Assembly: GCA_938743325.2 (NCBI GenBank)
Contig: OW568878.1
Location: 124,001-188,000 of the forward strand
Source of the DNA: Pycnococcus provasolii
Lineage: Eukaryota > Chlorophyta > Pseudoscourfieldiophyceae > Pseudoscourfieldiales > Pycnococcaceae
DNA length: 64,000 nt
Direction of reading: 5' to 3'
The notes under the pieces were generated by a model that worked only from the letters and a program-made list of their open reading frames with translations, made no database searches and was not told where the DNA came from. A program made the translations under genes and the position numbers. Of this stretch, positions 1 to 64,000 are shown in pieces (position 1 is the stretch's first letter; each line of letters starts with the position of its first letter).

Positions 1-104
1 CGGTTCCGCTCACGCCGGGCGGGGTTGTGCTTGGACGTGTTTTGACCGTGGACGGTCTGGATCTCGTCTGCGAACCGGTGGACGTGGTGTATCGTAGCCA
101 GTAA
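1..104 (+). CDS. 3' end of an unidentified gene (partial at window edge)
   Basis: An open frame enters at the window edge (codons from base 3) and ends in TAA at 102-104, giving a 33-residue C-terminus that reads VPLTPGGVVLGRVLTVDGLD and ends in YRSQ. Codons are GC-ending, as in the neighbouring genes, while the other two forward frames have stops, so a real coding tail is plausible. Nothing more can be said of its function. It would converge on the Rieske gene with about 45 bp between stop codons. Confidence 0.4.
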   Translation, partial: VPLTPGGVVLGRVLTVDGLDLVCEPVDVVYRSQ

Positions 105-149
105 TTAAGAATTGAGCAACCGAGTGTAATGTGTTTACAGAATTTTTCA

Positions 150-1832
150 TCACCACAAGAACCATCGACGTTTTTTTTTGCCATTCATGAGGCCATCGCG
201 TTCCCTGCGCCAATCACGCGCTTCGCGTTCCAGATCCGGCCACAGTCCATCGGGCGACGCGACCATGCGCACCAGCAGATCTCGTATCAGTGCTTGCGAT
301 TCAGCTGCCACCGCCTGCTTTCCCTTTTGCCGCGGCGCGTCTTCCTTGAAGTCTGTGAAGTAGAGCGGAGAATTCTCCGGCTCACTGCCACCGAGTGCGT
401 TACGCAACCACTTCGCGTACATCAATCCCGGCTTGTCAACGCGAACACAAACATCCCATCGTGGCGCCGACTGCGCCGTGCGCGCAGCCTGCCCCTGTAG
501 AACGACCGCATCCTGCTCCATCACCTTTTCATTCGAAGCGAACACCCACTTGCTCGGCAGCCACTTCAAAAAACTACGGTAGTTGATGAGCAGCAGACGG
601 CTGCTATGAGCACCCGTGGGAATGACGTAGTGAACCTGAACGAACAGCGCCTTGGCTCCTGGAAGCACCTGATTCTTATCATCCTCCGAGTCGTCATCAT
701 CATCCGGTGATACACCAACTTCCAGTAGAATTCCACTCGGAGGCTCAAATGTCACCCGCAGCTTGGGTCGTGCCGTCTGCGCCACGAAGCTACCAGGTTT
801 TGCATTTGCAGAAGAGGGAGTAGGTTTGACGACGATTTGGTCAAGCTCAGGCATGTTGTCGCCATACTCAGGATAGCTGCCAGCCTTTCCGATAGTTCCC
901 GCGTGAGCGTACTGAGGATGAGCAAAGTCCAGCAGATTTTCCACCAGAAGCTCCGCTGGTACGTCGTAGACCCGTGACTGCAGGAGCTCTGGAAGGTATC
1001 CTTCGTCAATTAGGCGCGCATCGAGCGCGAGGCGGTGCAGTGGCTTGGGATCCGGCGGCAGCGGTTCTCCCGTGTCCTCGGCAGGACCGACAAACACCCA
1101 CACAACGCCGTCCGAAGTGACGCGGTGCTGCTTGCGCTCGAGGGAGCATCGAGGCAGTCGCGCGTCCTTCGACAGCGACGGCACGTGGCAAAGTGTACCA
1201 TTGCGATCGAAGCCAAATCCATGGTAGCGGCAGTACAGGGTATCATCTTTGACGAATCCCAAGCTCATCGGCGCGCTGCGATGAGGGCATCGATCGCGTG
1301 CGACGACGATGTGATCGTGTTGGTCACCAGCACGGTACACGACGAGAGGCTCACCGAAGATGTCGCATGCATACGGTCGTGATTGGCTGACGTCAGACAG
1401 GTGGCAGAGTGGATGCCAAAACTTCTCCAGAAGAGGTATCATCTGCTGTGATGATGATGAAGTTGGGGTCGGGGTCGCCACAGCCTTGTTGCCACCACCA
1501 CCACCGGCAGCAGGACTCTTTTTCTTTCCCGCCGCCGCAGCCGCAGGTGACACGACCGCCATCGCGTTATCCCGTTCGTCGCGCCTGGAGGAGAAGGCGT
1601 CATCGGGCGGTTCGGTGTACCGCACGGGGGACGACGACTGATCTGACGACGACGACGACGATGAACGTGAGGAGGTACTCCCAGAACGAGAATGGTGAAC
1701 TCCATGAGAAGGAACAAGACGAAGGTGACTCAAGAAGGGACCCCTAACCCTCCCTCGAGCACGAGCAAGAGCACGAGGGAGGCACGCGCGAGCCCGAGCC
1801 GGAGCCGGAGCCATAGAGGCAGAGGGCGCCAT
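150..1832 (-). CDS. Rieske [2Fe-2S] oxygenase, pheophorbide a oxygenase (PaO/Lls1)-like, plastid
   Basis: A 560-residue protein. The Rieske cluster ligands are visible as CPH and CRYH (about C182, H184, C201, H204), followed by a mononuclear iron site D-x2-H-x4-H in ENLLDFAHPQYAHAG (about D302, H305, H310). This order is that of the plastid PaO/Tic55/CAO/Ptc52 non-haem oxygenases, which act on chlorophyll breakdown products or other plastid substrates; the exact substrate cannot be told. The first 130 residues are basic, Ala/Ser-rich and low in complexity, fitting a plastid transit peptide. The C-terminal CxxC typical of PaO and Tic55 is not obvious. I chose the ATG at 1832 because the open frame upstream (to 1943) has no further ATG and runs into a G26 homopolymer. 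Confidence 0.85.
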   Translation of the reverse strand: MAPSASMAPAPARARACLPRALARARGRVRGPFLSHLRLVPSHGVHHSRSGSTSSRSSSSSSSDQSSSPVRYTEPPDDAFSSRRDERDNAMAVVSPAAAAAGKKKSPAAGGGGGNKAVATPTPTSSSSQQMIPLLEKFWHPLCHLSDVSQSRPYACDIFGEPLVVYRAGDQHDHIVVARDRCPHRSAPMSLGFVKDDTLYCRYHGFGFDRNGTLCHVPSLSKDARLPRCSLERKQHRVTSDGVVWVFVGPAEDTGEPLPPDPKPLHRLALDARLIDEGYLPELLQSRVYDVPAELLVENLLDFAHPQYAHAGTIGKAGSYPEYGDNMPELDQIVVKPTPSSANAKPGSFVAQTARPKLRVTFEPPSGILLEVGVSPDDDDDSEDDKNQVLPGAKALFVQVHYVIPTGAHSSRLLLINYRSFLKWLPSKWVFASNEKVMEQDAVVLQGQAARTAQSAPRWDVCVRVDKPGLMYAKWLRNALGGSEPENSPLYFTDFKEDAPRQKGKQAVAAESQALIRDLLVRMVASPDGLWPDLEREARDWRRERDGLMNGKKKRRWFLW

Positions 1833-1943
1833 TATTGGTAAGTAGGAAACACGTGTCACGAACAAGTCAACGGCGAAAGGCCCCCCGTGACAGACCGTCG
1901 GTCGGGGACAAAATTCCAAACCCCTTCCAAATTGCAGTTCCAA

Positions 1944-1969
1944 GGGGGGGGGGGGGGGGGGGGGGGGGG
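1944..1969. repeat. G26 homopolymer tract
   Basis: An uninterrupted run of 26 G on the + strand lies between the stop of the PLAC8-WD40 gene and the start of the Rieske gene (both on the minus strand, where it reads C26). It sits about 110 bp upstream of the Rieske start codon, so it may lie in the promoter or 5' UTR. It could fold as a G-quadruplex and is prone to length error in sequencing. Confidence 0.9.
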
Positions 1970-2063
1970 CAGTTTCTTCCTCAAAGAATCATCGTTCATG
2001 TTACACGCACGCACACGCACTCTCTCATATTCTAAATGTACAACCTTACAGGTGAACCTCACC

Positions 2064-5000
2064 TTAAAGCAAGCCGAGTCTCGCAAGGCGCTGCATCGTC
2101 TCAGGATGCTTCGCCTCGAGATCCTCCATCTTCTTCCGTTTCGCCTCCTCCCTCGCGCGCTTCTCCTGGTTCTCCTTGAAAATGACGAGGAACGCGCTGC
2201 GACCCTTCGCGCCTCTCCAGATGCGCTGAATGTCCATCGCGGCAAGCTCCGCCTCAGGACGCAGCTGCCCAAACACAATCGCGGCACGGCGGCGGCGCGC
2301 GGGGACGAGCTGCATGCGCGCGCGGTCGTTCGCGTCCATCGCCATGTCAGGCTTCGACGGCTCGCAGATGTGGACGAGCGTATCCTTTCCTGCCGAGAAC
2401 ATCTGCGTTCCCTCGTGATCCACGAGCACGCTCCACACGGGACCCGTGTGCACCTCGACCGGCTTGCGCAGATGAAGCGATCTGCGATCGTACACGTTAA
2501 CCATGCCATCTTGGCCAGCGCTCAGCACATAAGGTCCGGCGCGCGTGAGGCACGTGAGCGCCGCCTTGTGAGCATTTTCGCGCTTCTCCGACAGCTCGAA
2601 TGCCCCATCCTCCGACGGCGCTTCGAACGCGCGAAGGTTTGCGTCGTCACCGACTATGAAACGTCTGTTGGAGTCGCGGACTGCGCACCACGCGCCTCCG
2701 ACGACGTTGCTGGAACCAGCTAGCACCTGCTTGGACTCCATGTGGTAGACGTACATAAATTCCGGCTTGACGTTCCCATCATCGTCAAAGTCATCCACTC
2801 GAAGCAAATGCTTGATTCCACGCTCGCGCCAGACACGAATCGACCCATCCGAGCTACCGCTCACGAGCGTGGTGGGGCTGACGGAACACAAGCTGTACAC
2901 AGGGCCGAAGTGGCCAGTCATCGTGCCGTCAGGTTGCGGGTATTCCGTCATCTTGTCCTGCAGAGCGTCCAGCGCAAACGGCTTGCTGCAATTGAAGAAG
3001 TGGATCGCGCCGTCCTCCATTCCAAGCACAAGGTGCGAGTCGAACGAATTATTTTTCACAGACTTGTGCTCGCACATGCACAGCACACGGCTGCCCAGGC
3101 GAATCATGGCGACACGCGACCATGCTGGGATGCGGTCGTCCACACCCTTTGAGGCGTACGCATGGACGCAGTTCGAGGCGGTGGCGACGAAAAGCACGTC
3201 CTGCCGTCCCCCTTCGTACACGTTCATCCGAACATTGCACAAGCCCGTGGCAAGGTCGTCGAGCTGAAGCACCTTCTCCGTCTCCCATAGACGACTCACA
3301 ACCATTCTGCCAGTCTCGTCGTCCTCCGCCGAACTCTTGTACTTGCACCAGATGCGCACCGAATGGTCGTACGACGCGGTGACCAGCCTGTGGTCGCAGA
3401 ACACCATGCTCGACACGCGGTTCGTGTGTTCTGCGAGGGTTGCGGTGTGCCACAGTGCGCCGGCGGAACCTTCCGTCAGTGGCACGATCAGATCCTCCTC
3501 GTCCTCCTCGTCCGTACTCGACTCCTCCTCGTCTGTCACCTCCTCAACAAGATCCGAGCCGAATCTGCCAAATGTCATGCGCTGCATGAAGCTCTGTCGG
3601 CGCACCTGCCTCGTCTTCTTGGCACGACTCGCCCGTCTCTGCGACCTGCGGCGCTCCTTTGCCTTTTTCTTGAGCGCGTCCCGGTCGCGTCGAGCGACAG
3701 CTAGCGCCTCCCGCGCCTCCTCAGCCTCACGTTCCTCCTTCTGCGCGCGATGCTCAGCCGCAGCTGCCTCCGCCGCCATCTCCTGAGCCTTTTGAAGCGC
3801 CACCTGGCTATCGCGGCGCTTCTTCTCAATCGCGACGCGCGCGCGCCGCCTCTTGATGCACCTCTGAATAAGCCGCGCAGCCTCGTCCTCTGTCATCGGC
3901 GCGTCCTTGTTCGCCTTGACGCTGCCGCCGCTGAATCCTTCCAAAAAGCTGAGTGCTCCATCCTTGACCCTGTCAAGCTCCACCGCTTCTTGGGCTGCTA
4001 TCAGCGCTTGCATGTCGGCTTCCGCTGCAGCCGCGGCAGCCGCATCCGCCTCCCTCCGAGCCTCTTCAGCCTCCTCTTGCTCCTTGCTCATCGCCCTTGC
4101 GAGATCCATCTCTTTCTGAGACGCCGCCCTGAGCTGCTTTTCCGCATCGGTCTGCGCCTGCTCGTTGCCAAGAAAGTCAACCGTGATGTCGCGATCCTCA
4201 AATATGATGTGCGCCCCAGGATTTTGCGTGACGCGCAGCATGCGCTGCAGTCCCTGCCTCTTCTGCCATGCATTTGCCTTCTTCACGGCGAGGCGCTGCT
4301 CCTGCAGGAAAACCGCGTGCTGTGCGATGGCGCAGGGGTAGCACATGCCCTTGACGTAAATCTCGCAGCACGGCGACATTGTTTTCATGCCGTACTTCTG
4401 CATGAGACGTCGCCTCTGTCGAATTGTCGCGTACATCAGGCACGGCGAGTACGGCAGCGGCAGGAAGCAGTGTACGTAGTGCAGCGGCACGCAAGCGCAG
4501 CACAGTGCCTGCAGCGTTCCGTCGAACCCGAGTTTCAGGTAGTTTGCTATTCCCGCGATCCGTCTTCCCTGCACCTTTTTCTCCTCGCGCAGCGCGGACG
4601 TGTTCCGGCCGAGCACGAGGCACGGCAGTGCGAGCGCGAGCGCGAACGTCCTCATGCTTTCCCTGCTCTCGATGTCAAGGCTTTCGTTTGCGTAGCACGC
4701 CGTGCCTAGCAAGCCAGCTCCCCACCAGCCCGGCCTTCTCGTTTCGTTCAGCGGTTTGTAACCCGCCGCGGGGTGGAGCGACCTTTCGTTTGCGCCGCGC
4801 ACGATGTCGGTCCACCCGACGTTGAATTGTCTCTGCCTCCATCTGTCGAGAGCGTTCGCATCCTCCCCAAGCACGGCTCCCGGGTGAATGATGCCCGAGT
4901 TGGCGTCGAGCTCCTCGAGCGCGATTTGCTTTTGGACGAGCGAGCGCAGGTCACCGTCCGTGCCCGACTTGCCGAGTTCAGGCGCGGGCGCTCCCGACGC

Positions 5001-5186
5001 AGTCGCCTCACTTCGAGCCGCTCGACGTTCGTCCACCTCCGCCTCCGCCAGAATAGCGGCCGCCCGTCTACGAGCAGCGACGAGCGCGGCCGTCTCCGCC
5101 GACTTGAGCGCACTGGGCTCCAAGGCGGAGGAGTCGTCGCCTCGAGGCGTGCTCCAAGGCGACCCTAACCCGACCACCCTCTCCAT
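2064..5186 (-). CDS. PLAC8-like / coiled-coil / IQ / WD40-repeat fusion protein
   Basis: A protein of about 1040 residues. The N-terminal third holds a Cys-rich segment (about residues 180-300: ALCCACVPLHYVHC, SPCCEIYVKGMCYPCAIAQH) resembling PLAC8 family proteins, with hydrophobic stretches. A long Glu/Ala/Arg coiled coil follows, with an IQ motif (ARLIQRCIKRRRAR) and an acidic Ser/Glu linker. From about residue 560 come WD40 repeats that should form a beta-propeller (for example LAEHTNRVSSMVFCDHRLVT, VYSLCSVSPTTLVSGSSDGS, ALTCLTRAGPYVLSAGQDGM). A second IQ-like segment (AAMDIQRIWRGAKGRSAF) and a basic coiled coil end the protein. IQ motifs suggest calmodulin or myosin-light-chain-type binding. 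I start at the ATG at 5186; the frame is open to 5327, so an N-terminus 47 residues longer is possible. The function is unknown. Confidence 0.75.
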   Translation of the reverse strand: MERVVGLGSPWSTPRGDDSSALEPSALKSAETAALVAARRRAAAILAEAEVDERRAARSEATASGAPAPELGKSGTDGDLRSLVQKQIALEELDANSGIIHPGAVLGEDANALDRWRQRQFNVGWTDIVRGANERSLHPAAGYKPLNETRRPGWWGAGLLGTACYANESLDIESRESMRTFALALALPCLVLGRNTSALREEKKVQGRRIAGIANYLKLGFDGTLQALCCACVPLHYVHCFLPLPYSPCLMYATIRQRRRLMQKYGMKTMSPCCEIYVKGMCYPCAIAQHAVFLQEQRLAVKKANAWQKRQGLQRMLRVTQNPGAHIIFEDRDITVDFLGNEQAQTDAEKQLRAASQKEMDLARAMSKEQEEAEEARREADAAAAAAAEADMQALIAAQEAVELDRVKDGALSFLEGFSGGSVKANKDAPMTEDEAARLIQRCIKRRRARVAIEKKRRDSQVALQKAQEMAAEAAAAEHRAQKEEREAEEAREALAVARRDRDALKKKAKERRRSQRRASRAKKTRQVRRQSFMQRMTFGRFGSDLVEEVTDEEESSTDEEDEEDLIVPLTEGSAGALWHTATLAEHTNRVSSMVFCDHRLVTASYDHSVRIWCKYKSSAEDDETGRMVVSRLWETEKVLQLDDLATGLCNVRMNVYEGGRQDVLFVATASNCVHAYASKGVDDRIPAWSRVAMIRLGSRVLCMCEHKSVKNNSFDSHLVLGMEDGAIHFFNCSKPFALDALQDKMTEYPQPDGTMTGHFGPVYSLCSVSPTTLVSGSSDGSIRVWRERGIKHLLRVDDFDDDGNVKPEFMYVYHMESKQVLAGSSNVVGGAWCAVRDSNRRFIVGDDANLRAFEAPSEDGAFELSEKRENAHKAALTCLTRAGPYVLSAGQDGMVNVYDRRSLHLRKPVEVHTGPVWSVLVDHEGTQMFSAGKDTLVHICEPSKPDMAMDANDRARMQLVPARRRRAAIVFGQLRPEAELAAMDIQRIWRGAKGRSAFLVIFKENQEKRAREEAKRKKMEDLEAKHPETMQRLARLGLL

Positions 5187-6147
5187 GACCAACAAGTTGG
5201 ACGAGTTTGCTTTTGCTTTTGCGTTTGCGCGCAGAGTTCGTGAACTTCCCGCGGCAAGAGACAGAACAGACTCCTGGGAGAGGAGAGGGGAAAACCCAAA
5301 GGCCTGGCACCTCGCACCTCCCCCCACGGATTCAAGAGAGGGCTCCGGCAGTGACCCTGAACCTTAACCAACGGTCTTTGCAACGGCAACGAGGGGATCC
5401 CTAAAACGACCTACCTTTAAGGAACACCTACCTTAATGAAATTACCTGGAGGGTTTTTGGCGGTGCTAACGGTCGTATGGAATCCAACGGAGGTAAACCT
5501 TTACTTGGTACTTTGCAGAGAAATTGGCACGGAAGAGTAGTACTATCGAGTATCGTAGGACTCGTTTCGAGACAATCTTAGTCTAGACTAATAAAGTTTA
5601 CCACCGTTCTCCTACAATGGTTATATGTATGGTACAGGACTACAGGCTTATCGTGATGAGAGAGCGAGGTGATGACCCCCCCAATGGCCGAGGGAGGGTC
5701 CCAGGCAGGCCGACACCACCTAGCTAAAGGTTTAGGCAGGGAGAGAGCCCTTGAAGAGGACCGTGGTGATTGCTTCCCAAGACTGCAAGTGCAAGGTTGG
5801 TTTGGAGTTTGGGCCCCAAGATCACAAGATGGTCAAGGCTGCAAGGCTGCAAGGGTCAAGGGGAACGAACCAGTAAGTTTACGGTTTACCTGATGGAACG
5901 ATCGATCGATTGCCGCCAAAGATCAAGCAGGAACTGCACCAGTTGCACACTACAGTAAGTTACGATAGAACCAGCAGTCAACCAGTACTGTAGTACTAGG
6001 AAGGCCTACATGGTTGGTACAATAGTACTAGGAAGCCTACGGTCTGACATACATCTGGTGGTGTTGTTAAATACCAACTACCCGTCAGCCCGTAGACTAG
6101 GCACATAATGAAGGCCTTGAACGTCGAGCTTCGCCCCTGATGGCTGA

Positions 6148-6192
6148 TGATCAGCTGATGATGATCAGCTGATGGATGTTGATCAGCTGATG
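6148..6192. promoter_or_regulatory. Three copies of TGATCAGCTGATG
   Basis: Identical 13-mers start at 6148, 6162 and 6180. Each contains the palindromes TGATCA and CAGCTG (an E-box core), spaced 14 and 18 bp. They lie about 75-120 bp upstream of a TATATAT (6266-6272) that precedes the ATG at 6572 by about 300 bp. The position and repetition suggest an enhancer-like site for the downstream gene; this is inference. Confidence 0.4.
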
Positions 6193-6265
6193 TTGATGAA
6201 CTTTTCCCTCCAGCAGTCCAGTGCACACTCCATCCAACCGGCCGGTCCTGTGCTCTCTTAAGGCA

Positions 6266-6272
6266 TATATAT
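6266..6272 (+). promoter_or_regulatory. TATA-like element upstream of the single-TM protein gene
   Basis: TATATAT follows the E-box-like triplet and precedes a pyrimidine/CA-rich leader that runs to the ATG at 6572. The assignment rests on sequence and position only. Confidence 0.3.
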
Positions 6273-6571
6273 GTGTGTCTATCGGCCGGCCATCATCACA
6301 CCACACCACCACCACCAACATTAACAACAACACACGATACACACCGTCTCGTCAATATTGTCATTGTCATTCTGTCTCGTCCGTCTTTCTCCTACCTTAC
6401 CACTCCTCATCTCATTCATCAGTGTGTCTTACATTCTCATCACTTCAGAGAAGTCTTACATAAATAAGTCTTACACCTTATAGTCTTTGCCTTCAGGCTG
6501 TTTTCCACCCGCCTTTTCTTTTTTTTTTCTTGTGGTGGTTGACCTCGGTTTGGCCTTCTCCAAACATTGCA

Positions 6572-7879
6572 ATGGCCTTCTCGCCTAAGCCTCGATCGGC
6601 GATTCAGCAGTACACGTTCCGCCTGTTGAGGCTCGGCCTGCACTCAGCCTCCACCGAACGGATCGTCCTCGCCTTCTTCCTCGTTGTCATCGCACTGCGC
6701 ATGGTCCTCATGCCCACAGTGCCGGGCTCAGGATCCTCGTCGAACGACTTTGGGAACGATAATAACGCGGGAAGAAGGCTCGCGCCTCGACCTCTTGCGC
6801 GCAGAAAGGCCGCCAACCAATATGAGACGCCCGACTTTCAGACGCTCGCCATAAACAAACTCGAGCAACTCAGAAGGCAAAACCAAATGGCAAGAAACCA
6901 AGAAGAAGTCAGGATTCACAAGAACGTCGACGATACCGCACGCAGAATCATCGAGGATGCGAAGCGCGAGGAAAGTCAAGGACTTCTCAGCTACGATGTG
7001 AGGTCCGCGGACGATCCCGTCGAACGCGCGTTGGCCAACCACGCCACGAAGAAGAGGGCGGCTCGAAAGACGGCGCAACTTCGAATGACGGCTGACGGCG
7101 GCTGGTCCATTAACAAGCTCGGAATCGACCCAGAAAACGAAAAGGCGACGAACGCGGTGCTCGAAGGGGCTCGAAAGGTCAAGCAGGAGCTCGTCGCTGA
7201 GGTGCAGAAAAATGAAAGGGAGAACAAGCAGTTCGCGAACGTCGACGCGCTCGACGACGGCACGGCGGATATGCCACAGCTCGCTGACGAGGAGGAGCAA
7301 GAAGGAGAAGAGGAGGAGGAGGAGGAGCAGGAGGAGGAGGATGGACTGAGCTCGAACCTTGCGCTCGTGCTCGGAGCGGGTACTGTGGAGGCGGCGAGTG
7401 GAAACAAACTCATGGACGTCACGGAGGACGGAACGATGAAGTTCCTCGACAAGAGCAGCGGCAAGATGTTGCGCAAGGCTGAGCGCAACGTCAACTCGTT
7501 CGCAAGGTCGGCGAAGAGGGGAAGTGACGTGATGGTGGGTGGTGGCACGCCACCGCCGCGCAACCATCGCGTGTCGTTGGCGGAGAAGATGGCCATGTCG
7601 GGCAAGAAGGTGTCTGGCTCGTTCAGCACGAGTGAAATTCAAACAAGTGTGCTCGGAAAGCCGCCGGCGTCTGTGCTGGCGCTTATGGCCAAGGCTGCGC
7701 CAGGCGAAGCGAAATCGCAGGCTGGAAACGAGGCGGCAGCAGCACAACAGTCTTCCTCGACCAAAGTGAAACCTTCGTTCGTGTTTGGCGAGTCGGAAGA
7801 TGCAGGTGGCAAAAGCAAACACCCTCACGCGTTGCGCGAAAAGTTTCTGAGTGCTGCAGCACGTGCTGCGGCGACGTGA
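6572..7879 (+). CDS. Unknown single-pass membrane protein with acidic stretch
   Basis: A 435-residue protein of unknown function. Near the N-terminus is one strong hydrophobic segment (RIVLAFFLVVIALRMVLM, about residues 28-47) preceded by basic residues, predicting a signal anchor with a long C-terminal domain. The rest is hydrophilic, Arg/Lys/Ala-rich and mostly helical or disordered, with a run of Glu (about residues 250-265, EEEQEGEEEEEEE) after LADEEEQ. I chose the ATG at 6572 (context gcaATGGCC) over an ATG 14 codons upstream at 6530 because of its better start context. The single-exon frame and codon use match the neighbours, so I take it as a real gene, but no family is recognised. Confidence 0.7.
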   Translation: MAFSPKPRSAIQQYTFRLLRLGLHSASTERIVLAFFLVVIALRMVLMPTVPGSGSSSNDFGNDNNAGRRLAPRPLARRKAANQYETPDFQTLAINKLEQLRRQNQMARNQEEVRIHKNVDDTARRIIEDAKREESQGLLSYDVRSADDPVERALANHATKKRAARKTAQLRMTADGGWSINKLGIDPENEKATNAVLEGARKVKQELVAEVQKNERENKQFANVDALDDGTADMPQLADEEEQEGEEEEEEEQEEEDGLSSNLALVLGAGTVEAASGNKLMDVTEDGTMKFLDKSSGKMLRKAERNVNSFARSAKRGSDVMVGGGTPPPRNHRVSLAEKMAMSGKKVSGSFSTSEIQTSVLGKPPASVLALMAKAAPGEAKSQAGNEAAAAQQSSSTKVKPSFVFGESEDAGGKSKHPHALREKFLSAAARAAAT

Positions 7880-8049
7880 GGCCGTTTTGGGGGCCTTTTT
7901 ATTCGGTAAATTATGTACAGTTGTGAACAATAATAATAGTAATAATAAGAGCACGCTAAATAAAGCATCTTCTTTCTTGTTTTAATTGGAAATGTTGAAA
8001 AGACGATTACACTCAACACTACTCACATTCGCCATCCCTTCACTCAGCA

Positions 8050-9915
8050 TTACTTCTCCTCAGCCTCGCGCTGCACAGCGGACTTGAGATTCACCATGGG
8101 TGCAAGCAGCAGCATGGCACCGGCTGCCGCGCACAGAAGGGTGATGAAGTATGCATTCCACCCATAGTTCTTGACGATGATGGATAGGGGCACGCCAGCA
8201 TTTGCGGCGCCGAGGTAGGCGATCCATCCGAGGAAGCCTTCGCTTGCTCCGACGGAGAGCGGGCCTACGAGTTCCGCGCCGCACAGCCCAATGAGCATCT
8301 GAGGCCCGTAGAGGAAGAAGCCAATCATGAAGACGACGAACCACTGCGCCACCGCCCATGGGCCGGGCACAGCCTTGAACAGCAGGAGAGCACCCGCAAC
8401 GCCTACGAGGTACGCCATCACCACCTGCACGCGCTTGCCAACCGACCCTTCGCCCGGCTTGGCACGGCTGATTGCGTAGTCGGAGATCTTGCCCGCAACG
8501 AGGCTGCCGGCGAGTCCGCCGAGCTCCAGCCCGGAAACGCGCGCTACTGCGCTGCCCACGTCCGCGACACCCTTGGCATTCAGCAGGTAAAACGTTGACC
8601 ACGACGTGATGCCCTGCCTGAGCACGTAGACGAAGAAGTAGGCGAATGCCATGCCCCAGATGGCGGGTCGGCTCAGAACATTCTTGAAGAGGATCTCCGT
8701 AAGCGACATCTCCGACTCCAGCTTCTTCTCCGGCTTCTTCTCCTCACCCTCCTGCGCAGCCTTCTTCTCCTTTTTCGGCGCCTTTTCGACAGGTGGATAT
8801 CCCATCGCCTCGGGCGAGTCTCCGACAAGATACAGCACGAACACCGCCATCACCACGCCAACGATGCCCGGCGCCCACATGCCCCACTGCCAGCCATAGA
8901 TGCGTGCGGCGTTTCCCGCGAGAAGTGGCGCGAGGAACCCGCCGAGGTTGTGCGCGATGTTCCACATGCCCCAATATGTGCCACGCTCCTTGGTGGCAAA
9001 CCAGCTGGTGAGAACGCGCGCGCACGCCGGGCCTCCGAAGCCTTGCAGCACGCCGTTGGCTGTCCAGAAGATGAGGTAGTATGCCATGGACGTCGAGTAT
9101 CCGAACAGGATGTTGAACACGCCCGTCAGCGCAAGTCCGCCGGCGAGCATGACGCGCGGCGGGAACTTGGCGCCGACGACGCCGCTGACGAACTTGCTCA
9201 TGCCGTACGCGATGGGAAATATGCTCGTAAGCGCTCCGATGGATGTGATGTCGAGCCCGAGCGCTTTGCCTGTGTCCGACGCGATGAGAACGGGCGCGGT
9301 GTATGTCATGGAGTTGCGAGTGAGGTAGTAGCAGCTGTACCCGAGTAGGATGCCGAGGAAGACGAATAGCCTCCTCACCTGGAATTGTCGAAGTCTGTCT
9401 TCGGGCAAGTCTGCGACGACTTCCGCGCCCCCGTTGTTGTCACTCGAGGTTGATCCTGACGCCGCTGCGGCAGAGGCACAAGCCGTTGTTGTTGTGACGA
9501 CGTTGGTGGTTTTGCATGGTTTTGATGGCGCAAGCCTGAGCTTCTTGAGGGGACGACGATGAGTACTGTGGCGATACTTATCATTATGGTGGTTAATAAT
9601 TGAACTATTGCTGCTGCTGCTGCTGCCGTTGCTGCTACGAGACGGAGTGGCCGCCGCCTGAATGGCGCTCTCCCGAAGATGACGAGAGGCGAATGGAGTG
9701 GCGCCATTCCCCAAGAAACACCTCAAGCTCCTCTCCCTCTGAAACACCCCAGAACCAACCTTCCCAAAAAGAGACGAAAAAGAGTCTAAATTATAAAGAG
9801 ACGAAGACGACCGACCAAGACGAGGAGGAGCATTCCTATTCCTACTACTCTTATAGTCACAAAGAGGAGACCTCTGAGAGACCTGAGAGACGACCACCTT
9901 CAGGCTCGTCGCCAT
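8050..9915 (-). CDS. Organophosphate:phosphate antiporter family (GlpT/SLC37-like) MFS transporter
   Basis: A 621-residue protein. After about 170 low-complexity residues (Ser, Asn, Thr, His) comes a 12-TM MFS core. It starts with RRLFVFLGILLGYSCYYLTRNSM; the YxxxR pattern matches the substrate-binding arginine region of GlpT. Also present are FPIAYGMSKFVSG, VLQGFGGPACARVLTSWF, ERGTYWGMWNIAHNLGG and a basic central loop of about 40 residues (EKAPKKEKKAAQEGEEKKPE) between the two six-helix halves. These are hallmarks of the OPA family, which exchanges glycerol-3-phosphate or sugar phosphates for phosphate. The long N-terminal extension may target it to the plastid or another organelle. The gene is divergent from the LysM gene. 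Confidence 0.88.
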   Translation of the reverse strand: MATSLKVVVSQVSQRSPLCDYKSSRNRNAPPRLGRSSSSLYNLDSFSSLFGKVGSGVFQRERSLRCFLGNGATPFASRHLRESAIQAAATPSRSSNGSSSSSNSSIINHHNDKYRHSTHRRPLKKLRLAPSKPCKTTNVVTTTTACASAAAASGSTSSDNNGGAEVVADLPEDRLRQFQVRRLFVFLGILLGYSCYYLTRNSMTYTAPVLIASDTGKALGLDITSIGALTSIFPIAYGMSKFVSGVVGAKFPPRVMLAGGLALTGVFNILFGYSTSMAYYLIFWTANGVLQGFGGPACARVLTSWFATKERGTYWGMWNIAHNLGGFLAPLLAGNAARIYGWQWGMWAPGIVGVVMAVFVLYLVGDSPEAMGYPPVEKAPKKEKKAAQEGEEKKPEKKLESEMSLTEILFKNVLSRPAIWGMAFAYFFVYVLRQGITSWSTFYLLNAKGVADVGSAVARVSGLELGGLAGSLVAGKISDYAISRAKPGEGSVGKRVQVVMAYLVGVAGALLLFKAVPGPWAVAQWFVVFMIGFFLYGPQMLIGLCGAELVGPLSVGASEGFLGWIAYLGAANAGVPLSIIVKNYGWNAYFITLLCAAAGAMLLLAPMVNLKSAVQREAEEK

Positions 9916-10522
9916 GGCCAGGTACCTTCAAAGAAACACAAGCCCTCCCAGAGCCCCGCCGATGAAGCAAGCCCTATCGTAGTGAGAACCCTCGAGAACG
10001 ATAAAGGGAAAGAAAGGGGAAAAGGACACACAAACCAAGGGGGGAAACCCTTCGGGACCCAATGGAGGCGCAGGAAGTGCCACGGTGGAAGTCGACAAAT
10101 GGGCCCCACTTTGTTTGCCTTCCGAAAAGGGAGCCCTCCAGAAGAAACACTTTAGGGGGCACTTTATGGGGGGACGAGCGGCACACCTTTTATTCCTACT
10201 TTTTAGTCCTCTACATAACTCCGCTAATCCGGGCTAATCCGGATTAAAATATCCCCTATCCTGACTACCCATTGAGGCGTTACCCTAAGTCCCTAACCCA
10301 ACCCCCGGATGCCCGGAGGGACGGAGGTTCCCTAACCCTAGTTTGTTTGGTTTAAAACCCTAACCCAAGCAAAGCAAAATTTCCAAGCACGGGGATTTCC
10401 TTTCGCCGCCTTCTATTTGGGCTTGGGCTTTGTTTGCTTTTTCTGCTGCCCAGGGTGCCACCTCGGACAGAAATCCTTTTCGTTTCCGTGTGTGGAAAAA
10501 AACCCTCAGGCTCGTTCTTACC
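9916..10522. other. Divergent intergenic region with telomere-type motifs
   Basis: No gene is supported between the OPA transporter (-) and LysM (+) genes. It holds a doubled CTAATCCGG motif (about 10223-10245), CCCTAACCCTAG at 10330-10341 and AAAACCCTAACCC at 10354-10366, the last matching the plant telo-box core AAACCCTAA. These lie 155-195 bp upstream of the LysM start codon. Confidence 0.5.
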
Positions 10523-11409
10523 ATGTCGCTGCTCGTTCGTGGTGCGAATGGGTATGGTTCAAGTGGCAAACTGTTCAGACCAAAAGCACCTTCTTCTTCA
10601 TCTAGGAGGAGTAGTTCTTCTTCAAGTCATACGTTGAGTTGTAATGGTACTTCTCGGCGTTTCCTTATGAACACACGCGCGGACTTCGTCGGAGGAATCG
10701 CGGTACGACCGTACACGCTGCGAAAGGGAGATACCGCGACGTCTATCGCGGAAAAGAGAAGTACGTAAAGTGAGAGAAGAGAGTTCACGTTCCTGCGTTT
10801 TTGATTACCTTAGGAATAAACACGTGGACTCACAAACCAACCTCACCACACAGGTATCGAACTAAAACAAATCAGGGCGCTCAACCCGCTCGTGAAAGAC
10901 CTGTCAAAAATGCGAGCGGGGGACACCATCTTGCTCCCAGCCAGCAAACTCAGCAAGCGTGACAAGGACATTCTACACGGCATACACAGCGGAAGCACGA
11001 GACTGTACCCTGTGAGGCAGGGGGAGACCATCGAGGCCATCATCAAGGCGCGAGGGGTTACGCTCGAGGAGGCGCAGAAGCTCAACCCCGGCGCAAACCT
11101 CAAAAAGTTGAAGGGGGGAGAAGAAATCAACCTGCCAAGCACAGCCTTTACGGTACGTCGAACGTGCGACGCGCACGAACACAACGTCGACACAAACGAC
11201 GCGCTCACGACACACACACACACAACTACACTCGAACAAAACGAAACGAAACGAAACAGGTTCGTGAGAAGGAGTGGTTACAAGGCGCTGGCATCGTTCC
11301 GAAGGAGTACTTTGGCCAGGGCACGGGTTTGGAGAGCATCGGGCGCGTGCTTGGCTTGGTCGGCGTCGTCGCTGTCGTCACGTACGCCGTCAACAGGGCG
11401 CAGACGTGA
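10523..11409 (+). CDS. Two-LysM-domain membrane protein, three exons
   Basis: Exons are 10523-10760, 10854-11152 and 11260-11409, with introns of 93 and 107 nt, both GTACGT...CAG; the join keeps frame across both and gives 228 residues. LysM 1 (RPYTLRKGDTATSIAEKRSI ... ALNPLVKDLSKMRAGDTILLP) is split by intron 1. LysM 2 (LYPVRQGETIEAIIKARGVT ... LNPGANLKKLKGGEEINLPS) lies in exon 2. Exon 3 encodes KEWLQGAGIVPKEYFGQGTG and a C-terminal hydrophobic segment (VLGLVGVVAVVTYAV). LysM domains bind N-acetylglucosamine polymers such as peptidoglycan or chitin. The Ser/Arg-rich N-terminus resembles an organelle transit peptide, so a plastid-located, peptidoglycan-related role is conceivable but unproven. 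It is one of only two intron-bearing genes here. Confidence 0.82.
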
Positions 11410-11923
11410 CAAGAAGGTATTCACAAATACAGTAGGTGCTGAAGGAAGGACTTTCTGGACAAGAACACAGTGTAATGGAAAAACGGGACCAAAAAGGAAG
11501 CGAACCCTCAAAACCCCGAACCCGAGCCCTAACCCTAACCCTAACGGTCCTCGACGACGCCAACCCCCTCTCGCCCCTCGCCTGTTGGACTTTTCGTCTT
11601 TTCCTCCTCTCGCTCGCTTGCCACTCGCCTCGCTAATCGCTGTCTCGCTGATCGCTGTATCGATGGAACCCCAAGAAACAGCGACCTAATTATAAGGCTG
11701 ATCGCAGGCTGATCGCTAATCGCTCGCGGGACCCGGGGATCGCTCATCTTTCTTTCCCCCCCACCAACCTAGTAGGCGAAAAGGGTGCCGAACGACTTTT
11801 GGCCGAACGACGACTTTTGTCCGACGACGACGAGCAGGTAAACTTTAGGCCTCCCTTACCCCTTACCCCACGTGTCACCTGTTGTATAATAATACATTCT
11901 TGCCTCTCTTTTCTTTTGTGGTG
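11410..11923. other. Intergenic region with CCCTAA array and GCTGATCGC repeats
   Basis: No gene is supported. It holds a three-unit CCCTAA array at 11527-11544 and a patch of degenerate GCTGATCGC / GCTAATCGC repeats at about 11630-11735. The next start codon is at 11924. Confidence 0.5.
11527..11544 (+). repeat. Telomere-type array (CCCTAA)3
   Basis: Three perfect CCCTAA units lie about 380 bp upstream of the ATG at 11924, on the same strand orientation as the arrays before the FKBP, F-box and MFS genes. Confidence 0.9.
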
Positions 11924-14794
11924 ATGGCGTCGACGTCGCCGTTCTCCTCTCGTCGCACGGCGGCGGCCGTGAGCCTGCCCTCCGCGCGAAGGTCCATCGC
12001 CGTGCGCGTCTGGGTGCCGCACGCAGCCGTGTACGGACCGAGAAGAGAGCCGAAACTACTCGCGCACGTCGAACTGCACGGAGACTTTGCGGAGGCGTCC
12101 GCGAGAACGGGACTGCTCGAGCCGTCAACCGCCGGCGCGCTCGCGGCGCTGTGGGAAGGGGACGCCGAGGACTACAGGCTCGCCTCCGCGCGTGCGTCGC
12201 CGCTCGTGCGAAAAAGGTTCGCCGGCGTCAAGCTGCCCTCGCACGACGCAGAGGTGGTCGCACGATGGGCGCTCAAGCAGACGGCGATACGTGTTGCGGC
12301 CAACAACGCCGCGGACGACGCAGAGGAGTACGCCGCGGCCAACATGACCGCGTACCCGTTTGCGCCGAGCCGCTACACGTCGGCGCTGTCGCCGGCGGAG
12401 AACTACGTCAGGGCAAGAGCTGGGCTCATGCGACGCGTGCTCTTTCGCCGTGTCGCCGCCGGAGCGCGAAGGGAGTCCCGGGAGGGTGGTGCGGAGTGGG
12501 TGCTCGTCTGCGAGGCGGACATACACGACGCACTCGACGGAAGCGTCGCTCCCATGCAAGAGCCAGGAAGCAGCCCGGTTGGTCCCGCGCAGAACGCACC
12601 CGCTAGCCCGCCGAGGCTGGCCATGTCGACGCTTGCGGAGCGCGTGAGCTGGGCACTCGACGAAAAGCCGCTGCTGTGCGTCGTGCCCCCGCACGGCCAC
12701 TCCGCGGGACTTCTCGTGCAGCATCTCGCGCAGTGCCACGGCGTCTCCGCGAGGCCGTTCGCTCGTCTGCGAGGTGGCGCTTTTCTGCTCGAGTGCCTCG
12801 TGTACGACGCATTCGAGGTGTGCCGCCGCGTGATGGCGACGGACGCGTGGATCTTCTCCGCGCCCAAGCGCATGTTCGCGCCGACGACACGCGACGACCC
12901 GCCAAACAGCGCCGACGGCGGAGACGCGAACGTGCTCGGCCAAGGCGGATTCTCGTCGCTCGCCGGCGCGGACGTTCTTGCCGCGCCCACGCTCATCCCT
13001 GTGAAGGCGATTGCAGGAAGCCTCGAGGCCATCGCGAGCCGCGCATCCACGGCGCGCATCAGCGTGCGGTGTCACCCACCTCGGCTGCAGCGTGCGCTCG
13101 AGGCTGCGCTGCTGCGCCGTGGTCACACAACAGACAGCGCTGACGCGATGGCTGCCGTGGCGGAGGCTGGCCACTCGTCTTCCGAGCTGATGCGCTGGCA
13201 CTCGCAGGAGGCGGTGTTCGCCGTGTCTTGCAGTGCCGGCGCGAGCGTGCCGTCGAGCGCGGCGGACGACGCCGAGGCTGCGGATGCCATCTTCGACGTC
13301 GCGGACGATGTCGTCACGGACGACGCGGACGTCGCCGCGCCGTTCGACCTGCAGTGCGTTGCGTACGCCTACACGGAGGGGCTCGGCCTGGTGCCGGAGG
13401 CGACCCCTGGCGTTCACGACCAGGCGGCGGCAACGCGCGCCGCGGTGGCATCCGAACTTGCCCTGCGACGGCAGGTATCGCTGTGGGGAGGCGCAAAGGC
13501 GGCGCGCGCCGCATCTGCCGGCTTTGCGTGCGCGCACGCAAGCATGCGCGAGGTGATGGCACGCGTGGGACTCGAGCCCAAGCCGAGATGGATCGTGCTT
13601 GACCTCAGCCACGCGGAGGGCGCGCTGCGTGGCCGCAGCGACGTGCTCTCGGACACGGGATGCGAAATCTGCCCAGTGCAGCTCAAGGAGGCTGCTCGTG
13701 CGCATAAGTCAGTGGTGGGTGGCCATCGACCTGACGAGGTGGGCCAGGCGCGCCTCGCCGCACTCGCAGCTGGCGAGGCGCTGGGGTCGGTGCTCTTCCC
13801 TCGCTACGCCAAGACGGCTGCGGCAGAGATGGCGGGAAGTCTCGACGCCGGCGGCGCCGAGCTGCTCATCGTGGATCCAGGACCCACGTGGAGTCCGGCA
13901 GCCGTGGCGCGCTTTGCCACCTCGTGCTCGCGCCTGCTCAAAGTCGGAGGCTGGCTGGTCGCGTTTGCCAAGCATGCGCCTGGCCGCGGCGCCGCGTCGT
14001 CGCGGCGGCTTGCGTGCAAGCGTCTCGGTGAGGAAGGGGAGTACAAGGACATCATAGACATTCGACTTTTCGCGAGCGCGTTCGCGAACGACGAGGAGAC
14101 CATCGTGCTCGTCGCGAGGCGAGGACCGCTCGCGGCGCGCGCGCCTCAGGGCGCATCGCCGCGATCAGCTCGACGGCCGCGCAGCGCAGGCCATCTCGTG
14201 CCGTACGACGTGCCCGGAAGTCCCGCAGCCGCGCGACGCCTCGCCGCGGAGGCTGTGGCCTCCGCCTCCGCTGCGACACCGTCGCCTCGGGCATCCGGTG
14301 CTGTCACCACGGGAGTTACGGGGAGCCCAGGTCGCATGATGAAGGCTGGCGCGTACGCTTGGCAAGACCACCGTTACTTGTCACCTCCAGCGTACTACCA
14401 CTACCCGCTGTCGAAGTACGACGATCAGGAGGTTGACCACGAACGTCCGTACCTGCGATACTGGGATCCGTACGGCGTTTGGCGCTACCCGTACCGCCGC
14501 ATCGACGCGCCGTACCCGTACGGATACCCGTACGCCTACCCGCCTTACCACAATTCCCCGTTCGCACCGAGTCCGTCCACGGCAACGGCGGCGGCTGCTG
14601 CGGCTGGTGCGGCCGCGGCACGCGCGACAGCGGAGGCGTTGAGCCCGCAGGCGGAGCGCGACCGCGTTCGTCGCGTGGTGGGTGAGGCTGAGCGCGCGAT
14701 GCTCCGCGCGGGGCACGGCATATCGAGTCCCACGGTGATGGTGAAGGACGGCCTGAGCATGCCTCGGCGGAGCGGGCACGGGCTCAACTTCTGA
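11924..14794 (+). CDS. Unknown large protein with a possible methyltransferase-like segment
   Basis: A 956-residue protein, Ala/Arg-rich throughout. I recognise no family for the first 550 residues. Around residues 550-730, WIVLDLSHAEGALRGRSDV, then AELLIVDPGPTW, then SRLLKVGGWLVAFAKHAPG, then YKDIIDIRLF, follow the order expected in a Rossmann methyltransferase of the FtsJ/RlmM type (motif I, DxxP, GGxxVxK). The match is weak and the glycine loop of motif I is atypical. After about 60 basic residues, a Tyr/Pro-rich stretch (YRRIDAPYPYGYPYAYPPYH) and an Ala run follow, with a final helix. I start at the ATG at 11924 (ggtgATGGCG); the frame is open 14 codons upstream. It could be an RNA methyltransferase-related protein, but treat that as a hypothesis. 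Confidence 0.65.
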   Translation: MASTSPFSSRRTAAAVSLPSARRSIAVRVWVPHAAVYGPRREPKLLAHVELHGDFAEASARTGLLEPSTAGALAALWEGDAEDYRLASARASPLVRKRFAGVKLPSHDAEVVARWALKQTAIRVAANNAADDAEEYAAANMTAYPFAPSRYTSALSPAENYVRARAGLMRRVLFRRVAAGARRESREGGAEWVLVCEADIHDALDGSVAPMQEPGSSPVGPAQNAPASPPRLAMSTLAERVSWALDEKPLLCVVPPHGHSAGLLVQHLAQCHGVSARPFARLRGGAFLLECLVYDAFEVCRRVMATDAWIFSAPKRMFAPTTRDDPPNSADGGDANVLGQGGFSSLAGADVLAAPTLIPVKAIAGSLEAIASRASTARISVRCHPPRLQRALEAALLRRGHTTDSADAMAAVAEAGHSSSELMRWHSQEAVFAVSCSAGASVPSSAADDAEAADAIFDVADDVVTDDADVAAPFDLQCVAYAYTEGLGLVPEATPGVHDQAAATRAAVASELALRRQVSLWGGAKAARAASAGFACAHASMREVMARVGLEPKPRWIVLDLSHAEGALRGRSDVLSDTGCEICPVQLKEAARAHKSVVGGHRPDEVGQARLAALAAGEALGSVLFPRYAKTAAAEMAGSLDAGGAELLIVDPGPTWSPAAVARFATSCSRLLKVGGWLVAFAKHAPGRGAASSRRLACKRLGEEGEYKDIIDIRLFASAFANDEETIVLVARRGPLAARAPQGASPRSARRPRSAGHLVPYDVPGSPAAARRLAAEAVASASAATPSPRASGAVTTGVTGSPGRMMKAGAYAWQDHRYLSPPAYYHYPLSKYDDQEVDHERPYLRYWDPYGVWRYPYRRIDAPYPYGYPYAYPPYHNSPFAPSPSTATAAAAAAGAAAARATAEALSPQAERDRVRRVVGEAERAMLRAGHGISSPTVMVKDGLSMPRRSGHGLNF

Positions 14795-15158
14795 TCTAAA
14801 CTAAGGCGTACATACAGTATGATGTTGAGAATTTAACAAAGTGCAAGGCAAGGCAAGGCAAAAGGGTAACAAACACAAGTTTTTTAAAGTACTGTATGGC
14901 CAAATGTGTCATCAACAAACCACTTGTTAACCATACAAACTATGGTAGGTAGACTACGGGTACGAACGAACGAACGAAGCGAACCCAACCAAAGGGTTAC
15001 AAAACCAGTGCAGTGCAGTGTGCAGTGCAGTGTGACAAACCAGTCGGGTCCCTCGAGGAAATGAGCCTTTGATTCCCTAACCCTAACCCTAACCCTAACC
15101 CATCGCGGCTCCTTTTTCGGGGCCGGTGTTCATTCATATCTTCCCATATCTGGGAATA
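14795..15158. other. Intergenic region with simple repeats and telomere-type array
   Basis: No gene is supported. It contains AAGGC repeats (about 14842-14862), CGAA repeats (about 14964-14980), a GTGCA/GTGTG repeat patch (15008-15034) and a (CCCTAA)4 array (15075-15101) 58 bp before the FKBP start codon. Confidence 0.6.
15075..15101 (+). repeat. Telomere-type array (CCCTAA)4 upstream of the FKBP gene
   Basis: Four perfect CCCTAA units plus CCC end 57 bp before the ATG at 15159. The closeness to the start codon suggests a core-promoter or leader element rather than a chance interstitial telomere. Confidence 0.9.
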
Positions 15159-15764
15159 ATGTCTCCCGCCGCCATACCCCGCGCGTCGCCCCATGCCCGT
15201 GCCGCGCCTCTGAGTTCGCGGTCTGCGTCACGCGTGTCTCGGCGTCGCGTTGTGGCGTACCCTCCCGTCCTCGTGGGGAGCAGCCTCTTGTTTCTCAGCG
15301 ACTGTAGCCGCGCACGGGGAGCGGACCTCCCTAACGCAGAAATGGAGATCGTCGCATCGACACAGCCAAACAAGGGCAAGGGCGCATCGGCATCGGCAGG
15401 CGACTTCGTTGTCATCGCGTTCGTGGCGAAACTCGACGACAACCGAGTCATCCAAGCGACGGCGAAGAGACCCGTGGCGTTCGTGCTTGGCGGGGCGCCG
15501 TTCGGGTACGTGACAGAAGGACTCATGCAGGCTGTCGTCGGCATGCAAGTTGGTGCGAAGCGAACCGTCGTCGTGCCAAGCGCGCTTGCTTTTGGCGAGA
15601 ACGGGGCTGTGATACCCCCATCCGCATGCGACGGACCGCTCTGCGACAAGTCAGTGGGTGAAGAGGCGCCTATCGTCGTTCCGTCCAACGCAAGAATCAC
15701 GTACGACGTCGAACTGCTCAAGCTCGTGCCTGCACGGAGCGTGCCTAAGACGATGGTGAGATAA
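15159..15764 (+). CDS. FKBP-type peptidyl-prolyl isomerase, probably thylakoid-lumenal
   Basis: A 201-residue protein. An FKBP fold is recognisable in DFVVIAFVAKLDDNRVIQAT, FVLGGAPFGYVTEGLMQAVV and MQVGAKRTVVVPSALAFGEN, followed by ITYDVELLKL, the usual last strand. The N-terminus is Arg/Ser/Ala-rich (stroma-targeting). A twin-arginine-like SRRR then precedes a hydrophobic stretch (VLVGSSLLFLS) and an A-x-A-like cleavage site (ARGAD), the two-part signal of lumen FKBPs imported by the Tat route. Such FKBPs assist folding or assembly of photosynthetic complexes. Several canonical active-site aromatics are changed, as is common in lumenal FKBPs, so isomerase activity is uncertain. The start at 15159 excludes 11 upstream in-frame codons lacking another ATG. 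Confidence 0.85.
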   Translation: MSPAAIPRASPHARAAPLSSRSASRVSRRRVVAYPPVLVGSSLLFLSDCSRARGADLPNAEMEIVASTQPNKGKGASASAGDFVVIAFVAKLDDNRVIQATAKRPVAFVLGGAPFGYVTEGLMQAVVGMQVGAKRTVVVPSALAFGENGAVIPPSACDGPLCDKSVGEEAPIVVPSNARITYDVELLKLVPARSVPKTMVR

Positions 15765-16199
15765 AAATTGCTGGAAAGCGCGGAGAAGCATGAAGTGGAG
15801 CTCTCCTTCGAAAAGAGGACCGTCCTTCAGCCTCCGGCGTCCGAGTGAATCAATGTAAAGTAAGTATTTACTAAGATTTTGTCGTAAGATTTGATCGGTT
15901 TGCACTTTCCTCGGAACCGTATTTGCAATTTTCCGAGAAAAAAAAAAGTCCCTGTGAGATCCCGCTCCGGGCTCGGTCACACATCTTTTTTAAGTCGGCG
16001 CCATTTTTATGTTTCACTTCACTATTGGTCAACCCAAAACGTCATTATTTTTATAACGGAAAAAAATACTGAAGGTTGCAAAATGATGCGCATGTCCTGC
16101 CCGTCATTTTCAGACAATGTTTTTCGACTTGCGGTGGGTGGAAGGGTTTTAAAATGGACGATTTACAATTATTTTGTAATATCGTTACACTGTTGTACT
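15765..16199. other. AT-rich convergent intergenic region
   Basis: No gene, repeat or RNA is recognised between the convergent FKBP (+) and GT29 (-) genes. It is clearly more AT-rich than the coding DNA and probably holds the two 3' UTRs. Confidence 0.5.
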
Positions 16200-17279
16200 C
16201 TAATGGGAGCTGCTGCACCCATCCGGGCCGCACAATCTCAACACGCCGCCACGGCTAAGCGCGTGTGCCACCGCGTGCTCCGCTCCGAAGCTGTGCACGG
16301 AGTTGCCACGGCTACGCTGGCTGCTATTCAAAACGTAGTATTGGTAAGGAACGACGCGGCCCTGGTAGCGAACGGATCCAGCGGCGCCTCCCACACCGTA
16401 GAGGCTGACATTCGTGCAGCGCAAGCTGAGCGCGACGGCGACAGCCACCATGCCACTAGATGGCGTGCCACCACCTGACAGCAAGTTCGACGGAGTGTTG
16501 GTCGTGCTTTTGCGAAGGCACGCCTTGGCGGATGCGATCGTGTCGATGCACCACACGACGAGACGGTTGTTGAGCAGGCGAATCGTCACGTCCGGCCGCG
16601 TCTTCGCAAGCGCACCGTGCAGCGCGACAAACGCCCTCGGGCCAGTTCGGCTGGAGATTAGCGTCACGCCCTTCTCAAGCGGATAGCGCGCACTGTTCAG
16701 GCGATAGCGCGCGTGCACGAGCCTGCTTGACGCGTATCCGAGCGTCCATAGCCTGTTAAGCAGCCGGTAGGTGGTCTTCTGCCCCACGGCTTTCTCGTAG
16801 CGCCTCGTTGGCGCCTGGTTCATGCGAAAGACGACGTCGTGACTATCGATATCCGCGCCGTGCTGCGTGCCAACACGCATCGTGCCGGCGTTGCCGACAA
16901 TGGCACATCGCAGCAAGCTCGACGAAGGCGCGCCGCCGTCGCCGGCCGCTGCACCTGCGTCGTCACCCTTCAGCTCCTCCACGGTCGGCAGCATGGCTGG
17001 AGGCACTGGCGCCAGAACACCGACGACGTGCGGCCTGCACTTGCGCAGATTGTTGCCTGTCGGGCACATATCCCTGCGCACGAACACATCCTCCTTTCTG
17101 AAGACTTTCTGGAGTCGCGTGAACCGGGAAGACATGGACGTGCAAGAAAAACCACCCACCGAGGTGGACGCTGAATAAGAGGAGGACGAGGAGGAGGAGG
17201 AGGATACAGGCAAGGCCAGTGCCAGTGCCAGTGCCAAGGCGAAGGCCAGACGCCACCAAGGAACATCATCCGCCGCCAT
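16200..17279 (-). CDS. GT29 sialyltransferase-like glycosyltransferase, type II membrane protein
   Basis: A 359-residue protein with the GT29 motifs. Motif L is at residues 124-160 ([13 protein letters not shown] ... [18 protein letters not shown]), motif S at about 272-294 ([20 protein letters not shown]) and motif VS as HSFGAE (H329, E334; HxxxxE). One Cys each in motif L and S could form the conserved disulphide. The N-terminal hydrophobic segment ([18 protein letters not shown]), partly encoded by a short tandem repeat, is a Golgi signal anchor followed by a Ser-rich stem. Animal members transfer sialic acid from CMP-sialic acid. Algal homologues may use related sugars such as KDO or KDN, so the donor is unknown. 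It shares a 121-bp divergent promoter with the MsrA-like gene. Confidence 0.88.
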
Positions 17280-17400
17280 ACCTATGCCTAGGCCTCCTAA
17301 GGGAGGATTAGTACCGGGTTCTTAAGAGGGAGTCGGAGGTTGATTGGGTTGATTTCCACCCCCTGATATTTGATCGTTCGCCCTCTTGAATGTCTTGATC

Positions 17401-18210
17401 ATGCCCTCTGGTACTTTACACATGTCGTCTCTCGGTACCTCTGCCTTGCGTGCTCGTGCTCTACCTTTACCTCTCCCTTTAGTCCTACCTAAGGTTACTG
17501 CTCTTAGTAGTGGGCGGCGGCGTGTGTGGGTTTGTGCTCGTGCTGACTTGGAGGACAAGCAAGTTGAGAGGCCATGGTGGAAGTTCATCATACGGGAAGA
17601 TACGCACGCGCCACTAAGACCCGCGCCGAACGAAGTCGCGAATCCGGAAATACACGCACCGCCTCTACCGCCGACGAGCGAACAAGAAGACGGAAACGAA
17701 CTCACGCGAATCACATTCTCCGCTGGATGCTTCTGGTGCGTGCAGGCGGATGTCGACGACATCAAAGCAACGAAGAAGTCGCGCGTCGGATACACAGGGG
17801 GAGCGGTCGAACAGCCAAGCTACGCCGACGTGGCTACCGACAAAACTGGACACGTCGAGGCGGTGGAGGTGCTCGTTGACTCTTCTTTCGATGAATATCT
17901 TGACATCGTGCTCCGCGACGTCGTAGACACGAAAGACGGAAGAGGACAAGGTGCGAACCGAGGATGGAGGTATCGTCCATGCATATTCTACCACGATGAC
18001 GCGCAAAAAGTGCAGGCGGAGGCGGCTGTGCTTCGTGCAGGTGCCAGTGCCGAGAGGAATGTTCGCGTGCGCCCTGCCAGCACATTCTACGAGGCGGAAG
18101 CGGAGCACCAAAACTACTACGAACGTAATGACCCTGGCGAGGACGAAGGAATTCCGACGTGGATGGGCGCGTTCATGGAAGACCCGATCGACGACAACCC
18201 GTTTCGATGA
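17401..18210 (+). CDS. Peptide methionine sulfoxide reductase A-like, plastid-targeted, with altered active-site loop
   Basis: A 269-residue protein. The MsrA core reads FSAGCFWCVQADVDDIK (about 107-123), VGYTGG, YADVATDKTGHVEAVEV, RYRPCIFYHDD and FYEAEAEHQNYY near the C-terminus. MsrA enzymes reduce methionine-S-sulfoxide in proteins using the Cys of GCFWG. Here that loop is GCFWCVQ rather than GCFWGVE: the Gly is Cys and the catalytic-site Glu is Gln. The usual GTQYRS is WRYRP. The nucleophile Cys is kept. Activity may therefore be changed or lost. The Ser/Arg/Leu-rich N-terminus looks like a plastid transit peptide. The first ATG is at 17401; an ATG at 17422 is an equally good start. Its 3' end is 40 bp from the convergent pth gene. 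Confidence 0.82.
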   Translation: MPSGTLHMSSLGTSALRARALPLPLPLVLPKVTALSSGRRRVWVCARADLEDKQVERPWWKFIIREDTHAPLRPAPNEVANPEIHAPPLPPTSEQEDGNELTRITFSAGCFWCVQADVDDIKATKKSRVGYTGGAVEQPSYADVATDKTGHVEAVEVLVDSSFDEYLDIVLRDVVDTKDGRGQGANRGWRYRPCIFYHDDAQKVQAEAAVLRAGASAERNVRVRPASTFYEAEAEHQNYYERNDPGEDEGIPTWMGAFMEDPIDDNPFR

Positions 18211-18250
18211 GAGACGGTTTTGTTAACGCTGTAAACGCTTATACTTGTAC

Positions 18251-19036
18251 TTACACTTTCACTTTCGCGGTGAGAGGACCGCCGTGCACGGCGTCTCCGA
18301 TGAGGCTTGCGGCTTCGTCGACAGCCGTGGAGACTTTCACCGCCTCCTCGTCCGTCCACTCGCCAAGTACGTATTCGACGATGCTTATGCCGCTGTCTTT
18401 CGGCGGCCTCGATATGCCCACGCGCAGGCGCGCAAAGTCCGTATTGCCGTCCAGACACGCAGCGATGGACCTCATGCCGTTTTGGGTCGACGAGCCTTTA
18501 GGCTTCATGCGCAGCTCTGCGGTTTCCAGGTCCAAGTCGTCTACGACCACGAGCCAGCGAGAGGGTGGTATGCCGTATGTCTCGCCGAGAGGGATCACCG
18601 CCTCCCCGGAAGCGTTCATGAACGTCTGTGGCTTCGCTAATAGCACCTGCGACGCGCTTGTCGTTCTTCGTTTGTCATCCTGTGCGAGGAGCGGCGCCGC
18701 GTCAACCGGACCCCAGACGTGGGCGTTGTGCTCGACGCGGTGCATCGACGTTTTCGCGAGTCGTTCGACGAGCGCGTCCAGCACCACAAACCCGATGTTG
18801 TGCCTCGTTTGCGCGTATCTGCGTCCAGGATTGCCAAGTCCGAGGATGAGCCACGTGGAATCTGACACCACCACATTACGAGGACGGGATGAGTTCGAGT
18901 TCCCCGCAGCGAGCAAGGAGGCTTGCGCGACGAGCTTGCGTCCGAGGCGGGAGGCGCGCACGATCGCACGACGCACGCACAGCGACACGCCCCCGCCTGC
19001 GGAAGTCGTTGCTTTTGGCGCAGGCGGTTTCGCCAT
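18251..19036 (-). CDS. pth: Peptidyl-tRNA hydrolase (bacterial-type Pth), organelle-targeted
   Basis: A 261-residue protein. It frees tRNA from prematurely released peptidyl-tRNA. Motifs: WLILGLGNPG (Asn69), TRHNIGF with catalytic His79, KPQTFMN (Asn141), VVDDLDL (Asp166) and QNGMRSI (Asn186). The residue matching E. coli His113 (GGHNGL) is Gln here. The core is about 195 residues, as in bacteria, plus a 60-residue basic N-terminal extension that fits plastid or mitochondrial targeting. The start ATG at 19036 is the first in frame. It is convergent with the MsrA-like gene (40 bp apart). Confidence 0.93.
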   Translation of the reverse strand: MAKPPAPKATTSAGGGVSLCVRRAIVRASRLGRKLVAQASLLAAGNSNSSRPRNVVVSDSTWLILGLGNPGRRYAQTRHNIGFVVLDALVERLAKTSMHRVEHNAHVWGPVDAAPLLAQDDKRRTTSASQVLLAKPQTFMNASGEAVIPLGETYGIPPSRWLVVVDDLDLETAELRMKPKGSSTQNGMRSIAACLDGNTDFARLRVGISRPPKDSGISIVEYVLGEWTDEEAVKVSTAVDEAASLIGDAVHGGPLTAKVKV

Positions 19037-19217
19037 TTCAAGAAGAAAGAAAAACGGCGAAGGTTGGTGAGGGGGGAGGCGGGAACCAAACCCCGAACCG
19101 TAATCCTAGCCACTCTACCCTAAGGCAGAGTAAGATCGGTAGGGTTAGTCCTACCACAAAAGAAAGAAAGAAAGAAAATGAAGTTACCTCAAATGAGAAG
19201 CTAACGGTAACGTACTA

Positions 19218-22200
19218 CTACAGCCGCACCGTGTAGTTCTGCTCGTCGTTGTTGTCGTAAATCTCCTTGCGCTCATCCGCAAACACCATCTGAAGGTCGT
19301 CGCGCGCATCCTTCGGCACGTTCACCTTCGCCGTCTGCCACCGCACATCCGCAAACTGAGGGATGGGCGCGCGAGACGTCGTCAGCTCGAAGTTGCCGTT
19401 GCTCCATCCGTCAAAACCGCCCACGATCACGACCGGCTCCTTGTTCGCGAGATTCTCGCTGCGCTGCGGATTCACGTAAATTGCCGCGGGCTCGCCAGGT
19501 TTTAGTGGGCTCGGCAGGACAAAAAAGAGGTCCGCGCCATGCCTGTCCGCCCAGATGCTGTTCGCCTCCTCGTCGAACGCATTGACGACATTCTCAGGGA
19601 TCGGCCTCTTCAATTCTGGGTCGGAGATCGTCACAAGGTAGTCGTCGCCGTCGTTGTTGTCCCACTTATCGCCCTCGCCGCCGATAACAAAGTTCAGCTG
19701 CTTCGTGCCTGCGGGAATCTGAAAGCTTGCGCTGAACCACTCTGCGCTGTTGTACGACGGAATGTCGCAAGGACTCATGTCAATGCTGAACGTATCTCGT
19801 TTCCACCCATCGTACCCTCCGTGCAACGTGAGTTCGCGTAGCCCACGCAGATTGTCGCTCTTCCTGGTGTTGAAGTACAGCGTTGCGGGGTGTCCGGATA
19901 GCACGTCGGGAGCAGGAAGCGTGAAAAAGAGCTCGTCTTTCATCTCGCGTCCAAGACGGTCCATTTCGACGTCGTCGGTCGTCGAAGGTCTCACGCCGCC
20001 GCCGCCGCCGCCGCCGCTGACTGTGGGTGACGACGACTCCGTGACGGCAACAACGCTCGCGATTGGTCTCGTGACGGGTGTCAGGATCGACGGAGGGAGC
20101 ATGAAGGCGAGTGCGCGCGAATACTGTTTCGCCCACTCAATCTCCTCGTGGCCAGCATCCTCGAGCACGTACACGAGCCGGCTCGGGCCAAGTCCCTGCT
20201 CCCTGAGCGATCGCACGTACTCCTCGTTGTACGCGACAAGAAGGCGGTCGACGCTGATGCGGTCGCTGTCGCGCGTTCCGGTGAACTCGCGCGTTCCAAA
20301 CCCAACAAAGATGCGATTCGGAAGCCCGCCTCGGTAGCCTGAAATCTCCTTGAGGTACCGACCTCCACCAGCCCAGATGGCTGGCGAGAGAACAATCGTG
20401 CTGGCAAACGCGTGCGGGTGACGCATGCTCATCGTGATGGCGGACATGGCGCCGAAGCTCGACCCGCCGAAGGCGAGGTGGCGGCTGGAGAAGGACACGC
20501 CGTACTTGGCGCGAACCATCGGCATGAGATCGTCGACGACCCAGTCGCAGTACTTCTTAGCACCGCCACCTGGCCAGTTCTCCGCGTCGCGCCTGAAATC
20601 GCCGTCGCCAGATCCGGGAGGGAACGTGAGGTAATCCATCGTCCTCTCATCCACGCCCGCATGGTCGATACCAACCACGACGCACGGCGGAATCTTGCCC
20701 GACGAGATCAACTCGGCGGTGGCATGCCCCGCACGCCACGTGTCGTGATCGTCATCGTCGCTTGTGACTTCGAACAGGTTCTGGCCGTCGTTCAGCACGA
20801 CACATGGCCATCCGTCCTCCGTGGGCGGATTCTCGATGTGAAATCCCGGCGGCGTCCACACGCGAACTCGTCTCACCTCTGCGTTCCACGTGCTCAGCTT
20901 GCTTGCGATGGAATTGTCGAGCTTGAGGATCGTCAGCATGCCTCCGGCATGCTCTTCTTGAGATTCGACGATGCCGCGCAACGCCATCGCCGCTTTTTCT
21001 TCCGCCTCGGCAGTCTCCTTGGCATCTAGCACCGCCCTTTCAGCAGCCTCGGCAAGCTGCTGCGCCTCGACGACCGCCTTCGCTTCCGCCTCAGCCTTCT
21101 CTCGGAACGCGGCTTCCTCCGCGGATAGCCTTTCCTCGGCAAGCCTCTCCGCTTCGGCAAGCGCGTTGTACGCGTCCTGTTCTGGCGTCGTGGTCTCTTC
21201 TTCCGGCGTTCTCGGAGACTCGATGATGGGTGAAGATGTCTCGAATGGCGATTCCAGCCGAGGCGGGGTGGACGTCTCCGACGACGGCGGCGCGACTATG
21301 TTGTACGCATTATCAAGCCCTCGTCTCGCCTCTGCAAACGCCTTGGCGCGAGCTTCCGCCTCCTTCTGCCGAGAAATCTGGAGATCGTGCCTCGCCTTCG
21401 CGGCAGCCAGAGCCTTAGCCGTCACGGCATCCACCTTAGGATCAGTCGATGATAGCGGCGGCGTGGAAACGCTGCCAAGCTGCCAATCCGAGCCCATCTG
21501 AGACGCCTCCAATGCATCAGGCTCCGCCTTTCGCTGATCTGTCGTCGTCTGCAGCTCGTCCCAAGCATTGGCGAACATGTTCGACGCATCTTGCTCCACC
21601 GCCTTGAGTGTGGCGTTGCTGCCCTGTGATGCAGCCTTGGCCTCCGCAAACGCGCGAGCTCGAGCCTCCGCGTCTTTTCGTTTCCTAGCCTGCAGCTCTT
21701 CCCAGCGCGACGCATGCGCGAATGCGAATGTTTCCAGCTCATCCGAGGTTGGTTGGGGATTCGCGGCGGCGTTGAACACGTCCGCCTTGGGCAGAGCCGC
21801 CCCTTCGGCGAGGATGCCGCCTCCGGCACCACCACCACCTCCTCCAGATCCGTCGCCACCACCTCCTCCAAATCCGTTGCCACCACCTCCACCAAATCCG
21901 TTGCCTCCGCCGAGCCCGTCGTTGAGCAGCTGCGCCGCCTTCGCCTCCGCGAACGCCTTGGCCCGTGCCGCCGCATCCATTTTTCGCTTTTCTTCGATGG
22001 CAGCCCTGGCGGCGGAATTCACCTGGTCTTGCAGTTTGTCAGATTGTGCGGTTTTGAGCTGTGCAGCTGTAGTTGACGACGACGAAGAAGAAGAAGAAGA
22101 GCTGGAGGAGGATGGCGGTCCCATGAGACCACCTCCCGCTCGCTGCTGCTGCTGCGTTGTCGGAGGTCGCTGTGTCGTTGGTGTTGCACCTCCCCACGCC

Positions 22201-23234
22201 CCTCCACCTCCAGTTAGGTCGGGTGGTGATTGGCGATTCGCTTGCACATCCTCTTGAGCCTTCGTCGCCGCAAATGCATCCGCAAATGCCCTGGCGTGCT
22301 CCTTTGGATCAATCTGACGTGGTTGTGGTGGTTGTGGTGGTTGTGGTGAAGGCCATTGAGCTTGGGATGTCTTTGCCTCCGCAAATGCCCGTGCGCGAGC
22401 TTCTGCATCTCGCTGTCGCTTGGTTTGCAAGTCGTGCTGAGCAACTTCGGCGAGACGAGCTCTTTCGTCTTCTGCTGCTGCTGAAGGTGGTGGTGGTGGT
22501 GGAGGTGGTGGTGGTGGTTGGGAGGAAGAGGAGGAGAAGGAGAAGGAGGAGGAGGAGGAGAAAAAGTCGGTATTGATACGTTCCTGTGGTGGTGGTGGTG
22601 GTGGTGGTGGTGGTGGTGGTGGCATGTTGTGTGGAGGTGGTGGTGGTGGTATGGGCGGTAGCGGTGGGGCGACCCCGTTGGACATCAACTGCTCGTGCCG
22701 TCCCTGGTTTGTCATCATCTCCTCTTGTATTGGGTGCGCCGGTTTCTGGGTGATGGAGTCGTCGACGTGCCTTTCGACGGTTTTGAGCGTTTGGTCGTAC
22801 TCCGGGTGAAGCCCCGCCTTGGCCTCAGCGAACGCGCGCGCGCGTTCTTCCGCTTCTTGATTTCGTTTCTGCTGAAGTTGGTAGAATTTCCGCTGAGCTT
22901 CCGCCTCGAAGTCTCTCTCTTGGAACGAAGAGCCGCCTGAGGATTCGTCGCTTTGAGAAGAGGAGGAGGAGCTGTGATTTTGTTGATTATTCGGATGATG
23001 TGGCTGATACGACGACGACGACGACGACGCTAAAGATGACGAGTTTCTGCTATGCTGCTGCTGTTGCTGCTGAGAGCGTCGACGAAACCTGCTTCTCTGA
23101 CGACCACTACCGTTCCGAACATGCGAAGACGACGACGACTTCCCCAACGGGAAAGCCCCCAAAGCCGCCGCCGACGACGACGACGGACAGGAAGGACGAG
23201 CTTTCCATGACTGAACATGATGAGGAGAAGCCAT
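19218..23234 (-). CDS. Starch-binding esterase-like protein: helical repeats, alpha/beta-hydrolase (esterase D/IroE type), two CBM53-like modules
   Basis: A 1338-residue protein. Residues 1-110 are Ser/Gln/Arg-rich and could be a transit peptide. Residues 110-640 hold six spaced copies of a charged helix with core ARAFAEAK (near 131, 280, 314, 423, 524 and 628; the third is degenerate), separated by poly-Pro, poly-Ser and poly-Gly linkers. Residues 640-790 are an Ala/Glu coiled coil. An esterase D-type hydrolase follows (about 800-1065) with VRVWTPPGFH, VVLNDGQNLF, nucleophile elbow GGSSFGAM and a His in DAGHEEIEW. Two CBM53-like modules end the protein: LYFNTRKSDNL ... LHGGYDGW ... KWDNNDGDDYLV and IYVNPQRSENL ... 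VGGFDGW ... IYDNNDEQNYTV, as in starch synthase III. It probably binds plastid starch; its substrate is unknown. Confidence 0.82.
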   Translation of the reverse strand: MASPHHVQSWKARPSCPSSSSAAALGAFPLGKSSSSSHVRNGSGRQRSRFRRRSQQQQQQHSRNSSSLASSSSSSYQPHHPNNQQNHSSSSSSQSDESSGGSSFQERDFEAEAQRKFYQLQQKRNQEAEERARAFAEAKAGLHPEYDQTLKTVERHVDDSITQKPAHPIQEEMMTNQGRHEQLMSNGVAPPLPPIPPPPPPHNMPPPPPPPPPPPPQERINTDFFSSSSSFSFSSSSSQPPPPPPPPPPPSAAAEDERARLAEVAQHDLQTKRQRDAEARARAFAEAKTSQAQWPSPQPPQPPQPRQIDPKEHARAFADAFAATKAQEDVQANRQSPPDLTGGGGAWGGATPTTQRPPTTQQQQRAGGGLMGPPSSSSSSSSSSSSSTTAAQLKTAQSDKLQDQVNSAARAAIEEKRKMDAAARAKAFAEAKAAQLLNDGLGGGNGFGGGGGNGFGGGGGDGSGGGGGGAGGGILAEGAALPKADVFNAAANPQPTSDELETFAFAHASRWEELQARKRKDAEARARAFAEAKAASQGSNATLKAVEQDASNMFANAWDELQTTTDQRKAEPDALEASQMGSDWQLGSVSTPPLSSTDPKVDAVTAKALAAAKARHDLQISRQKEAEARAKAFAEARRGLDNAYNIVAPPSSETSTPPRLESPFETSSPIIESPRTPEEETTTPEQDAYNALAEAERLAEERLSAEEAAFREKAEAEAKAVVEAQQLAEAAERAVLDAKETAEAEEKAAMALRGIVESQEEHAGGMLTILKLDNSIASKLSTWNAEVRRVRVWTPPGFHIENPPTEDGWPCVVLNDGQNLFEVTSDDDDHDTWRAGHATAELISSGKIPPCVVVGIDHAGVDERTMDYLTFPPGSGDGDFRRDAENWPGGGAKKYCDWVVDDLMPMVRAKYGVSFSSRHLAFGGSSFGAMSAITMSMRHPHAFASTIVLSPAIWAGGGRYLKEISGYRGGLPNRIFVGFGTREFTGTRDSDRISVDRLLVAYNEEYVRSLREQGLGPSRLVYVLEDAGHEEIEWAKQYSRALAFMLPPSILTPVTRPIASVVAVTESSSPTVSGGGGGGGVRPSTTDDVEMDRLGREMKDELFFTLPAPDVLSGHPATLYFNTRKSDNLRGLRELTLHGGYDGWKRDTFSIDMSPCDIPSYNSAEWFSASFQIPAGTKQLNFVIGGEGDKWDNNDGDDYLVTISDPELKRPIPENVVNAFDEEANSIWADRHGADLFFVLPSPLKPGEPAAIYVNPQRSENLANKEPVVIVGGFDGWSNGNFELTTSRAPIPQFADVRWQTAKVNVPKDARDDLQMVFADERKEIYDNNDEQNYTVRL

Positions 23235-24121
23235 AAGTGCTCTGAGGTAATTAATATCTTGAGGTTAATGTTAAGTACCAAGAAACACCTAAAGGTTATC
23301 AGGTTCTAAAGGGAATGACAATGACGCTGACAAGGAAAAAGGGAAAATGGGTTAATGGGGTGTCGGCGGAAAGAACTAATGGGGAGCGAGCGAGAAAACG
23401 AGGCCTGCAAAGCAGGACGACGAAGCAGGTCCTCGAGGAATTCAGGGGAGGTGAGGGGCCCCGGAACCCGACCCTCGTGAGAAAAAAACAAGTGGAGAAA
23501 ACAATATTTTTAGGAGAGGAACAGCGCGCCCGAAGGAGGAGGAGAAACACCCACCAGCCCAAACGAACCTGCCCCGGGACCCTTTCCCTTTACCCTGAAC
23601 CCCAGGCTCTGAAAACCACGCGTAGTGGATAAGGAGAGAGTTCTAAACCTTTACCTGAGGGCTGTTTCTTTTCTTACCCTAAACTTTAACGTTGAGAACT
23701 AGGGTTGGCTTTTCGGGGTTACCATGCTTTTTTCCGTTTTTCGGCTTCTTTTCGGGGTTACCTTTTTCGGGGTTTATTTACTCATCTTTTTCCTGTGGCA
23801 TTTTTCCCCTCTGCGTTTTTCCCCCTTTGGCCTTTGCCTCCTCCACTGGGGACTGGGCTGGGGCACACCTGCGTACCATACATACTGTAGGCGTGTGTGG
23901 GGAAAGTTCGACGAGGAAAAAGGCGGGGGGGGGGCACGGACAGACGGATCCACCACCCGTGGGGGGGAGGGGGAGTATTGAACTGAACTGAACTGAACGA
24001 CAAACTATTATTCGGAATGTGCTCGCAACAAACAAAACAAACATTGACAAACTTGTCACATACCCCTTCAGGAAGAATGAATGACACTTTATGTCTCCAA
24101 CTTCGTTTCTAACTTCGTTTC
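23235..24121. other. Intergenic region with TTTTCGGGGTTACC repeats
   Basis: No gene is supported. It holds two copies of TTTTCGGGGTTACC (about 23710-23723 and 23749-23762) with a third partial copy at about 23764-23774, G-rich runs at about 23930-23970 and an AACTG/AACTGAAC pentamer repeat at about 23979-23998. Open frames across the T-rich part are low complexity. Confidence 0.5.
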
Positions 24122-25672
24122 TCATGCGCTCACGCTCCGTTTGTGCACGAACATGGATCCTTGATAGGGTCTGCCGTCGCACGATGTTCCAAGTTGTGAT
24201 GAACCCTCAACAATAATCATCGTCTCGTCAGCCTCATCACCATCGTCGCCATCTTCTTCCTTGGCCGTCTTCTTCTGCTCTCTTCTTCTTTGGTGCCGTC
24301 TGACCCTCGTTTCGAGGTCGTCGCGCAAGCAAATCACCAAAAAAGCTGCCTCGGCCATGTGCATGAGCGCGTACGGAATCCACGTCGACGCACGCTCGCG
24401 CGTTCCCCAAATCTTTACACCAGTCAGGAAAAACCCGCCGATGCAGTCAAAGCCGTACGTCGAGTAGCTCAGGCTTCCCGCGCCACGGCGAGTGCGCAGA
24501 CTCGTCAGCACCTGCGGCACGAACTGAAGCATGACCACGGCGGTGTTCAACAAGCCTACAACATCAGCCCACCGTGCGGCGAACGCGTCGCACGTTCCCC
24601 TCGCACGCTCGTGAAGCAGCGGGGGGAGCACGGCGACGATGCCAAGCGCCAGCGTGACGAGGAACGACGCGGCGGCGTCCGTGAAGATGGGAAGTTTCAC
24701 TTGAGGAGACACGATGTGCTGTGGGGTTCTCGCGCATGCTCTGCCAGTGAACAGGAAACACATCGAGCAGCTGCGGCGAAGGTTGCGAGGAGTTCCTATC
24801 GCCGCCGACGACGATGCTGTGCGACGATGCCACCTCAACCATCCACGACGCTGCTGCTGCTGCTGCTGCTGCTTCTTGTTGTGCTTTCCCGTCGACGAGC
24901 TCGACGCGAGGAGTGGCGGCACGCCGTACAGCGCCTCGCGCGCAGCCAACGTGAATGGGCCGACGACGTATGGATGATGATGATGCGTCTTGCTGACACG
25001 TGAAGTCGATGATGGTAGCAACGGTGTTGGTGGTGGCTTGTGAGATGGAACGATGGCGGTGGAGGTGGAAGGAGGAGGTGGTGGAGGGTGAGTCGGATAG
25101 GCGGCTGTGGCAGAAGTTTCAGGCACGAGAAGTAGCGGCTGCATTAGAAGCTTCTCCTCTTGCTGCTGCTGCTGCCCATCGTCGTAATCATCATCATCCG
25201 AATATACGCGAGGTGATGGTGGTGCAGACATGCTGCGAGAAATGATTGACGACGATGCTCTCCTCGACGTCGTCTCCGGAGAAGGGCAGTGGATGTGCAG
25301 AACATGTGCACGTCTCACCCATGCCTTGACGTGCAGTAGGGCGGCCAAGTAACACACGCAGATCATCACGCTCGTCAGGTATCCGGTGAGACTTCCATAC
25401 CAAACGAGCAGCGAAGGTGAGCATTTTGCTAGACCCTCGATTTTGCAGAGGTTGATTTGATCGTAGTGTAGCACCAAGAGATTGGCGGCGTTGAGTGCGG
25501 AGCTAAGATGGCACAACACGAGCGAGTTCCAGCTGAGAGACGCGAGACTGCTTGCGGCTTTCTCGGCAGCGGTCTCCTCGTCGCTGCTTTCCTCGGTGAT
25601 CAAAACAACACGATGGTAATTATGACGGGACTCCTCATTATCGCCGTCATCGTCGTCGTTGCATTCTCTTCG

Positions 25673-25703
<31 letters not shown>

Positions 25704-25981
25704 CGTGCATCTCCCGCTGTTGTCGAGAGAATCTTCCAAATCTGCGGTATAGCATTCAGTGGCACCACTACCACCGCAAACCATCCTAACACGAGCAGAA
25801 AGCCTTCAACGTCCACGAGGCTGTGCAGACACCCGGTGGTAACCCATCCACGACCGACGATCGTCTCGAGCAGAGAAAGTTGCGAAGACGTGGCGGCGAT
25901 GTGGCTGCTGTTGGTGCTGCTGCTGCTGCTGCTGGTAGTGTTGAACCACCACAGCAGCAAATTCGCCGTCGGTGGTGCCAT
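24122..25981 (-). CDS. PQ-loop repeat membrane protein
   Basis: A 619-residue multi-pass protein. Two PQ-loop signatures are seen: VPLNAIPQIWKIL in the N-terminal quarter and LQFVPQVLTSLRTRRGAGSLSYSTYGF near the C-terminus. This is the pair found in the cystinosin/MPDU1/SWEET-related superfamily, which carries small solutes such as amino acids or sugars across lysosomal or other membranes. Several more hydrophobic helices surround them. The membrane parts are separated by long loops with poly-Gln (CAA/CAG repeats), poly-Pro and Ser-rich tracts. The large central loop (about residues 230-400) is unusual for the family and may be disordered. The substrate cannot be inferred. The start ATG at 25981 is the first in frame. 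Confidence 0.75.
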
Positions 25982-26346
25982 TATTATGGTTTGTTATGGA
26001 GGATTTCGTTCAGTGCTGGGGCCTTTGCGAGCGAGGGGCAAATTGTCGCAGCAGCACGTGCGGGCTGGAGCGAGCGACTCGGAGCGGGGGGAATTCGAGA
26101 TCAACAAAATATTAAAAAATATGGACGGACGGAGGGGAAGCATCTGTGTTTTTTTCCAACGGGCATGTTTGCATACATGTGTTTCGGGAATCGGGGATTT
26201 CCAGGGAAAAAATCTGGTGAGAGCAAGTGGGAGGGCCATTGGGGATCCCGGTTGAGCAAACATTCATTCATAAATGGCGGCGCACACGTTCCCGACGTTT
26301 ACATCGTGTGGGACCTCCCGGAGGTCCCATATACGTAATTTTCGCA

Positions 26347-26347
<1 letters not shown>

Positions 26348-26392
<45 letters not shown>
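26348..26392. repeat. (GCC)n trinucleotide microsatellite, about 15 units
   Basis: An almost perfect CGC/GCC trinucleotide run that shades into CCACCACGACCACC. In one frame it would encode poly-Ala and in another poly-Gly, which inflates open frames on both strands. Confidence 0.95.
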
Positions 26393-26398
<6 letters not shown>

Positions 26399-26623
26399 GA
26401 CCACCACTAGGAAACCGACCACCAGTTTCATGACTATCCCCTTCAGGAAGGCAGACACCGGTGGGGCGCAGGTATAGAAGAGGATCTCCGTTTGCAGTAG
26501 CAAGAGCAAAGGAATCGGAGGATCCATTGACGGGGGACGGACAACAATGGCGGGCCGCGCTGAATGGGAAAAAGAAGACAGTGCCAAAACTTGTGCGTAT
26601 TGTCGCACCGCGGTTGCATGAGG

Positions 26624-26857
26624 TGTCTCCGGTTGCACTGGCCGCGGAGGCGGAGGGGAAGCAAAAGGGCCACGGCTCGCGTCCGGCCATGGCTGCAGTG
26701 GGAAGTGTCTTGGGCGAGCGCACGAACCGCAGGACGAAGCTCGAGGAGTCCCATTGCACAGGCTGCGGCTCCCGGGGAGGGACAGCGAGGCCACGGCTCG
26801 CGACCGGCGATGGCTGCGGTAGGCAGTGTGCTCGGCGAGCGGACCGACCGGAAGAGC
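26624..26857. repeat. Diverged 121-bp tandem duplication
   Basis: The block around 26668-26733 is repeated 121 bp later (26789-26854). Translated, both copies read GHGSRPAMAAVGSVLGERT with N/D and R/K differences after it, and similarity continues about 13 codons upstream. Differences fall almost only at every third base. Because 121 is not a multiple of 3, the two copies lie in different frames. Confidence 0.8.
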
Positions 26858-27317
26858 ATGTGGAGGATGCGGAGCTCGATGTCGATACCGCTCTGCTCGC
26901 CCAAAAGCTTCAAAGGATGATAAAGGATGGAACACGTCCGTACGGTGTGCAAGAACCGATAGAATTGACCAGAATAGAAAAAGGCGATTTGTTTGAGGCA
27001 GTGATTGGAGACATGATCCGACGCATCGCGAGCAGACATGGATGGACGCTGAGAGCACGCAAGGCCCGTACTGGTCAAGATCTTACGCTCGCTGTCGATG
27101 GCTCAAGATCAACGTTAAATCGTCAAGTATGTTTCAGTTTGCTGGAGATTTTCAGCTCATGATGAGTCATAATGAGTGAAACCGGCATTCACAATTTTTT
27201 TTTTCAAAAAACCAACCTTGGGTATGATGATATAAGTTACATTTCGAATAAAAATATGTCTCCTCCCCTCCCCCGCCCCTTCCCTTCTCTCTCCCCATCT
27301 CTTTCTCCTCCTCCACT

Positions 27318-30300
27318 CTAATCGACGGAGCAAAGCAGGCCCACGCCACGCATGATCCATTTCTGCTTCGGGTCCTCCGTGCGAAGCTGGAAAGTCGTGA
27401 TGAAGTTGAGGCCTGTCCTTTTCTTCACGCGATACGTTGGGCAGTCGTAGATGCCATCCTTCTTCACGTCCTTCTGCTGAACTCCAGTCACGAAAAGCAC
27501 TGGCAGCGCGTGGAAGAGCTTCTTCGGCTCCGAGTCCACGAGGCGATTCTCCTTTCCACTCCACGCGCATCCGTCCAGGTAAAGGCCGTAGACGTACACA
27601 CCCTCGTTGGGCGCGTCGCGCAGAGCCTCCACCTCCTTGGGAGGGTGCGTAACCTCGGAGCTCATGACAACGTCGTCGAGCGCCCACTTCTCCGCGGCGT
27701 GCTTGCGGTTCACCTCCTGCTTCATCGCCGTCAGGAAGCCCTGCGGGTTGAAAAAGCCGGTCATCCAGTACGCCTTTGGCCGTCCGCTGTTCAGCCACTT
27801 GAACAGCTGATCGTAGCGCTGCTGCATGCCCACGAACCACACTCCGAGCGTGCCAGCCTCCCACGAGATTGCCGTCCAGTTCGCGGGAATGCGTGCGTCG
27901 AACAGAGCGTCGAGCGCGTCGATGAGAGGTCCAGCGAGCGCCACCGTACCGGCAATGGCGAGTCGAAGGTTGATGAGCGTGTCTTGCGTCAGTTTCATGA
28001 TCCTGTTCAGTCGGTCAATCTCCTGGCGCAAGTGAACGTTCAGAGGGGCCGTTGCTCCGCCCTGAACCTTCTTCAGCTTCTCCTTCGTGTCCTCACCCCC
28101 GAACATCTTAGGCACCTTGCCGAGCAGATCCTCCGCAATCTCGTCGACAATCTCCTCGCGCGACTTGCCACTGCCGCCACCTCCGCTCTTCGGCATCGTG
28201 TCCATGATTGTGATCACCGCCTCGCTCACCTGAATCTCACGGAAGGTAAGATCGGCGTTCGGGTGAAGTCCGAAAATCTCAGGCGATTCGGACGGCGGCA
28301 ACTTCTCAATTTCTGCGCGGAACACCGCAATGTCCGTGGAGTCAGGCACCTTGTATCCCGGGAAGAGCTCGTATCCCTTCTCGAGCACACCCTGGTGGTA
28401 GTACTTCTCCGCGTACGTGCCCATCAGAAGCTGGTCAAAGTCGTCCGTGATGCGGCCACCGTACTGGATGTCGTTCACCATGTATCGCACGGTGGGCCAC
28501 GTCGGGCTCGGCGCCTTCTTCGCCTCCATCTCCATGACGTGATTTTGCAGGAACATGGTGATGGCGTTGAGATCGGACGCGTTGTACTCGTAGCGAATGT
28601 TCCAGCCAATCGGCCCGAACTTTCGGCGCTCCTGCACCACGCTGTGAAGGAAGCACTGCACGAACAGCAGCTGGCGCCACTCGAAGCGCTGCACCGTGTC
28701 AATCATGTCCTGGTTCACCCACGCGTAGCTTGCACGCAGGCCAGCCTTCATGCCGACGGGCGCCTCGTTCGTGATCTTGATCGACATCTGCAGCAGGCCA
28801 ATGGGGAACTGCGGATGCGGCTCAGCCGTGATCCAGAGCCTGAAGTCCTCGTGAAGTTCATCCGCCTTCACGAGGAACTGCTCCACCTCCGAGAGGTACG
28901 CAAGTCCCAGGTGCATGTTCTGCAGCAGAACCCAGTGCCCCTCGACGGTGGCTGACGACAGGTACTTGCGAGCAATCACCTCCTGTCCCTGTCCCATGGA
29001 CACGCCCAGCGTTTTGATTTTCTTTTTCTTCGCCAGGTCCTCGATGAGTTTCGTGGGATCGGCACCAGCAGAGAGCAGGCAGATGAGCGGGATGCGAGGC
29101 GTTGACTCGCTCCACGTGTGATCCATGTTCAGGGGCACGCTCTCGACGAACCTCTGTCCAATCGCCTCGGCGATGTACTCCTGCGCGACGATCAGCGTGC
29201 GATCGACGCGGAACGCCTTCGTGATGACCATCTTGTCAAACTTGGTCATGCGGTCTTGGTAGTCGGGCACGTTCGCCTTTTCGGGCTCCTCGAGGTCGTA
29301 CCACTGCCTCCAGAGTCCGTCGTTTCGGTACACGGAGTCCTGTAGGTCGTTGAACGTTGACATGCTCGACGTGGCGACGATGTTCAGCCAAATCATGTCA
29401 GACAGCCAGTCCTTGGGCTTTTTGCGCACGGCGTTGATGTCCAGCGCCGCACCACCCTTGAGGAAGATGCTGACGTCATCGAACGTCAGCTTCTTGGCGG
29501 AGATCTGGATGGCATTCGTGAGCATGAGAGCGAACACGAGCTTGTGGCGCTCGAACAGTCCACGCTGAATGTACAGGTAAACGCTGTACGTGAGATACTC
29601 GATGATGTTGTTGATACGCTTGCTTGGCATCGCCGCCTTCTCGGAAAGGTCGATGGCAAGCAGGTACAGGTCATTGAACTGTGCCAGAGACGTCTGGTAC
29701 ATGACGTTCACCTTGCTGAAGTCTGCAATCAAGAAGTAAATCAAACCCGCGCGGTGTGCGATGCTGCGGTACTCCTCGCAAGCCTCCGTAATGCGCACGT
29801 TCGTCTCGTTCGCCGTTTGCAGCTTCTCTCCAACCTCCTGCGCGGTGGACTTGGTCATTGCCAGCACGTCAATCAGCTCCGTGTCATCCAGCAAGTTGCC
29901 CGTGGACGACGACAGGCGGTAGAGCAGGTCGTCCTCCAGCTGCTTAATTTTCTTCCTGTAGGATGCCACCTCCTCCACAAGCTGCTGACGCTGCTCCTCC
30001 AGCTCGTGCTTCTCTTTCAGAATGAGCTTAGCCAGCAGCTGATCCTCGAGACCAGCCATGGTGACGGTGAAGTCGATGACGGTCACCTTTGCGCTCATCT
30101 CAGGAGTGAAGTGCGGGTTAGGCAGACGCGTCGTCGCGAACAAGCAGAATGTCGGCGTGAAGTCGCACTCCTTGTCTGCCAAAGCGATCATGTATCCCTT
30201 GCCCTTCTTGATGGCTCGCTTCTCAAGCACGGGATCCAAAACAGGGTCGAGCACCTCTTCGATATTCTCAATGAGCATCGGCTTACCGAAGCTAAGGCAG

Positions 30301-33300
30301 TCCTCTAAATGATTTCTGAAGTACTTGTCCTGCAGCGACGTCGTCTTGAGCATATTTTGCTCCTCGCGATTCTTGATCCAGTTGATGCCCTGCCCTTGCG
30401 GGTCAATCAACACTGGATAGCGCGTCGCGCGCGTCACCATGATACCGTTCTGCACAGACAGCTCGTCCGTGGGCAGTCCCTGAAGATTCCACTCGGATTT
30501 CTCCGTGGCATCCGCCATGAAATCGGTCACCTTGAGATCCTGCGTCACGGGAATGCCGCGGTTCACGCAGTCGCCGTAGAAGTCGCGGTTCTGCAGCAAA
30601 TCACGGAACTCCTTGTTGAACGGGCCGAGGTAACTCGTGAACGACGACGCGATGGCGCAGTCGCCCGTGAGCCTCTGAATCTGCGCGTCGAACTCCGCGC
30701 TCTGCGCAGTCCAGCGGATCTCCTCGCCGCCGAGCGCGCCGATGAGCGCGTTCGCGGAATCCATCTTCTTCTGCGTGGCGAGCGCGTCGTCCTCGAGACG
30801 CTGCTTCTCCGCCATGGCGGCGTCGAAGCCAGCCTGCATTTCGTCCAACTTGGCCTGCACCTGCGCCATATTTGACTCGGCGGCAGCCTTCTCCTTCTCG
30901 GCCGCCTTCAGCTCGCCCTCAGCCTCGCGCAGTGCGATGATCTTCGGCTCCACCTCCTGCGCAACGAAGTGGTAGGTTTCCATGGCTTTCGCCCAATTAC
31001 AGAGACCGGCGACGTTTCCGGAAGCCTTCTGCGCGGCCTCGAAGTTGAAATCCGGCGCGGCCATGTACGGCAGCAGCAGCTCGCACGTCTCGTCGTTGAT
31101 CTGCTCCTTGGGGAAGTTCATCAGCTGCGAGAGGAACGCGCTGTCACCCATCATGCGAACGCTCTCCTCGTAGTTCGCGTCGAGCACCATAGCTCCCTTG
31201 ACGTCGCTGTAGGAAATCTTAGGCTTGACGGCGTACATGCGCAGCACAAGCACGGCGTCGAAAATACGCTTCACAACGTCCGGAGGATTCTTCAGAGCCT
31301 TGAGACCCTGGATATCCTTCGGCGTGATGGAGTTCAGAGCCGCAACGGCGGCATCCAGCGCAGGCTGTGCCTTGGCGAGATCCCTCTCGGCATCCTCCTT
31401 GACGGCGGAAATTTCCCCAGCCTTCTTCGATACGGACTCGACAATCACCGCCACCTTCTTCTTCTCCTTCTCGGCAATCGCCGTGGATGCGGAAATCTCC
31501 TTCAGGAGAAGCTCCGACTTCTTCTGCGCCTCGGCAAGCTCCGTGTTCTTGATGGCGAGCTCGCCCTTCATTTTGTTCACGTCCTCCTTCGCCTCGAACA
31601 GCTTCGACAGACCGCTGTTGATTTTTTCCGCGAGCTCCTTCACCTCGTTCACCTTGGCGGAGTACAGCGTCTTGTATCCCGCGAGGAAGGACAGGTAACT
31701 CTTCGGCGTCACGTAAACGTTGCGGCGGAACTTGGCGAAGTACTCGTCGCAGGCTGACTTGACGCTGTTGTGCACGCCACCCATGTGCTCGATGAGCTGA
31801 CCCTTGACCTGGTCCGAGCAATCCATCTCGAAGTCTGTGATGAACTTGCCAGACACGGCTGTCAGAGCTTCCAGCGGCCATGGCAAGAACCAGTCAATCG
31901 TCACGCCATTGATGAGTCCGGGGAACTGCTGTGCACGACGCGCAAAGTTCGGCCCGACGGGCGAGAAGCACAGCATGACGTGGAAGTTGTCACGCGCACG
32001 TCCTAGGAAGAAGTTGTACAGGTTCTCGTACGAGTCCACGATCTGCGGCGCCTCCTTCTTCATCACGGGACGAATATCATTGACGCACATGTCCAGCTCG
32101 TCCTTTGCCATCATGCCCGTCACCTCGCCAGTCATCAGCAGCTGGTTAAAGAACTCCAAAAAGCCCTCATCCTTGATCTCGGCATCGGTGAAAAGGAACG
32201 TCATCTTCTGCCCCTTGAAACCGGCGAGCTTGTACACATTCTTCATGTCCTCGAGAAGGTTAACGACGTTGTACGTCTTCGTCACGGTGATCTGGAACAC
32301 CTGGCTTCCGGCGATGTACGACGCAAGACGTGTAAGGCTCTGCTTGCCGCTGCCGCCAACTCCGACGAGAAGGCCGGAGCCGCGGTCCATGCAAAGAAGA
32401 CGGGCGATGCGAAGCAGGTGCTCGAGAGCGTCCGTGAAGAGCACAAGATCGAGCTTAGCCTTCTTCGGGTCGGAGTTGTGGTCCGCTTGCCTGGTATCGC
32501 AAATCTTGCGAATCTCCGTGAGCCCACCCGCGCAAATCTCGTAGAAAGACGGGTTCGCGTCAATCACCTCGCCCGTCTCTTCGTCGAGCACAGGCTCGCG
32601 CAGGAAGTCGACAAAGTAGACGGGTTCGCTCACCTGCGCAAGAAGTTCGGGACCGAAATCTCTCTTGATCAGGCTGCTGAGCAGGTCGCGAAGCCAGTTC
32701 TTGTCCGTGGCGTCCGTCAGCTTGTCCATGAAGACGCGCTCGCACTCGTGCTTCCAGCACGAGAGAATGTAGCCGCCGGGGGACGTGATCTTTCCGCCAA
32801 ACTCGGGAAGCTCTTCGCGGTCGCCCTTGACGATGCGATCTCGCTCCATCAGGATCACGCCCTGGAACACCTTGGACAGCTCGCGAAGGTTGAACAGGTA
32901 GTGGAACTTCGCGGGCGTCGGAAGCATCTTCGTCTGCACCTTCTCCCAGATCTCGATGGTGCTCGGCACGAGCTTCGTCGCCAGCTCGATGTCCTCGGCG
33001 GAGAAGCGCTCCGCGTCGAATCGTCCGCTGACGAGGCCGCCGAAGATGTTGTTGATCGCCGCGTTGGACGGCGGCGGGACGAAGAAGATGCAGAACTGGC
33101 GCTTGAAGCGGTGCGGCACGTCGTTCTTGCCTCCGCCGGGCGTGTTCATCGCACCCACGTACGTGAGATCCTTGATGAACTTCATGTCGCCCGGCTTGTC
33201 GAGCGCGTACATGCCCTTCTGCTCGAGCAGCTGGCGCACAATCTCGTTCGTGACCTGGTCGCCCCAGGTGTTCACCTCAGGCATCGACACGTCGTCGACG

Positions 33301-36300
33301 AAGAGAATCATCTTCTTTCCGCCTGGCGGGCCGAACGTACGTCCCTGGCGCTTCTCCACGGCACCCTCGACCGTCATCTGGAAGATGCCGGGCGTCGTGA
33401 GGCTGGAGAAGGTGACGAGCTTCTTCGCCATCTCCTCGGGGTTAAACTTGCCCATGTAGCTCAGCACTGTCGTTGACTTGGCCGTTCCTGCGCCGCCAAC
33501 GAAGAGCGTCGCCTTGCCCACCTGACTGGAGAGGTGGAGCATGTACTCGTAGCGAATGCTGTCGAGCGTGGGGATGACGAGCTGCGCAAACTTCGGCTTC
33601 TCCACCTCCACGGGGTACTGCCACGTCTCCAGCTTGTTCTCCCAGTGCGTCCACTCCGTGTTCTCGTCAGACACGTAGTACTCGTAGATCGTCTGGTCCT
33701 CGTTCTCTCCCTTGGAAGGAACGTTGCCATCCTTGCAGAGCCTGCGAATCTCCGCGTCCACCTTGAGGCGATCCTTGAGGTCGACGAGCGCGCCAAGGCT
33801 CCACGTGATGCAGTAGAGGAAGAGGCGCTCGTAGTGGCCTTCGGAGAGGATCTCATTCTCCTCCTCCGCAGCTTTCAGGCACGACGCCAGCAGGCTGAGC
33901 AGTGTGCCGAACGTGCACACCGTTTCGTTGTGAAGCATCTGGTGGCAGTCGAGGCGAAGCAGGTCAAACATCTGCTGAACGTACTTGTCGAAGAGCGGCT
34001 GAAGGATGTGAGCCTCCTCCTTGCGGCGCGTCTGCAGCCACGACTTGGACACGGGCTGCCAGCCAAGCTCTACGTCAGACACGTAGATGATACCCGCGCG
34101 GGACACGGTGGCGGGACTGGCGTTGCGTAGGTTCTCCGGCTCGAACATAGCCTTCATCGCGGGCGACATGGGAATGCGATCTCCGTTGGCGAGCGTGAGC
34201 ACCTTGTTGTCATCAAGCACGGTGTTGAGGTTCTCGATCCAGATGGCGTCGACGGGGCCGTCGAGGGTTACCCACGTGTTGACGTTCTTGGCCTTCGCAG
34301 CCTTGCGCCACAGCACGGCGAAGATGCCATCCGTCCAGTCGCCGGTGGCGGCATCCAGGCGCCCGAACATCTGCGGCGCCGTGATCGACTTCGGGTTCAT
34401 GCGCTTGATCTCGTGCTTCGTTCCGAGCGCCGTGAGCGCCGTCGCAAGCACCTCCATGATCGTCGTCTTGCCTCCGCCGGAAGGTCCGACAAGCATGATG
34501 CCGTGGCGCACCTGGTACGTCTCGTACAGCTGAATGCACTTGGCGAACCACGTCGGCCAGTCCTGCAGGCCACGCTCTTCCATCGTCTTGCGCATCTCAC
34601 GCTCGACGTCGGGGAACGATGCCTTGTCAGCCTTAAGGCCGATGAACAGGTCCTCAATCAGCGAGAGGAAGAGAGGCACGTCCTCGGCGACGAATTTGGA
34701 CATGTTCATGTCACGCAATGTACGCATGGCCAGGAACGACTCCGACTTTTCGGGGTTCGCACGCTTCGAGGAGCCCATCGTGCGAAGCACGGAGAGAATG
34801 TTGCGCAGGCCGAAGTCGTAGTGCGCCTGCTTCGACAGCTGCATTTCGCAGAGTCCGTACAGAATGAAGAATTTCTTCGAAAGAATCTCATTTTCCTGGT
34901 AGCCACACGCCGCAAGCTTGACTTTCTTGATAATCTGACGGTTGGGAACCATCATGGTAACTCCGCGGAACAGCGACTTCAGGTTCTCGGGAAGCTCCTG
35001 GCGTCCAGCATATCCAGGGTTCATGGTGATGAAGAAGCCCACGCGATCATCAAGGCTCGTGGTGCTTCCATCCGTGAAAACGAATTCCTTCTTGTGCTCG
35101 CGGATTGCCGTCAAGATGCACGACACCTGCTGAGCGCACACGGACAGCACGTCGAGGTTGATGCGATTGAACTCGTCGAAGCAGCCCCAAAGCCCGCTTT
35201 GTGCGAGACCCTTGTAGATTTTCCCCATGTACTTGTGGTCAAATTGGTCGGAGCAGTTGAACACGACGACAAACTTGCCGAGCGTGTTTCCAAGATCCTT
35301 CGTCGTCTCCGTCTTTCCCGTTCCGGCAGGTCCGGCGGGTGCTCCACCCAGGTACATTCCGAGCGCTTGCGACAACGTAACGTAGCAGATATCTGTCAAC
35401 GGAGTGATGACAAGACGCTCCTTCACTCCGAGGTACTCGTAAGAGTACACGAAGTCGACGTCGCAGATGCTGATGATGACATTGTCGCGGTCCGCGCGCC
35501 AGTAGAAACGCGCCTGCTTCAGCCACTCGAAATCCGTGGGATCGCGAATCTTCTTTTTCAGCAAGTCGTCCGACGTGTCACGCTGGTGCACGTGAACGGT
35601 AATACACGTCTCGATATTTGTACGCTCGATTTTGCTGAGATCGACGCGTGTTGTCGTCACGATCATATCTTTAAGGATTCCATCCGTCTTGCGCATCACC
35701 TTGTTCATGACTCCCTTGTCTTGCTTGGCGAGAGCCAGGCCGCCCTGCGTATCCTTCGTCCACTGGAATTGGATTCCTAGGAGAGCAATCTGAGCCGGCG
35801 TGTTGAACACAAAATCGTCGACCGATTTCTCGTCGACTTCATCGTGCGCCTTCTTGATAACCTCCTTAACGGTCCCCTGCATCGTGTTAACCAATGACTG
35901 GAGCCAGTCCTCGATATTTCCCACGGCATTGCACGGCTCGAAGAATGGAACTTTCTCACCCTGCGGCGAGAACATCTCAAGCATCTTCGTCTTGTCAACC
36001 TTGTCGAAGGTGACTCGCGTAATCGCGTCGAACAGTCCGCTTTGGAAGTGCTGCTGGACCGCGACGGGATCTGATCCCAGCGAGAGCAGCTCCAAAAGAG
36101 TGGGATCGGACACGAAATAGAATCGCGGGAACAGTGCACGCTTCTGGTCAAGGTACTGGTTGAGCGACTTCTGCGTAATCTCAAGCTGCTCCAGCAGGTG
36201 AGGCAGCAGCGTCTTCATCACCTCGTTGCCGTAGCACGTGGCGACGACGTTTCGTGTCTCGAACGCGCCACTGACAATTTTCATGTAGTTTTTGTCAATG

Positions 36301-39300
36301 TTAGCGAAGCGCTTGCTCTCCTGCGGCAGCTGCTTGGCAATATCTCCGCCTGAGAAGACAGCTTCCATGTACTGCCACATGCTCTGCACCATCAGCCACA
36401 TCTCCACCACCTCTGAAACTGTGGAGAGTTTTTCGATCCACTTGTTGACGTCATCACGGAACGGTGATGAGTAACGGTTCGTAGCCATGCTGCCAAGCTG
36501 CATCTGCGAATCCTCGAGCTTCTCGATGACTTCCGCCGTCGTGGACACGGCCAGAATAACGGGGCCTCGTGTCTTGTAGTCGGCAAAGTCGAACGACGTG
36601 TCCGCCCAGCCGCCCGCAATCTCGGCAAGCTTCACCTCCACCTGCTCCTCCTTCACCGCCGCGCTCGCGAGCTCTTCCATCTCCTCCTGGTACTTCAGGG
36701 GATCGGCATCCAGCAGATCCTTCAGCTTGAAGACATCCTCGCTCAGGTTCAGCTGCTTGCCCGTAATACGCATGATATCCGCCCAATGGCGGTCGCGCAT
36801 GCTCTTCGACGTCAGGGCGGAAATCAGCGGCAGAAGCTCCAAGAAGTTGTCGATGCACTCCTTGCAGTCGTTAAAGGCTTTCCATCCACGGAGCGATTTC
36901 GGGAGCTTCTTGCATTTGCCCTGGAAGGCATTCACCTGCTCCGTCATCTCGTCAATCTGCGCGACGACGTCCACCCACAGAACCTCGGAGTACGAGTCGA
37001 TCGTCTCAATGACGTCGACGTACAGGCCGTACAGGCGATCGAGGTTGTCGAGCTGCTGCTCCGTCTTCTCGAGCTCGGGGTACTGCGTTACGGAAAGGCC
37101 GAACAGCTCCTCGCCACTCGAGTAGTTGTCCCACTTTCTCTTGCGCACGTCGAACATCTGCTTGAATTTCTTGAGGCGATCCACAGCCTCCATGGGCTCC
37201 AGCCCAGGGACCATGGGACCGTTGTTCTCGAAATCTTGGCGGAATGTCTGCGCGTCGACGACGAACACCTTCACCTCCTTGATCAGATCGCGCTTGAAGC
37301 CGACCTGCAGCCTGGACAGATTCTCGCTGACATCCGTCGCCTGCTTGAGAACCTTCTTCCACGCGTAGCGAAGGTCCGATACCAGATCCGTCTCCTCTTT
37401 CGGCACGCGAACGTCGTAGCGCGTCAGCAATCCGTACTCCTCCTCAATTGGGCTCATGATGTTGTCAATCTCAGCCTCCTTCTCGCGAACCTCCTTCAGC
37501 ACGCCCATGACAGCGCGCACATCCTCGAGATCCTCAATCTTTCGGTTCAGCTTAAGCGTCGTCGCCTTGAGGTACTCGTGAATCGCCTTCAACTTTGAAA
37601 GGCCCTCGGCGTGCAGGTTCTGCGCGAACTGGCTCTTCCATGCCACTGCCTCAGCCTTCAGCGAGTACTTCATAGGCTGCGTCTCCAGCGACAGCGCGCC
37701 GATGTTGTGAACCGGCGCAATGCGCGAGATTTCCTGCTCGATAGCCATGTACTTTTTCAGCTCAGCCTCGAACTGCTCGAGCGTCGGCTTGTTGCGCATG
37801 AATTCGCTGTACTCCGCCGCCATGTCGAGCTTCCAGAGGAAATCGTACTTCGCGAACGTTGCAATGTACTCCATCACCTGGTTCTTCGTGCCCTCGATGC
37901 TGCCGGTGAGAAGGAGGACGGACTTCACCACCTCGCGATCCGCCGCGATGAGGTCGTAGAACGTGCCGTTCGGGTTGTCCGTGCCCCAGGACTTCAGGTT
38001 GGTGCAGCAGCCGAGAATCTTCTTCGCCGTCGCATTCACCGCACCCTGAATGTCGTCAAGGCTCGGGTTCATGGAAACGCTCGGGATGCTCAGCTCCACG
38101 TCGACGTCGAAGAATGGACGCTCGACGAACAGGAAGCCTCCACTCGATCGGCTGCCCAGACGCTTTTTCATAGACGTGAAGCTCAGCTTCACCGCCGACA
38201 GAATCGCCTGATACATCAGCTTGGCGTAGTGGCGGCGGAATGTGTTCTTCGCCTCCTCGCTCACGTGGCTGTCGACGTTGTCACGAGGGAATGCCTCAAT
38301 AACATCAGCCACCGCGTCGACGGCACGCTCCACTTCCTGGTTGCACACGACAAGCGCGTCGCTCTGGCGCTTGATGAAGCGCGCCTGCGTCGTGACAAAA
38401 TCCTCGTACGTGAAAGATCGGTCGTCGGGAAGGTCCACGAGCATAGTCTTGGACACGGACTTCAGGTTGGCCTCAATGCGGTTGTCAACCACATCCTGAA
38501 TTTTCGCAATCAGCTCCTCGAGCTTCGAAAGGCCGGCGTGGATGCGGTGGAGGAATCCGTCAATGTTCATCGACGTCCACGTGAGAATGTACATGCCAGG
38601 CTGAATTTTGCGTTCCATGTCCTCGAGATGCGGGCTCAGCAGCGGCTTGACGATCGAAGAGATGGTTCCCATGACGCGATCGTACTCCTTGAGCGTGTAC
38701 GTGAGCTGCTGGTAGTAGTGCTTAAATTTGCCCTCCTGCAGCAGCACCATCTTCGCCGCCTCGGGCACCTCCACTCCGATGCGCTGCAGCCACTTCGTCT
38801 CGCGGATCAGCTGAACAATTTCGCGATCAAAGTTCACCAGCAACGCACCGCTGTCCGGGTGGCGCACGATCAGCGTCGCGCTCAGGCCAGCCTTGGCGGA
38901 ATCAATCGACTTGATCCATGCCTGATGCCACAGCGTCTCAAACTCAATCAGCGCTCTGGCGACCCTGTTGTACGTCTTCACGATGCGCTTGCTCTCCTTC
39001 GTGTTCATGATTGACTGATTCGTCGCGAATTTCTTCATTGGCAGCTCGATGCGGCGCAGCAGCTGGCGCGACCACATGATGTCTCCGGCAACCGGCGGCG
39101 CGTTGCGCACCAGCGGCGGCGCGTGCTTGTGCTTCTCGTAGATCTTCTGCACGGCGTCCAAATCAAGGCCATAGTTCTGGAAGATGACCATGTACTTGTC
39201 GTCGAGGTCAGCCTTGAGAGTGTCTCTTTGCAAGATGGCCTGGAACTGCCTCAGCAGGTTCAGCGCGTGGTCCGTGGACGTGATGTTCTCGAAACTTCCG

Positions 39301-40841
39301 TTGATGAAGCCTTGCAGGGTGGTTTCCAGGTCGTGGATGTTCACGTTGAACTCGAGGTGGTCCCTGTCAAACTGGTTGCGCTGGTAGTCGAGCAGGTCGT
39401 ACGGCTTCTTCTTGAAGTCCTCCACGATGGTGAAGAAGTTGGCGATCATCTGCTCGAGGCCGTCGATGTGCGTGTGGCTCGCCAGGCTCGTGAACTGGTG
39501 GACGGTGGTGAACATGTCAATCAGCTTCGTCACGCGCTTGCAGAAGAGGTCGAACTTCGCGAAGATCTTCGACTCGTTGAACTCGAACTGCTTCCCCTTC
39601 GGCTGGCTGCTCAGCTGGTCGCGCTTCTGCTTGTACTGATCCTGGTACGCCTCGTTCAGCTTCAGCGCCACGCGCAGGTTCTCGACGAGGCTGAGCTTGT
39701 CCTGGTCCCAAAGCTTGCCCGACGCGAGGATGAACTGCTTGCAGCACGTAATCATCTGGTTGCTGATTTTGCAGAAAAGCGTCGTCATGCGCTCCGGCGT
39801 GTTGTAGTACCGCGCGATTGTATGCATCATCTTCACGCTGTTCATCAGCGCCGGCAGTCCCTCGATGACGTGGTGCGGCGTGCCGGTGTACATCGCCTCG
39901 AGGCTCTTCTCGAGCGTGGAGAGGTACTTCACGTTGTCCTTCGCCTCGTTGGCGCTGTCCGTGACGCGCACGTCGATGTTCTTCCAGTTTCGGTGCGCCT
40001 TGCTTCGCGCCGCCATCGTGACGCCGAGCACGAGCTTGCACTCCTTGCTCTTCAGCTGCTCCGTGATGGAGTTGAACTTCGCCATGCGGTTGCGCCAGTA
40101 CTCGAGCTCCGTGTCCGGGCCGGCATCCTCCGGCTCCTGCCTCGACGTGTCCGACTCGTCGAGCAGCTTCTCCGTTTGCGTGCACCAGTCCTCGAGCACA
40201 ACCTCCATGTGCTCGGCAATGTCCTGGTCACTCGCCGCCTTGGCGAAGGCGTTCGGCCTCTGCTCGATGCCGTCGACGTACTTCTTGTCAGGCTTCTTGA
40301 GCTCGACGCCGCCCGTCAGGCTGTTCGCCGCCTCTGTGAGCACGGTGGAGAACTTGCCCGCACCTGCGAGGAACTCCGCCGTCGCGTCTTCCGTGCTCTT
40401 TCCCCAGTTTCCCTGCTCCTGCAGGATGGGCAGGTACAGGTTGCTGAGCAGAGCTCGGTACGCGTCGAGCGGAGCGCCGTGCAGAGCTCCCGTGACGACA
40501 TCCTGCTCCACCGTGCTGTCCTTAACGTCAGCCTTGGTGGCGGTTCGGATGAAGTACACTGCGGTTCCCGCCTGCCTCTCTGTGTCACCGACGGTCATGA
40601 AGAGCACGGGCGCTCCTGACGTGGGCACCATGTCGCCCTCGTCGTTGACAGCCTCTGGGATCTGGTAGTAGAAGAGCAGCTTAGGCGGTCCCGCGAGCGT
40701 GAAGAACGCGTCAACCGTCGCGGCGTTGTCGTCGCTTTCGAGGCACGCGTTGATTTCCGCCTCTTTCGCGGCGTCCTCGTCGGAGAAGCCGAAGCCCTCC
40801 ATGAGTTTGTGCGCGAGGAACTTGTGCCTCAGGTCCGGCAT
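27318..40841 (-). CDS. Outer-arm dynein gamma-type heavy chain (DNAH5/8, Chlamydomonas ODA2 type)
   Basis: A 4507-residue protein in one uninterrupted 13.5 kb exon, the normal length for an axonemal heavy chain. The N-terminal tail has the gamma/DNAH5-like pattern ELEYWRNRMAKF ... EQLKSKECK ... NEAKDNVKYLSTLEKSLEA. Four P-loops mark AAA1 (PAGPAGTGKTETTKDLG, about residue 1837), AAA2 (GPSGGGKTTIME, about 2120), AAA3 (GGAGTAKSTTVLS, about 2450) and AAA4 (GVGGSGKQSLTRL, about 2830). The coiled-coil stalk and microtubule-binding region lie at about 3050-3390, followed by AAA5, AAA6 and a C-terminal domain ending GVGLLCSVD. AAA1 ATP hydrolysis drives microtubule sliding in flagella. All key P-loop residues are present, so it looks functional. 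Confidence 0.96.
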   Translation of the reverse strand: MPDLRHKFLAHKLMEGFGFSDEDAAKEAEINACLESDDNAATVDAFFTLAGPPKLLFYYQIPEAVNDEGDMVPTSGAPVLFMTVGDTERQAGTAVYFIRTATKADVKDSTVEQDVVTGALHGAPLDAYRALLSNLYLPILQEQGNWGKSTEDATAEFLAGAGKFSTVLTEAANSLTGGVELKKPDKKYVDGIEQRPNAFAKAASDQDIAEHMEVVLEDWCTQTEKLLDESDTSRQEPEDAGPDTELEYWRNRMAKFNSITEQLKSKECKLVLGVTMAARSKAHRNWKNIDVRVTDSANEAKDNVKYLSTLEKSLEAMYTGTPHHVIEGLPALMNSVKMMHTIARYYNTPERMTTLFCKISNQMITCCKQFILASGKLWDQDKLSLVENLRVALKLNEAYQDQYKQKRDQLSSQPKGKQFEFNESKIFAKFDLFCKRVTKLIDMFTTVHQFTSLASHTHIDGLEQMIANFFTIVEDFKKKPYDLLDYQRNQFDRDHLEFNVNIHDLETTLQGFINGSFENITSTDHALNLLRQFQAILQRDTLKADLDDKYMVIFQNYGLDLDAVQKIYEKHKHAPPLVRNAPPVAGDIMWSRQLLRRIELPMKKFATNQSIMNTKESKRIVKTYNRVARALIEFETLWHQAWIKSIDSAKAGLSATLIVRHPDSGALLVNFDREIVQLIRETKWLQRIGVEVPEAAKMVLLQEGKFKHYYQQLTYTLKEYDRVMGTISSIVKPLLSPHLEDMERKIQPGMYILTWTSMNIDGFLHRIHAGLSKLEELIAKIQDVVDNRIEANLKSVSKTMLVDLPDDRSFTYEDFVTTQARFIKRQSDALVVCNQEVERAVDAVADVIEAFPRDNVDSHVSEEAKNTFRRHYAKLMYQAILSAVKLSFTSMKKRLGSRSSGGFLFVERPFFDVDVELSIPSVSMNPSLDDIQGAVNATAKKILGCCTNLKSWGTDNPNGTFYDLIAADREVVKSVLLLTGSIEGTKNQVMEYIATFAKYDFLWKLDMAAEYSEFMRNKPTLEQFEAELKKYMAIEQEISRIAPVHNIGALSLETQPMKYSLKAEAVAWKSQFAQNLHAEGLSKLKAIHEYLKATTLKLNRKIEDLEDVRAVMGVLKEVREKEAEIDNIMSPIEEEYGLLTRYDVRVPKEETDLVSDLRYAWKKVLKQATDVSENLSRLQVGFKRDLIKEVKVFVVDAQTFRQDFENNGPMVPGLEPMEAVDRLKKFKQMFDVRKRKWDNYSSGEELFGLSVTQYPELEKTEQQLDNLDRLYGLYVDVIETIDSYSEVLWVDVVAQIDEMTEQVNAFQGKCKKLPKSLRGWKAFNDCKECIDNFLELLPLISALTSKSMRDRHWADIMRITGKQLNLSEDVFKLKDLLDADPLKYQEEMEELASAAVKEEQVEVKLAEIAGGWADTSFDFADYKTRGPVILAVSTTAEVIEKLEDSQMQLGSMATNRYSSPFRDDVNKWIEKLSTVSEVVEMWLMVQSMWQYMEAVFSGGDIAKQLPQESKRFANIDKNYMKIVSGAFETRNVVATCYGNEVMKTLLPHLLEQLEITQKSLNQYLDQKRALFPRFYFVSDPTLLELLSLGSDPVAVQQHFQSGLFDAITRVTFDKVDKTKMLEMFSPQGEKVPFFEPCNAVGNIEDWLQSLVNTMQGTVKEVIKKAHDEVDEKSVDDFVFNTPAQIALLGIQFQWTKDTQGGLALAKQDKGVMNKVMRKTDGILKDMIVTTTRVDLSKIERTNIETCITVHVHQRDTSDDLLKKKIRDPTDFEWLKQARFYWRADRDNVIISICDVDFVYSYEYLGVKERLVITPLTDICYVTLSQALGMYLGGAPAGPAGTGKTETTKDLGNTLGKFVVVFNCSDQFDHKYMGKIYKGLAQSGLWGCFDEFNRINLDVLSVCAQQVSCILTAIREHKKEFVFTDGSTTSLDDRVGFFITMNPGYAGRQELPENLKSLFRGVTMMVPNRQIIKKVKLAACGYQENEILSKKFFILYGLCEMQLSKQAHYDFGLRNILSVLRTMGSSKRANPEKSESFLAMRTLRDMNMSKFVAEDVPLFLSLIEDLFIGLKADKASFPDVEREMRKTMEERGLQDWPTWFAKCIQLYETYQVRHGIMLVGPSGGGKTTIMEVLATALTALGTKHEIKRMNPKSITAPQMFGRLDAATGDWTDGIFAVLWRKAAKAKNVNTWVTLDGPVDAIWIENLNTVLDDNKVLTLANGDRIPMSPAMKAMFEPENLRNASPATVSRAGIIYVSDVELGWQPVSKSWLQTRRKEEAHILQPLFDKYVQQMFDLLRLDCHQMLHNETVCTFGTLLSLLASCLKAAEEENEILSEGHYERLFLYCITWSLGALVDLKDRLKVDAEIRRLCKDGNVPSKGENEDQTIYEYYVSDENTEWTHWENKLETWQYPVEVEKPKFAQLVIPTLDSIRYEYMLHLSSQVGKATLFVGGAGTAKSTTVLSYMGKFNPEEMAKKLVTFSSLTTPGIFQMTVEGAVEKRQGRTFGPPGGKKMILFVDDVSMPEVNTWGDQVTNEIVRQLLEQKGMYALDKPGDMKFIKDLTYVGAMNTPGGGKNDVPHRFKRQFCIFFVPPPSNAAINNIFGGLVSGRFDAERFSAEDIELATKLVPSTIEIWEKVQTKMLPTPAKFHYLFNLRELSKVFQGVILMERDRIVKGDREELPEFGGKITSPGGYILSCWKHECERVFMDKLTDATDKNWLRDLLSSLIKRDFGPELLAQVSEPVYFVDFLREPVLDEETGEVIDANPSFYEICAGGLTEIRKICDTRQADHNSDPKKAKLDLVLFTDALEHLLRIARLLCMDRGSGLLVGVGGSGKQSLTRLASYIAGSQVFQITVTKTYNVVNLLEDMKNVYKLAGFKGQKMTFLFTDAEIKDEGFLEFFNQLLMTGEVTGMMAKDELDMCVNDIRPVMKKEAPQIVDSYENLYNFFLGRARDNFHVMLCFSPVGPNFARRAQQFPGLINGVTIDWFLPWPLEALTAVSGKFITDFEMDCSDQVKGQLIEHMGGVHNSVKSACDEYFAKFRRNVYVTPKSYLSFLAGYKTLYSAKVNEVKELAEKINSGLSKLFEAKEDVNKMKGELAIKNTELAEAQKKSELLLKEISASTAIAEKEKKKVAVIVESVSKKAGEISAVKEDAERDLAKAQPALDAAVAALNSITPKDIQGLKALKNPPDVVKRIFDAVLVLRMYAVKPKISYSDVKGAMVLDANYEESVRMMGDSAFLSQLMNFPKEQINDETCELLLPYMAAPDFNFEAAQKASGNVAGLCNWAKAMETYHFVAQEVEPKIIALREAEGELKAAEKEKAAAESNMAQVQAKLDEMQAGFDAAMAEKQRLEDDALATQKKMDSANALIGALGGEEIRWTAQSAEFDAQIQRLTGDCAIASSFTSYLGPFNKEFRDLLQNRDFYGDCVNRGIPVTQDLKVTDFMADATEKSEWNLQGLPTDELSVQNGIMVTRATRYPVLIDPQGQGINWIKNREEQNMLKTTSLQDKYFRNHLEDCLSFGKPMLIENIEEVLDPVLDPVLEKRAIKKGKGYMIALADKECDFTPTFCLFATTRLPNPHFTPEMSAKVTVIDFTVTMAGLEDQLLAKLILKEKHELEEQRQQLVEEVASYRKKIKQLEDDLLYRLSSSTGNLLDDTELIDVLAMTKSTAQEVGEKLQTANETNVRITEACEEYRSIAHRAGLIYFLIADFSKVNVMYQTSLAQFNDLYLLAIDLSEKAAMPSKRINNIIEYLTYSVYLYIQRGLFERHKLVFALMLTNAIQISAKKLTFDDVSIFLKGGAALDINAVRKKPKDWLSDMIWLNIVATSSMSTFNDLQDSVYRNDGLWRQWYDLEEPEKANVPDYQDRMTKFDKMVITKAFRVDRTLIVAQEYIAEAIGQRFVESVPLNMDHTWSESTPRIPLICLLSAGADPTKLIEDLAKKKKIKTLGVSMGQGQEVIARKYLSSATVEGHWVLLQNMHLGLAYLSEVEQFLVKADELHEDFRLWITAEPHPQFPIGLLQMSIKITNEAPVGMKAGLRASYAWVNQDMIDTVQRFEWRQLLFVQCFLHSVVQERRKFGPIGWNIRYEYNASDLNAITMFLQNHVMEMEAKKAPSPTWPTVRYMVNDIQYGGRITDDFDQLLMGTYAEKYYHQGVLEKGYELFPGYKVPDSTDIAVFRAEIEKLPPSESPEIFGLHPNADLTFREIQVSEAVITIMDTMPKSGGGGSGKSREEIVDEIAEDLLGKVPKMFGGEDTKEKLKKVQGGATAPLNVHLRQEIDRLNRIMKLTQDTLINLRLAIAGTVALAGPLIDALDALFDARIPANWTAISWEAGTLGVWFVGMQQRYDQLFKWLNSGRPKAYWMTGFFNPQGFLTAMKQEVNRKHAAEKWALDDVVMSSEVTHPPKEVEALRDAPNEGVYVYGLYLDGCAWSGKENRLVDSEPKKLFHALPVLFVTGVQQKDVKKDGIYDCPTYRVKKRTGLNFITTFQLRTEDPKQKWIMRGVGLLCSVD

Positions 40842-41212
40842 GGTGAACGAAACCTACTTACTATGATAGAAATATATATTTATACAAACAACGAAGCTTA
40901 GCCAGACTACTACGAAAAGAAGCCTGAAACTATGCGACGAAAAGAAAAGCTAAGAGCTAAAAGCTAAGGCACACACACACCACAAGCAACCCTATGTAGC
41001 TTATGTATGGCGCCCGTGCCTGAAGCCGCGCTTAGTAGCCTTAGCTGAAGCAAGGTTCGCGATGGCCGGGCTGCACACGGGGGTGGGTTCGCGCAGCACA
41101 CACACGGCCAACAACACAACACGGTGGTTGTGTGTGTCGAGCTCGAAGAGAGACCTCCTACGGTGAGTTAGCTAATGGCTATTGCTAGGGTTACGACTTC
41201 CCTTCCGACAAT

Positions 41213-41280
41213 CCGAGCAACTCCGAGCACCGCCGAGCAACGCCGAGCAACGCCGAGCAACTCCGAGCACGGAGCAACTC
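41213..41280. repeat. Decamer array CGAGCAACKC, about seven units
   Basis: Near-perfect 10-bp units (CCGAGCAACG/CCGAGCAACT and CCGAGCACCG) repeat about seven times. Downstream, GAGTTGCTCGG (41344-41354) is the reverse complement of CCGAGCAACTC, so the array can pair with it. GAGAGCGAGCGAGTTGCAG repeats lie between. Confidence 0.8.
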
Positions 41281-41988
41281 CACCAGTCCGCGTTGCACTA
41301 GTGAGACGTTGCAGGAGAGCGAGCGAGTTGCAGGAGAGCGAGCGAGTTGCTCGGAGAGGTTCATTCAGGAGAGCGAGGTGCAGCCTGCAGGAGAGCCAAC
41401 ACGAGTGGCGAGCGAGATAGAACTACTGTATGTACCGTAATGGCAAGAGTTGTTGAGAAGAAAAGGCAAAACGCGAGCGACTTTGCCACCGAGGACCGAT
41501 GAGCCTCGGCGTCTCGGCGATGGCCAACACACACACACACACGGACCGAGATGGCACACGGCACACGGTATACGGCACACGGCACACGGGCTGGTTCCTT
41601 TTACTGTACGTCCCGTCTGCCCGTGTTTCTCTCAGTGTTTCTTTCGAGTTTCGACAACAAAACGTCAGGCCGTCTGGTGTTGTTGTACTGTAAGGAACCC
41701 CAGGAACCCAACCCGTCGTTCCTTCACGAGGTTGGCAGCGAGCACTCCAAGGAAGGTGGTGGACTTGCCGTCTTGCCTGTTGTGGTGGCTCCTCTCCTCG
41801 TACTCGTAGGAAACCTTACGACTCGTCGCTTCACTGCACTCGCGTCCATCGCCCTCTCTACTACTCTCGTCGAGCCTCAGCCCTCAGCTCTCATCGGCCA
41901 CCGGAGAAACTCTTGCATCGTCGTCGACGTCACCAAGTACCTTTACCGTTAGGGAGGCAAAGCCACGCGGGCCGAGATGGGGATGAAA

Positions 41989-42018
41989 CCCTAATCCTAA
42001 CCCTAACCCTAACCCTAA
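41989..42018 (+). repeat. Telomere-type array of five units upstream of the F-box/ankyrin gene
   Basis: CCCTAA, TCCTAA, then three CCCTAA units end 80 bp before the ATG at 42099. Orientation is the same as before the FKBP and MFS genes. Confidence 0.9.
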
Positions 42019-42098
42019 CAGCCCAATCGTAGGGGGCACTTCTGCAAAGCACACGCGTGGACGTGTCATTCTCAGACGTCGGTCGGGTCGGAAAAGTT

Positions 42099-42836
42099 AT
42101 GAAGATGCTGGCACTGATGCCGCCTCAGACACATGCAGTCACGCTGCTCGACGTGCCAGCCACCCTCCAGGCGGACATTCTCAACCGCGTTCCCATCACC
42201 ACCTTACAGCAACTCCCGCTCGTCTCCAAGGCCTTCCACGCGTGGATGTGTGCCGACGACGCGAAAGCAGAGGCGCTCTGGGAAAACCTCGCGCACCTGC
42301 AAGGCATACCGTGGCCAAGGAGGAGGAGAGGCTCTCCTTGGCGCGTTTTCGCGCAGAGAGCTTACCATCGCGAGCAGCAGAGATTCTATTTGCACGAGCA
42401 GGCGTTCACTCGCCTATTGGTGCGCCGTAAAGGCAAAGGAGGGAAAAGCGTGATGCGCGCGGACGATGCGCACGCCATGAAGAGCATTATAAACGAAACG
42501 CGCAGGCTTGTGCACGGTGCGCTGGACGTTGACTTCTTGTCGAGCACGGGTGCAGCGGGGCGCACGTTTTTGAGTCTCTCCGTGCGGTTTGGCGCGATTC
42601 GGTGCGCGCGACTACTGCTGAAAACATATGGCGCGGACGTGAACAAGCGCGACCTCGGTCACGTCAACAGGCGCGACTCTCCGACGGAGTCGCCGCTCGA
42701 GATTGCCGTCACCAGGAAAGATGGCGCGATGGAGGCGTTGCTGCGTCGTCACGGCGCGCTTACAACAACTCCACCGCCGCCACCACCAACGCCAACGCCA
42801 ACGCCGTTGTACAGATACAGAATAGCAGGACTGTAA
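42099..42836 (+). CDS. F-box / ankyrin-repeat protein
   Basis: A 245-residue protein. Residues 15-55 (LLDVPATLQADILNRVPITT, then LQQLPLVSKAFHAWM) match an F-box helix bundle, which docks substrates to SCF ubiquitin ligases through Skp1. Two ankyrin-like repeats follow: RTFLSLSVRFGAIRCARLLL with YGADVNKRD, and SPLEIAVTRKDGAMEALLRR with HGA. The C-terminus is Pro/Thr-rich. The F-box match is moderate and the ankyrins are few, so the role as substrate adaptor is inferred. The ATG at 42099 is the first in the frame. Confidence 0.65.
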   Translation: MKMLALMPPQTHAVTLLDVPATLQADILNRVPITTLQQLPLVSKAFHAWMCADDAKAEALWENLAHLQGIPWPRRRRGSPWRVFAQRAYHREQQRFYLHEQAFTRLLVRRKGKGGKSVMRADDAHAMKSIINETRRLVHGALDVDFLSSTGAAGRTFLSLSVRFGAIRCARLLLKTYGADVNKRDLGHVNRRDSPTESPLEIAVTRKDGAMEALLRRHGALTTTPPPPPPTPTPTPLYRYRIAGL

Positions 42837-42970
42837 ACCATTCATAAAACTATTCTGTATCACAAACAACAAAAGACCTCGCCATCCTTTCTCAAACGTG
42901 AACATGAACATTTAACCAGAAGGAGCAAGAAGGAACGAACGAAGGGGACGTGTCACGAACCCCCAACGAA

Positions 42971-43000
42971 CCCTAACCCTAACCCTAACCCTAACCCTAG
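42971..43000 (+). repeat. Telomere-type array of five units upstream of the MFS gene
   Basis: Four CCCTAA units and one CCCTAG end 89 bp before the preferred MFS start (43090) and 17 bp before an upstream in-frame ATG (43018). The similar 58-90 bp spacing at two other genes is one reason for preferring 43090. Confidence 0.9.
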
Positions 43001-43089
43001 CCCAAACAGAAACCCTAATGGTGCGTTTTCTTTGCTCTTTTGCGGCTTGGCTTGCATTTTGTGTGTGCGTTTTCGTTTTCATTCCCGCC

Positions 43090-44907
43090 ATGGCGCCCTC
43101 GGTGGTGGACGCCTCCGCCTCAGGGCTAACCGTGGCCTCGGGGTCAGCGGACGCGCCCTCTCACGCGCCTCACAGGAGCGAGTACCTCCTGGCGCGCCCC
43201 ACCTCCGTGCTCGCGTTCCTGTGCGTCGTGCAGTTCCTGCTGTACTACGACCGCGGCGTCATCGCCTCCAACGGAGTCGGCGGACCCGAAGGCATCGCCG
43301 GCGAGTTTCACATTGACAACACGCAAGACGCGTTCATTGGGTCGATATTTATCGTCGGACTTGTCATCTTCAGCCCGATATTCGCACAGCTCGCGAAACG
43401 TTTCGACGCGTTCGCGCTAGTTGGCGTTGGACTTTTCGTGTGGATAATCGCAGTTCTGCTCTGCGCAGCCTCTTCAAGCTACGGCGAAATGCTCATGGCG
43501 CGCGCATTTGTCGGGTGCGGCGAGGCGTCGTTCGTCTCGCTCGCCGCGCCTTTCCTTGACGCAAAGTCGCCACCAAACAGACGCGCGGCGTGGCTCGCGC
43601 TCTTCTACTCCTTTATGCCAGTCGGTATCGCGCTCGGGTTTGCTGTCGGAGGGTCCGTCGGACTCGCCGTGGGCTGGCGCGCCGCGTTCGTCACGGAGGC
43701 GATTGCCATGGTGCCGCTCTGCGCTATGGGCGTGCTCGTCGGACGCGCACTTCGCGCGGACGAAGCCGCAAAGGAAAAGGCGGCAGGAACGCGACCCACC
43801 ACCCCGGACGACGAGGACGACACTGCTACCTGGGGTGTCGGACCACAGCAGCAGCACCACAACAGGAGCGCGTCTTTTGAGTCGCTGGACGGCATCGAAG
43901 CGCCGTCTAATGCGCGTCGGCGCGTCGGCGCGTCCGCGCAGCCACCCGCAGCCACTCCTGCCTCAGGAACATCTGCACCCACCTCCGCCTCCGCCTCCGC
44001 ACTTGCGGCAACACAACGACCGCCGCCAACAACGTTCTTAGAAGACATCAAAACGCTTTCGTCAACACCCACTTTCGTCTCCGCGCTGATTGCATACACA
44101 TTTTATTCGATGACACCAGGTGTGCTCGCGTGGTGGGGCCCACGCGCTGGTAAGGTTATTTATGACATATCCATGGGATTTGCAAACACGGCATTCGGCG
44201 CCGTTACGGTCATCGCCGGACTGCTGGGAAGCTGGCTCGGCGGAATCTTGCTGGACGCAGCGACGTCTAAGTATGCCATCCCTGTCGACCGAAGCCGCTC
44301 GAGCTCCGACGCGGGCAGTGGTGATTCGGCATCGGCGGCGGCGGCGGCGGCGGCAACGAGCGACGGGAACAGCGCTGACATTAACGAGGAGCCGGTTGAC
44401 ACGAACGCGGGCCCGTGCGGTGGCGTGCCAAGTGCTTTTGGGATATGTGGCGTCTCGAGTTTAATCTGCTTCTGCATGATCGTGCCTGGATTCCTATTGC
44501 TCCCCGAGGTGTACTCCTTCCTGCTCGTGATGTTCATCGCGCAGGTGTTCCTCTTCACAGCGCAGGCGCCTGTCATTGCTGGTTTGATGTGGAGTTTACC
44601 AGCTCATCTGCGAAATCTTGGCATAGGAATGACGATGGTGACAATCCATGTGTTTGGCGACGTGCCCTCGCCGATCGTCGTTGGCAAGCTCCTCGACGCC
44701 GTTGGGAGCTACCGCATTGCGATGGCGGTTGGGTGCGTTTCGTTGCTCCCCGCCTCAATTCTGTGGGCGATGACGGGTGCACGAGCTTCACGCAATATTG
44801 GCTCAGGCGCGTTTCGTTGGATGCATGCGATTGCACGTGCTGCATCGTCGTCGTCGTCGTCGCGTTCTGCTAACGTCGCGGACGAGACGAGTCCGCTTCT
44901 TGTGTAG
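43090..44907 (+). CDS. MFS transporter, Spinster (SPNS)-like
   Basis: A 605-residue protein with 12 predicted TM helices. The first pair reads VLAFLCVVQFLLYYDRGVIA and AFIGSIFIVGLVIFSPIFAQ. LAKRFDAF (MFS loop 2-3 equivalent), ARAFVGCGEASFVSLAAPFL and DAKSPPNRRAAWLALFYSFM are close to Spinster lysolipid/sphingolipid transporters. The cytoplasmic loop between TM6 and TM7 is expanded to about 100 residues rich in Ala, Pro and Ser, and a second Ala/Ser-rich loop (about residues 400-440) interrupts the C-half. The substrate is unknown. I start at 43090 (gccATGGCG); the frame also has an ATG at 43018 that would add a hydrophobic 24-residue leader. Confidence 0.82.
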   Translation: MAPSVVDASASGLTVASGSADAPSHAPHRSEYLLARPTSVLAFLCVVQFLLYYDRGVIASNGVGGPEGIAGEFHIDNTQDAFIGSIFIVGLVIFSPIFAQLAKRFDAFALVGVGLFVWIIAVLLCAASSSYGEMLMARAFVGCGEASFVSLAAPFLDAKSPPNRRAAWLALFYSFMPVGIALGFAVGGSVGLAVGWRAAFVTEAIAMVPLCAMGVLVGRALRADEAAKEKAAGTRPTTPDDEDDTATWGVGPQQQHHNRSASFESLDGIEAPSNARRRVGASAQPPAATPASGTSAPTSASASALAATQRPPPTTFLEDIKTLSSTPTFVSALIAYTFYSMTPGVLAWWGPRAGKVIYDISMGFANTAFGAVTVIAGLLGSWLGGILLDAATSKYAIPVDRSRSSSDAGSGDSASAAAAAAATSDGNSADINEEPVDTNAGPCGGVPSAFGICGVSSLICFCMIVPGFLLLPEVYSFLLVMFIAQVFLFTAQAPVIAGLMWSLPAHLRNLGIGMTMVTIHVFGDVPSPIVVGKLLDAVGSYRIAMAVGCVSLLPASILWAMTGARASRNIGSGAFRWMHAIARAASSSSSSRSANVADETSPLLV

Positions 44908-45037
44908 TTTAACAACCGAACAATATTTGTCCATCCATTTCACCAAACGTGTGCCCGTTTGACCCGAGGGGAGGCGAGTGGTGGCGACAACGTGATGACG
45001 ACGACGACGACGACGACAGAAAGCGCGCTCAGAAAGT

Positions 45038-45617
45038 TTATTTACTACTTCTCTTGTTGTTCGACTTGATTCTGTCTCTCCGTTCGAGCCTGAGGTACCT
45101 CGCCCGACCCGGCCCGTCGAGTTCGAACAGTCCCTCCCCGTTCCCGACAATGGCGCGCAAGTCTGTCAAGCTCGGCTGCGGCTCTGCGATTTTGTACAGC
45201 CACTCGGGATATGCCTCGTCTTCCATGATTTTGACATCCTCCCCCCCACTTTTCAAGATGTTCGTTCCTGCGACGACGTCGACGCGCGTCTTGCCCGGAA
45301 CCTGTTGAGGGAAAACCAGGTGTTGTTAGTGAGCGATTCTAAAAAAAACGGCAAAAACATTATGCAGAATGAGAAAAGGAGGAACGCACCTGTGGTTTTT
45401 TCGTCGCCTTGCCTCCTCCTGCTGCTTGTTTGCCGTATGCTCTTGTATTTGACCCGAAAGCGAAAGAAAGAAGACCACTATTGTTTAAAGGTGGTAGTGA
45501 TGCGTGCGAGATCAACGAAGAAGAAGAAGAGACACCACCACCTCCTGAGAGAAACAAAGACGAAAACCTGTAAGACCTGTAGAGTAAGGGACTACTGAAG
45601 ACGGACATGGCTGCCAT
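45038..45617 (-). CDS. Mitochondrial ribosomal protein mL54, two exons
   Basis: Exon 1 is 45617-45390 and exon 2 is 45301-45038 (minus strand), with an 88-nt intron (GTGCGT...CAG) in phase 0; the join gives 163 residues. The core AGTNILKSGGEDVKI, YPEWLYKIAEP and a basic tail RDRIKSNNKR matches the mL54 (yeast MRPL37, PF08561) family, whose hallmark is YPxWL followed by a conserved Lys/Asn-rich end. The first 60 residues are Ser/Leu/Arg-rich without acidic residues, a typical mitochondrial presequence (MAAMSVFSSPLLYRSYRFSS). It is a component of the mitoribosome large subunit. Its 3' end converges on the MFS gene; its 5' end is divergent from Nup96. Confidence 0.85.
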
Positions 45618-45943
45618 GGATCCAGCACCACCCTTTAAAGGGGAGCGAGCGCCAAAGAAAAATAAGAAATGACGAAGATGACGGACGGCGCCGAAACGAA
45701 TGGCCAATGGCGGGGGGCTTACCCGGTAACCCTAGATCTAACCCTAACCCTAACCCGAAGGAAGAAGCCCTACGAAAAAGTTTTTTTTTAGGGTTAGGGT
45801 TTCAAATTCCTTCCTTCGCGCCTGCTTTCCCTGTTCTTTTTCTCCGAGCCAGCAAACGCCTCAGGTGGTCTCCCTGGGACTCTCGGAGCGTCATTTCAAG
45901 CACTTGTTTGTGGCGGCGGCTCACTTCACTGCTTTTCAACAAT
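45618..45943. other. Bidirectional promoter region with telomere-type motifs
   Basis: Between mL54 (-) and Nup96 (+). It has CCCTAG and two CCCTAA units at about 45730-45756 and TTAGGGTTAGGGTTT at 45789-45803, so telomere-type motifs occur in both orientations within 80 bp. The in-frame open region upstream of the Nup96 ATG crosses these motifs and is probably not coding. Confidence 0.6.
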
Positions 45944-46384
45944 ATGGTCGCACACGGATTTAACTTGGACGACTCCGATGACGACCTTGGGAATGATCAC
46001 CTTGGGAATGATGATTTCAATGGGAGTGATGACGAACCATCTTTAAACGAAGGCATGGGTCCAGGGATGCTTCCAGGGACTTCTTTTAGGCCTTCCCATG
46101 AGGCTCATCTTTTTTTCCCTGGAGGAGCTCGCACAGGGATCGTATCAGAGATGAGAAATAATCAAGAGAACAACAACAACAACAACAGGCATGTTCTGGA
46201 AGAAGATGATGATGATGACTTCAAGTCTGGCGTCAGTGACGAACCTATCTTTCCCATGGACGCAAGTTCCGCGAAGCCGTGGCGCGCACCGCCACCCGCA
46301 CTCACGCAAACGCTGCACGAAGCCATGGGCGTTGACACGGAGTCGTACATGCTCGACCGCGCGTCGCTCTTCGCTGCGCCCATG

Positions 46385-46421
<37 letters not shown>

Positions 46422-49372
46422 ACGACGACGCTCGAAACGCAAATAAATATAAGGAGACTGCGGAGTGGGCCATGGCGCCAGCACCAGAAAGCACGCCAAC
46501 GCCAAAACACGCGCACACACACCTGCCGCCACCGACGGACGGAGAACCGACGCACGTCGCCGCGAAGCGCGCCGCGGCGGTGTGTGCAAGGTACCTAGCA
46601 GGGGCGGACGAACGCACCGTGCCTGCGTCAGCGCCGCCTGCTTGCCCGCTCCTGTCGTCTGACGTATTCCCGGTAACCGCGGCGGAGTGCAGAGACACGG
46701 CTGACGTCGGACGCATGCTTGGAGCGAGCTTCCGCGTCGGATTCGGACCAGGGGGTAGGATCGCCATGCCCGCGCTTGCAGCTCACAAAAGCACGTCGTC
46801 GAACGAACGTGTGAGCAAGGTGGCGATGGGAAGACTCGCGCACGACCGCGGAGATGCCGAAACAGCCTCGCGGCTTCTTGACGCGCACCTCGCGTGCTCG
46901 GTCCCTCGCGAAGGCGAACACGGCCGAATCGAAGAAGAACCGACAAAGTCGTCTCAGCCGCCAGCACGCGACTACGAGTGCGGACGCGCTAGGTGGAGCG
47001 CGGTGAACGGCGAGGCAATTGCGATCGCCTCAGCTCTGCTTGGACCTAACGCTGATGGATCAACCAATCTGCGAAAGCGCAAGTCTCTCGGAATAGAGGC
47101 GATCGCATCGTTTGCACAGGCAAACGCCGACGCGCCTGCTGCGCACGCCGTCGCCACGCTGAGCTTGCTGTCGACGCTGTATGGTGCCTCCGCGATGGGA
47201 CCGGCAACCGCAGCAGCGATGAGCAAGGCGACGCCGCAGCTATCGCCACAACAGCAATCTCTGCCGTGGCGAGACAACAATGACGGCGACGGCGACGGCG
47301 ACGCGGCGATGGACGACGACGAGCCTGGCGCGTTGGTTCCCATCGAAAATGATGGTGGTGCTGGTGCTGGTGCTGGTGATGCCGCGGAGAAGGATGAGGC
47401 TGACGCAAACCTGTCGGCATGCGCATCTCTCGCGCGAGGGGCAGTGTTTGGGAGGTGGCTTCGACGCCGTCTTGCAGGTGCACTCGCTAACAGCCCCTCC
47501 CCAGATGCGCAGGCGCTGCTTTCACTCCTGAAACGCCGCCCCATGGCGGCGATCGCCCACCTCACGACCAGCCGAGATACGAAGTTGGCTGCACTGGCGG
47601 CTGCGATGTGCGGCGACATGAGTCGTGCAGGCAGCGATGACAGCTCCTCGCGCGCCTTGATGCGGGAGCAGATGGCCGTTTGGGACGATGAGGGTTGCAC
47701 TCGACAGATGGACGCGCGAAGGCACGCGATGTACCTTCTTCTTAGCGGCGATGTGGCTGAGGGACTTCGGGTGGCAGAGATGGCTCTAGGAATTGGGTCG
47801 CTTGGCTGGTTATGCCACGTCGCTTGCCACTACTGGTACGGCTCCGGTGGCCTGCTCAACTCGCCCCCAACGTCCATGGACGCGCTCTTTGCGGCAGACG
47901 CGGTTGCGCACCCGCTCGGCGCCGCGCTTGACGGTGTCGCCTCGGCAGAGCACGCGCCGCCCGCACATCCACCCGCCGGGCCTGTCGATGCGCTCACGAG
48001 AAACGACGGGTGGACGCACGGTGGATGCGATGCGCAGTTCGCGTATATGTCCGCAAGCGTGGCTGATGACATGACGAGCCTTCGTACCTGGCTTACCACC
48101 GCGATGGCTGCGCGCGGACGCGGGCCCAAGGCACTCGCTCTTACGGCTTGGGTTGAGCACACTGCTCTTCGGTCTCTCGACTCTGAGGTGATTATGCATC
48201 GCTGGCGGCGCATCATGCGTCCCGACATATACACGGATGCGGACGAGTCAACCTTCGTACCAACGCGTCGAATCTGCCCCTGCCCTTTCGAGCGCGAGAT
48301 TGAGGTGCCGCTCTCGCTCGAGTGGCGACGCTGCAGCGGACCGGGTGAAATTTCCGCCTGGGACGATCCTGTCGAAAGGCACGCGTACGCATGCGCGGTG
48401 TCGCGCCTGCACCGCGACGCAGCGGCGGAGTGCGAGAATCTTAGGCTTCCCTTTCAGGCGATATACATCGCGCTGCACCACCCAGACGCGGCGGTTGGGG
48501 CACACGTCGCGCGGGATGTACTGCACCGCTCGGTGGCAGACTGGTACCCAAGTCTGGCGTCCGTTCTCGCGCCGAGCCGGCTGTACAGCCACGGTACGCA
48601 AGCCGAGGATCCGGAGGCTGAGGCGAAGGCGTCGCAGGCGGTGCACTTTCTCGTGCACGTTCTCGGCGTGCCGCTCTCCTGGCTCATGGAGGCGTGCGCT
48701 GACTGGATGCGCTCCGAGCAGAAGCCGGTGCGCGAGCTGCACTTCCACATCCTCGCCAAGGCGCGCGACGGCGTTCGCGGCCGGCGAATGGACGCGCTCT
48801 TCCGCGACGTGGTTGCGCCTAGACTGCTGCTGGCGAATCGCCACGTCGACGTCCTCCGATTTGCGATCGCGCTGCGCACGTCGCGTGCGGAGAGCGCGAC
48901 GACCACATTCAACTTCTTCTCCGACGCCGACTCGGACGCGCTGCGCCCCTCTGCTCACATCGAGGAGGCTTACCTGGCACACCAGGCACTGCGCCGTGCC
49001 ACGGCGCCGACTCAGGCGGCGCGCATGCGCCTTGCGGCGGAGTGGCGAACGGCATCGGCGTGGGCGGCACATGCGCCTGGCGACGACACGGCGATGGAGG
49101 TGTCGGTGGAGGAGGATGCGAGAAGCCCGAGCTTCATCGCGCAGACGAGCCTGGAGCTTCTTGCAGCGACGGGTCGGCTCAACGCCGCATGCGGCGAGGC
49201 AGGCCGGCTGGCGGTGGCGAAGATGGCGCGCGACGCTGTTGCGTCGTTGTTCGCGGCGATCGCGGACGGGGGCGAGATTTCCGTCTCGGACCTTGTTCCC
49301 GTCATCAAGGCGGCGCCTCTGACTGTGACCGAGCGCTCGCACGCGCTTGAGAAGGTTGAAGATTTGAAATAG
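45944..49372 (+). CDS. Nucleoporin Nup96 (stand-alone)
   Basis: A 1142-residue protein. The N-terminus is acidic (FNLDDSDDDLGND) with poly-Asp tracts. MLGASFRVGFGPGGRIAMPA matches the conserved GRSFRVGWGP element of Nup96. The C-terminal two-thirds is an alpha-solenoid with the Nup96 domain (PF12110 type): RGAVFGRWLRRRLAGALAN, a helix series around MREQMAVWDDEGCTRQMDAR, LLLSGDVAEGL and LGWLCHVACHYWYGS. It is part of the Nup84/Nup107-160 Y-complex scaffold of the nuclear pore. No Nup98 FG repeats or autoproteolytic domain precede it, so it is a separate gene, as in land plants, rather than a Nup98-96 precursor. The ATG at 45944 is the first in frame. Confidence 0.88.
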
Positions 49373-49528
49373 ATGTAATACTGGAATTTGCTCATTCAAT
49401 CATGGCCATTATCCTCGACCAAAATGGACAGGTGTGTCATGTCAAGGGCAGCTCCCATAACTTAGCTCTTCAGAGGAATTTTTGGTGTTCAAAAAAACAA
49501 ATTTTCTACTTTTAAGCTTTGCTCATCA

Positions 49529-52102
49529 TTACAACGATCCCATGTCCGAAAAGCTGGTGTACGTTTGACCTCGGCCACTTACACGCCCAATCGCAGCCTC
49601 AAGCCAGTGGCGCGCAAGGTAGGCACACGTTCCGCCGCCAAGAATGCAGAAGAAGCACAGAAAGAAAGCTGCTGCGCCGCTAACGCCCGCGGATTTGGTG
49701 CTCCTCGACGACTTAGTGAGCTCCTCTGCAGACTTGGTGCCACTTTGGTACGTACACCTCGTCGCACCTGCACTCGAGCAAACGCACTCCGCGATCGTCC
49801 CGTTGTCGAGCTTGTCGAAAGATCCTTCGTCGCAGCTGCGACGCACGCATGATAATTCTGACGATGATGGAGACCTCTCGAAAGGCGGGTGGCACGTGAA
49901 GGTTGATGGGTCGCACTTTTCGTCCATCGTGCACGCGCCACCGTCCGTCGGGCACGAGCAGCGCCGCACGCACGTGTACCCCGCGTCCTTATTCTCGTAC
50001 ACCTCATCCTCCTTGCACATGTCGACGACGCATAGATCTTCCGAGCCCTTACGACGAGCTGGCTGGCGGCACACGAACTCCTCGCACTTGTCCTGGTCGT
50101 ATGAGCACGCGAGGTCGACGCACTTGCACCCGTGCATGCAAACGCCCACTCCCTGCGTTCCCTGCGCCGTCATCGTGCGTTCCTCGCCCTTGTACTCGCC
50201 TTTTTTGCAGCCGTAGATGTCTGGATCCGACGAGATGCCGCAGTCGGGAAGCGCCCAGAAGCCGTTGCACACACAACTTCCATCAACCTGGCACTTTCCG
50301 TGTCCTTCGTCTTCGTGGCAGTTGTTCGGGCAGTACGCCTTCTCGTTTGCGGTGACGTTGAACTTCAAGTTTCGGCTCCTCACGGGATTGTAGATGGCAA
50401 CCTGCCACTGCCCCTCGGTGAGCTGCGAAGCGCACACGTTCACAGTGTACTTCTCCAACTCTTTCATCAGCACCTTCCTGAACGTGTAATCCTCCTTCGA
50501 CGGATAACCGTTGTCGCCACCCTGCAGCAGGAGCACCTCAGGATGCACTGGGTAGAAGTAGCTCGAAGTGCGGTCGTCCTCGTACGACACGTCGATCTGC
50601 AGCTCCACGTTGCGTCGTGCCGCCTCCGTACCAATTCCGTTCAGCACGTAGTACTCGTACTCGCGATTCAGCATCTCCACCGCAACTTGGTTGCCAAAGT
50701 CCAAGTCAGATCGCTGCGCCGAGCAGTCGTCCTTGAAGTAGTTGGTCTGGCATGAGCACTTGTGTCGCTGCGTCTCCTGGTCGAGCAAGCACGCGCCACG
50801 TCCGGAGCATCCGCTGGGGCACGCGAATCGCTGAATGCTGATGCTGTAGTTTGAGTTCACGACGCCAGTTCCATGAATGCCGGCGTACCACACGCCTCTC
50901 CGGAACCCGTCTGTGCCGTTGACGAGGTGAACGACGCTCGTGTCACGGTGGTTGTAGTCAAACGACGGTCGCAGGTCGTACTGCGTGTACGAGCTTCCGG
51001 GCGGGCTTGCGCGCTTCAGGTACAGGTACGAGTGGCTCGCTCCCGATCCGGTCCAGAAGCTTGTACCATTATTCGGCTTTTCCGGCGCGTCGAGGCGATG
51101 GAGCGTGACGTCCACCTGGAAGTCGTCGTCAGTCACCTCGAACTTGTAGAAGTCCCACTCGTTGTTTGACACCATCTCGTCTCTCTCCCACTTCTCGCTG
51201 GTCGGTACGTCGTAAACGGTGGCGGTGCAGTCGTCGAACCCGAGGCCTTCGTACACCTCGCCAGAATCCGGCGCGCGGTGCATAGCGGCGCACTCGCACT
51301 TCCCCGCATTCGAGCAGCTTCCGTGGTACTCCTCGCTTCCCGCCGCGATGCCGAGAGGCGTGCTGCACTCCGTGGGTGCGCCTGCTTCGGTGAAACCGCT
51401 CGGGCACTGCGACGTTCGTGCGGACATGGAGTACGACGTCGGCTCGTTCCAGGCGTACACGCAGAGGTACACCTTTGTCCACGCGGCGCCGGCGTCGAGT
51501 CTCGCCTTGAAGTCGTTTCGGCTCACAACCTCGACGACCGTGGGGTGGCTTCCCGAGGACGTTTCGGAGAAGTCGTACCCGGTTGTCGACGTCGATGGCA
51601 CGCGCGCTCCTAGTGTTCCCGGCCCGCCGAAGAAGAGTCCGTACAGGTCCGGGTCGCCTTGCGCCGTCGTTCGTTCGAGCTGCACGGAGAGGTAGTTCCA
51701 CGACTCGGAGGCCATGTCCGCGTCGACGACCCAGCACTGCATTTCGTTCCCCTTGAGGTCTCCGTTCATGTCTTTCCACACGTTTTCAGACGCGGACTCG
51801 CGCGCGTACGTGACTTTGATTTCGCAGTTGGCCCCCGTGTGTCCGACGAGGTTCTCTTCGTTGGGTATGGCGTTGTTGCACACGCACGACCCTTGGTGCG
51901 TCGAGCCGTGGCCGCTGCATGGCAAGTTGTGCGCCTCGCCTGATCCCGACCCTGATCCCGATCCGAACCCACCACCGGAATCGTAGTCAGGACAATCCGA
52001 GCCAGGACACTGCGCACGCGTCGTGAAAAAAAAACAAGACGACATGAACATCAAGAACACAAGAGAAAAAAAAGTCAAAGAACTCATCATGTGTCGACCC
52101 AT
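49529..52102 (-). CDS. Cys-rich EGF-like type I membrane protein
   Basis: An 857-residue protein. It has an N-terminal signal peptide (SLTFFSLVFLMFMSSCFFFT, cleavage near TRAQC), then a modular ectodomain with EGF-like Cys clusters (CSGHGSTHQGSCVCN, CSNAGKCECA, CPSGCSGRGACLLD then HKCSCQ, CPNNC then GKCQVDGSCVCNG, DLACSYDQDKCEEFVC). Between them lie beta-rich segments of about 120 residues resembling PPC/jelly-roll domains (YLSVQLERTT, WDFYKFEVTDDDFQVDVTLH, VELQIDVSYED), so the layout alternates EGF and beta-sandwich. A single TM helix (AAFFLCFFCILGGGTCAYLA) and a short tail ending YTSFSDMGSL follow. It is probably a surface or endomembrane adhesion or receptor-like protein. The ATG at 52102 is the first in frame. 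Confidence 0.75.
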   Translation of the reverse strand: MGRHMMSSLTFFSLVFLMFMSSCFFFTTRAQCPGSDCPDYDSGGGFGSGSGSGSGEAHNLPCSGHGSTHQGSCVCNNAIPNEENLVGHTGANCEIKVTYARESASENVWKDMNGDLKGNEMQCWVVDADMASESWNYLSVQLERTTAQGDPDLYGLFFGGPGTLGARVPSTSTTGYDFSETSSGSHPTVVEVVSRNDFKARLDAGAAWTKVYLCVYAWNEPTSYSMSARTSQCPSGFTEAGAPTECSTPLGIAAGSEEYHGSCSNAGKCECAAMHRAPDSGEVYEGLGFDDCTATVYDVPTSEKWERDEMVSNNEWDFYKFEVTDDDFQVDVTLHRLDAPEKPNNGTSFWTGSGASHSYLYLKRASPPGSSYTQYDLRPSFDYNHRDTSVVHLVNGTDGFRRGVWYAGIHGTGVVNSNYSISIQRFACPSGCSGRGACLLDQETQRHKCSCQTNYFKDDCSAQRSDLDFGNQVAVEMLNREYEYYVLNGIGTEAARRNVELQIDVSYEDDRTSSYFYPVHPEVLLLQGGDNGYPSKEDYTFRKVLMKELEKYTVNVCASQLTEGQWQVAIYNPVRSRNLKFNVTANEKAYCPNNCHEDEGHGKCQVDGSCVCNGFWALPDCGISSDPDIYGCKKGEYKGEERTMTAQGTQGVGVCMHGCKCVDLACSYDQDKCEEFVCRQPARRKGSEDLCVVDMCKEDEVYENKDAGYTCVRRCSCPTDGGACTMDEKCDPSTFTCHPPFERSPSSSELSCVRRSCDEGSFDKLDNGTIAECVCSSAGATRCTYQSGTKSAEELTKSSRSTKSAGVSGAAAFFLCFFCILGGGTCAYLARHWLEAAIGRVSGRGQTYTSFSDMGSL

Positions 52103-52643
52103 CGACGTGTCGTATCTTAAGTTGAAAAATAACACCAAAATAAATAAAATAAATAATAACACAACTGTAAAGCTGTTTTTTTTAAGACTTTGAAAATATC
52201 TTACTGTAAACTTTATTTTATTAAAATATGACTTTTAAGAAGTACCTTAAGGGGCCCCCCCAATAAACTATTTGGTAGGAACACCACGTGGTTGAAGAGG
52301 GAACTGGTTGGTAACACCTGGGGCCCCAGAACCAGAACCACGTGTGTGTTGCTTCGAAGAATGATGACACACTCTTGAAGACAAGTGTACTTCTCATAAG
52401 GCGGTATGACAAGGGGGGGGCACCCTTTACTTTAACGCGTGCGTGCGTGCGTGAAGAGCTCTCTCTGGAGGTGATTTCGCGTCGCAAGAAGCAGGCGAAC
52501 GCGAGACGCGGTAACGGACTACCTAACCGCCTTACCAACACCCGAACCCGAACACCTAACCCGAACCCTCTGGGAGTCTGGGCACACCTTTCTTCGTAAA
52601 CCTTTACGGATAGTAGTCTTTCATTACAGTACAGGTACATGCC
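52103..52643. other. Intergenic region, nothing recognised
   Basis: It separates the start of the EGF-like gene from the stop of the BtuF-like gene (both -). It has an AT-rich part (52103-52240), short C and G runs, and a GTGC tetramer run at about 52438-52453. No gene, array or RNA is recognised. Confidence 0.5.
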
Positions 52644-54050
52644 TTAGCACTCCACGCGCACGCCGTCGGTGCACCACGCTCCATCCTCACGCACCATCAT
52701 GAACTGAAACGTCGTCTCTGGACGGCCCTCCACGCGCGCGCGCACCGTCACATCACTTCCACACTCCCACACTTCCACCTCGCGGCCCTTGTCCACGAGG
52801 ACGGAGAACGACGCCGAGGAGCGCACGACGCCCGCGAACTTCGCCGCGTCGCCCAACCGGGCGCAGTTGGGCTTGCTGTTCAACGCAAACGCGCCGTCCC
52901 AGTCGCCCGAAAAAAGTGCGGCAAGCTGCGCGTTCACCACCTCCACCGCCGAAGCTTCGGCACGCCGAGCTCCCAAAGGCGCCGCCTTCGCGGGCACCAT
53001 CGGGTCATCCGCCTCCGCAAGCACCACCGGCTTGGTGACAGGCTGCGCGCCTGGGCGGCTGCAGAACGCGTCCAACTCAGACAGCCGCACCCACCGCTCA
53101 CCGTGGTGGCCCCAGAGCCCCGCAAGCTCCGGCCACGCCATCTCGGCAGCCATCTCGCACGTCTCGACGATGCCGCAGCTCGACCGATTCCAGTACTTGT
53201 TTCCGTCGGCGACGAAGCATCGGCCAGCGCGCACCGCGGGGAGCTCCCGGAACGCGGGCGATGACGCCAAGCCGCACGCATCAAGCTCGGCTTTCGTGCG
53301 TTCGATCGAGAAGCCGCACGGCGCGACGACGATTACGTCGGCGGAGGCCAACGCTTCGATCCCCGTAAGCGTGGGGCTGTTGCCTCCCGCCGTGCCGAGT
53401 ACCATCTCGCACCCAGCCGCGGCGCAGCACTCCGCGATCCAGTACCCGGAACCCATCAGCGGCGCCACCCACTCGAGGTGCGCAATCTTCGGGCGCGGCG
53501 CCTCCCCACGCTCGGCAACCGCCTCGCGCCGGACCACTTCCACCCGCTCCTTCATGTGACGCACGAGGCGGTCTCCGCGCGGTTGCACGCCGAGCGCCGC
53601 GGCGACAGAACGCACGTCCTCGAGTACGTCGTCGAACGTGGTGGGCGAGACGGTGACGACCTTTGCCGCTTGGGGGTTCGGCAGCCGTTCGCACGCGTTG
53701 GCGACGTCGTCCGACGTGACGGCGCATATGCGGCAGTGGTCCTGCGTGATGATGACGGTGGGTCTGAGCTCGGCAACAGTCTCCGCGTGAATGCGGTACA
53801 CGGGCCCTCCGCTCGCCGCCTGCGCGCGCACCTGGCTGTCGATGTCGGCGCTCGGCGCGTTCGGGTCCACCTTCGGCGCGGTTACTATTGGCAGCGCGAG
53901 CGCGATCGACGGATCGTCGCATCCGTGGCTTCGTCCCACCATGACGGAGTGGCATCCGAGTCGGTGGCAGATCTCCGTAGTGGCGGAGAGCAGCGAGATC
54001 ACGCGAAGGGTGGGGCTGTTGTCGCTACGAGTAGTTGTGGCGGCCATCAT
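52644..54050 (-). CDS. BtuF/FepB-type substrate-binding-fold protein with C-terminal SnoaL-like domain
   Basis: A 468-residue protein. Residues 15-320 match class III (helical-backbone) periplasmic binding proteins: LRVISLLSATTEICHRLGCH then MVGRSHGCDDP, AELRPTVIITQDHCRICAVT, a long linking helix, LEWVAPLMGSGYWIAE, ADVIVVAPCGFSIERT and RELPAVRAGRCFVADGNKYW. The C-terminal 120 residues (VEVVNAQLAALFSGDWDGAF ... VRARVEGRPETTFQFMMVRE ... WCTDGV) look like a SnoaL/NTF2-like fold. Bacterial relatives bind vitamin B12 or metal chelates for ABC import. No signal peptide is seen here, so it may act inside the cell. Alternative starts are 54110 and 54047; the last has the best context. It is divergent from eIF4B. 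Confidence 0.75.
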   Translation of the reverse strand: MMAATTTRSDNSPTLRVISLLSATTEICHRLGCHSVMVGRSHGCDDPSIALALPIVTAPKVDPNAPSADIDSQVRAQAASGGPVYRIHAETVAELRPTVIITQDHCRICAVTSDDVANACERLPNPQAAKVVTVSPTTFDDVLEDVRSVAAALGVQPRGDRLVRHMKERVEVVRREAVAERGEAPRPKIAHLEWVAPLMGSGYWIAECCAAAGCEMVLGTAGGNSPTLTGIEALASADVIVVAPCGFSIERTKAELDACGLASSPAFRELPAVRAGRCFVADGNKYWNRSSCGIVETCEMAAEMAWPELAGLWGHHGERWVRLSELDAFCSRPGAQPVTKPVVLAEADDPMVPAKAAPLGARRAEASAVEVVNAQLAALFSGDWDGAFALNSKPNCARLGDAAKFAGVVRSSASFSVLVDKGREVEVWECGSDVTVRARVEGRPETTFQFMMVREDGAWCTDGVRVEC

Positions 54051-54529
54051 AGGATCGATCGCCGAGAATCGCCTGTCACAATAATAATGTTGGTTACGTG
54101 TTGGGTCCATGTGTGCCACAAAAAAAACCAGGCTGGCAGGGGAGTCCAGAAGACCTGTTCTGTTCCCCCACGAAACCCCTATTCCCAACTCGGCTGGCTA
54201 CTTTATTATTCCCAACCCATAAGGGTAGGTTACTTTGGGGATCCATACGTTGTCGACCAAACTCACACGCACACGCAAACTCAAACCTGGCCTGGCCTGG
54301 CCTTGCGCGCGCAGGGTGAAGGCCGGGTTTCAACTTTCAAGAAGAGGGCACGCGCCGCCACCCAGCCGTTGTCTCCCAGCCAGCCCTCCGGAGTCCTCTC
54401 ATCTCGTCATCGGGCTCCGCTCCCAGCCCTCATCGTCATCGGCACCGTCGCTCAGTCATCTCACAGCTTCTTTAGTTTCATTTCCCTCTCTCTGTTGTTT
54501 TCCTCCTCCTCATAATAGTACTGTGAACC
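54051..54529. other. Divergent promoter region, BtuF-like / eIF4B
   Basis: About 480 bp between two start codons. It has CA-rich runs at about 54260-54290 and a pyrimidine-rich stretch just before the eIF4B ATG (about 54460-54512), as expected of a translation-factor leader. Nothing else is recognised. Confidence 0.45.
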
Positions 54530-56425
54530 ATGTCCGTGTGGGGTGGTGGTAACCCTGGTTCTTCTTGGGCTCAGGCTGCGGATGAAGAACCTGCTCTTGA
54601 ACCTGTGGCTGACCTTGGGAATAACAATGACAAGGACAATGATTTCCCATCTATGGGGGGCGCACCAGCAGCAGCCCCAACCTCAAGTCCTTGGGGCAAG
54701 AAAGCTCCGTCTGCCGAAGATGTGACCTCTGGTGGTGGTGGTGGTGGTGGTGGTGGTGGACCGGAAGAGCTCTTTCCTTCTTTAAGTGAAGCCGCACATG
54801 TCAAGGTATCGAAAAAGAAACAAAAGGCGAAAACGACAGTCTCGCTTGGGGCTTTCCAGGCAATGAGCGATAAAAGGCCGTCGTACAAGCCGGGGGACCT
54901 CACTTCGAGTTCGCGATCGTCGGAAATGAGGCAGAAAATGGAAGACCAACGACTCATGATGTCGCTGCCAACCGCGCCGCGACTAGACAGGCCCGAAGGA
55001 GACGACGAGTACGGAGGAAGGGGCGGGTACGGAGGACGAGGGGGGGGAGCAGACAGGTTAGGCGGAGGATTCAACAACGACGAACGACGTGGCGGGTTCG
55101 ACCGAGGAGAACGAGGCGGGTACGGAGAACGACGAGGAGGGTTCGGGGACCGAGACGAAGAAGGCAGGGGACCGCGGGGACGCGACATGGAAGACGAAGG
55201 TCCGAGCCGCGCGGATGCATCCGACGACTGGGGCAGAAACAAACAGTTCACGCCCAGCGGACCTGCTGAACGCGGAGGATTCCGCGACGAACGACGTGGC
55301 GGGTACGACGACCGAGGACCGCCGGCGAGCCGAGCGGACGAAGTCGACAACTGGAGCCGCGAGAAGAAGTTCACGCCCACAGGACCGGGCGGATACGACG
55401 ACCGCGGGCCACCGATGAGCCGCGCGGAAGACTCCAACAACTGGAACCGCGACCGCGCATCCATGCCACGCCCACCTCCGGAGGAGGAGCGCGGGTTCGC
55501 GGGCCCGAGTCGAGCTGACGAGGCGGAACGCTGGGAACGAAACCCTATGCCGCAGGAGCCCGACCGTGAGCCTCTCGTAAGCCGCGCGGACGAGGCGGAT
55601 GACTGGAATAAGGAGAAGAAGCCAATCGAGCCGCGTCCTGAGCCGCGCGTGTCTCGCGCTGACGAGGCGGATCGCTGGGAACGAAACCCGCTGCCCGCAC
55701 GCGAGGAGCGCGAGCCGAGGCGGCAGTTTGGAAGCGGATTTCGCAACCGCAACGGCGACGGCGACGGCGACGGCGAGGAGGGATCGGGCAGGTGGACGCG
55801 CAAGTCGGAAGAGCCCGGCGCGAAGGAGGCGGCTGCTGAGGAGAAGCCTCGCGAGCGCAAGAAGCTGGACCTCAAGCCGCGATCGGCGCCTCTCGAGGAC
55901 AAGGCGACGGCGGACGCCGGTGCGGCTGGCAAGGGATCGTCCCCGTTTGGTGCGGCACGTCCTCGCGAGGCTGTGCTTGCTTCGCAGGGCCAGGACTGGC
56001 GTGCTAAGGAGGCTGAGATTGAGGCGAAGGCTGCTGAGAAGCGCCCACCCCCTCGTGAGAAGAAGGAACGCGCGCCGCGGGCTGAGAAGGCTGCTGAGAA
56101 GTCTGCTGAGAAGGCTGGCGAATCTGCCGAGAAGCCGTCTGAAGCGGAGAAGGATGCGGATGGTGCCGAGAAGCCGTCTGAGGCGAAGGCGTCTGAGGAG
56201 GATGGGTGGAGTGCGGTTCCGAGCACGAAGGATCGCCGTTCGGGCGGACGCGGTCGCGGCGATCGCGAAGGTGGTCGCGAAGGTGGTCGCGAAGGTCGCG
56301 GCGGTCGCGGTGGAGGTCGCGGCGGCGGCGGAGGAGGAGGAGGAGGAGGAGGGCGCGTCCCGAAAGGCCGCGACAACCCCGGTGGAGGTGGCGCAGAGAA
56401 GGCTGACAAGGGCGAGAGGTGGTGA
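54530..56425 (+). CDS. Plant-type eukaryotic translation initiation factor 4B
   Basis: A 631-residue, highly charged, mostly disordered protein. The N-terminus MSVWGGGNPGSSWAQAADEE and a FPSLSEAA element with a Lys-rich helix (KVSKKKQKAKTTVSLGAFQA) follow the plant eIF4B pattern, as does LPTAPRLDRPEGDDEYG. The centre carries Arg/Gly repeats and six SRADE-type units: SRADASDDWG, SRADEVDNWS, SRAEDSNNWN, SRADEAERWE, SRADEADDWN and SRADEADRWE. These units are diagnostic of the plant protein. The C-terminus is Glu/Lys-rich coiled coil and an RGG tail (GGRGGG). eIF4B stimulates the eIF4A helicase and binds RNA and PABP during 40S recruitment. The start ATG at 54530 (accATGTCC) follows a CT-rich leader. 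Confidence 0.9.
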   Translation: MSVWGGGNPGSSWAQAADEEPALEPVADLGNNNDKDNDFPSMGGAPAAAPTSSPWGKKAPSAEDVTSGGGGGGGGGGPEELFPSLSEAAHVKVSKKKQKAKTTVSLGAFQAMSDKRPSYKPGDLTSSSRSSEMRQKMEDQRLMMSLPTAPRLDRPEGDDEYGGRGGYGGRGGGADRLGGGFNNDERRGGFDRGERGGYGERRGGFGDRDEEGRGPRGRDMEDEGPSRADASDDWGRNKQFTPSGPAERGGFRDERRGGYDDRGPPASRADEVDNWSREKKFTPTGPGGYDDRGPPMSRAEDSNNWNRDRASMPRPPPEEERGFAGPSRADEAERWERNPMPQEPDREPLVSRADEADDWNKEKKPIEPRPEPRVSRADEADRWERNPLPAREEREPRRQFGSGFRNRNGDGDGDGEEGSGRWTRKSEEPGAKEAAAEEKPRERKKLDLKPRSAPLEDKATADAGAAGKGSSPFGAARPREAVLASQGQDWRAKEAEIEAKAAEKRPPPREKKERAPRAEKAAEKSAEKAGESAEKPSEAEKDADGAEKPSEAKASEEDGWSAVPSTKDRRSGGRGRGDREGGREGGREGRGGRGGGRGGGGGGGGGGGRVPKGRDNPGGGGAEKADKGERW

Positions 56426-56648
56426 GGTTTCGTCGATCTTGTCTACTGATACCAACCATAGTCTATCTTGATATCAGATTAAAACTTCTTAACTAGAACG
56501 TTTTTTCCAAAAACCACTACAGTACTTCCTACCGTATAATTTTAGTGGTAAGTTACCTAAATGCTCGCGTGATACCTACATATACCAACTATCATCATAT
56601 GGTGGTCCTTACCTTTTCTGGATAGGGTTTCCCGTGGCGGGTTTAGGG
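56426..56648. other. Intergenic region between eIF4B and the mobile element
   Basis: AT-rich sequence following eIF4B, probably its 3' UTR, ending in a short TTTAGGG motif at 56642-56648 that abuts the left end of the mobile element. No gene is recognised. Confidence 0.5.
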
Positions 56649-56671
56649 TTAGGAGGGGAAGTCAAGTGCCA
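56649..56671. repeat. 23-bp element-end repeat, copy 1
   Basis: TTAGG followed by AGGGGAAGTCAAGTGCCA. An identical copy is at 56873-56895. It abuts a TTTAGGG motif on its left, the presumed host side. Confidence 0.9.
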
Positions 56672-56748
56672 AAAAGTCAGATGTTTATTACTGTGTCCAA
56701 AACCCGAAAGTCACGTTTGGCCCCCCTCGACAAGGGAGGGTGGGTTGG

Positions 56749-56877
56749 GATGTCGACGCAAGGTGCGGCGACAAAAGCACAGGATGCCACGCCCAGGCCG
56801 CGGCAGGAGAAGGGAGCCCGCCCGCCCGCCCGAAGGAAGGAAGGGAAAAAACCCAACCCTGCTAACGCCTGATTAGG
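56749..56877. repeat. 129-bp direct repeat, copy 1
   Basis: It runs from GATGTCGACGCAAGG to GCCTGATTAGG and is identical over 129 bp to 58841-58969. It contains a (CCCG)n-like run and GGAA repeats. Its last five bases are the TTAGG junction. Confidence 0.97.
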
Positions 56878-56895
56878 AGGGGAAGTCAAGTGCCA
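56873..56895. repeat. 23-bp element-end repeat, copy 2 (overlaps the 129-bp repeat)
   Basis: It is identical to 56649-56671 and overlaps the 129-bp repeat by the shared TTAGG. On the minus strand it encodes the last residues of the recombinase (ALDFPS and stop), so coding and terminal sequence overlap. Confidence 0.9.
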
Positions 56896-57760
56896 TGTTA
56901 TCGGCGAGCGGTAAGATCAGCCAGTCGAAGAAAAAGCGGCCTGCGTAAGTAGGCGGCGTGGCTCGGCTGATGTAGTGCTGCGATAAGCGTTTCGAGTCCA
57001 CGGCCCATCCGCCGAGGAACTCGATTTTGCTGCGTGGAAGGGGAACCATTTCCGCAGCAGAAGCGCCACCAGAGCGAAGAGAGCGCGCCGTGTACACGCG
57101 CCCCTCTGGCGGCTGCAGGCTGACAGTGGTCAGCGCTGTACCGAGCATGCGGCCGAGGGCGTCACCAAAATTAGTTTTTTCTGTGAAGCGCTCGCCCGGA
57201 AGCTCAAAGAAATGCGTCGCAGTGGGGTAGACAGCTGCGCGCGCGGCTGTGAAGTTGCGCAGCGCAGTAGCCAAGCCCGCAAAGCGGCGCGGGAATGACA
57301 GCGGAAATCGGCCTGGCTGGTTGCGGTCGATTCCGTGGTCGGTTTTGACGTGCTGACGCGTGACCGTCACACAATGTGCGGCGGAATCGGGGTCAGCTGT
57401 CAGATCTGTTGTAGGCAACAGAAGAATGGAGATGGGCCGCGACATCGTCATGAAACAGATGGCGACGGCGAGGAGAGCCCGCAGCAGTGAAAGATTATCC
57501 GCAGCAGAAGCTGCTGTCGCTCCCAAAGCACATGCTCTGTCATAGATTGCTTTGGCGACAGTCGCAGGATGGACTCGGACAGCCACCACAAGGCTGCCGA
57601 CTCGTCCAGATCCTCCAGGGATTTGCCGTGGTTGAACGGCAGCGGGGGTCGTCGGCTCCACTGCGCGCGAAAGCCGTACTGCACCCCCTGATAGACGGAG
57701 CCGTTCGCTCCGCCGCAGAGCTTGCGCCATGCGCGCAGCTCCGCTTTGGTTCTCCGCCAT
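56873..57760 (-). CDS. Tyrosine recombinase of the mobile element
   Basis: A 295-residue frame. The C-terminal catalytic domain of a tyrosine recombinase is recognisable: box A with Arg108 (AICFMTMSRPISILLL), a Lys139 in a beta-hairpin position (RQHVKTDHG), box B RSLRSGGASAAE with Arg229 (the usual His of HxxR is Arg226), LGGW (Trp252 at the His/Trp position) and the nucleophile Tyr263 in SQHYI. Such enzymes cut and rejoin DNA at short core sites through a 3'-phosphotyrosine. The N-terminal core-binding half is not clearly recognisable in this frame, so I leave open whether the copy is whole. The protein end overlaps the element's terminal repeat. It lies 58 bp downstream of the coiled-coil ORF on the same strand. 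Confidence 0.7.
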   Translation of the reverse strand: MAENQSGAARMAQALRRSERLRLSGGAVRLSRAVEPTTPAAVQPRQIPGGSGRVGSLVVAVRVHPATVAKAIYDRACALGATAASAADNLSLLRALLAVAICFMTMSRPISILLLPTTDLTADPDSAAHCVTVTRQHVKTDHGIDRNQPGRFPLSFPRRFAGLATALRNFTAARAAVYPTATHFFELPGERFTEKTNFGDALGRMLGTALTTVSLQPPEGRVYTARSLRSGGASAAEMVPLPRSKIEFLGGWAVDSKRLSQHYISRATPPTYAGRFFFDWLILPLADNMALDFPS

Positions 57761-57818
57761 AGCGGAGAGCCAGGTGGTACTCGGACCACCTCAACGCCGC
57801 AGAGCGGCGTCGTCAGGC

Positions 57819-58781
57819 TTAGCCCTTGTCCTTGCGGAGTTTTGCAATCTCCGCCTTGAGCTTCTTCAGCTCTTTGTCCTTGGCGCCGTTTGGCGTCCGA
57901 TCGCCCAACTGGCCGCCAGCACTGATACCAGCTGCCCGCTCAGCCGCAAGCTTCGCAGACTTCTCCGCGTGGATGCGCCGGAAGCTGTTCACCTGCGTGT
58001 TCAGCGCGTCCGACGACGTATCGACGTGAGCCGCGATACTCTCACTGGCCTCCACTGCAAGTCGCAGGAAATGAGGCACAAGATGATCAGGAGACAGGTA
58101 CGTCCGCTGAAGTCCTTCTCCGTAAGCAGCGATTGCACGCAGTCCTTCAGTAGATCCAGCAGCACGCGCTACTGTTTCCGTCAAGAGGGTGGTGCCGTTG
58201 TCAATCCCACGCAAGCGTTCGAGTAGCTGAGCCCGTTGACCCGCTGCGAGAAGACGAGCCTCCTCCTCAGCTCCTTCCTGCTCCTCTGCAGCGACGGGAC
58301 GAAGCTGCGCTTCCACAGCAGCAACGAGATTTTCAGTGAGAGCCTCCGCTGCGAGGGCCTGTGCTCGAGCAGCTGAAAGGCCGAACTCGAGTACTTCGAG
58401 GTACGACAACAAACTCAGCAGGATGCGAAACACCGTCGAATCGTGCTTCTTACCCTTCTCCACCGAGTGCAGGTAGATGTACTCGGAGGTAAGGTTCAGC
58501 AGGTGTGGTTCACCTTGAGCTCCCGCAACGTCCGTGGGAAGACGGTGCGAATTCGGCCCGCGCGTAAGCGTAGCGGGAATCAGGTATAGACGCTGTTCGT
58601 CGAGATCTGCCTCCGTGGGAGGCTCGAGAAAACGACGACGCTCTGGTTGCGGTTGAACCCTGGCCGCGGGCCTTCCTTGCTGCAGCTGCAAGTTCTGCTG
58701 CACAAGTAGATTGTTTTGCTCGCGGAGCAACTGAATTTGCTCTGCGAGCTCGGGTTGGTCGGCGCCTCCAGGTGCCGCCAT
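57819..58781 (-). CDS. Unknown coiled-coil protein carried by the mobile element
   Basis: A 320-residue protein of no family I know. Residues 10-36 form a leucine/asparagine-rich coiled coil (ELAEQIQLLREQNNLLVQQN). The middle is helical (FRILLSLLSYLEVLEFGLSA, EALTENLVAAVEAQLRPVAA). The C-terminus is a basic helix (KELKKLKAEIAKLRKDKG). It has no zinc knuckle, RT or protease motif. Its position as first ORF before the recombinase resembles the gag-like first ORF of tyrosine-recombinase retroelements, but it could equally be a DNA-binding or accessory factor. The start ATG at 58781 is 60 bp inside the right-hand 129-bp repeat. Confidence 0.6.
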   Translation of the reverse strand: MAAPGGADQPELAEQIQLLREQNNLLVQQNLQLQQGRPAARVQPQPERRRFLEPPTEADLDEQRLYLIPATLTRGPNSHRLPTDVAGAQGEPHLLNLTSEYIYLHSVEKGKKHDSTVFRILLSLLSYLEVLEFGLSAARAQALAAEALTENLVAAVEAQLRPVAAEEQEGAEEEARLLAAGQRAQLLERLRGIDNGTTLLTETVARAAGSTEGLRAIAAYGEGLQRTYLSPDHLVPHFLRLAVEASESIAAHVDTSSDALNTQVNSFRRIHAEKSAKLAAERAAGISAGGQLGDRTPNGAKDKELKKLKAEIAKLRKDKG

Positions 58782-58840
58782 GAAACTGTGGACACAGTCC
58801 TACAGTGACCTCTGCGCGTAACTCCGACGCGCGAGTGCTT

Positions 58841-58969
58841 GATGTCGACGCAAGGTGCGGCGACAAAAGCACAGGATGCCACGCCCAGGCCGCGGCAGGA
58901 GAAGGGAGCCCGCCCGCCCGCCCGAAGGAAGGAAGGGAAAAAACCCAACCCTGCTAACGCCTGATTAGG
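58841..58969. repeat. 129-bp direct repeat, copy 2
   Basis: It is identical to 56749-56877. It runs straight into GTTAGGGCTAGGGTT, a telomere-type array on the host side, so the element end is at or within TTAGG (58965-58969). Confidence 0.97.
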
Positions 58970-58985
58970 GTTAGGGCTAGGGTTA
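58965..58985. repeat. Telomere-type motif at the element junction
   Basis: TTAGGG, TTAGGG, CTAGGG and TT follow the 129-bp repeat. They lie about 375 bp upstream of the O-GlcNAc transferase ATG, on the strand opposite to the other promoter arrays. Confidence 0.8.
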
Positions 58986-59357
58986 CTTCTCCCCCTCCCC
59001 TCTTCCGGCCTGCTTTCTCAGCATTCTGATTCGTCCTCTTCTCAGCCCGCGGGAATTGTGTGTGTGTACTGTGTGGCCGGCCATTCAAGGGTGTGTCGCT
59101 CGGAATCTCTGGCTGCCCTTTTCACTTCACTTTGAGCTGGTGGTGGTGCTCGTGGTGGTTGGTGCCTCGCTGGTGGTGCTGCTCGTTGTGTGTGGTGCTC
59201 GTCCTGCTCCTGATTGCGCTTGCCGCTCCAGGTGGGGTGGTGGAGTCTTGGTGGTGGAGTCTTGGTGGAGTCTGTTAATAAAATAGCAGGCTGTTCACAC
59301 CTGCGGCTAATCTTGGCATTCTTGGTGATTTGGCGACTTGGTTGTTGCCACCTCGCC
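58970..59357. other. Promoter/leader region of the O-GlcNAc transferase gene
   Basis: After the telomere-type motif come pyrimidine-rich sequence and a GT/GGT-rich stretch (about 59050-59275). The open frame upstream of 59358 lacks an ATG. No separate gene is recognised. Confidence 0.5.
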
Positions 59358-62300
59358 ATGCCGATGCCTGGCAGCATGGATGTTGGCGCGGCATCCATGC
59401 TCCTGCCCCCCGGGTTGACGCACCCCGTTGGCGCGCACATGCCACCGTTCGGGTTTGGCATCGTCTCGCTGGGTGACTCCGCACCGGCGCTGGGAGGAGA
59501 TGTGGTTGCCGGAGATGTTGCCGCCGCGCTGGCACCTGGCTTTGGGGGCGTGCCGATGGCGCCCGGCGCCGTCGTCGGACCTGCTGCCGTCGTGCCCATG
59601 GTGCCAATAGCGAATGGGCCACACGGCATGGGACCCATACATGTCGTGCCTACTCACGGAGCGGCTGGCGTCGCGTCTGTGGGAACACACACGGCGGTCG
59701 TACACATGGGTGCAGGTGGTCCGCACGTCGGACTCACAGACGCGCAGGCGACAGCCGCACCGGCACCCATGGCTGCACCCTTGGCAGCGGCGCTGCCCGC
59801 AACGCTGTCGTCGGCAAGACAACAGCCACAACCTCAGCCACAAATCAAGGCTGCATTATCTGGTGCGCAGTCTCAAAGGATGGATGGTGGGAATGCGCAG
59901 CCTGTGTCGCAACACAGCAAGGCGGCCATGGCACGGGCTCACACGCACTACGTGCGTGGTGAGTACGCAGTCACAGAAGTCATATGCCAGGCCATCGTCG
60001 ACTCCGCGCCTAATCGTGCCGACGCTCTGCTGCTCCTCGGCGCGGCGGCGTACCAGCGTGGCGACTTTGCGCGCTGTGCAAAATGCAACGCGGAGGCGAT
60101 TCGGATCGACCCGCTGCTTGCGGAAGCGTACGTGAACCTCGCCAACGCGCTCAGCCAGCTCGGAGCCATGGACGCAAGCGTTGCCTACTACCTTGCCGCG
60201 CTTCGCATCAGGCCAAATTTTCGAGAGGCGTACGCGTCACTCGGCGCGTGCCTCCTGCGCTCGGGTGACGTTGCGCGCGCCGCCGATTGCTACGAGCATG
60301 CGGCACGATTGCCGCCGCCGAGTGCCGCGCTGCTTTGCCACCTTGGCGACCTGCGAAGGCAGCTCGACGATCACAACGCCGCCGTGATGTGCTACGAGTC
60401 GTCACTGTCGGTGGACAACGCCTTCGCGCCCGCATGGGCTGCGCTTGCAACCGCGGCGAGCGAACGCGGCGACGTCTCGCGCGCGTTTGCGCTCTCCACA
60501 GAGGCGCTGCGCATCGCCCCAGAATCACCCGAAGTGCTCGCAATGTATGGCAACCTTCTGCGAACTACCGGAGCTTCAGCTGCCGCGGTGGAATTCCTGA
60601 GCCGTGCCACAAACTTTCGGCGCACGTGCGCCATCACACGCGCTAACCTCGGCGGCGCACTGTACGAGTCTGGGCGGCTCATCGAAGCGGCGACGGAGCT
60701 GCGCACAGCCGTGGCGCTTTCGCCGCACTGCGCGGAGGCGCACAACAATCTCGGCAATGTTCTGCGCGATCTGGGCAAGCTCGCGGAAGCGGCGGGTTGC
60801 TACCAGCTCAGCATACAGCTGCAGGTGAGCACAAACGCATCTCGGGCAGCACTGGTTGCTGCGGCGGCTGCCACAGCTGTTCCCACAGCGGCGGCGGCGG
60901 CGGTGGCGGCGGCGGCGCGTGCCGGCGTTTCTCCCGTGGTTCTTGAGGGAACCGGCGCAGCGGGGGTCTTGCAGAATGCGGCAGCTGCGGGCGTTTCTCA
61001 ACTTCCCCCCCTCGCACCTCCTGTTGCCTTGCTGCGGGCATTGGAGACACCGTCGGCCGCCGCTCGCATGGCAGCGGCCGAGGCTGCCGCCGCCGCCGCC
61101 TCCGCCTCCACGATGATTGCCACTGCGGAGTCACCCATTGCTCCGATGCTGTCGTTCCAAGCTATGGGATTCGAGCCGGGAAGTCCGTCATCGATGCGTC
61201 TTGCAACCACGTACACGAATCTTGCGGGTGTCTTCAAGGCACTTGGACGTGCGGTGGAGTCGGCAGTTTGCTATAGCCACGTTGCGAATCTGCGCCCCAA
61301 CTGCCCGGAAACGCAGAAGGACGCAGCATCTGCGCAGAAGGATCTGGGGCGACTCGACGAGGCGATCGTGTTCTACCGCCGAGCGCTGGGCGTGAAACCG
61401 GATATGCCCGATGCGTACGCAAACCTCGTGCACTCGCTGATGTGCGTGTGCGAGTGGGGTCATCGCACAGAGCTCTTTGTGTGGCTGGATGCGCTGCTGC
61501 GCGCACAGATGCGACACGGGCAGATGCCTTCCGTTCAGCCATTTCACGCGATGGCATACCCGCTGGACTCTGAGCTCGTAAAGGACCTCAGCAAGGCGTA
61601 CGGCAGACACTGCCTGCTGCAGGCGCATGTGGCGCTGGTGACTCTGGCAACAACTTCGGCAGCCGCCGCCGGGAATTCCGCGGTGATGGCGGCCACGCCT
61701 CCCGCGCCTCAGGCGAGCGCAGGCCTGTATGACACCATGCTGCTATCGCCGTACCGCCTTCCGCACGCGCCGAGAAGGCCGCTGCGTTCAGGCGAGAAGC
61801 TCAAAGTTGCGTACGTGAGCAGCGACTTTGCGAATCATCCGCTGAGCCACCTGATGGGCTCCGTATTTCAGCTGCACGACCGTTCAGAGGTGGAGGTGAC
61901 CGCTTACGCAATCAGCGCGAGCGACGGTACCGCATGGAGGCGTCGCATCGAAGGTACGGTGGAAAATTTTGTGGACGTGTCGTCGCTGTCCCCCTACGCC
62001 GTCGCGCGTAAAATTTCCGATAGCGGTGCTCACATCTGCGTCAATCTGAACGGGTACACGAAGGGAGGCAAGAACGAGATCTTCGTGTACCGCCCCTGCG
62101 CCGTGCAGATGTCGTACATGGGTTTCCCCGCGACGATGGGTGCGGATTTCATCGACTATCTGGTGTCAGATGCGATTGTCAGTCCTTGGGAGCTGCACGG
62201 CCAGTGCTACACGGAATCGCTCGCTCTCATGCCGCACTGCTACTTTTGCAACGACCACAGGCAGGTGCACATGGACATCTCGCCGCCGCTGTATCCGAAG

Positions 62301-63077
62301 GACGTCGACCTCGCGGAGCCTCGCGCTCGCATTGGCCTGCCAACGAACGCGTCCGTGATCTACGCGTGCTCTAACCAGCTGTACAAGTACGACCCAGACA
62401 CGTTCGCCTGCTGGACGCGCATCCTGCGTCGCGTGCCCGGCAGCGTGCTCTGGCTTCTCCGCTTTCCCCCGAATGGCGAGGCACGCATTTTGCGGTACGC
62501 GGCCGAGCTTGGCGCACCTCCCAACTCGATCATCTTTACCGATGTCGCGGGTAAGACGGAGCACGTGAATCGGTCGCAGTACGCCGACGTGTTCCTGGAC
62601 ACGCCCATGGTGAATGCACACACGACAGGCTGCGACGTGCTGTGGTCGGGCGTTCCAATCGTGACGCTCCCGATGCGCCGCATGGCAAGCCGCGTCTGCG
62701 CGTCTCTTTGCGCGAGCATGGGTCTCTACGAAGCTTGCGTGGCGCACGATCTTGCGGACTACGAGGAGAAGGCTGTGCGCCTTGGGCTGGACCGGACGTA
62801 CCGAGCCGCTCTGCGGCGCGAGATTCTCATGGGTCGATGGACGCAGCCTCTTTTCGACACGCGACGGTGGGTGCGTGACTTTGAGCGCCTCATGTACAAG
62901 GCGTGGGAGATTTACACGACAGGCGACACGGACGACGAGAGAGGGATCAAAAGTTTTGCAATCCCTCCCATGCCGATTCCCGACGTGACTGAGGACGAGT
63001 ACAGAGCGAAGTGGTCGTGTGACGCACTGTTGCAGGCTGCGGTGCAGGCTGGAAAGCAGCCTCTACTGAATCAGTAA
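59358..63077 (+). CDS. Protein O-GlcNAc transferase, SECRET AGENT/OGT type (GT41)
   Basis: A 1239-residue protein. The first 185 residues are Gly/Ala/Met/Pro-rich. Residues 186-488 and 609-694 are TPR repeats (for example AEAYVNLANALSQLGAMDAS, AEAHNNLGNVLRDLGKLAEA), split by an Ala-rich, probably disordered insertion of about 120 residues. The GT41 catalytic domain (about 800-1190) has KVAYVSSDFANHPLSHLMGS, YAISASDGTAWRRRIEGTVE, LNGYTKGGKNEIFVYRPCAV, QMSYMGFPATMGADFIDYLV, SNQLYKYDPDTF (the catalytic-site Lys), VLWLLRFPPNGEARI and NAHTTGCDVLWSGVPIVTLP. It transfers GlcNAc from UDP-GlcNAc to Ser/Thr of nuclear and cytosolic proteins. It is closer to SEC than to the fucosyltransferase SPINDLY. 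The mobile element lies in its upstream region. Confidence 0.92.
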   Translation: MPMPGSMDVGAASMLLPPGLTHPVGAHMPPFGFGIVSLGDSAPALGGDVVAGDVAAALAPGFGGVPMAPGAVVGPAAVVPMVPIANGPHGMGPIHVVPTHGAAGVASVGTHTAVVHMGAGGPHVGLTDAQATAAPAPMAAPLAAALPATLSSARQQPQPQPQIKAALSGAQSQRMDGGNAQPVSQHSKAAMARAHTHYVRGEYAVTEVICQAIVDSAPNRADALLLLGAAAYQRGDFARCAKCNAEAIRIDPLLAEAYVNLANALSQLGAMDASVAYYLAALRIRPNFREAYASLGACLLRSGDVARAADCYEHAARLPPPSAALLCHLGDLRRQLDDHNAAVMCYESSLSVDNAFAPAWAALATAASERGDVSRAFALSTEALRIAPESPEVLAMYGNLLRTTGASAAAVEFLSRATNFRRTCAITRANLGGALYESGRLIEAATELRTAVALSPHCAEAHNNLGNVLRDLGKLAEAAGCYQLSIQLQVSTNASRAALVAAAAATAVPTAAAAAVAAAARAGVSPVVLEGTGAAGVLQNAAAAGVSQLPPLAPPVALLRALETPSAAARMAAAEAAAAAASASTMIATAESPIAPMLSFQAMGFEPGSPSSMRLATTYTNLAGVFKALGRAVESAVCYSHVANLRPNCPETQKDAASAQKDLGRLDEAIVFYRRALGVKPDMPDAYANLVHSLMCVCEWGHRTELFVWLDALLRAQMRHGQMPSVQPFHAMAYPLDSELVKDLSKAYGRHCLLQAHVALVTLATTSAAAAGNSAVMAATPPAPQASAGLYDTMLLSPYRLPHAPRRPLRSGEKLKVAYVSSDFANHPLSHLMGSVFQLHDRSEVEVTAYAISASDGTAWRRRIEGTVENFVDVSSLSPYAVARKISDSGAHICVNLNGYTKGGKNEIFVYRPCAVQMSYMGFPATMGADFIDYLVSDAIVSPWELHGQCYTESLALMPHCYFCNDHRQVHMDISPPLYPKDVDLAEPRARIGLPTNASVIYACSNQLYKYDPDTFACWTRILRRVPGSVLWLLRFPPNGEARILRYAAELGAPPNSIIFTDVAGKTEHVNRSQYADVFLDTPMVNAHTTGCDVLWSGVPIVTLPMRRMASRVCASLCASMGLYEACVAHDLADYEEKAVRLGLDRTYRAALRREILMGRWTQPLFDTRRWVRDFERLMYKAWEIYTTGDTDDERGIKSFAIPPMPIPDVTEDEYRAKWSCDALLQAAVQAGKQPLLNQ

Positions 63078-63206
63078 CTAAGGACTGACACGGAACTGAG
63101 TTCTCTGACACGAGAGCCCAAACCAATTTTTCATTCATTCATTCATTCTTCTTCTTTTTTTTTTTTTTTCCCTCAACGTTTTTTTGGGGGGGTGAAATGC
63201 GGTTAC

Positions 63207-64000
63207 TTACTTCTTCGTACATGATATCATTCCGTAGGTGAGAAGCCCGTCGTCAAACGCGCGGTGCATGCGCTCGAGCGTGACAATCTCGCGGATCGTC
63301 TTGTACCAAACTTTTGGTCCTTTGAACACCACAATCCACGGGTCCCAAACGCCCACCCAGATGGAATGACGCCAGCTATCGATCGTCTCCTTCGCCCAGT
63401 CCGCCATCGTGACGTCTTTCACCACGCCGCTTCGCTCGCAGATGCGCGCGTACTCCTCGTAGCTGATGAAGTACGGGTGTGCCCACTCGCGGTAGAGGAA
63501 GTCGAGACGTTCCTTCTCTTCGTCGGTGAATCCCACGAGGTTTTCGTACGCATTTGCCATCACCTCCTCGCTCGTTCCGGAAGCCTTGAGCTCTTCAAGG
63601 TTGTCGCGCTGGCACCACGTCGCGATGATGAGACGGCCGCCAGGTTTGAGCACGCGAATCATTTCATTGACATATTTTGTCTTGTCGGGCATGTGCTCGC
63701 CACTCTCGCACGCCCACACGAGGTCGAAGGAGTTGTCGGGAAAGTCCATGTTGAGAGCATCCATCACCTGAAAGTTTGTCTTTTCGTGGACACCCTGTTC
63801 CTTGGCGAGTTGCGTCGCGCGTTCCACCTGTTTCGGGCTGAGCGTGATGGCGGTGACATCCGCATGCTCTGGCAGGAGTTTTTTCGCGAGGTAGCGCGAC
63901 GTTCCCCCGAATCCGCACCCTACGTCGAGAACTTTTTTCACCTTCGAGCTGTCAATGGCTTGCGTGCCCCACTTGTACATTTCGTCGACGAAGTCAAACT
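63207..64000 (-). CDS. Tocopherol O-methyltransferase-like SAM methyltransferase (5' end beyond window)
   Basis: At least 264 residues are present; the frame continues off the right edge (FDFVDEMYKWG precedes the first internal Met). SAM-binding motif I is VLDVGCGFGGTSRYLAKKL, post-I ADVTAITLSPKQVERATQLA, motif II MDFPDNSFDLVWACESGEHM and motif III LKPGGRLIIATW, followed by EYARICERSGVVKDVTMADW. The series is close to gamma-tocopherol methyltransferase (VTE4) and related plastid C/O-methyltransferases; sterol methyltransferases share the fold but differ in these motifs. The substrate cannot be fixed without the N-terminus. The C-terminus ends YGMISCTKK. It converges on the O-GlcNAc transferase gene. 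Confidence 0.82.
   Translation of the reverse strand, partial: FDFVDEMYKWGTQAIDSSKVKKVLDVGCGFGGTSRYLAKKLLPEHADVTAITLSPKQVERATQLAKEQGVHEKTNFQVMDALNMDFPDNSFDLVWACESGEHMPDKTKYVNEMIRVLKPGGRLIIATWCQRDNLEELKASGTSEEVMANAYENLVGFTDEEKERLDFLYREWAHPYFISYEEYARICERSGVVKDVTMADWAKETIDSWRHSIWVGVWDPWIVVFKGPKVWYKTIREIVTLERMHRAFDDGLLTYGMISCTKK

Follow-up and report, generated by a model that had tools for sequence, protein, structure and literature searches.

The window analyzed here is a stretch of 64,000 nucleotides of Pycnococcus provasolii (G000:C18:124001-188000) from a genome assembly of 32,333,900 bases in 46 contigs; the available text on strain CCAP190/2 gives 32.2 Mb and 44 chromosomes plus plastid and mitochondrion (PMC11130579). 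At positions 56649-58969 it carries a mobile element, flanked by a plant-type eIF4B gene (54530-56425) and a TPR/glycosyltransferase-41 (OGT-like) gene (59214-63077), and located just upstream of the latter. Repeat analysis of the window gave the order A1, gag-like ORF, recombinase, B1, A2, spacer and B2, all on the minus strand. A1 (58841-58969), a 129-bp terminal direct repeat starting with CCTAATCAGG, is 100% identical to its internal copy A2 (56749-56877). Likewise, the internal 23-bp repeat B1 (56873-56895) is identical to the terminal B2 (56649-56671), which ends with ..CCCCTCCTAA. B1 and A2 overlap by exactly CCTAA, and a 77-bp spacer (56672-56748), a region that is longer in other copies, separates A2 from B2. 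Telomere-type repeats adjoin both ends, with ..TAACCCTAGCCCTAAC directly before A1 (58970-58990) and, read on the minus strand, CCCTAAACCC after B2 (56639-56648). We could thus reproduce the 129/ORFs/23-129/spacer/23 arrangement of identical 129-bp and 23-bp repeats described in an earlier note on this DNA, and the repeat comparison bears out its reading as the A1-ORFs-B1-A2-B2 split repeats of PAT and Ngaro elements.

The gag-like ORF (57819-58781, 320 aa) resembles the first ORF of L029, a related element in the same genome (32% over 71 aa, E 1.7e-7). A Pfam search with this ORF gave no match, and it has no cysteine and hence no zinc finger. The tyrosine recombinase ORF (56873-57760, 295 aa) runs in the same direction, and its homology, from about residue 65 onward, covers the catalytic domain. 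It keeps R108, K139, R229, W252 and Y263, which we take to be the catalytic set of tyrosine recombinases, and its predicted fold resembles the catalytic half of Cre and Xer recombinases, the likeness being confined to Cre residues 132-330. The N-terminal domain of Cre and Xer recombinases is used for DNA binding. P0003 and P0004 are full-length recombinases with a SAM-like N-terminal domain that is absent from the window ORF. The recombinase announced in the earlier note is therefore present, but its truncation to the catalytic domain had been overlooked; judged from its sequence, it is probably not a working enzyme. The named proteins among its closest relatives come from P. provasolii and Pseudoscourfieldia marina. 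Grouping with a non-mobile host gene, which the earlier note had named as an outcome that would speak against a mobile element, did not occur, as the closest recombinases not belonging to the family are parts of elements with a reverse transcriptase (RT).

Between the gag-like ORF and the recombinase lies the start of a DIRS/PAT-type RT, which gives way to the catalytic domain of the recombinase near 57,570. Protein alignments locate this N-terminal remnant (homology at about 57777-57574) in an ORF at 57448-57789. It matches P0027 with 34% identity over 68 aa (E 2e-8 in a search of 51 proteins), and also P0061, P0026 and P0048. The remnant is short and its best matches are 24-34% identical, with a score of 43.1 bits compared to 33.1 bits for the best of 200 shuffles. 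RT homology stops at 57574 and recombinase homology begins at 57568 in a different frame, and these alignment limits place the putative deletion junction at 57566-57576. The remainder of the RT-RNase H region and the N-terminal SAM-like recombinase domain are missing from the window copy. From this arrangement we infer an internal deletion, rather than a gain of sequence, as the origin of the copy; no undeleted copy of the family was seen. The earlier description of an element without RT thus holds for the domain, since Pfam found none in the window copy, but not for the remnant, which had escaped notice.

According to the available text, Cryptons are recombinase-only DNA elements (PMC3212892, PMC4157794), and the window copy shares with them a tyrosine recombinase in a mobile element. 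It could accordingly be read as a Crypton-like DNA transposon, i.e., one that carries a recombinase, has acquired long repeats and at no time relied on reverse transcription, which would suit a copy with a recombinase ORF and no RT domain. However, the N-terminal RT remnant, the split repeats of PAT/Ngaro type and a gag-like ORF akin to that of an RT-bearing element set the window copy apart from Cryptons, and the relationships of its recombinase point the same way. The new Crypton-like DNA element that had been considered is thus not supported, and we regard this origin as almost certainly wrong.

Structure instead places the window element nearest to the Toc3-like PAT elements of algae. In the available text of PMC4157794 and PMC3266345, these elements have the same A1-ORFs-B1-A2-B2 split repeats and are known from algae, and the window host, a small marine species, is also a green alga. 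Their gag lacks a zinc finger and their recombinase has the same direction as gag, both of which are true of the window copy. In contrast to the related L029, which has RT, RNase H-like and apparently Dam-like regions, the window copy is missing RT-RNase H and the recombinase N-terminus, as well as the MT (Dam-like) domain. Without RT/RNase H it is probably a deleted derivative of a Toc3-like PAT element and not a full member. Ngaro elements share the split direct repeats and have a gag-RT/RH-YR organization (available text of PMC3266345 and PMC6681497); they are set apart by description, being reported without the MT domain that is apparently present in the L029 relative.

L029 itself has a gag-like ORF, a recombinase frame and an RT ORF in which RVT_1 and, weakly, RNase H were matched, together with 181-bp A repeats (97% alike) and 24-bp B repeats in the same order as in the window element. 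It has no Pfam match to Dam at E 0.01 but aligns with 36% identity to P0047 across the Dam region of that protein. The B sequence of L029 has 91 matches in the genome, allowing up to two mismatches, an abundance which makes a related source of enzymes plausible. Several RT-bearing lineages of recombinase retroelements reside in this host (L029, L030 and L033); L030 has TGGCCATTCGGTCGGTGAAACC as its B repeat, and its examined stretch showed no A repeat. A tree built from related RTs contained no named PAT element, and the window copy has no RT domain to place in it.

The 129-bp A repeat has at least 38 matches in the genome, so that it is not an unrelated local duplication, which the earlier note had named as a refuting outcome; all 38 listed matches are internal to contigs by their coordinates. 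Thirty of them carry a 5′ end and two are internal A2 copies (window and L016); the remainder are the rest of a split copy (C4:917579), L025, truncated at base 10, and four partial matches (L053, L054, L055 and L057). The terminal 27 bp of the element occur at 11 places in the genome, 10 of them exact. Identical repeats together with many copies fit the recent mobility that had been suggested. Within this assembly we found no complete copy of the family: none of the 37 RT matches has coordinates within an element that surrounds one of the 38 A matches, and a genome search for the family's recombinase N-terminus found none. The parent and the deletion are therefore reconstructed from fragments, and the parent would have been an RT-bearing element. 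Longer copies with RT, which the earlier note had proposed to look for, do exist in the related families L029, L033 and L030, but for the window-element family this assembly yielded none.

The copies differ considerably in their interiors. Among the 13 copies whose 3′ end was located, six (L009, L012, L013, L015, L021 and L060) have in common a right end of 0.4-0.9 kb with repeats of roughly 200 bp, and L010 has 188 bases of it; of this long right end, the window copy and L011 have just the final 31-32 bases. L012 consists of A, spacer, repeats and B2 and is solo-LTR-like, while L016 lacks bases 170-1813 of the window copy. L058 holds an ORF for a Copia-type polyprotein (RVT_2, E 1.1e-32), and other dispersed repeats (40 matches) make up the interior of L010. 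Within L011 lies a stretch of about 1.1 kb that carries an FHA-domain ORF in antisense orientation (5598-6419, minus strand, E 4.1e-10); the genome has no second copy of this ORF. Elsewhere in the genome the insert matches only C37, over 67 bases beside the FHA ORF, and 73 bases on the upstream side of the ORF are 99% identical to a C37 stretch that adjoins unrelated sequence. In L058 (303-1078) the B end is arrayed in tandem as 7.3 copies of a 106-bp unit containing it, and L059 has seven B matches at irregular spacing.

A chimeric copy, L014 (4873-5768), starts with the 5′ end and gag of the window family, continues with an RNase H piece and closes with a 3′ end from the L029 family. The RNase H piece, 51-54% identical to RT proteins of the L029 lineage, is single-copy in the genome, and the 3′ end is 100% identical to the L029 family over 96 and 56 bases. 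Telomere-type repeats flank L014 on both sides. Template switching between two element RNAs would explain this join.

Open fusions of gag and recombinase with differing junctions are also seen in four public proteins, P0001, P0002, P0007 and P0014, which indicates that the family has open internal deletions in further samples as well. Such fusions, and the open ORFs of the window copy, could also reflect an established, selected non-autonomous class of compact gag and recombinase elements, in which the truncated recombinase or the fusion is functional, for example in regulating or packaging. This appears unlikely, given that the junctions vary from copy to copy, the recombinase has lost its N-terminal domain, and P0014, P0007 and P0010 run into unrelated sequence, as expected of copies in decay.

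The flanks of the copies revealed a feature that the earlier account of the element had overlooked, namely its telomere-type target. To count independent ends, we started from 38 start entries and dropped six (the A2 copies of the window, L016 and L031, and chance matches at L009 minus, L016 at 7913 and L060) as well as two duplicates (L058 = L049 and L059 = L046), leaving 30 5′ ends. Removal of three internal B1 copies (window, L016 and L031) from 16 end entries left 13 3′ ends; L014 is counted among the 5′ ends and left out of the 3′ ends, as its 3′ end comes from another family. CCCTAAC lies directly upstream of the 5′ end in 23 of the 30 copies exactly and in 27 with at most one mismatch. 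The background on both strands of the window, one mismatch allowed, is 109/127,986 positions, so that about 0.03 of 30 would be expected. The exceptions are L022 and L023, with CCCTAA two or three bases farther away, and L024, with CCCTAT. At the 3′ side, eight of the 13 ends run into CCCTAA exactly and 10 within one mismatch, with L012, L023 and L051 off the rule.

The near-constant heptamer could in principle be the element's own left end, in which case there would be no telomere-repeat target. Yet CCCCT of B1 stands before the internal A2 copies of the window, L016 and L031, from which it follows that the bases upstream of the 5′ ends derive from the target. Moreover, the 7 bp vary in telomere-like ways, bases 8-60 upstream contain a further CCCTAA in 20/30 copies, compared to 144/18,230 background stretches, and most of the 3′ flanks continue the repeat. 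This reading is thus most improbable. A further possibility is that insertion or break repair gave rise to the telomere-type repeats, which would then not have been the target, and interstitial telomere repeats can indeed arise at repaired breaks (available text of PMC7215372). However, phase and strand of the repeat run across both junctions via the shared CCTAA, and such arrays are common in the genome without the element, which makes their addition very unlikely.

With chromosome ends counted, a genome search for exact four-unit CCCTAA arrays yields 1,897 overlapping matches on one strand and 1,909 on the other, and near-exact two-unit CCCTAA has 20 matches in the 64-kb window compared to 0.06 expected. 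Interstitial CCCTAA arrays of two or more units lie in the window at 10330, 11527, 15075, 41989, 42971, 45742 and 45788. Among 12 contig-end stretches, seven terminate in TTAGGG/CCCTAA, an eighth has such repeats toward its interior, three lack them and the last is given as N. In a same-genome control that is thin at three loci, CCCTAACCCTAA, with up to one mismatch, was absent from L029, L030 and L033. Judged from these flanks, the family appears to land nearly always in TTAGGG-type repeats that are scattered along the chromosomes. The window junctions would fit a shared CCTAA, and the empty site at the window would have read ..TAACCCTAGCCCTAAC-CCTAA-CCCTAAACCC..

Altogether, we consider it about 80% probable that the window copy is a non-autonomous, internally deleted PAT-type (Toc3-like) element of the order DIRS, with a cycle that would run through a circle and CCTAA. 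Among the options of the earlier note, the RT remnant and the RT-bearing relatives in the same genome support a non-autonomous DIRS-type element, and a full element beside a short non-coding relative found no support. Having no RT and probably no working recombinase, the window copy would need help in trans and is probably helper-dependent. Following the published model for such elements, an RNA from A1 to B2 would be reverse-transcribed by enzymes supplied in trans, and the A and B repeats would permit a DNA circle with the junction ..CCCCT-CCTAA-TCAGG... A full-length recombinase could then recombine the CCTAA of the circle with a CCTAA inside a CCCTAACCCTAA array, leading to integration into interstitial TTAGGG-type repeats with no target-site duplication. 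Integration of DIRS1-like elements proceeds from a circular intermediate that recombines at a short shared sequence and leaves no target-site duplication (available text of PMC3266345), a scheme which the anatomy of the window copy fits if CCTAA is the shared sequence. Three of 30 5′ ends and three of 13 3′ ends do not match the target rule.

Insertion of a recombinase retroelement into TTAGGG repeats is already known from TATE of Leishmania braziliensis, which occupies a fixed place in these repeats (available text of PMC2696322 and PMC6681497). The window family shares insertion within TTAGGG repeats and thus works like TATE, a likeness in mode of insertion rather than a sign of membership. 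According to the same sources, TATE is located at chromosome ends, has a TT duplication and is represented at internal sites by remnants only, whereas the family described here, compared by description, occupies interstitial arrays in a green-algal host, with junctions that fit the shared CCTAA. The available text of PMC4157794 and PMC3266345 makes no mention of telomere-repeat targeting by PAT elements, and a search of titles and abstract starts in the open-licence literature brought up no recombinase element of algae that targets telomere repeats. The chances are about even that a prasinophyte PAT-type family has come to use interstitial TTAGGG-type landing sites genome-wide and independently of TATE, while being reshuffled by template switching, as in L014, and picking up gene-like sequence, as in the FHA ORF of L011.

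The window copy on its own is an ordinary deletion derivative, and the interest lies in the target choice of its family. Little is known about site choice by recombinase retroelements, and thirty insertions with a readable shared core, CCTAA, constitute a natural data set on this question. Setting the family beside TATE could reveal if the targeting of telomere repeats has a single origin or several. Should the specificity hold up, the full-length recombinase would become a candidate integrase for telomere-type repeats.
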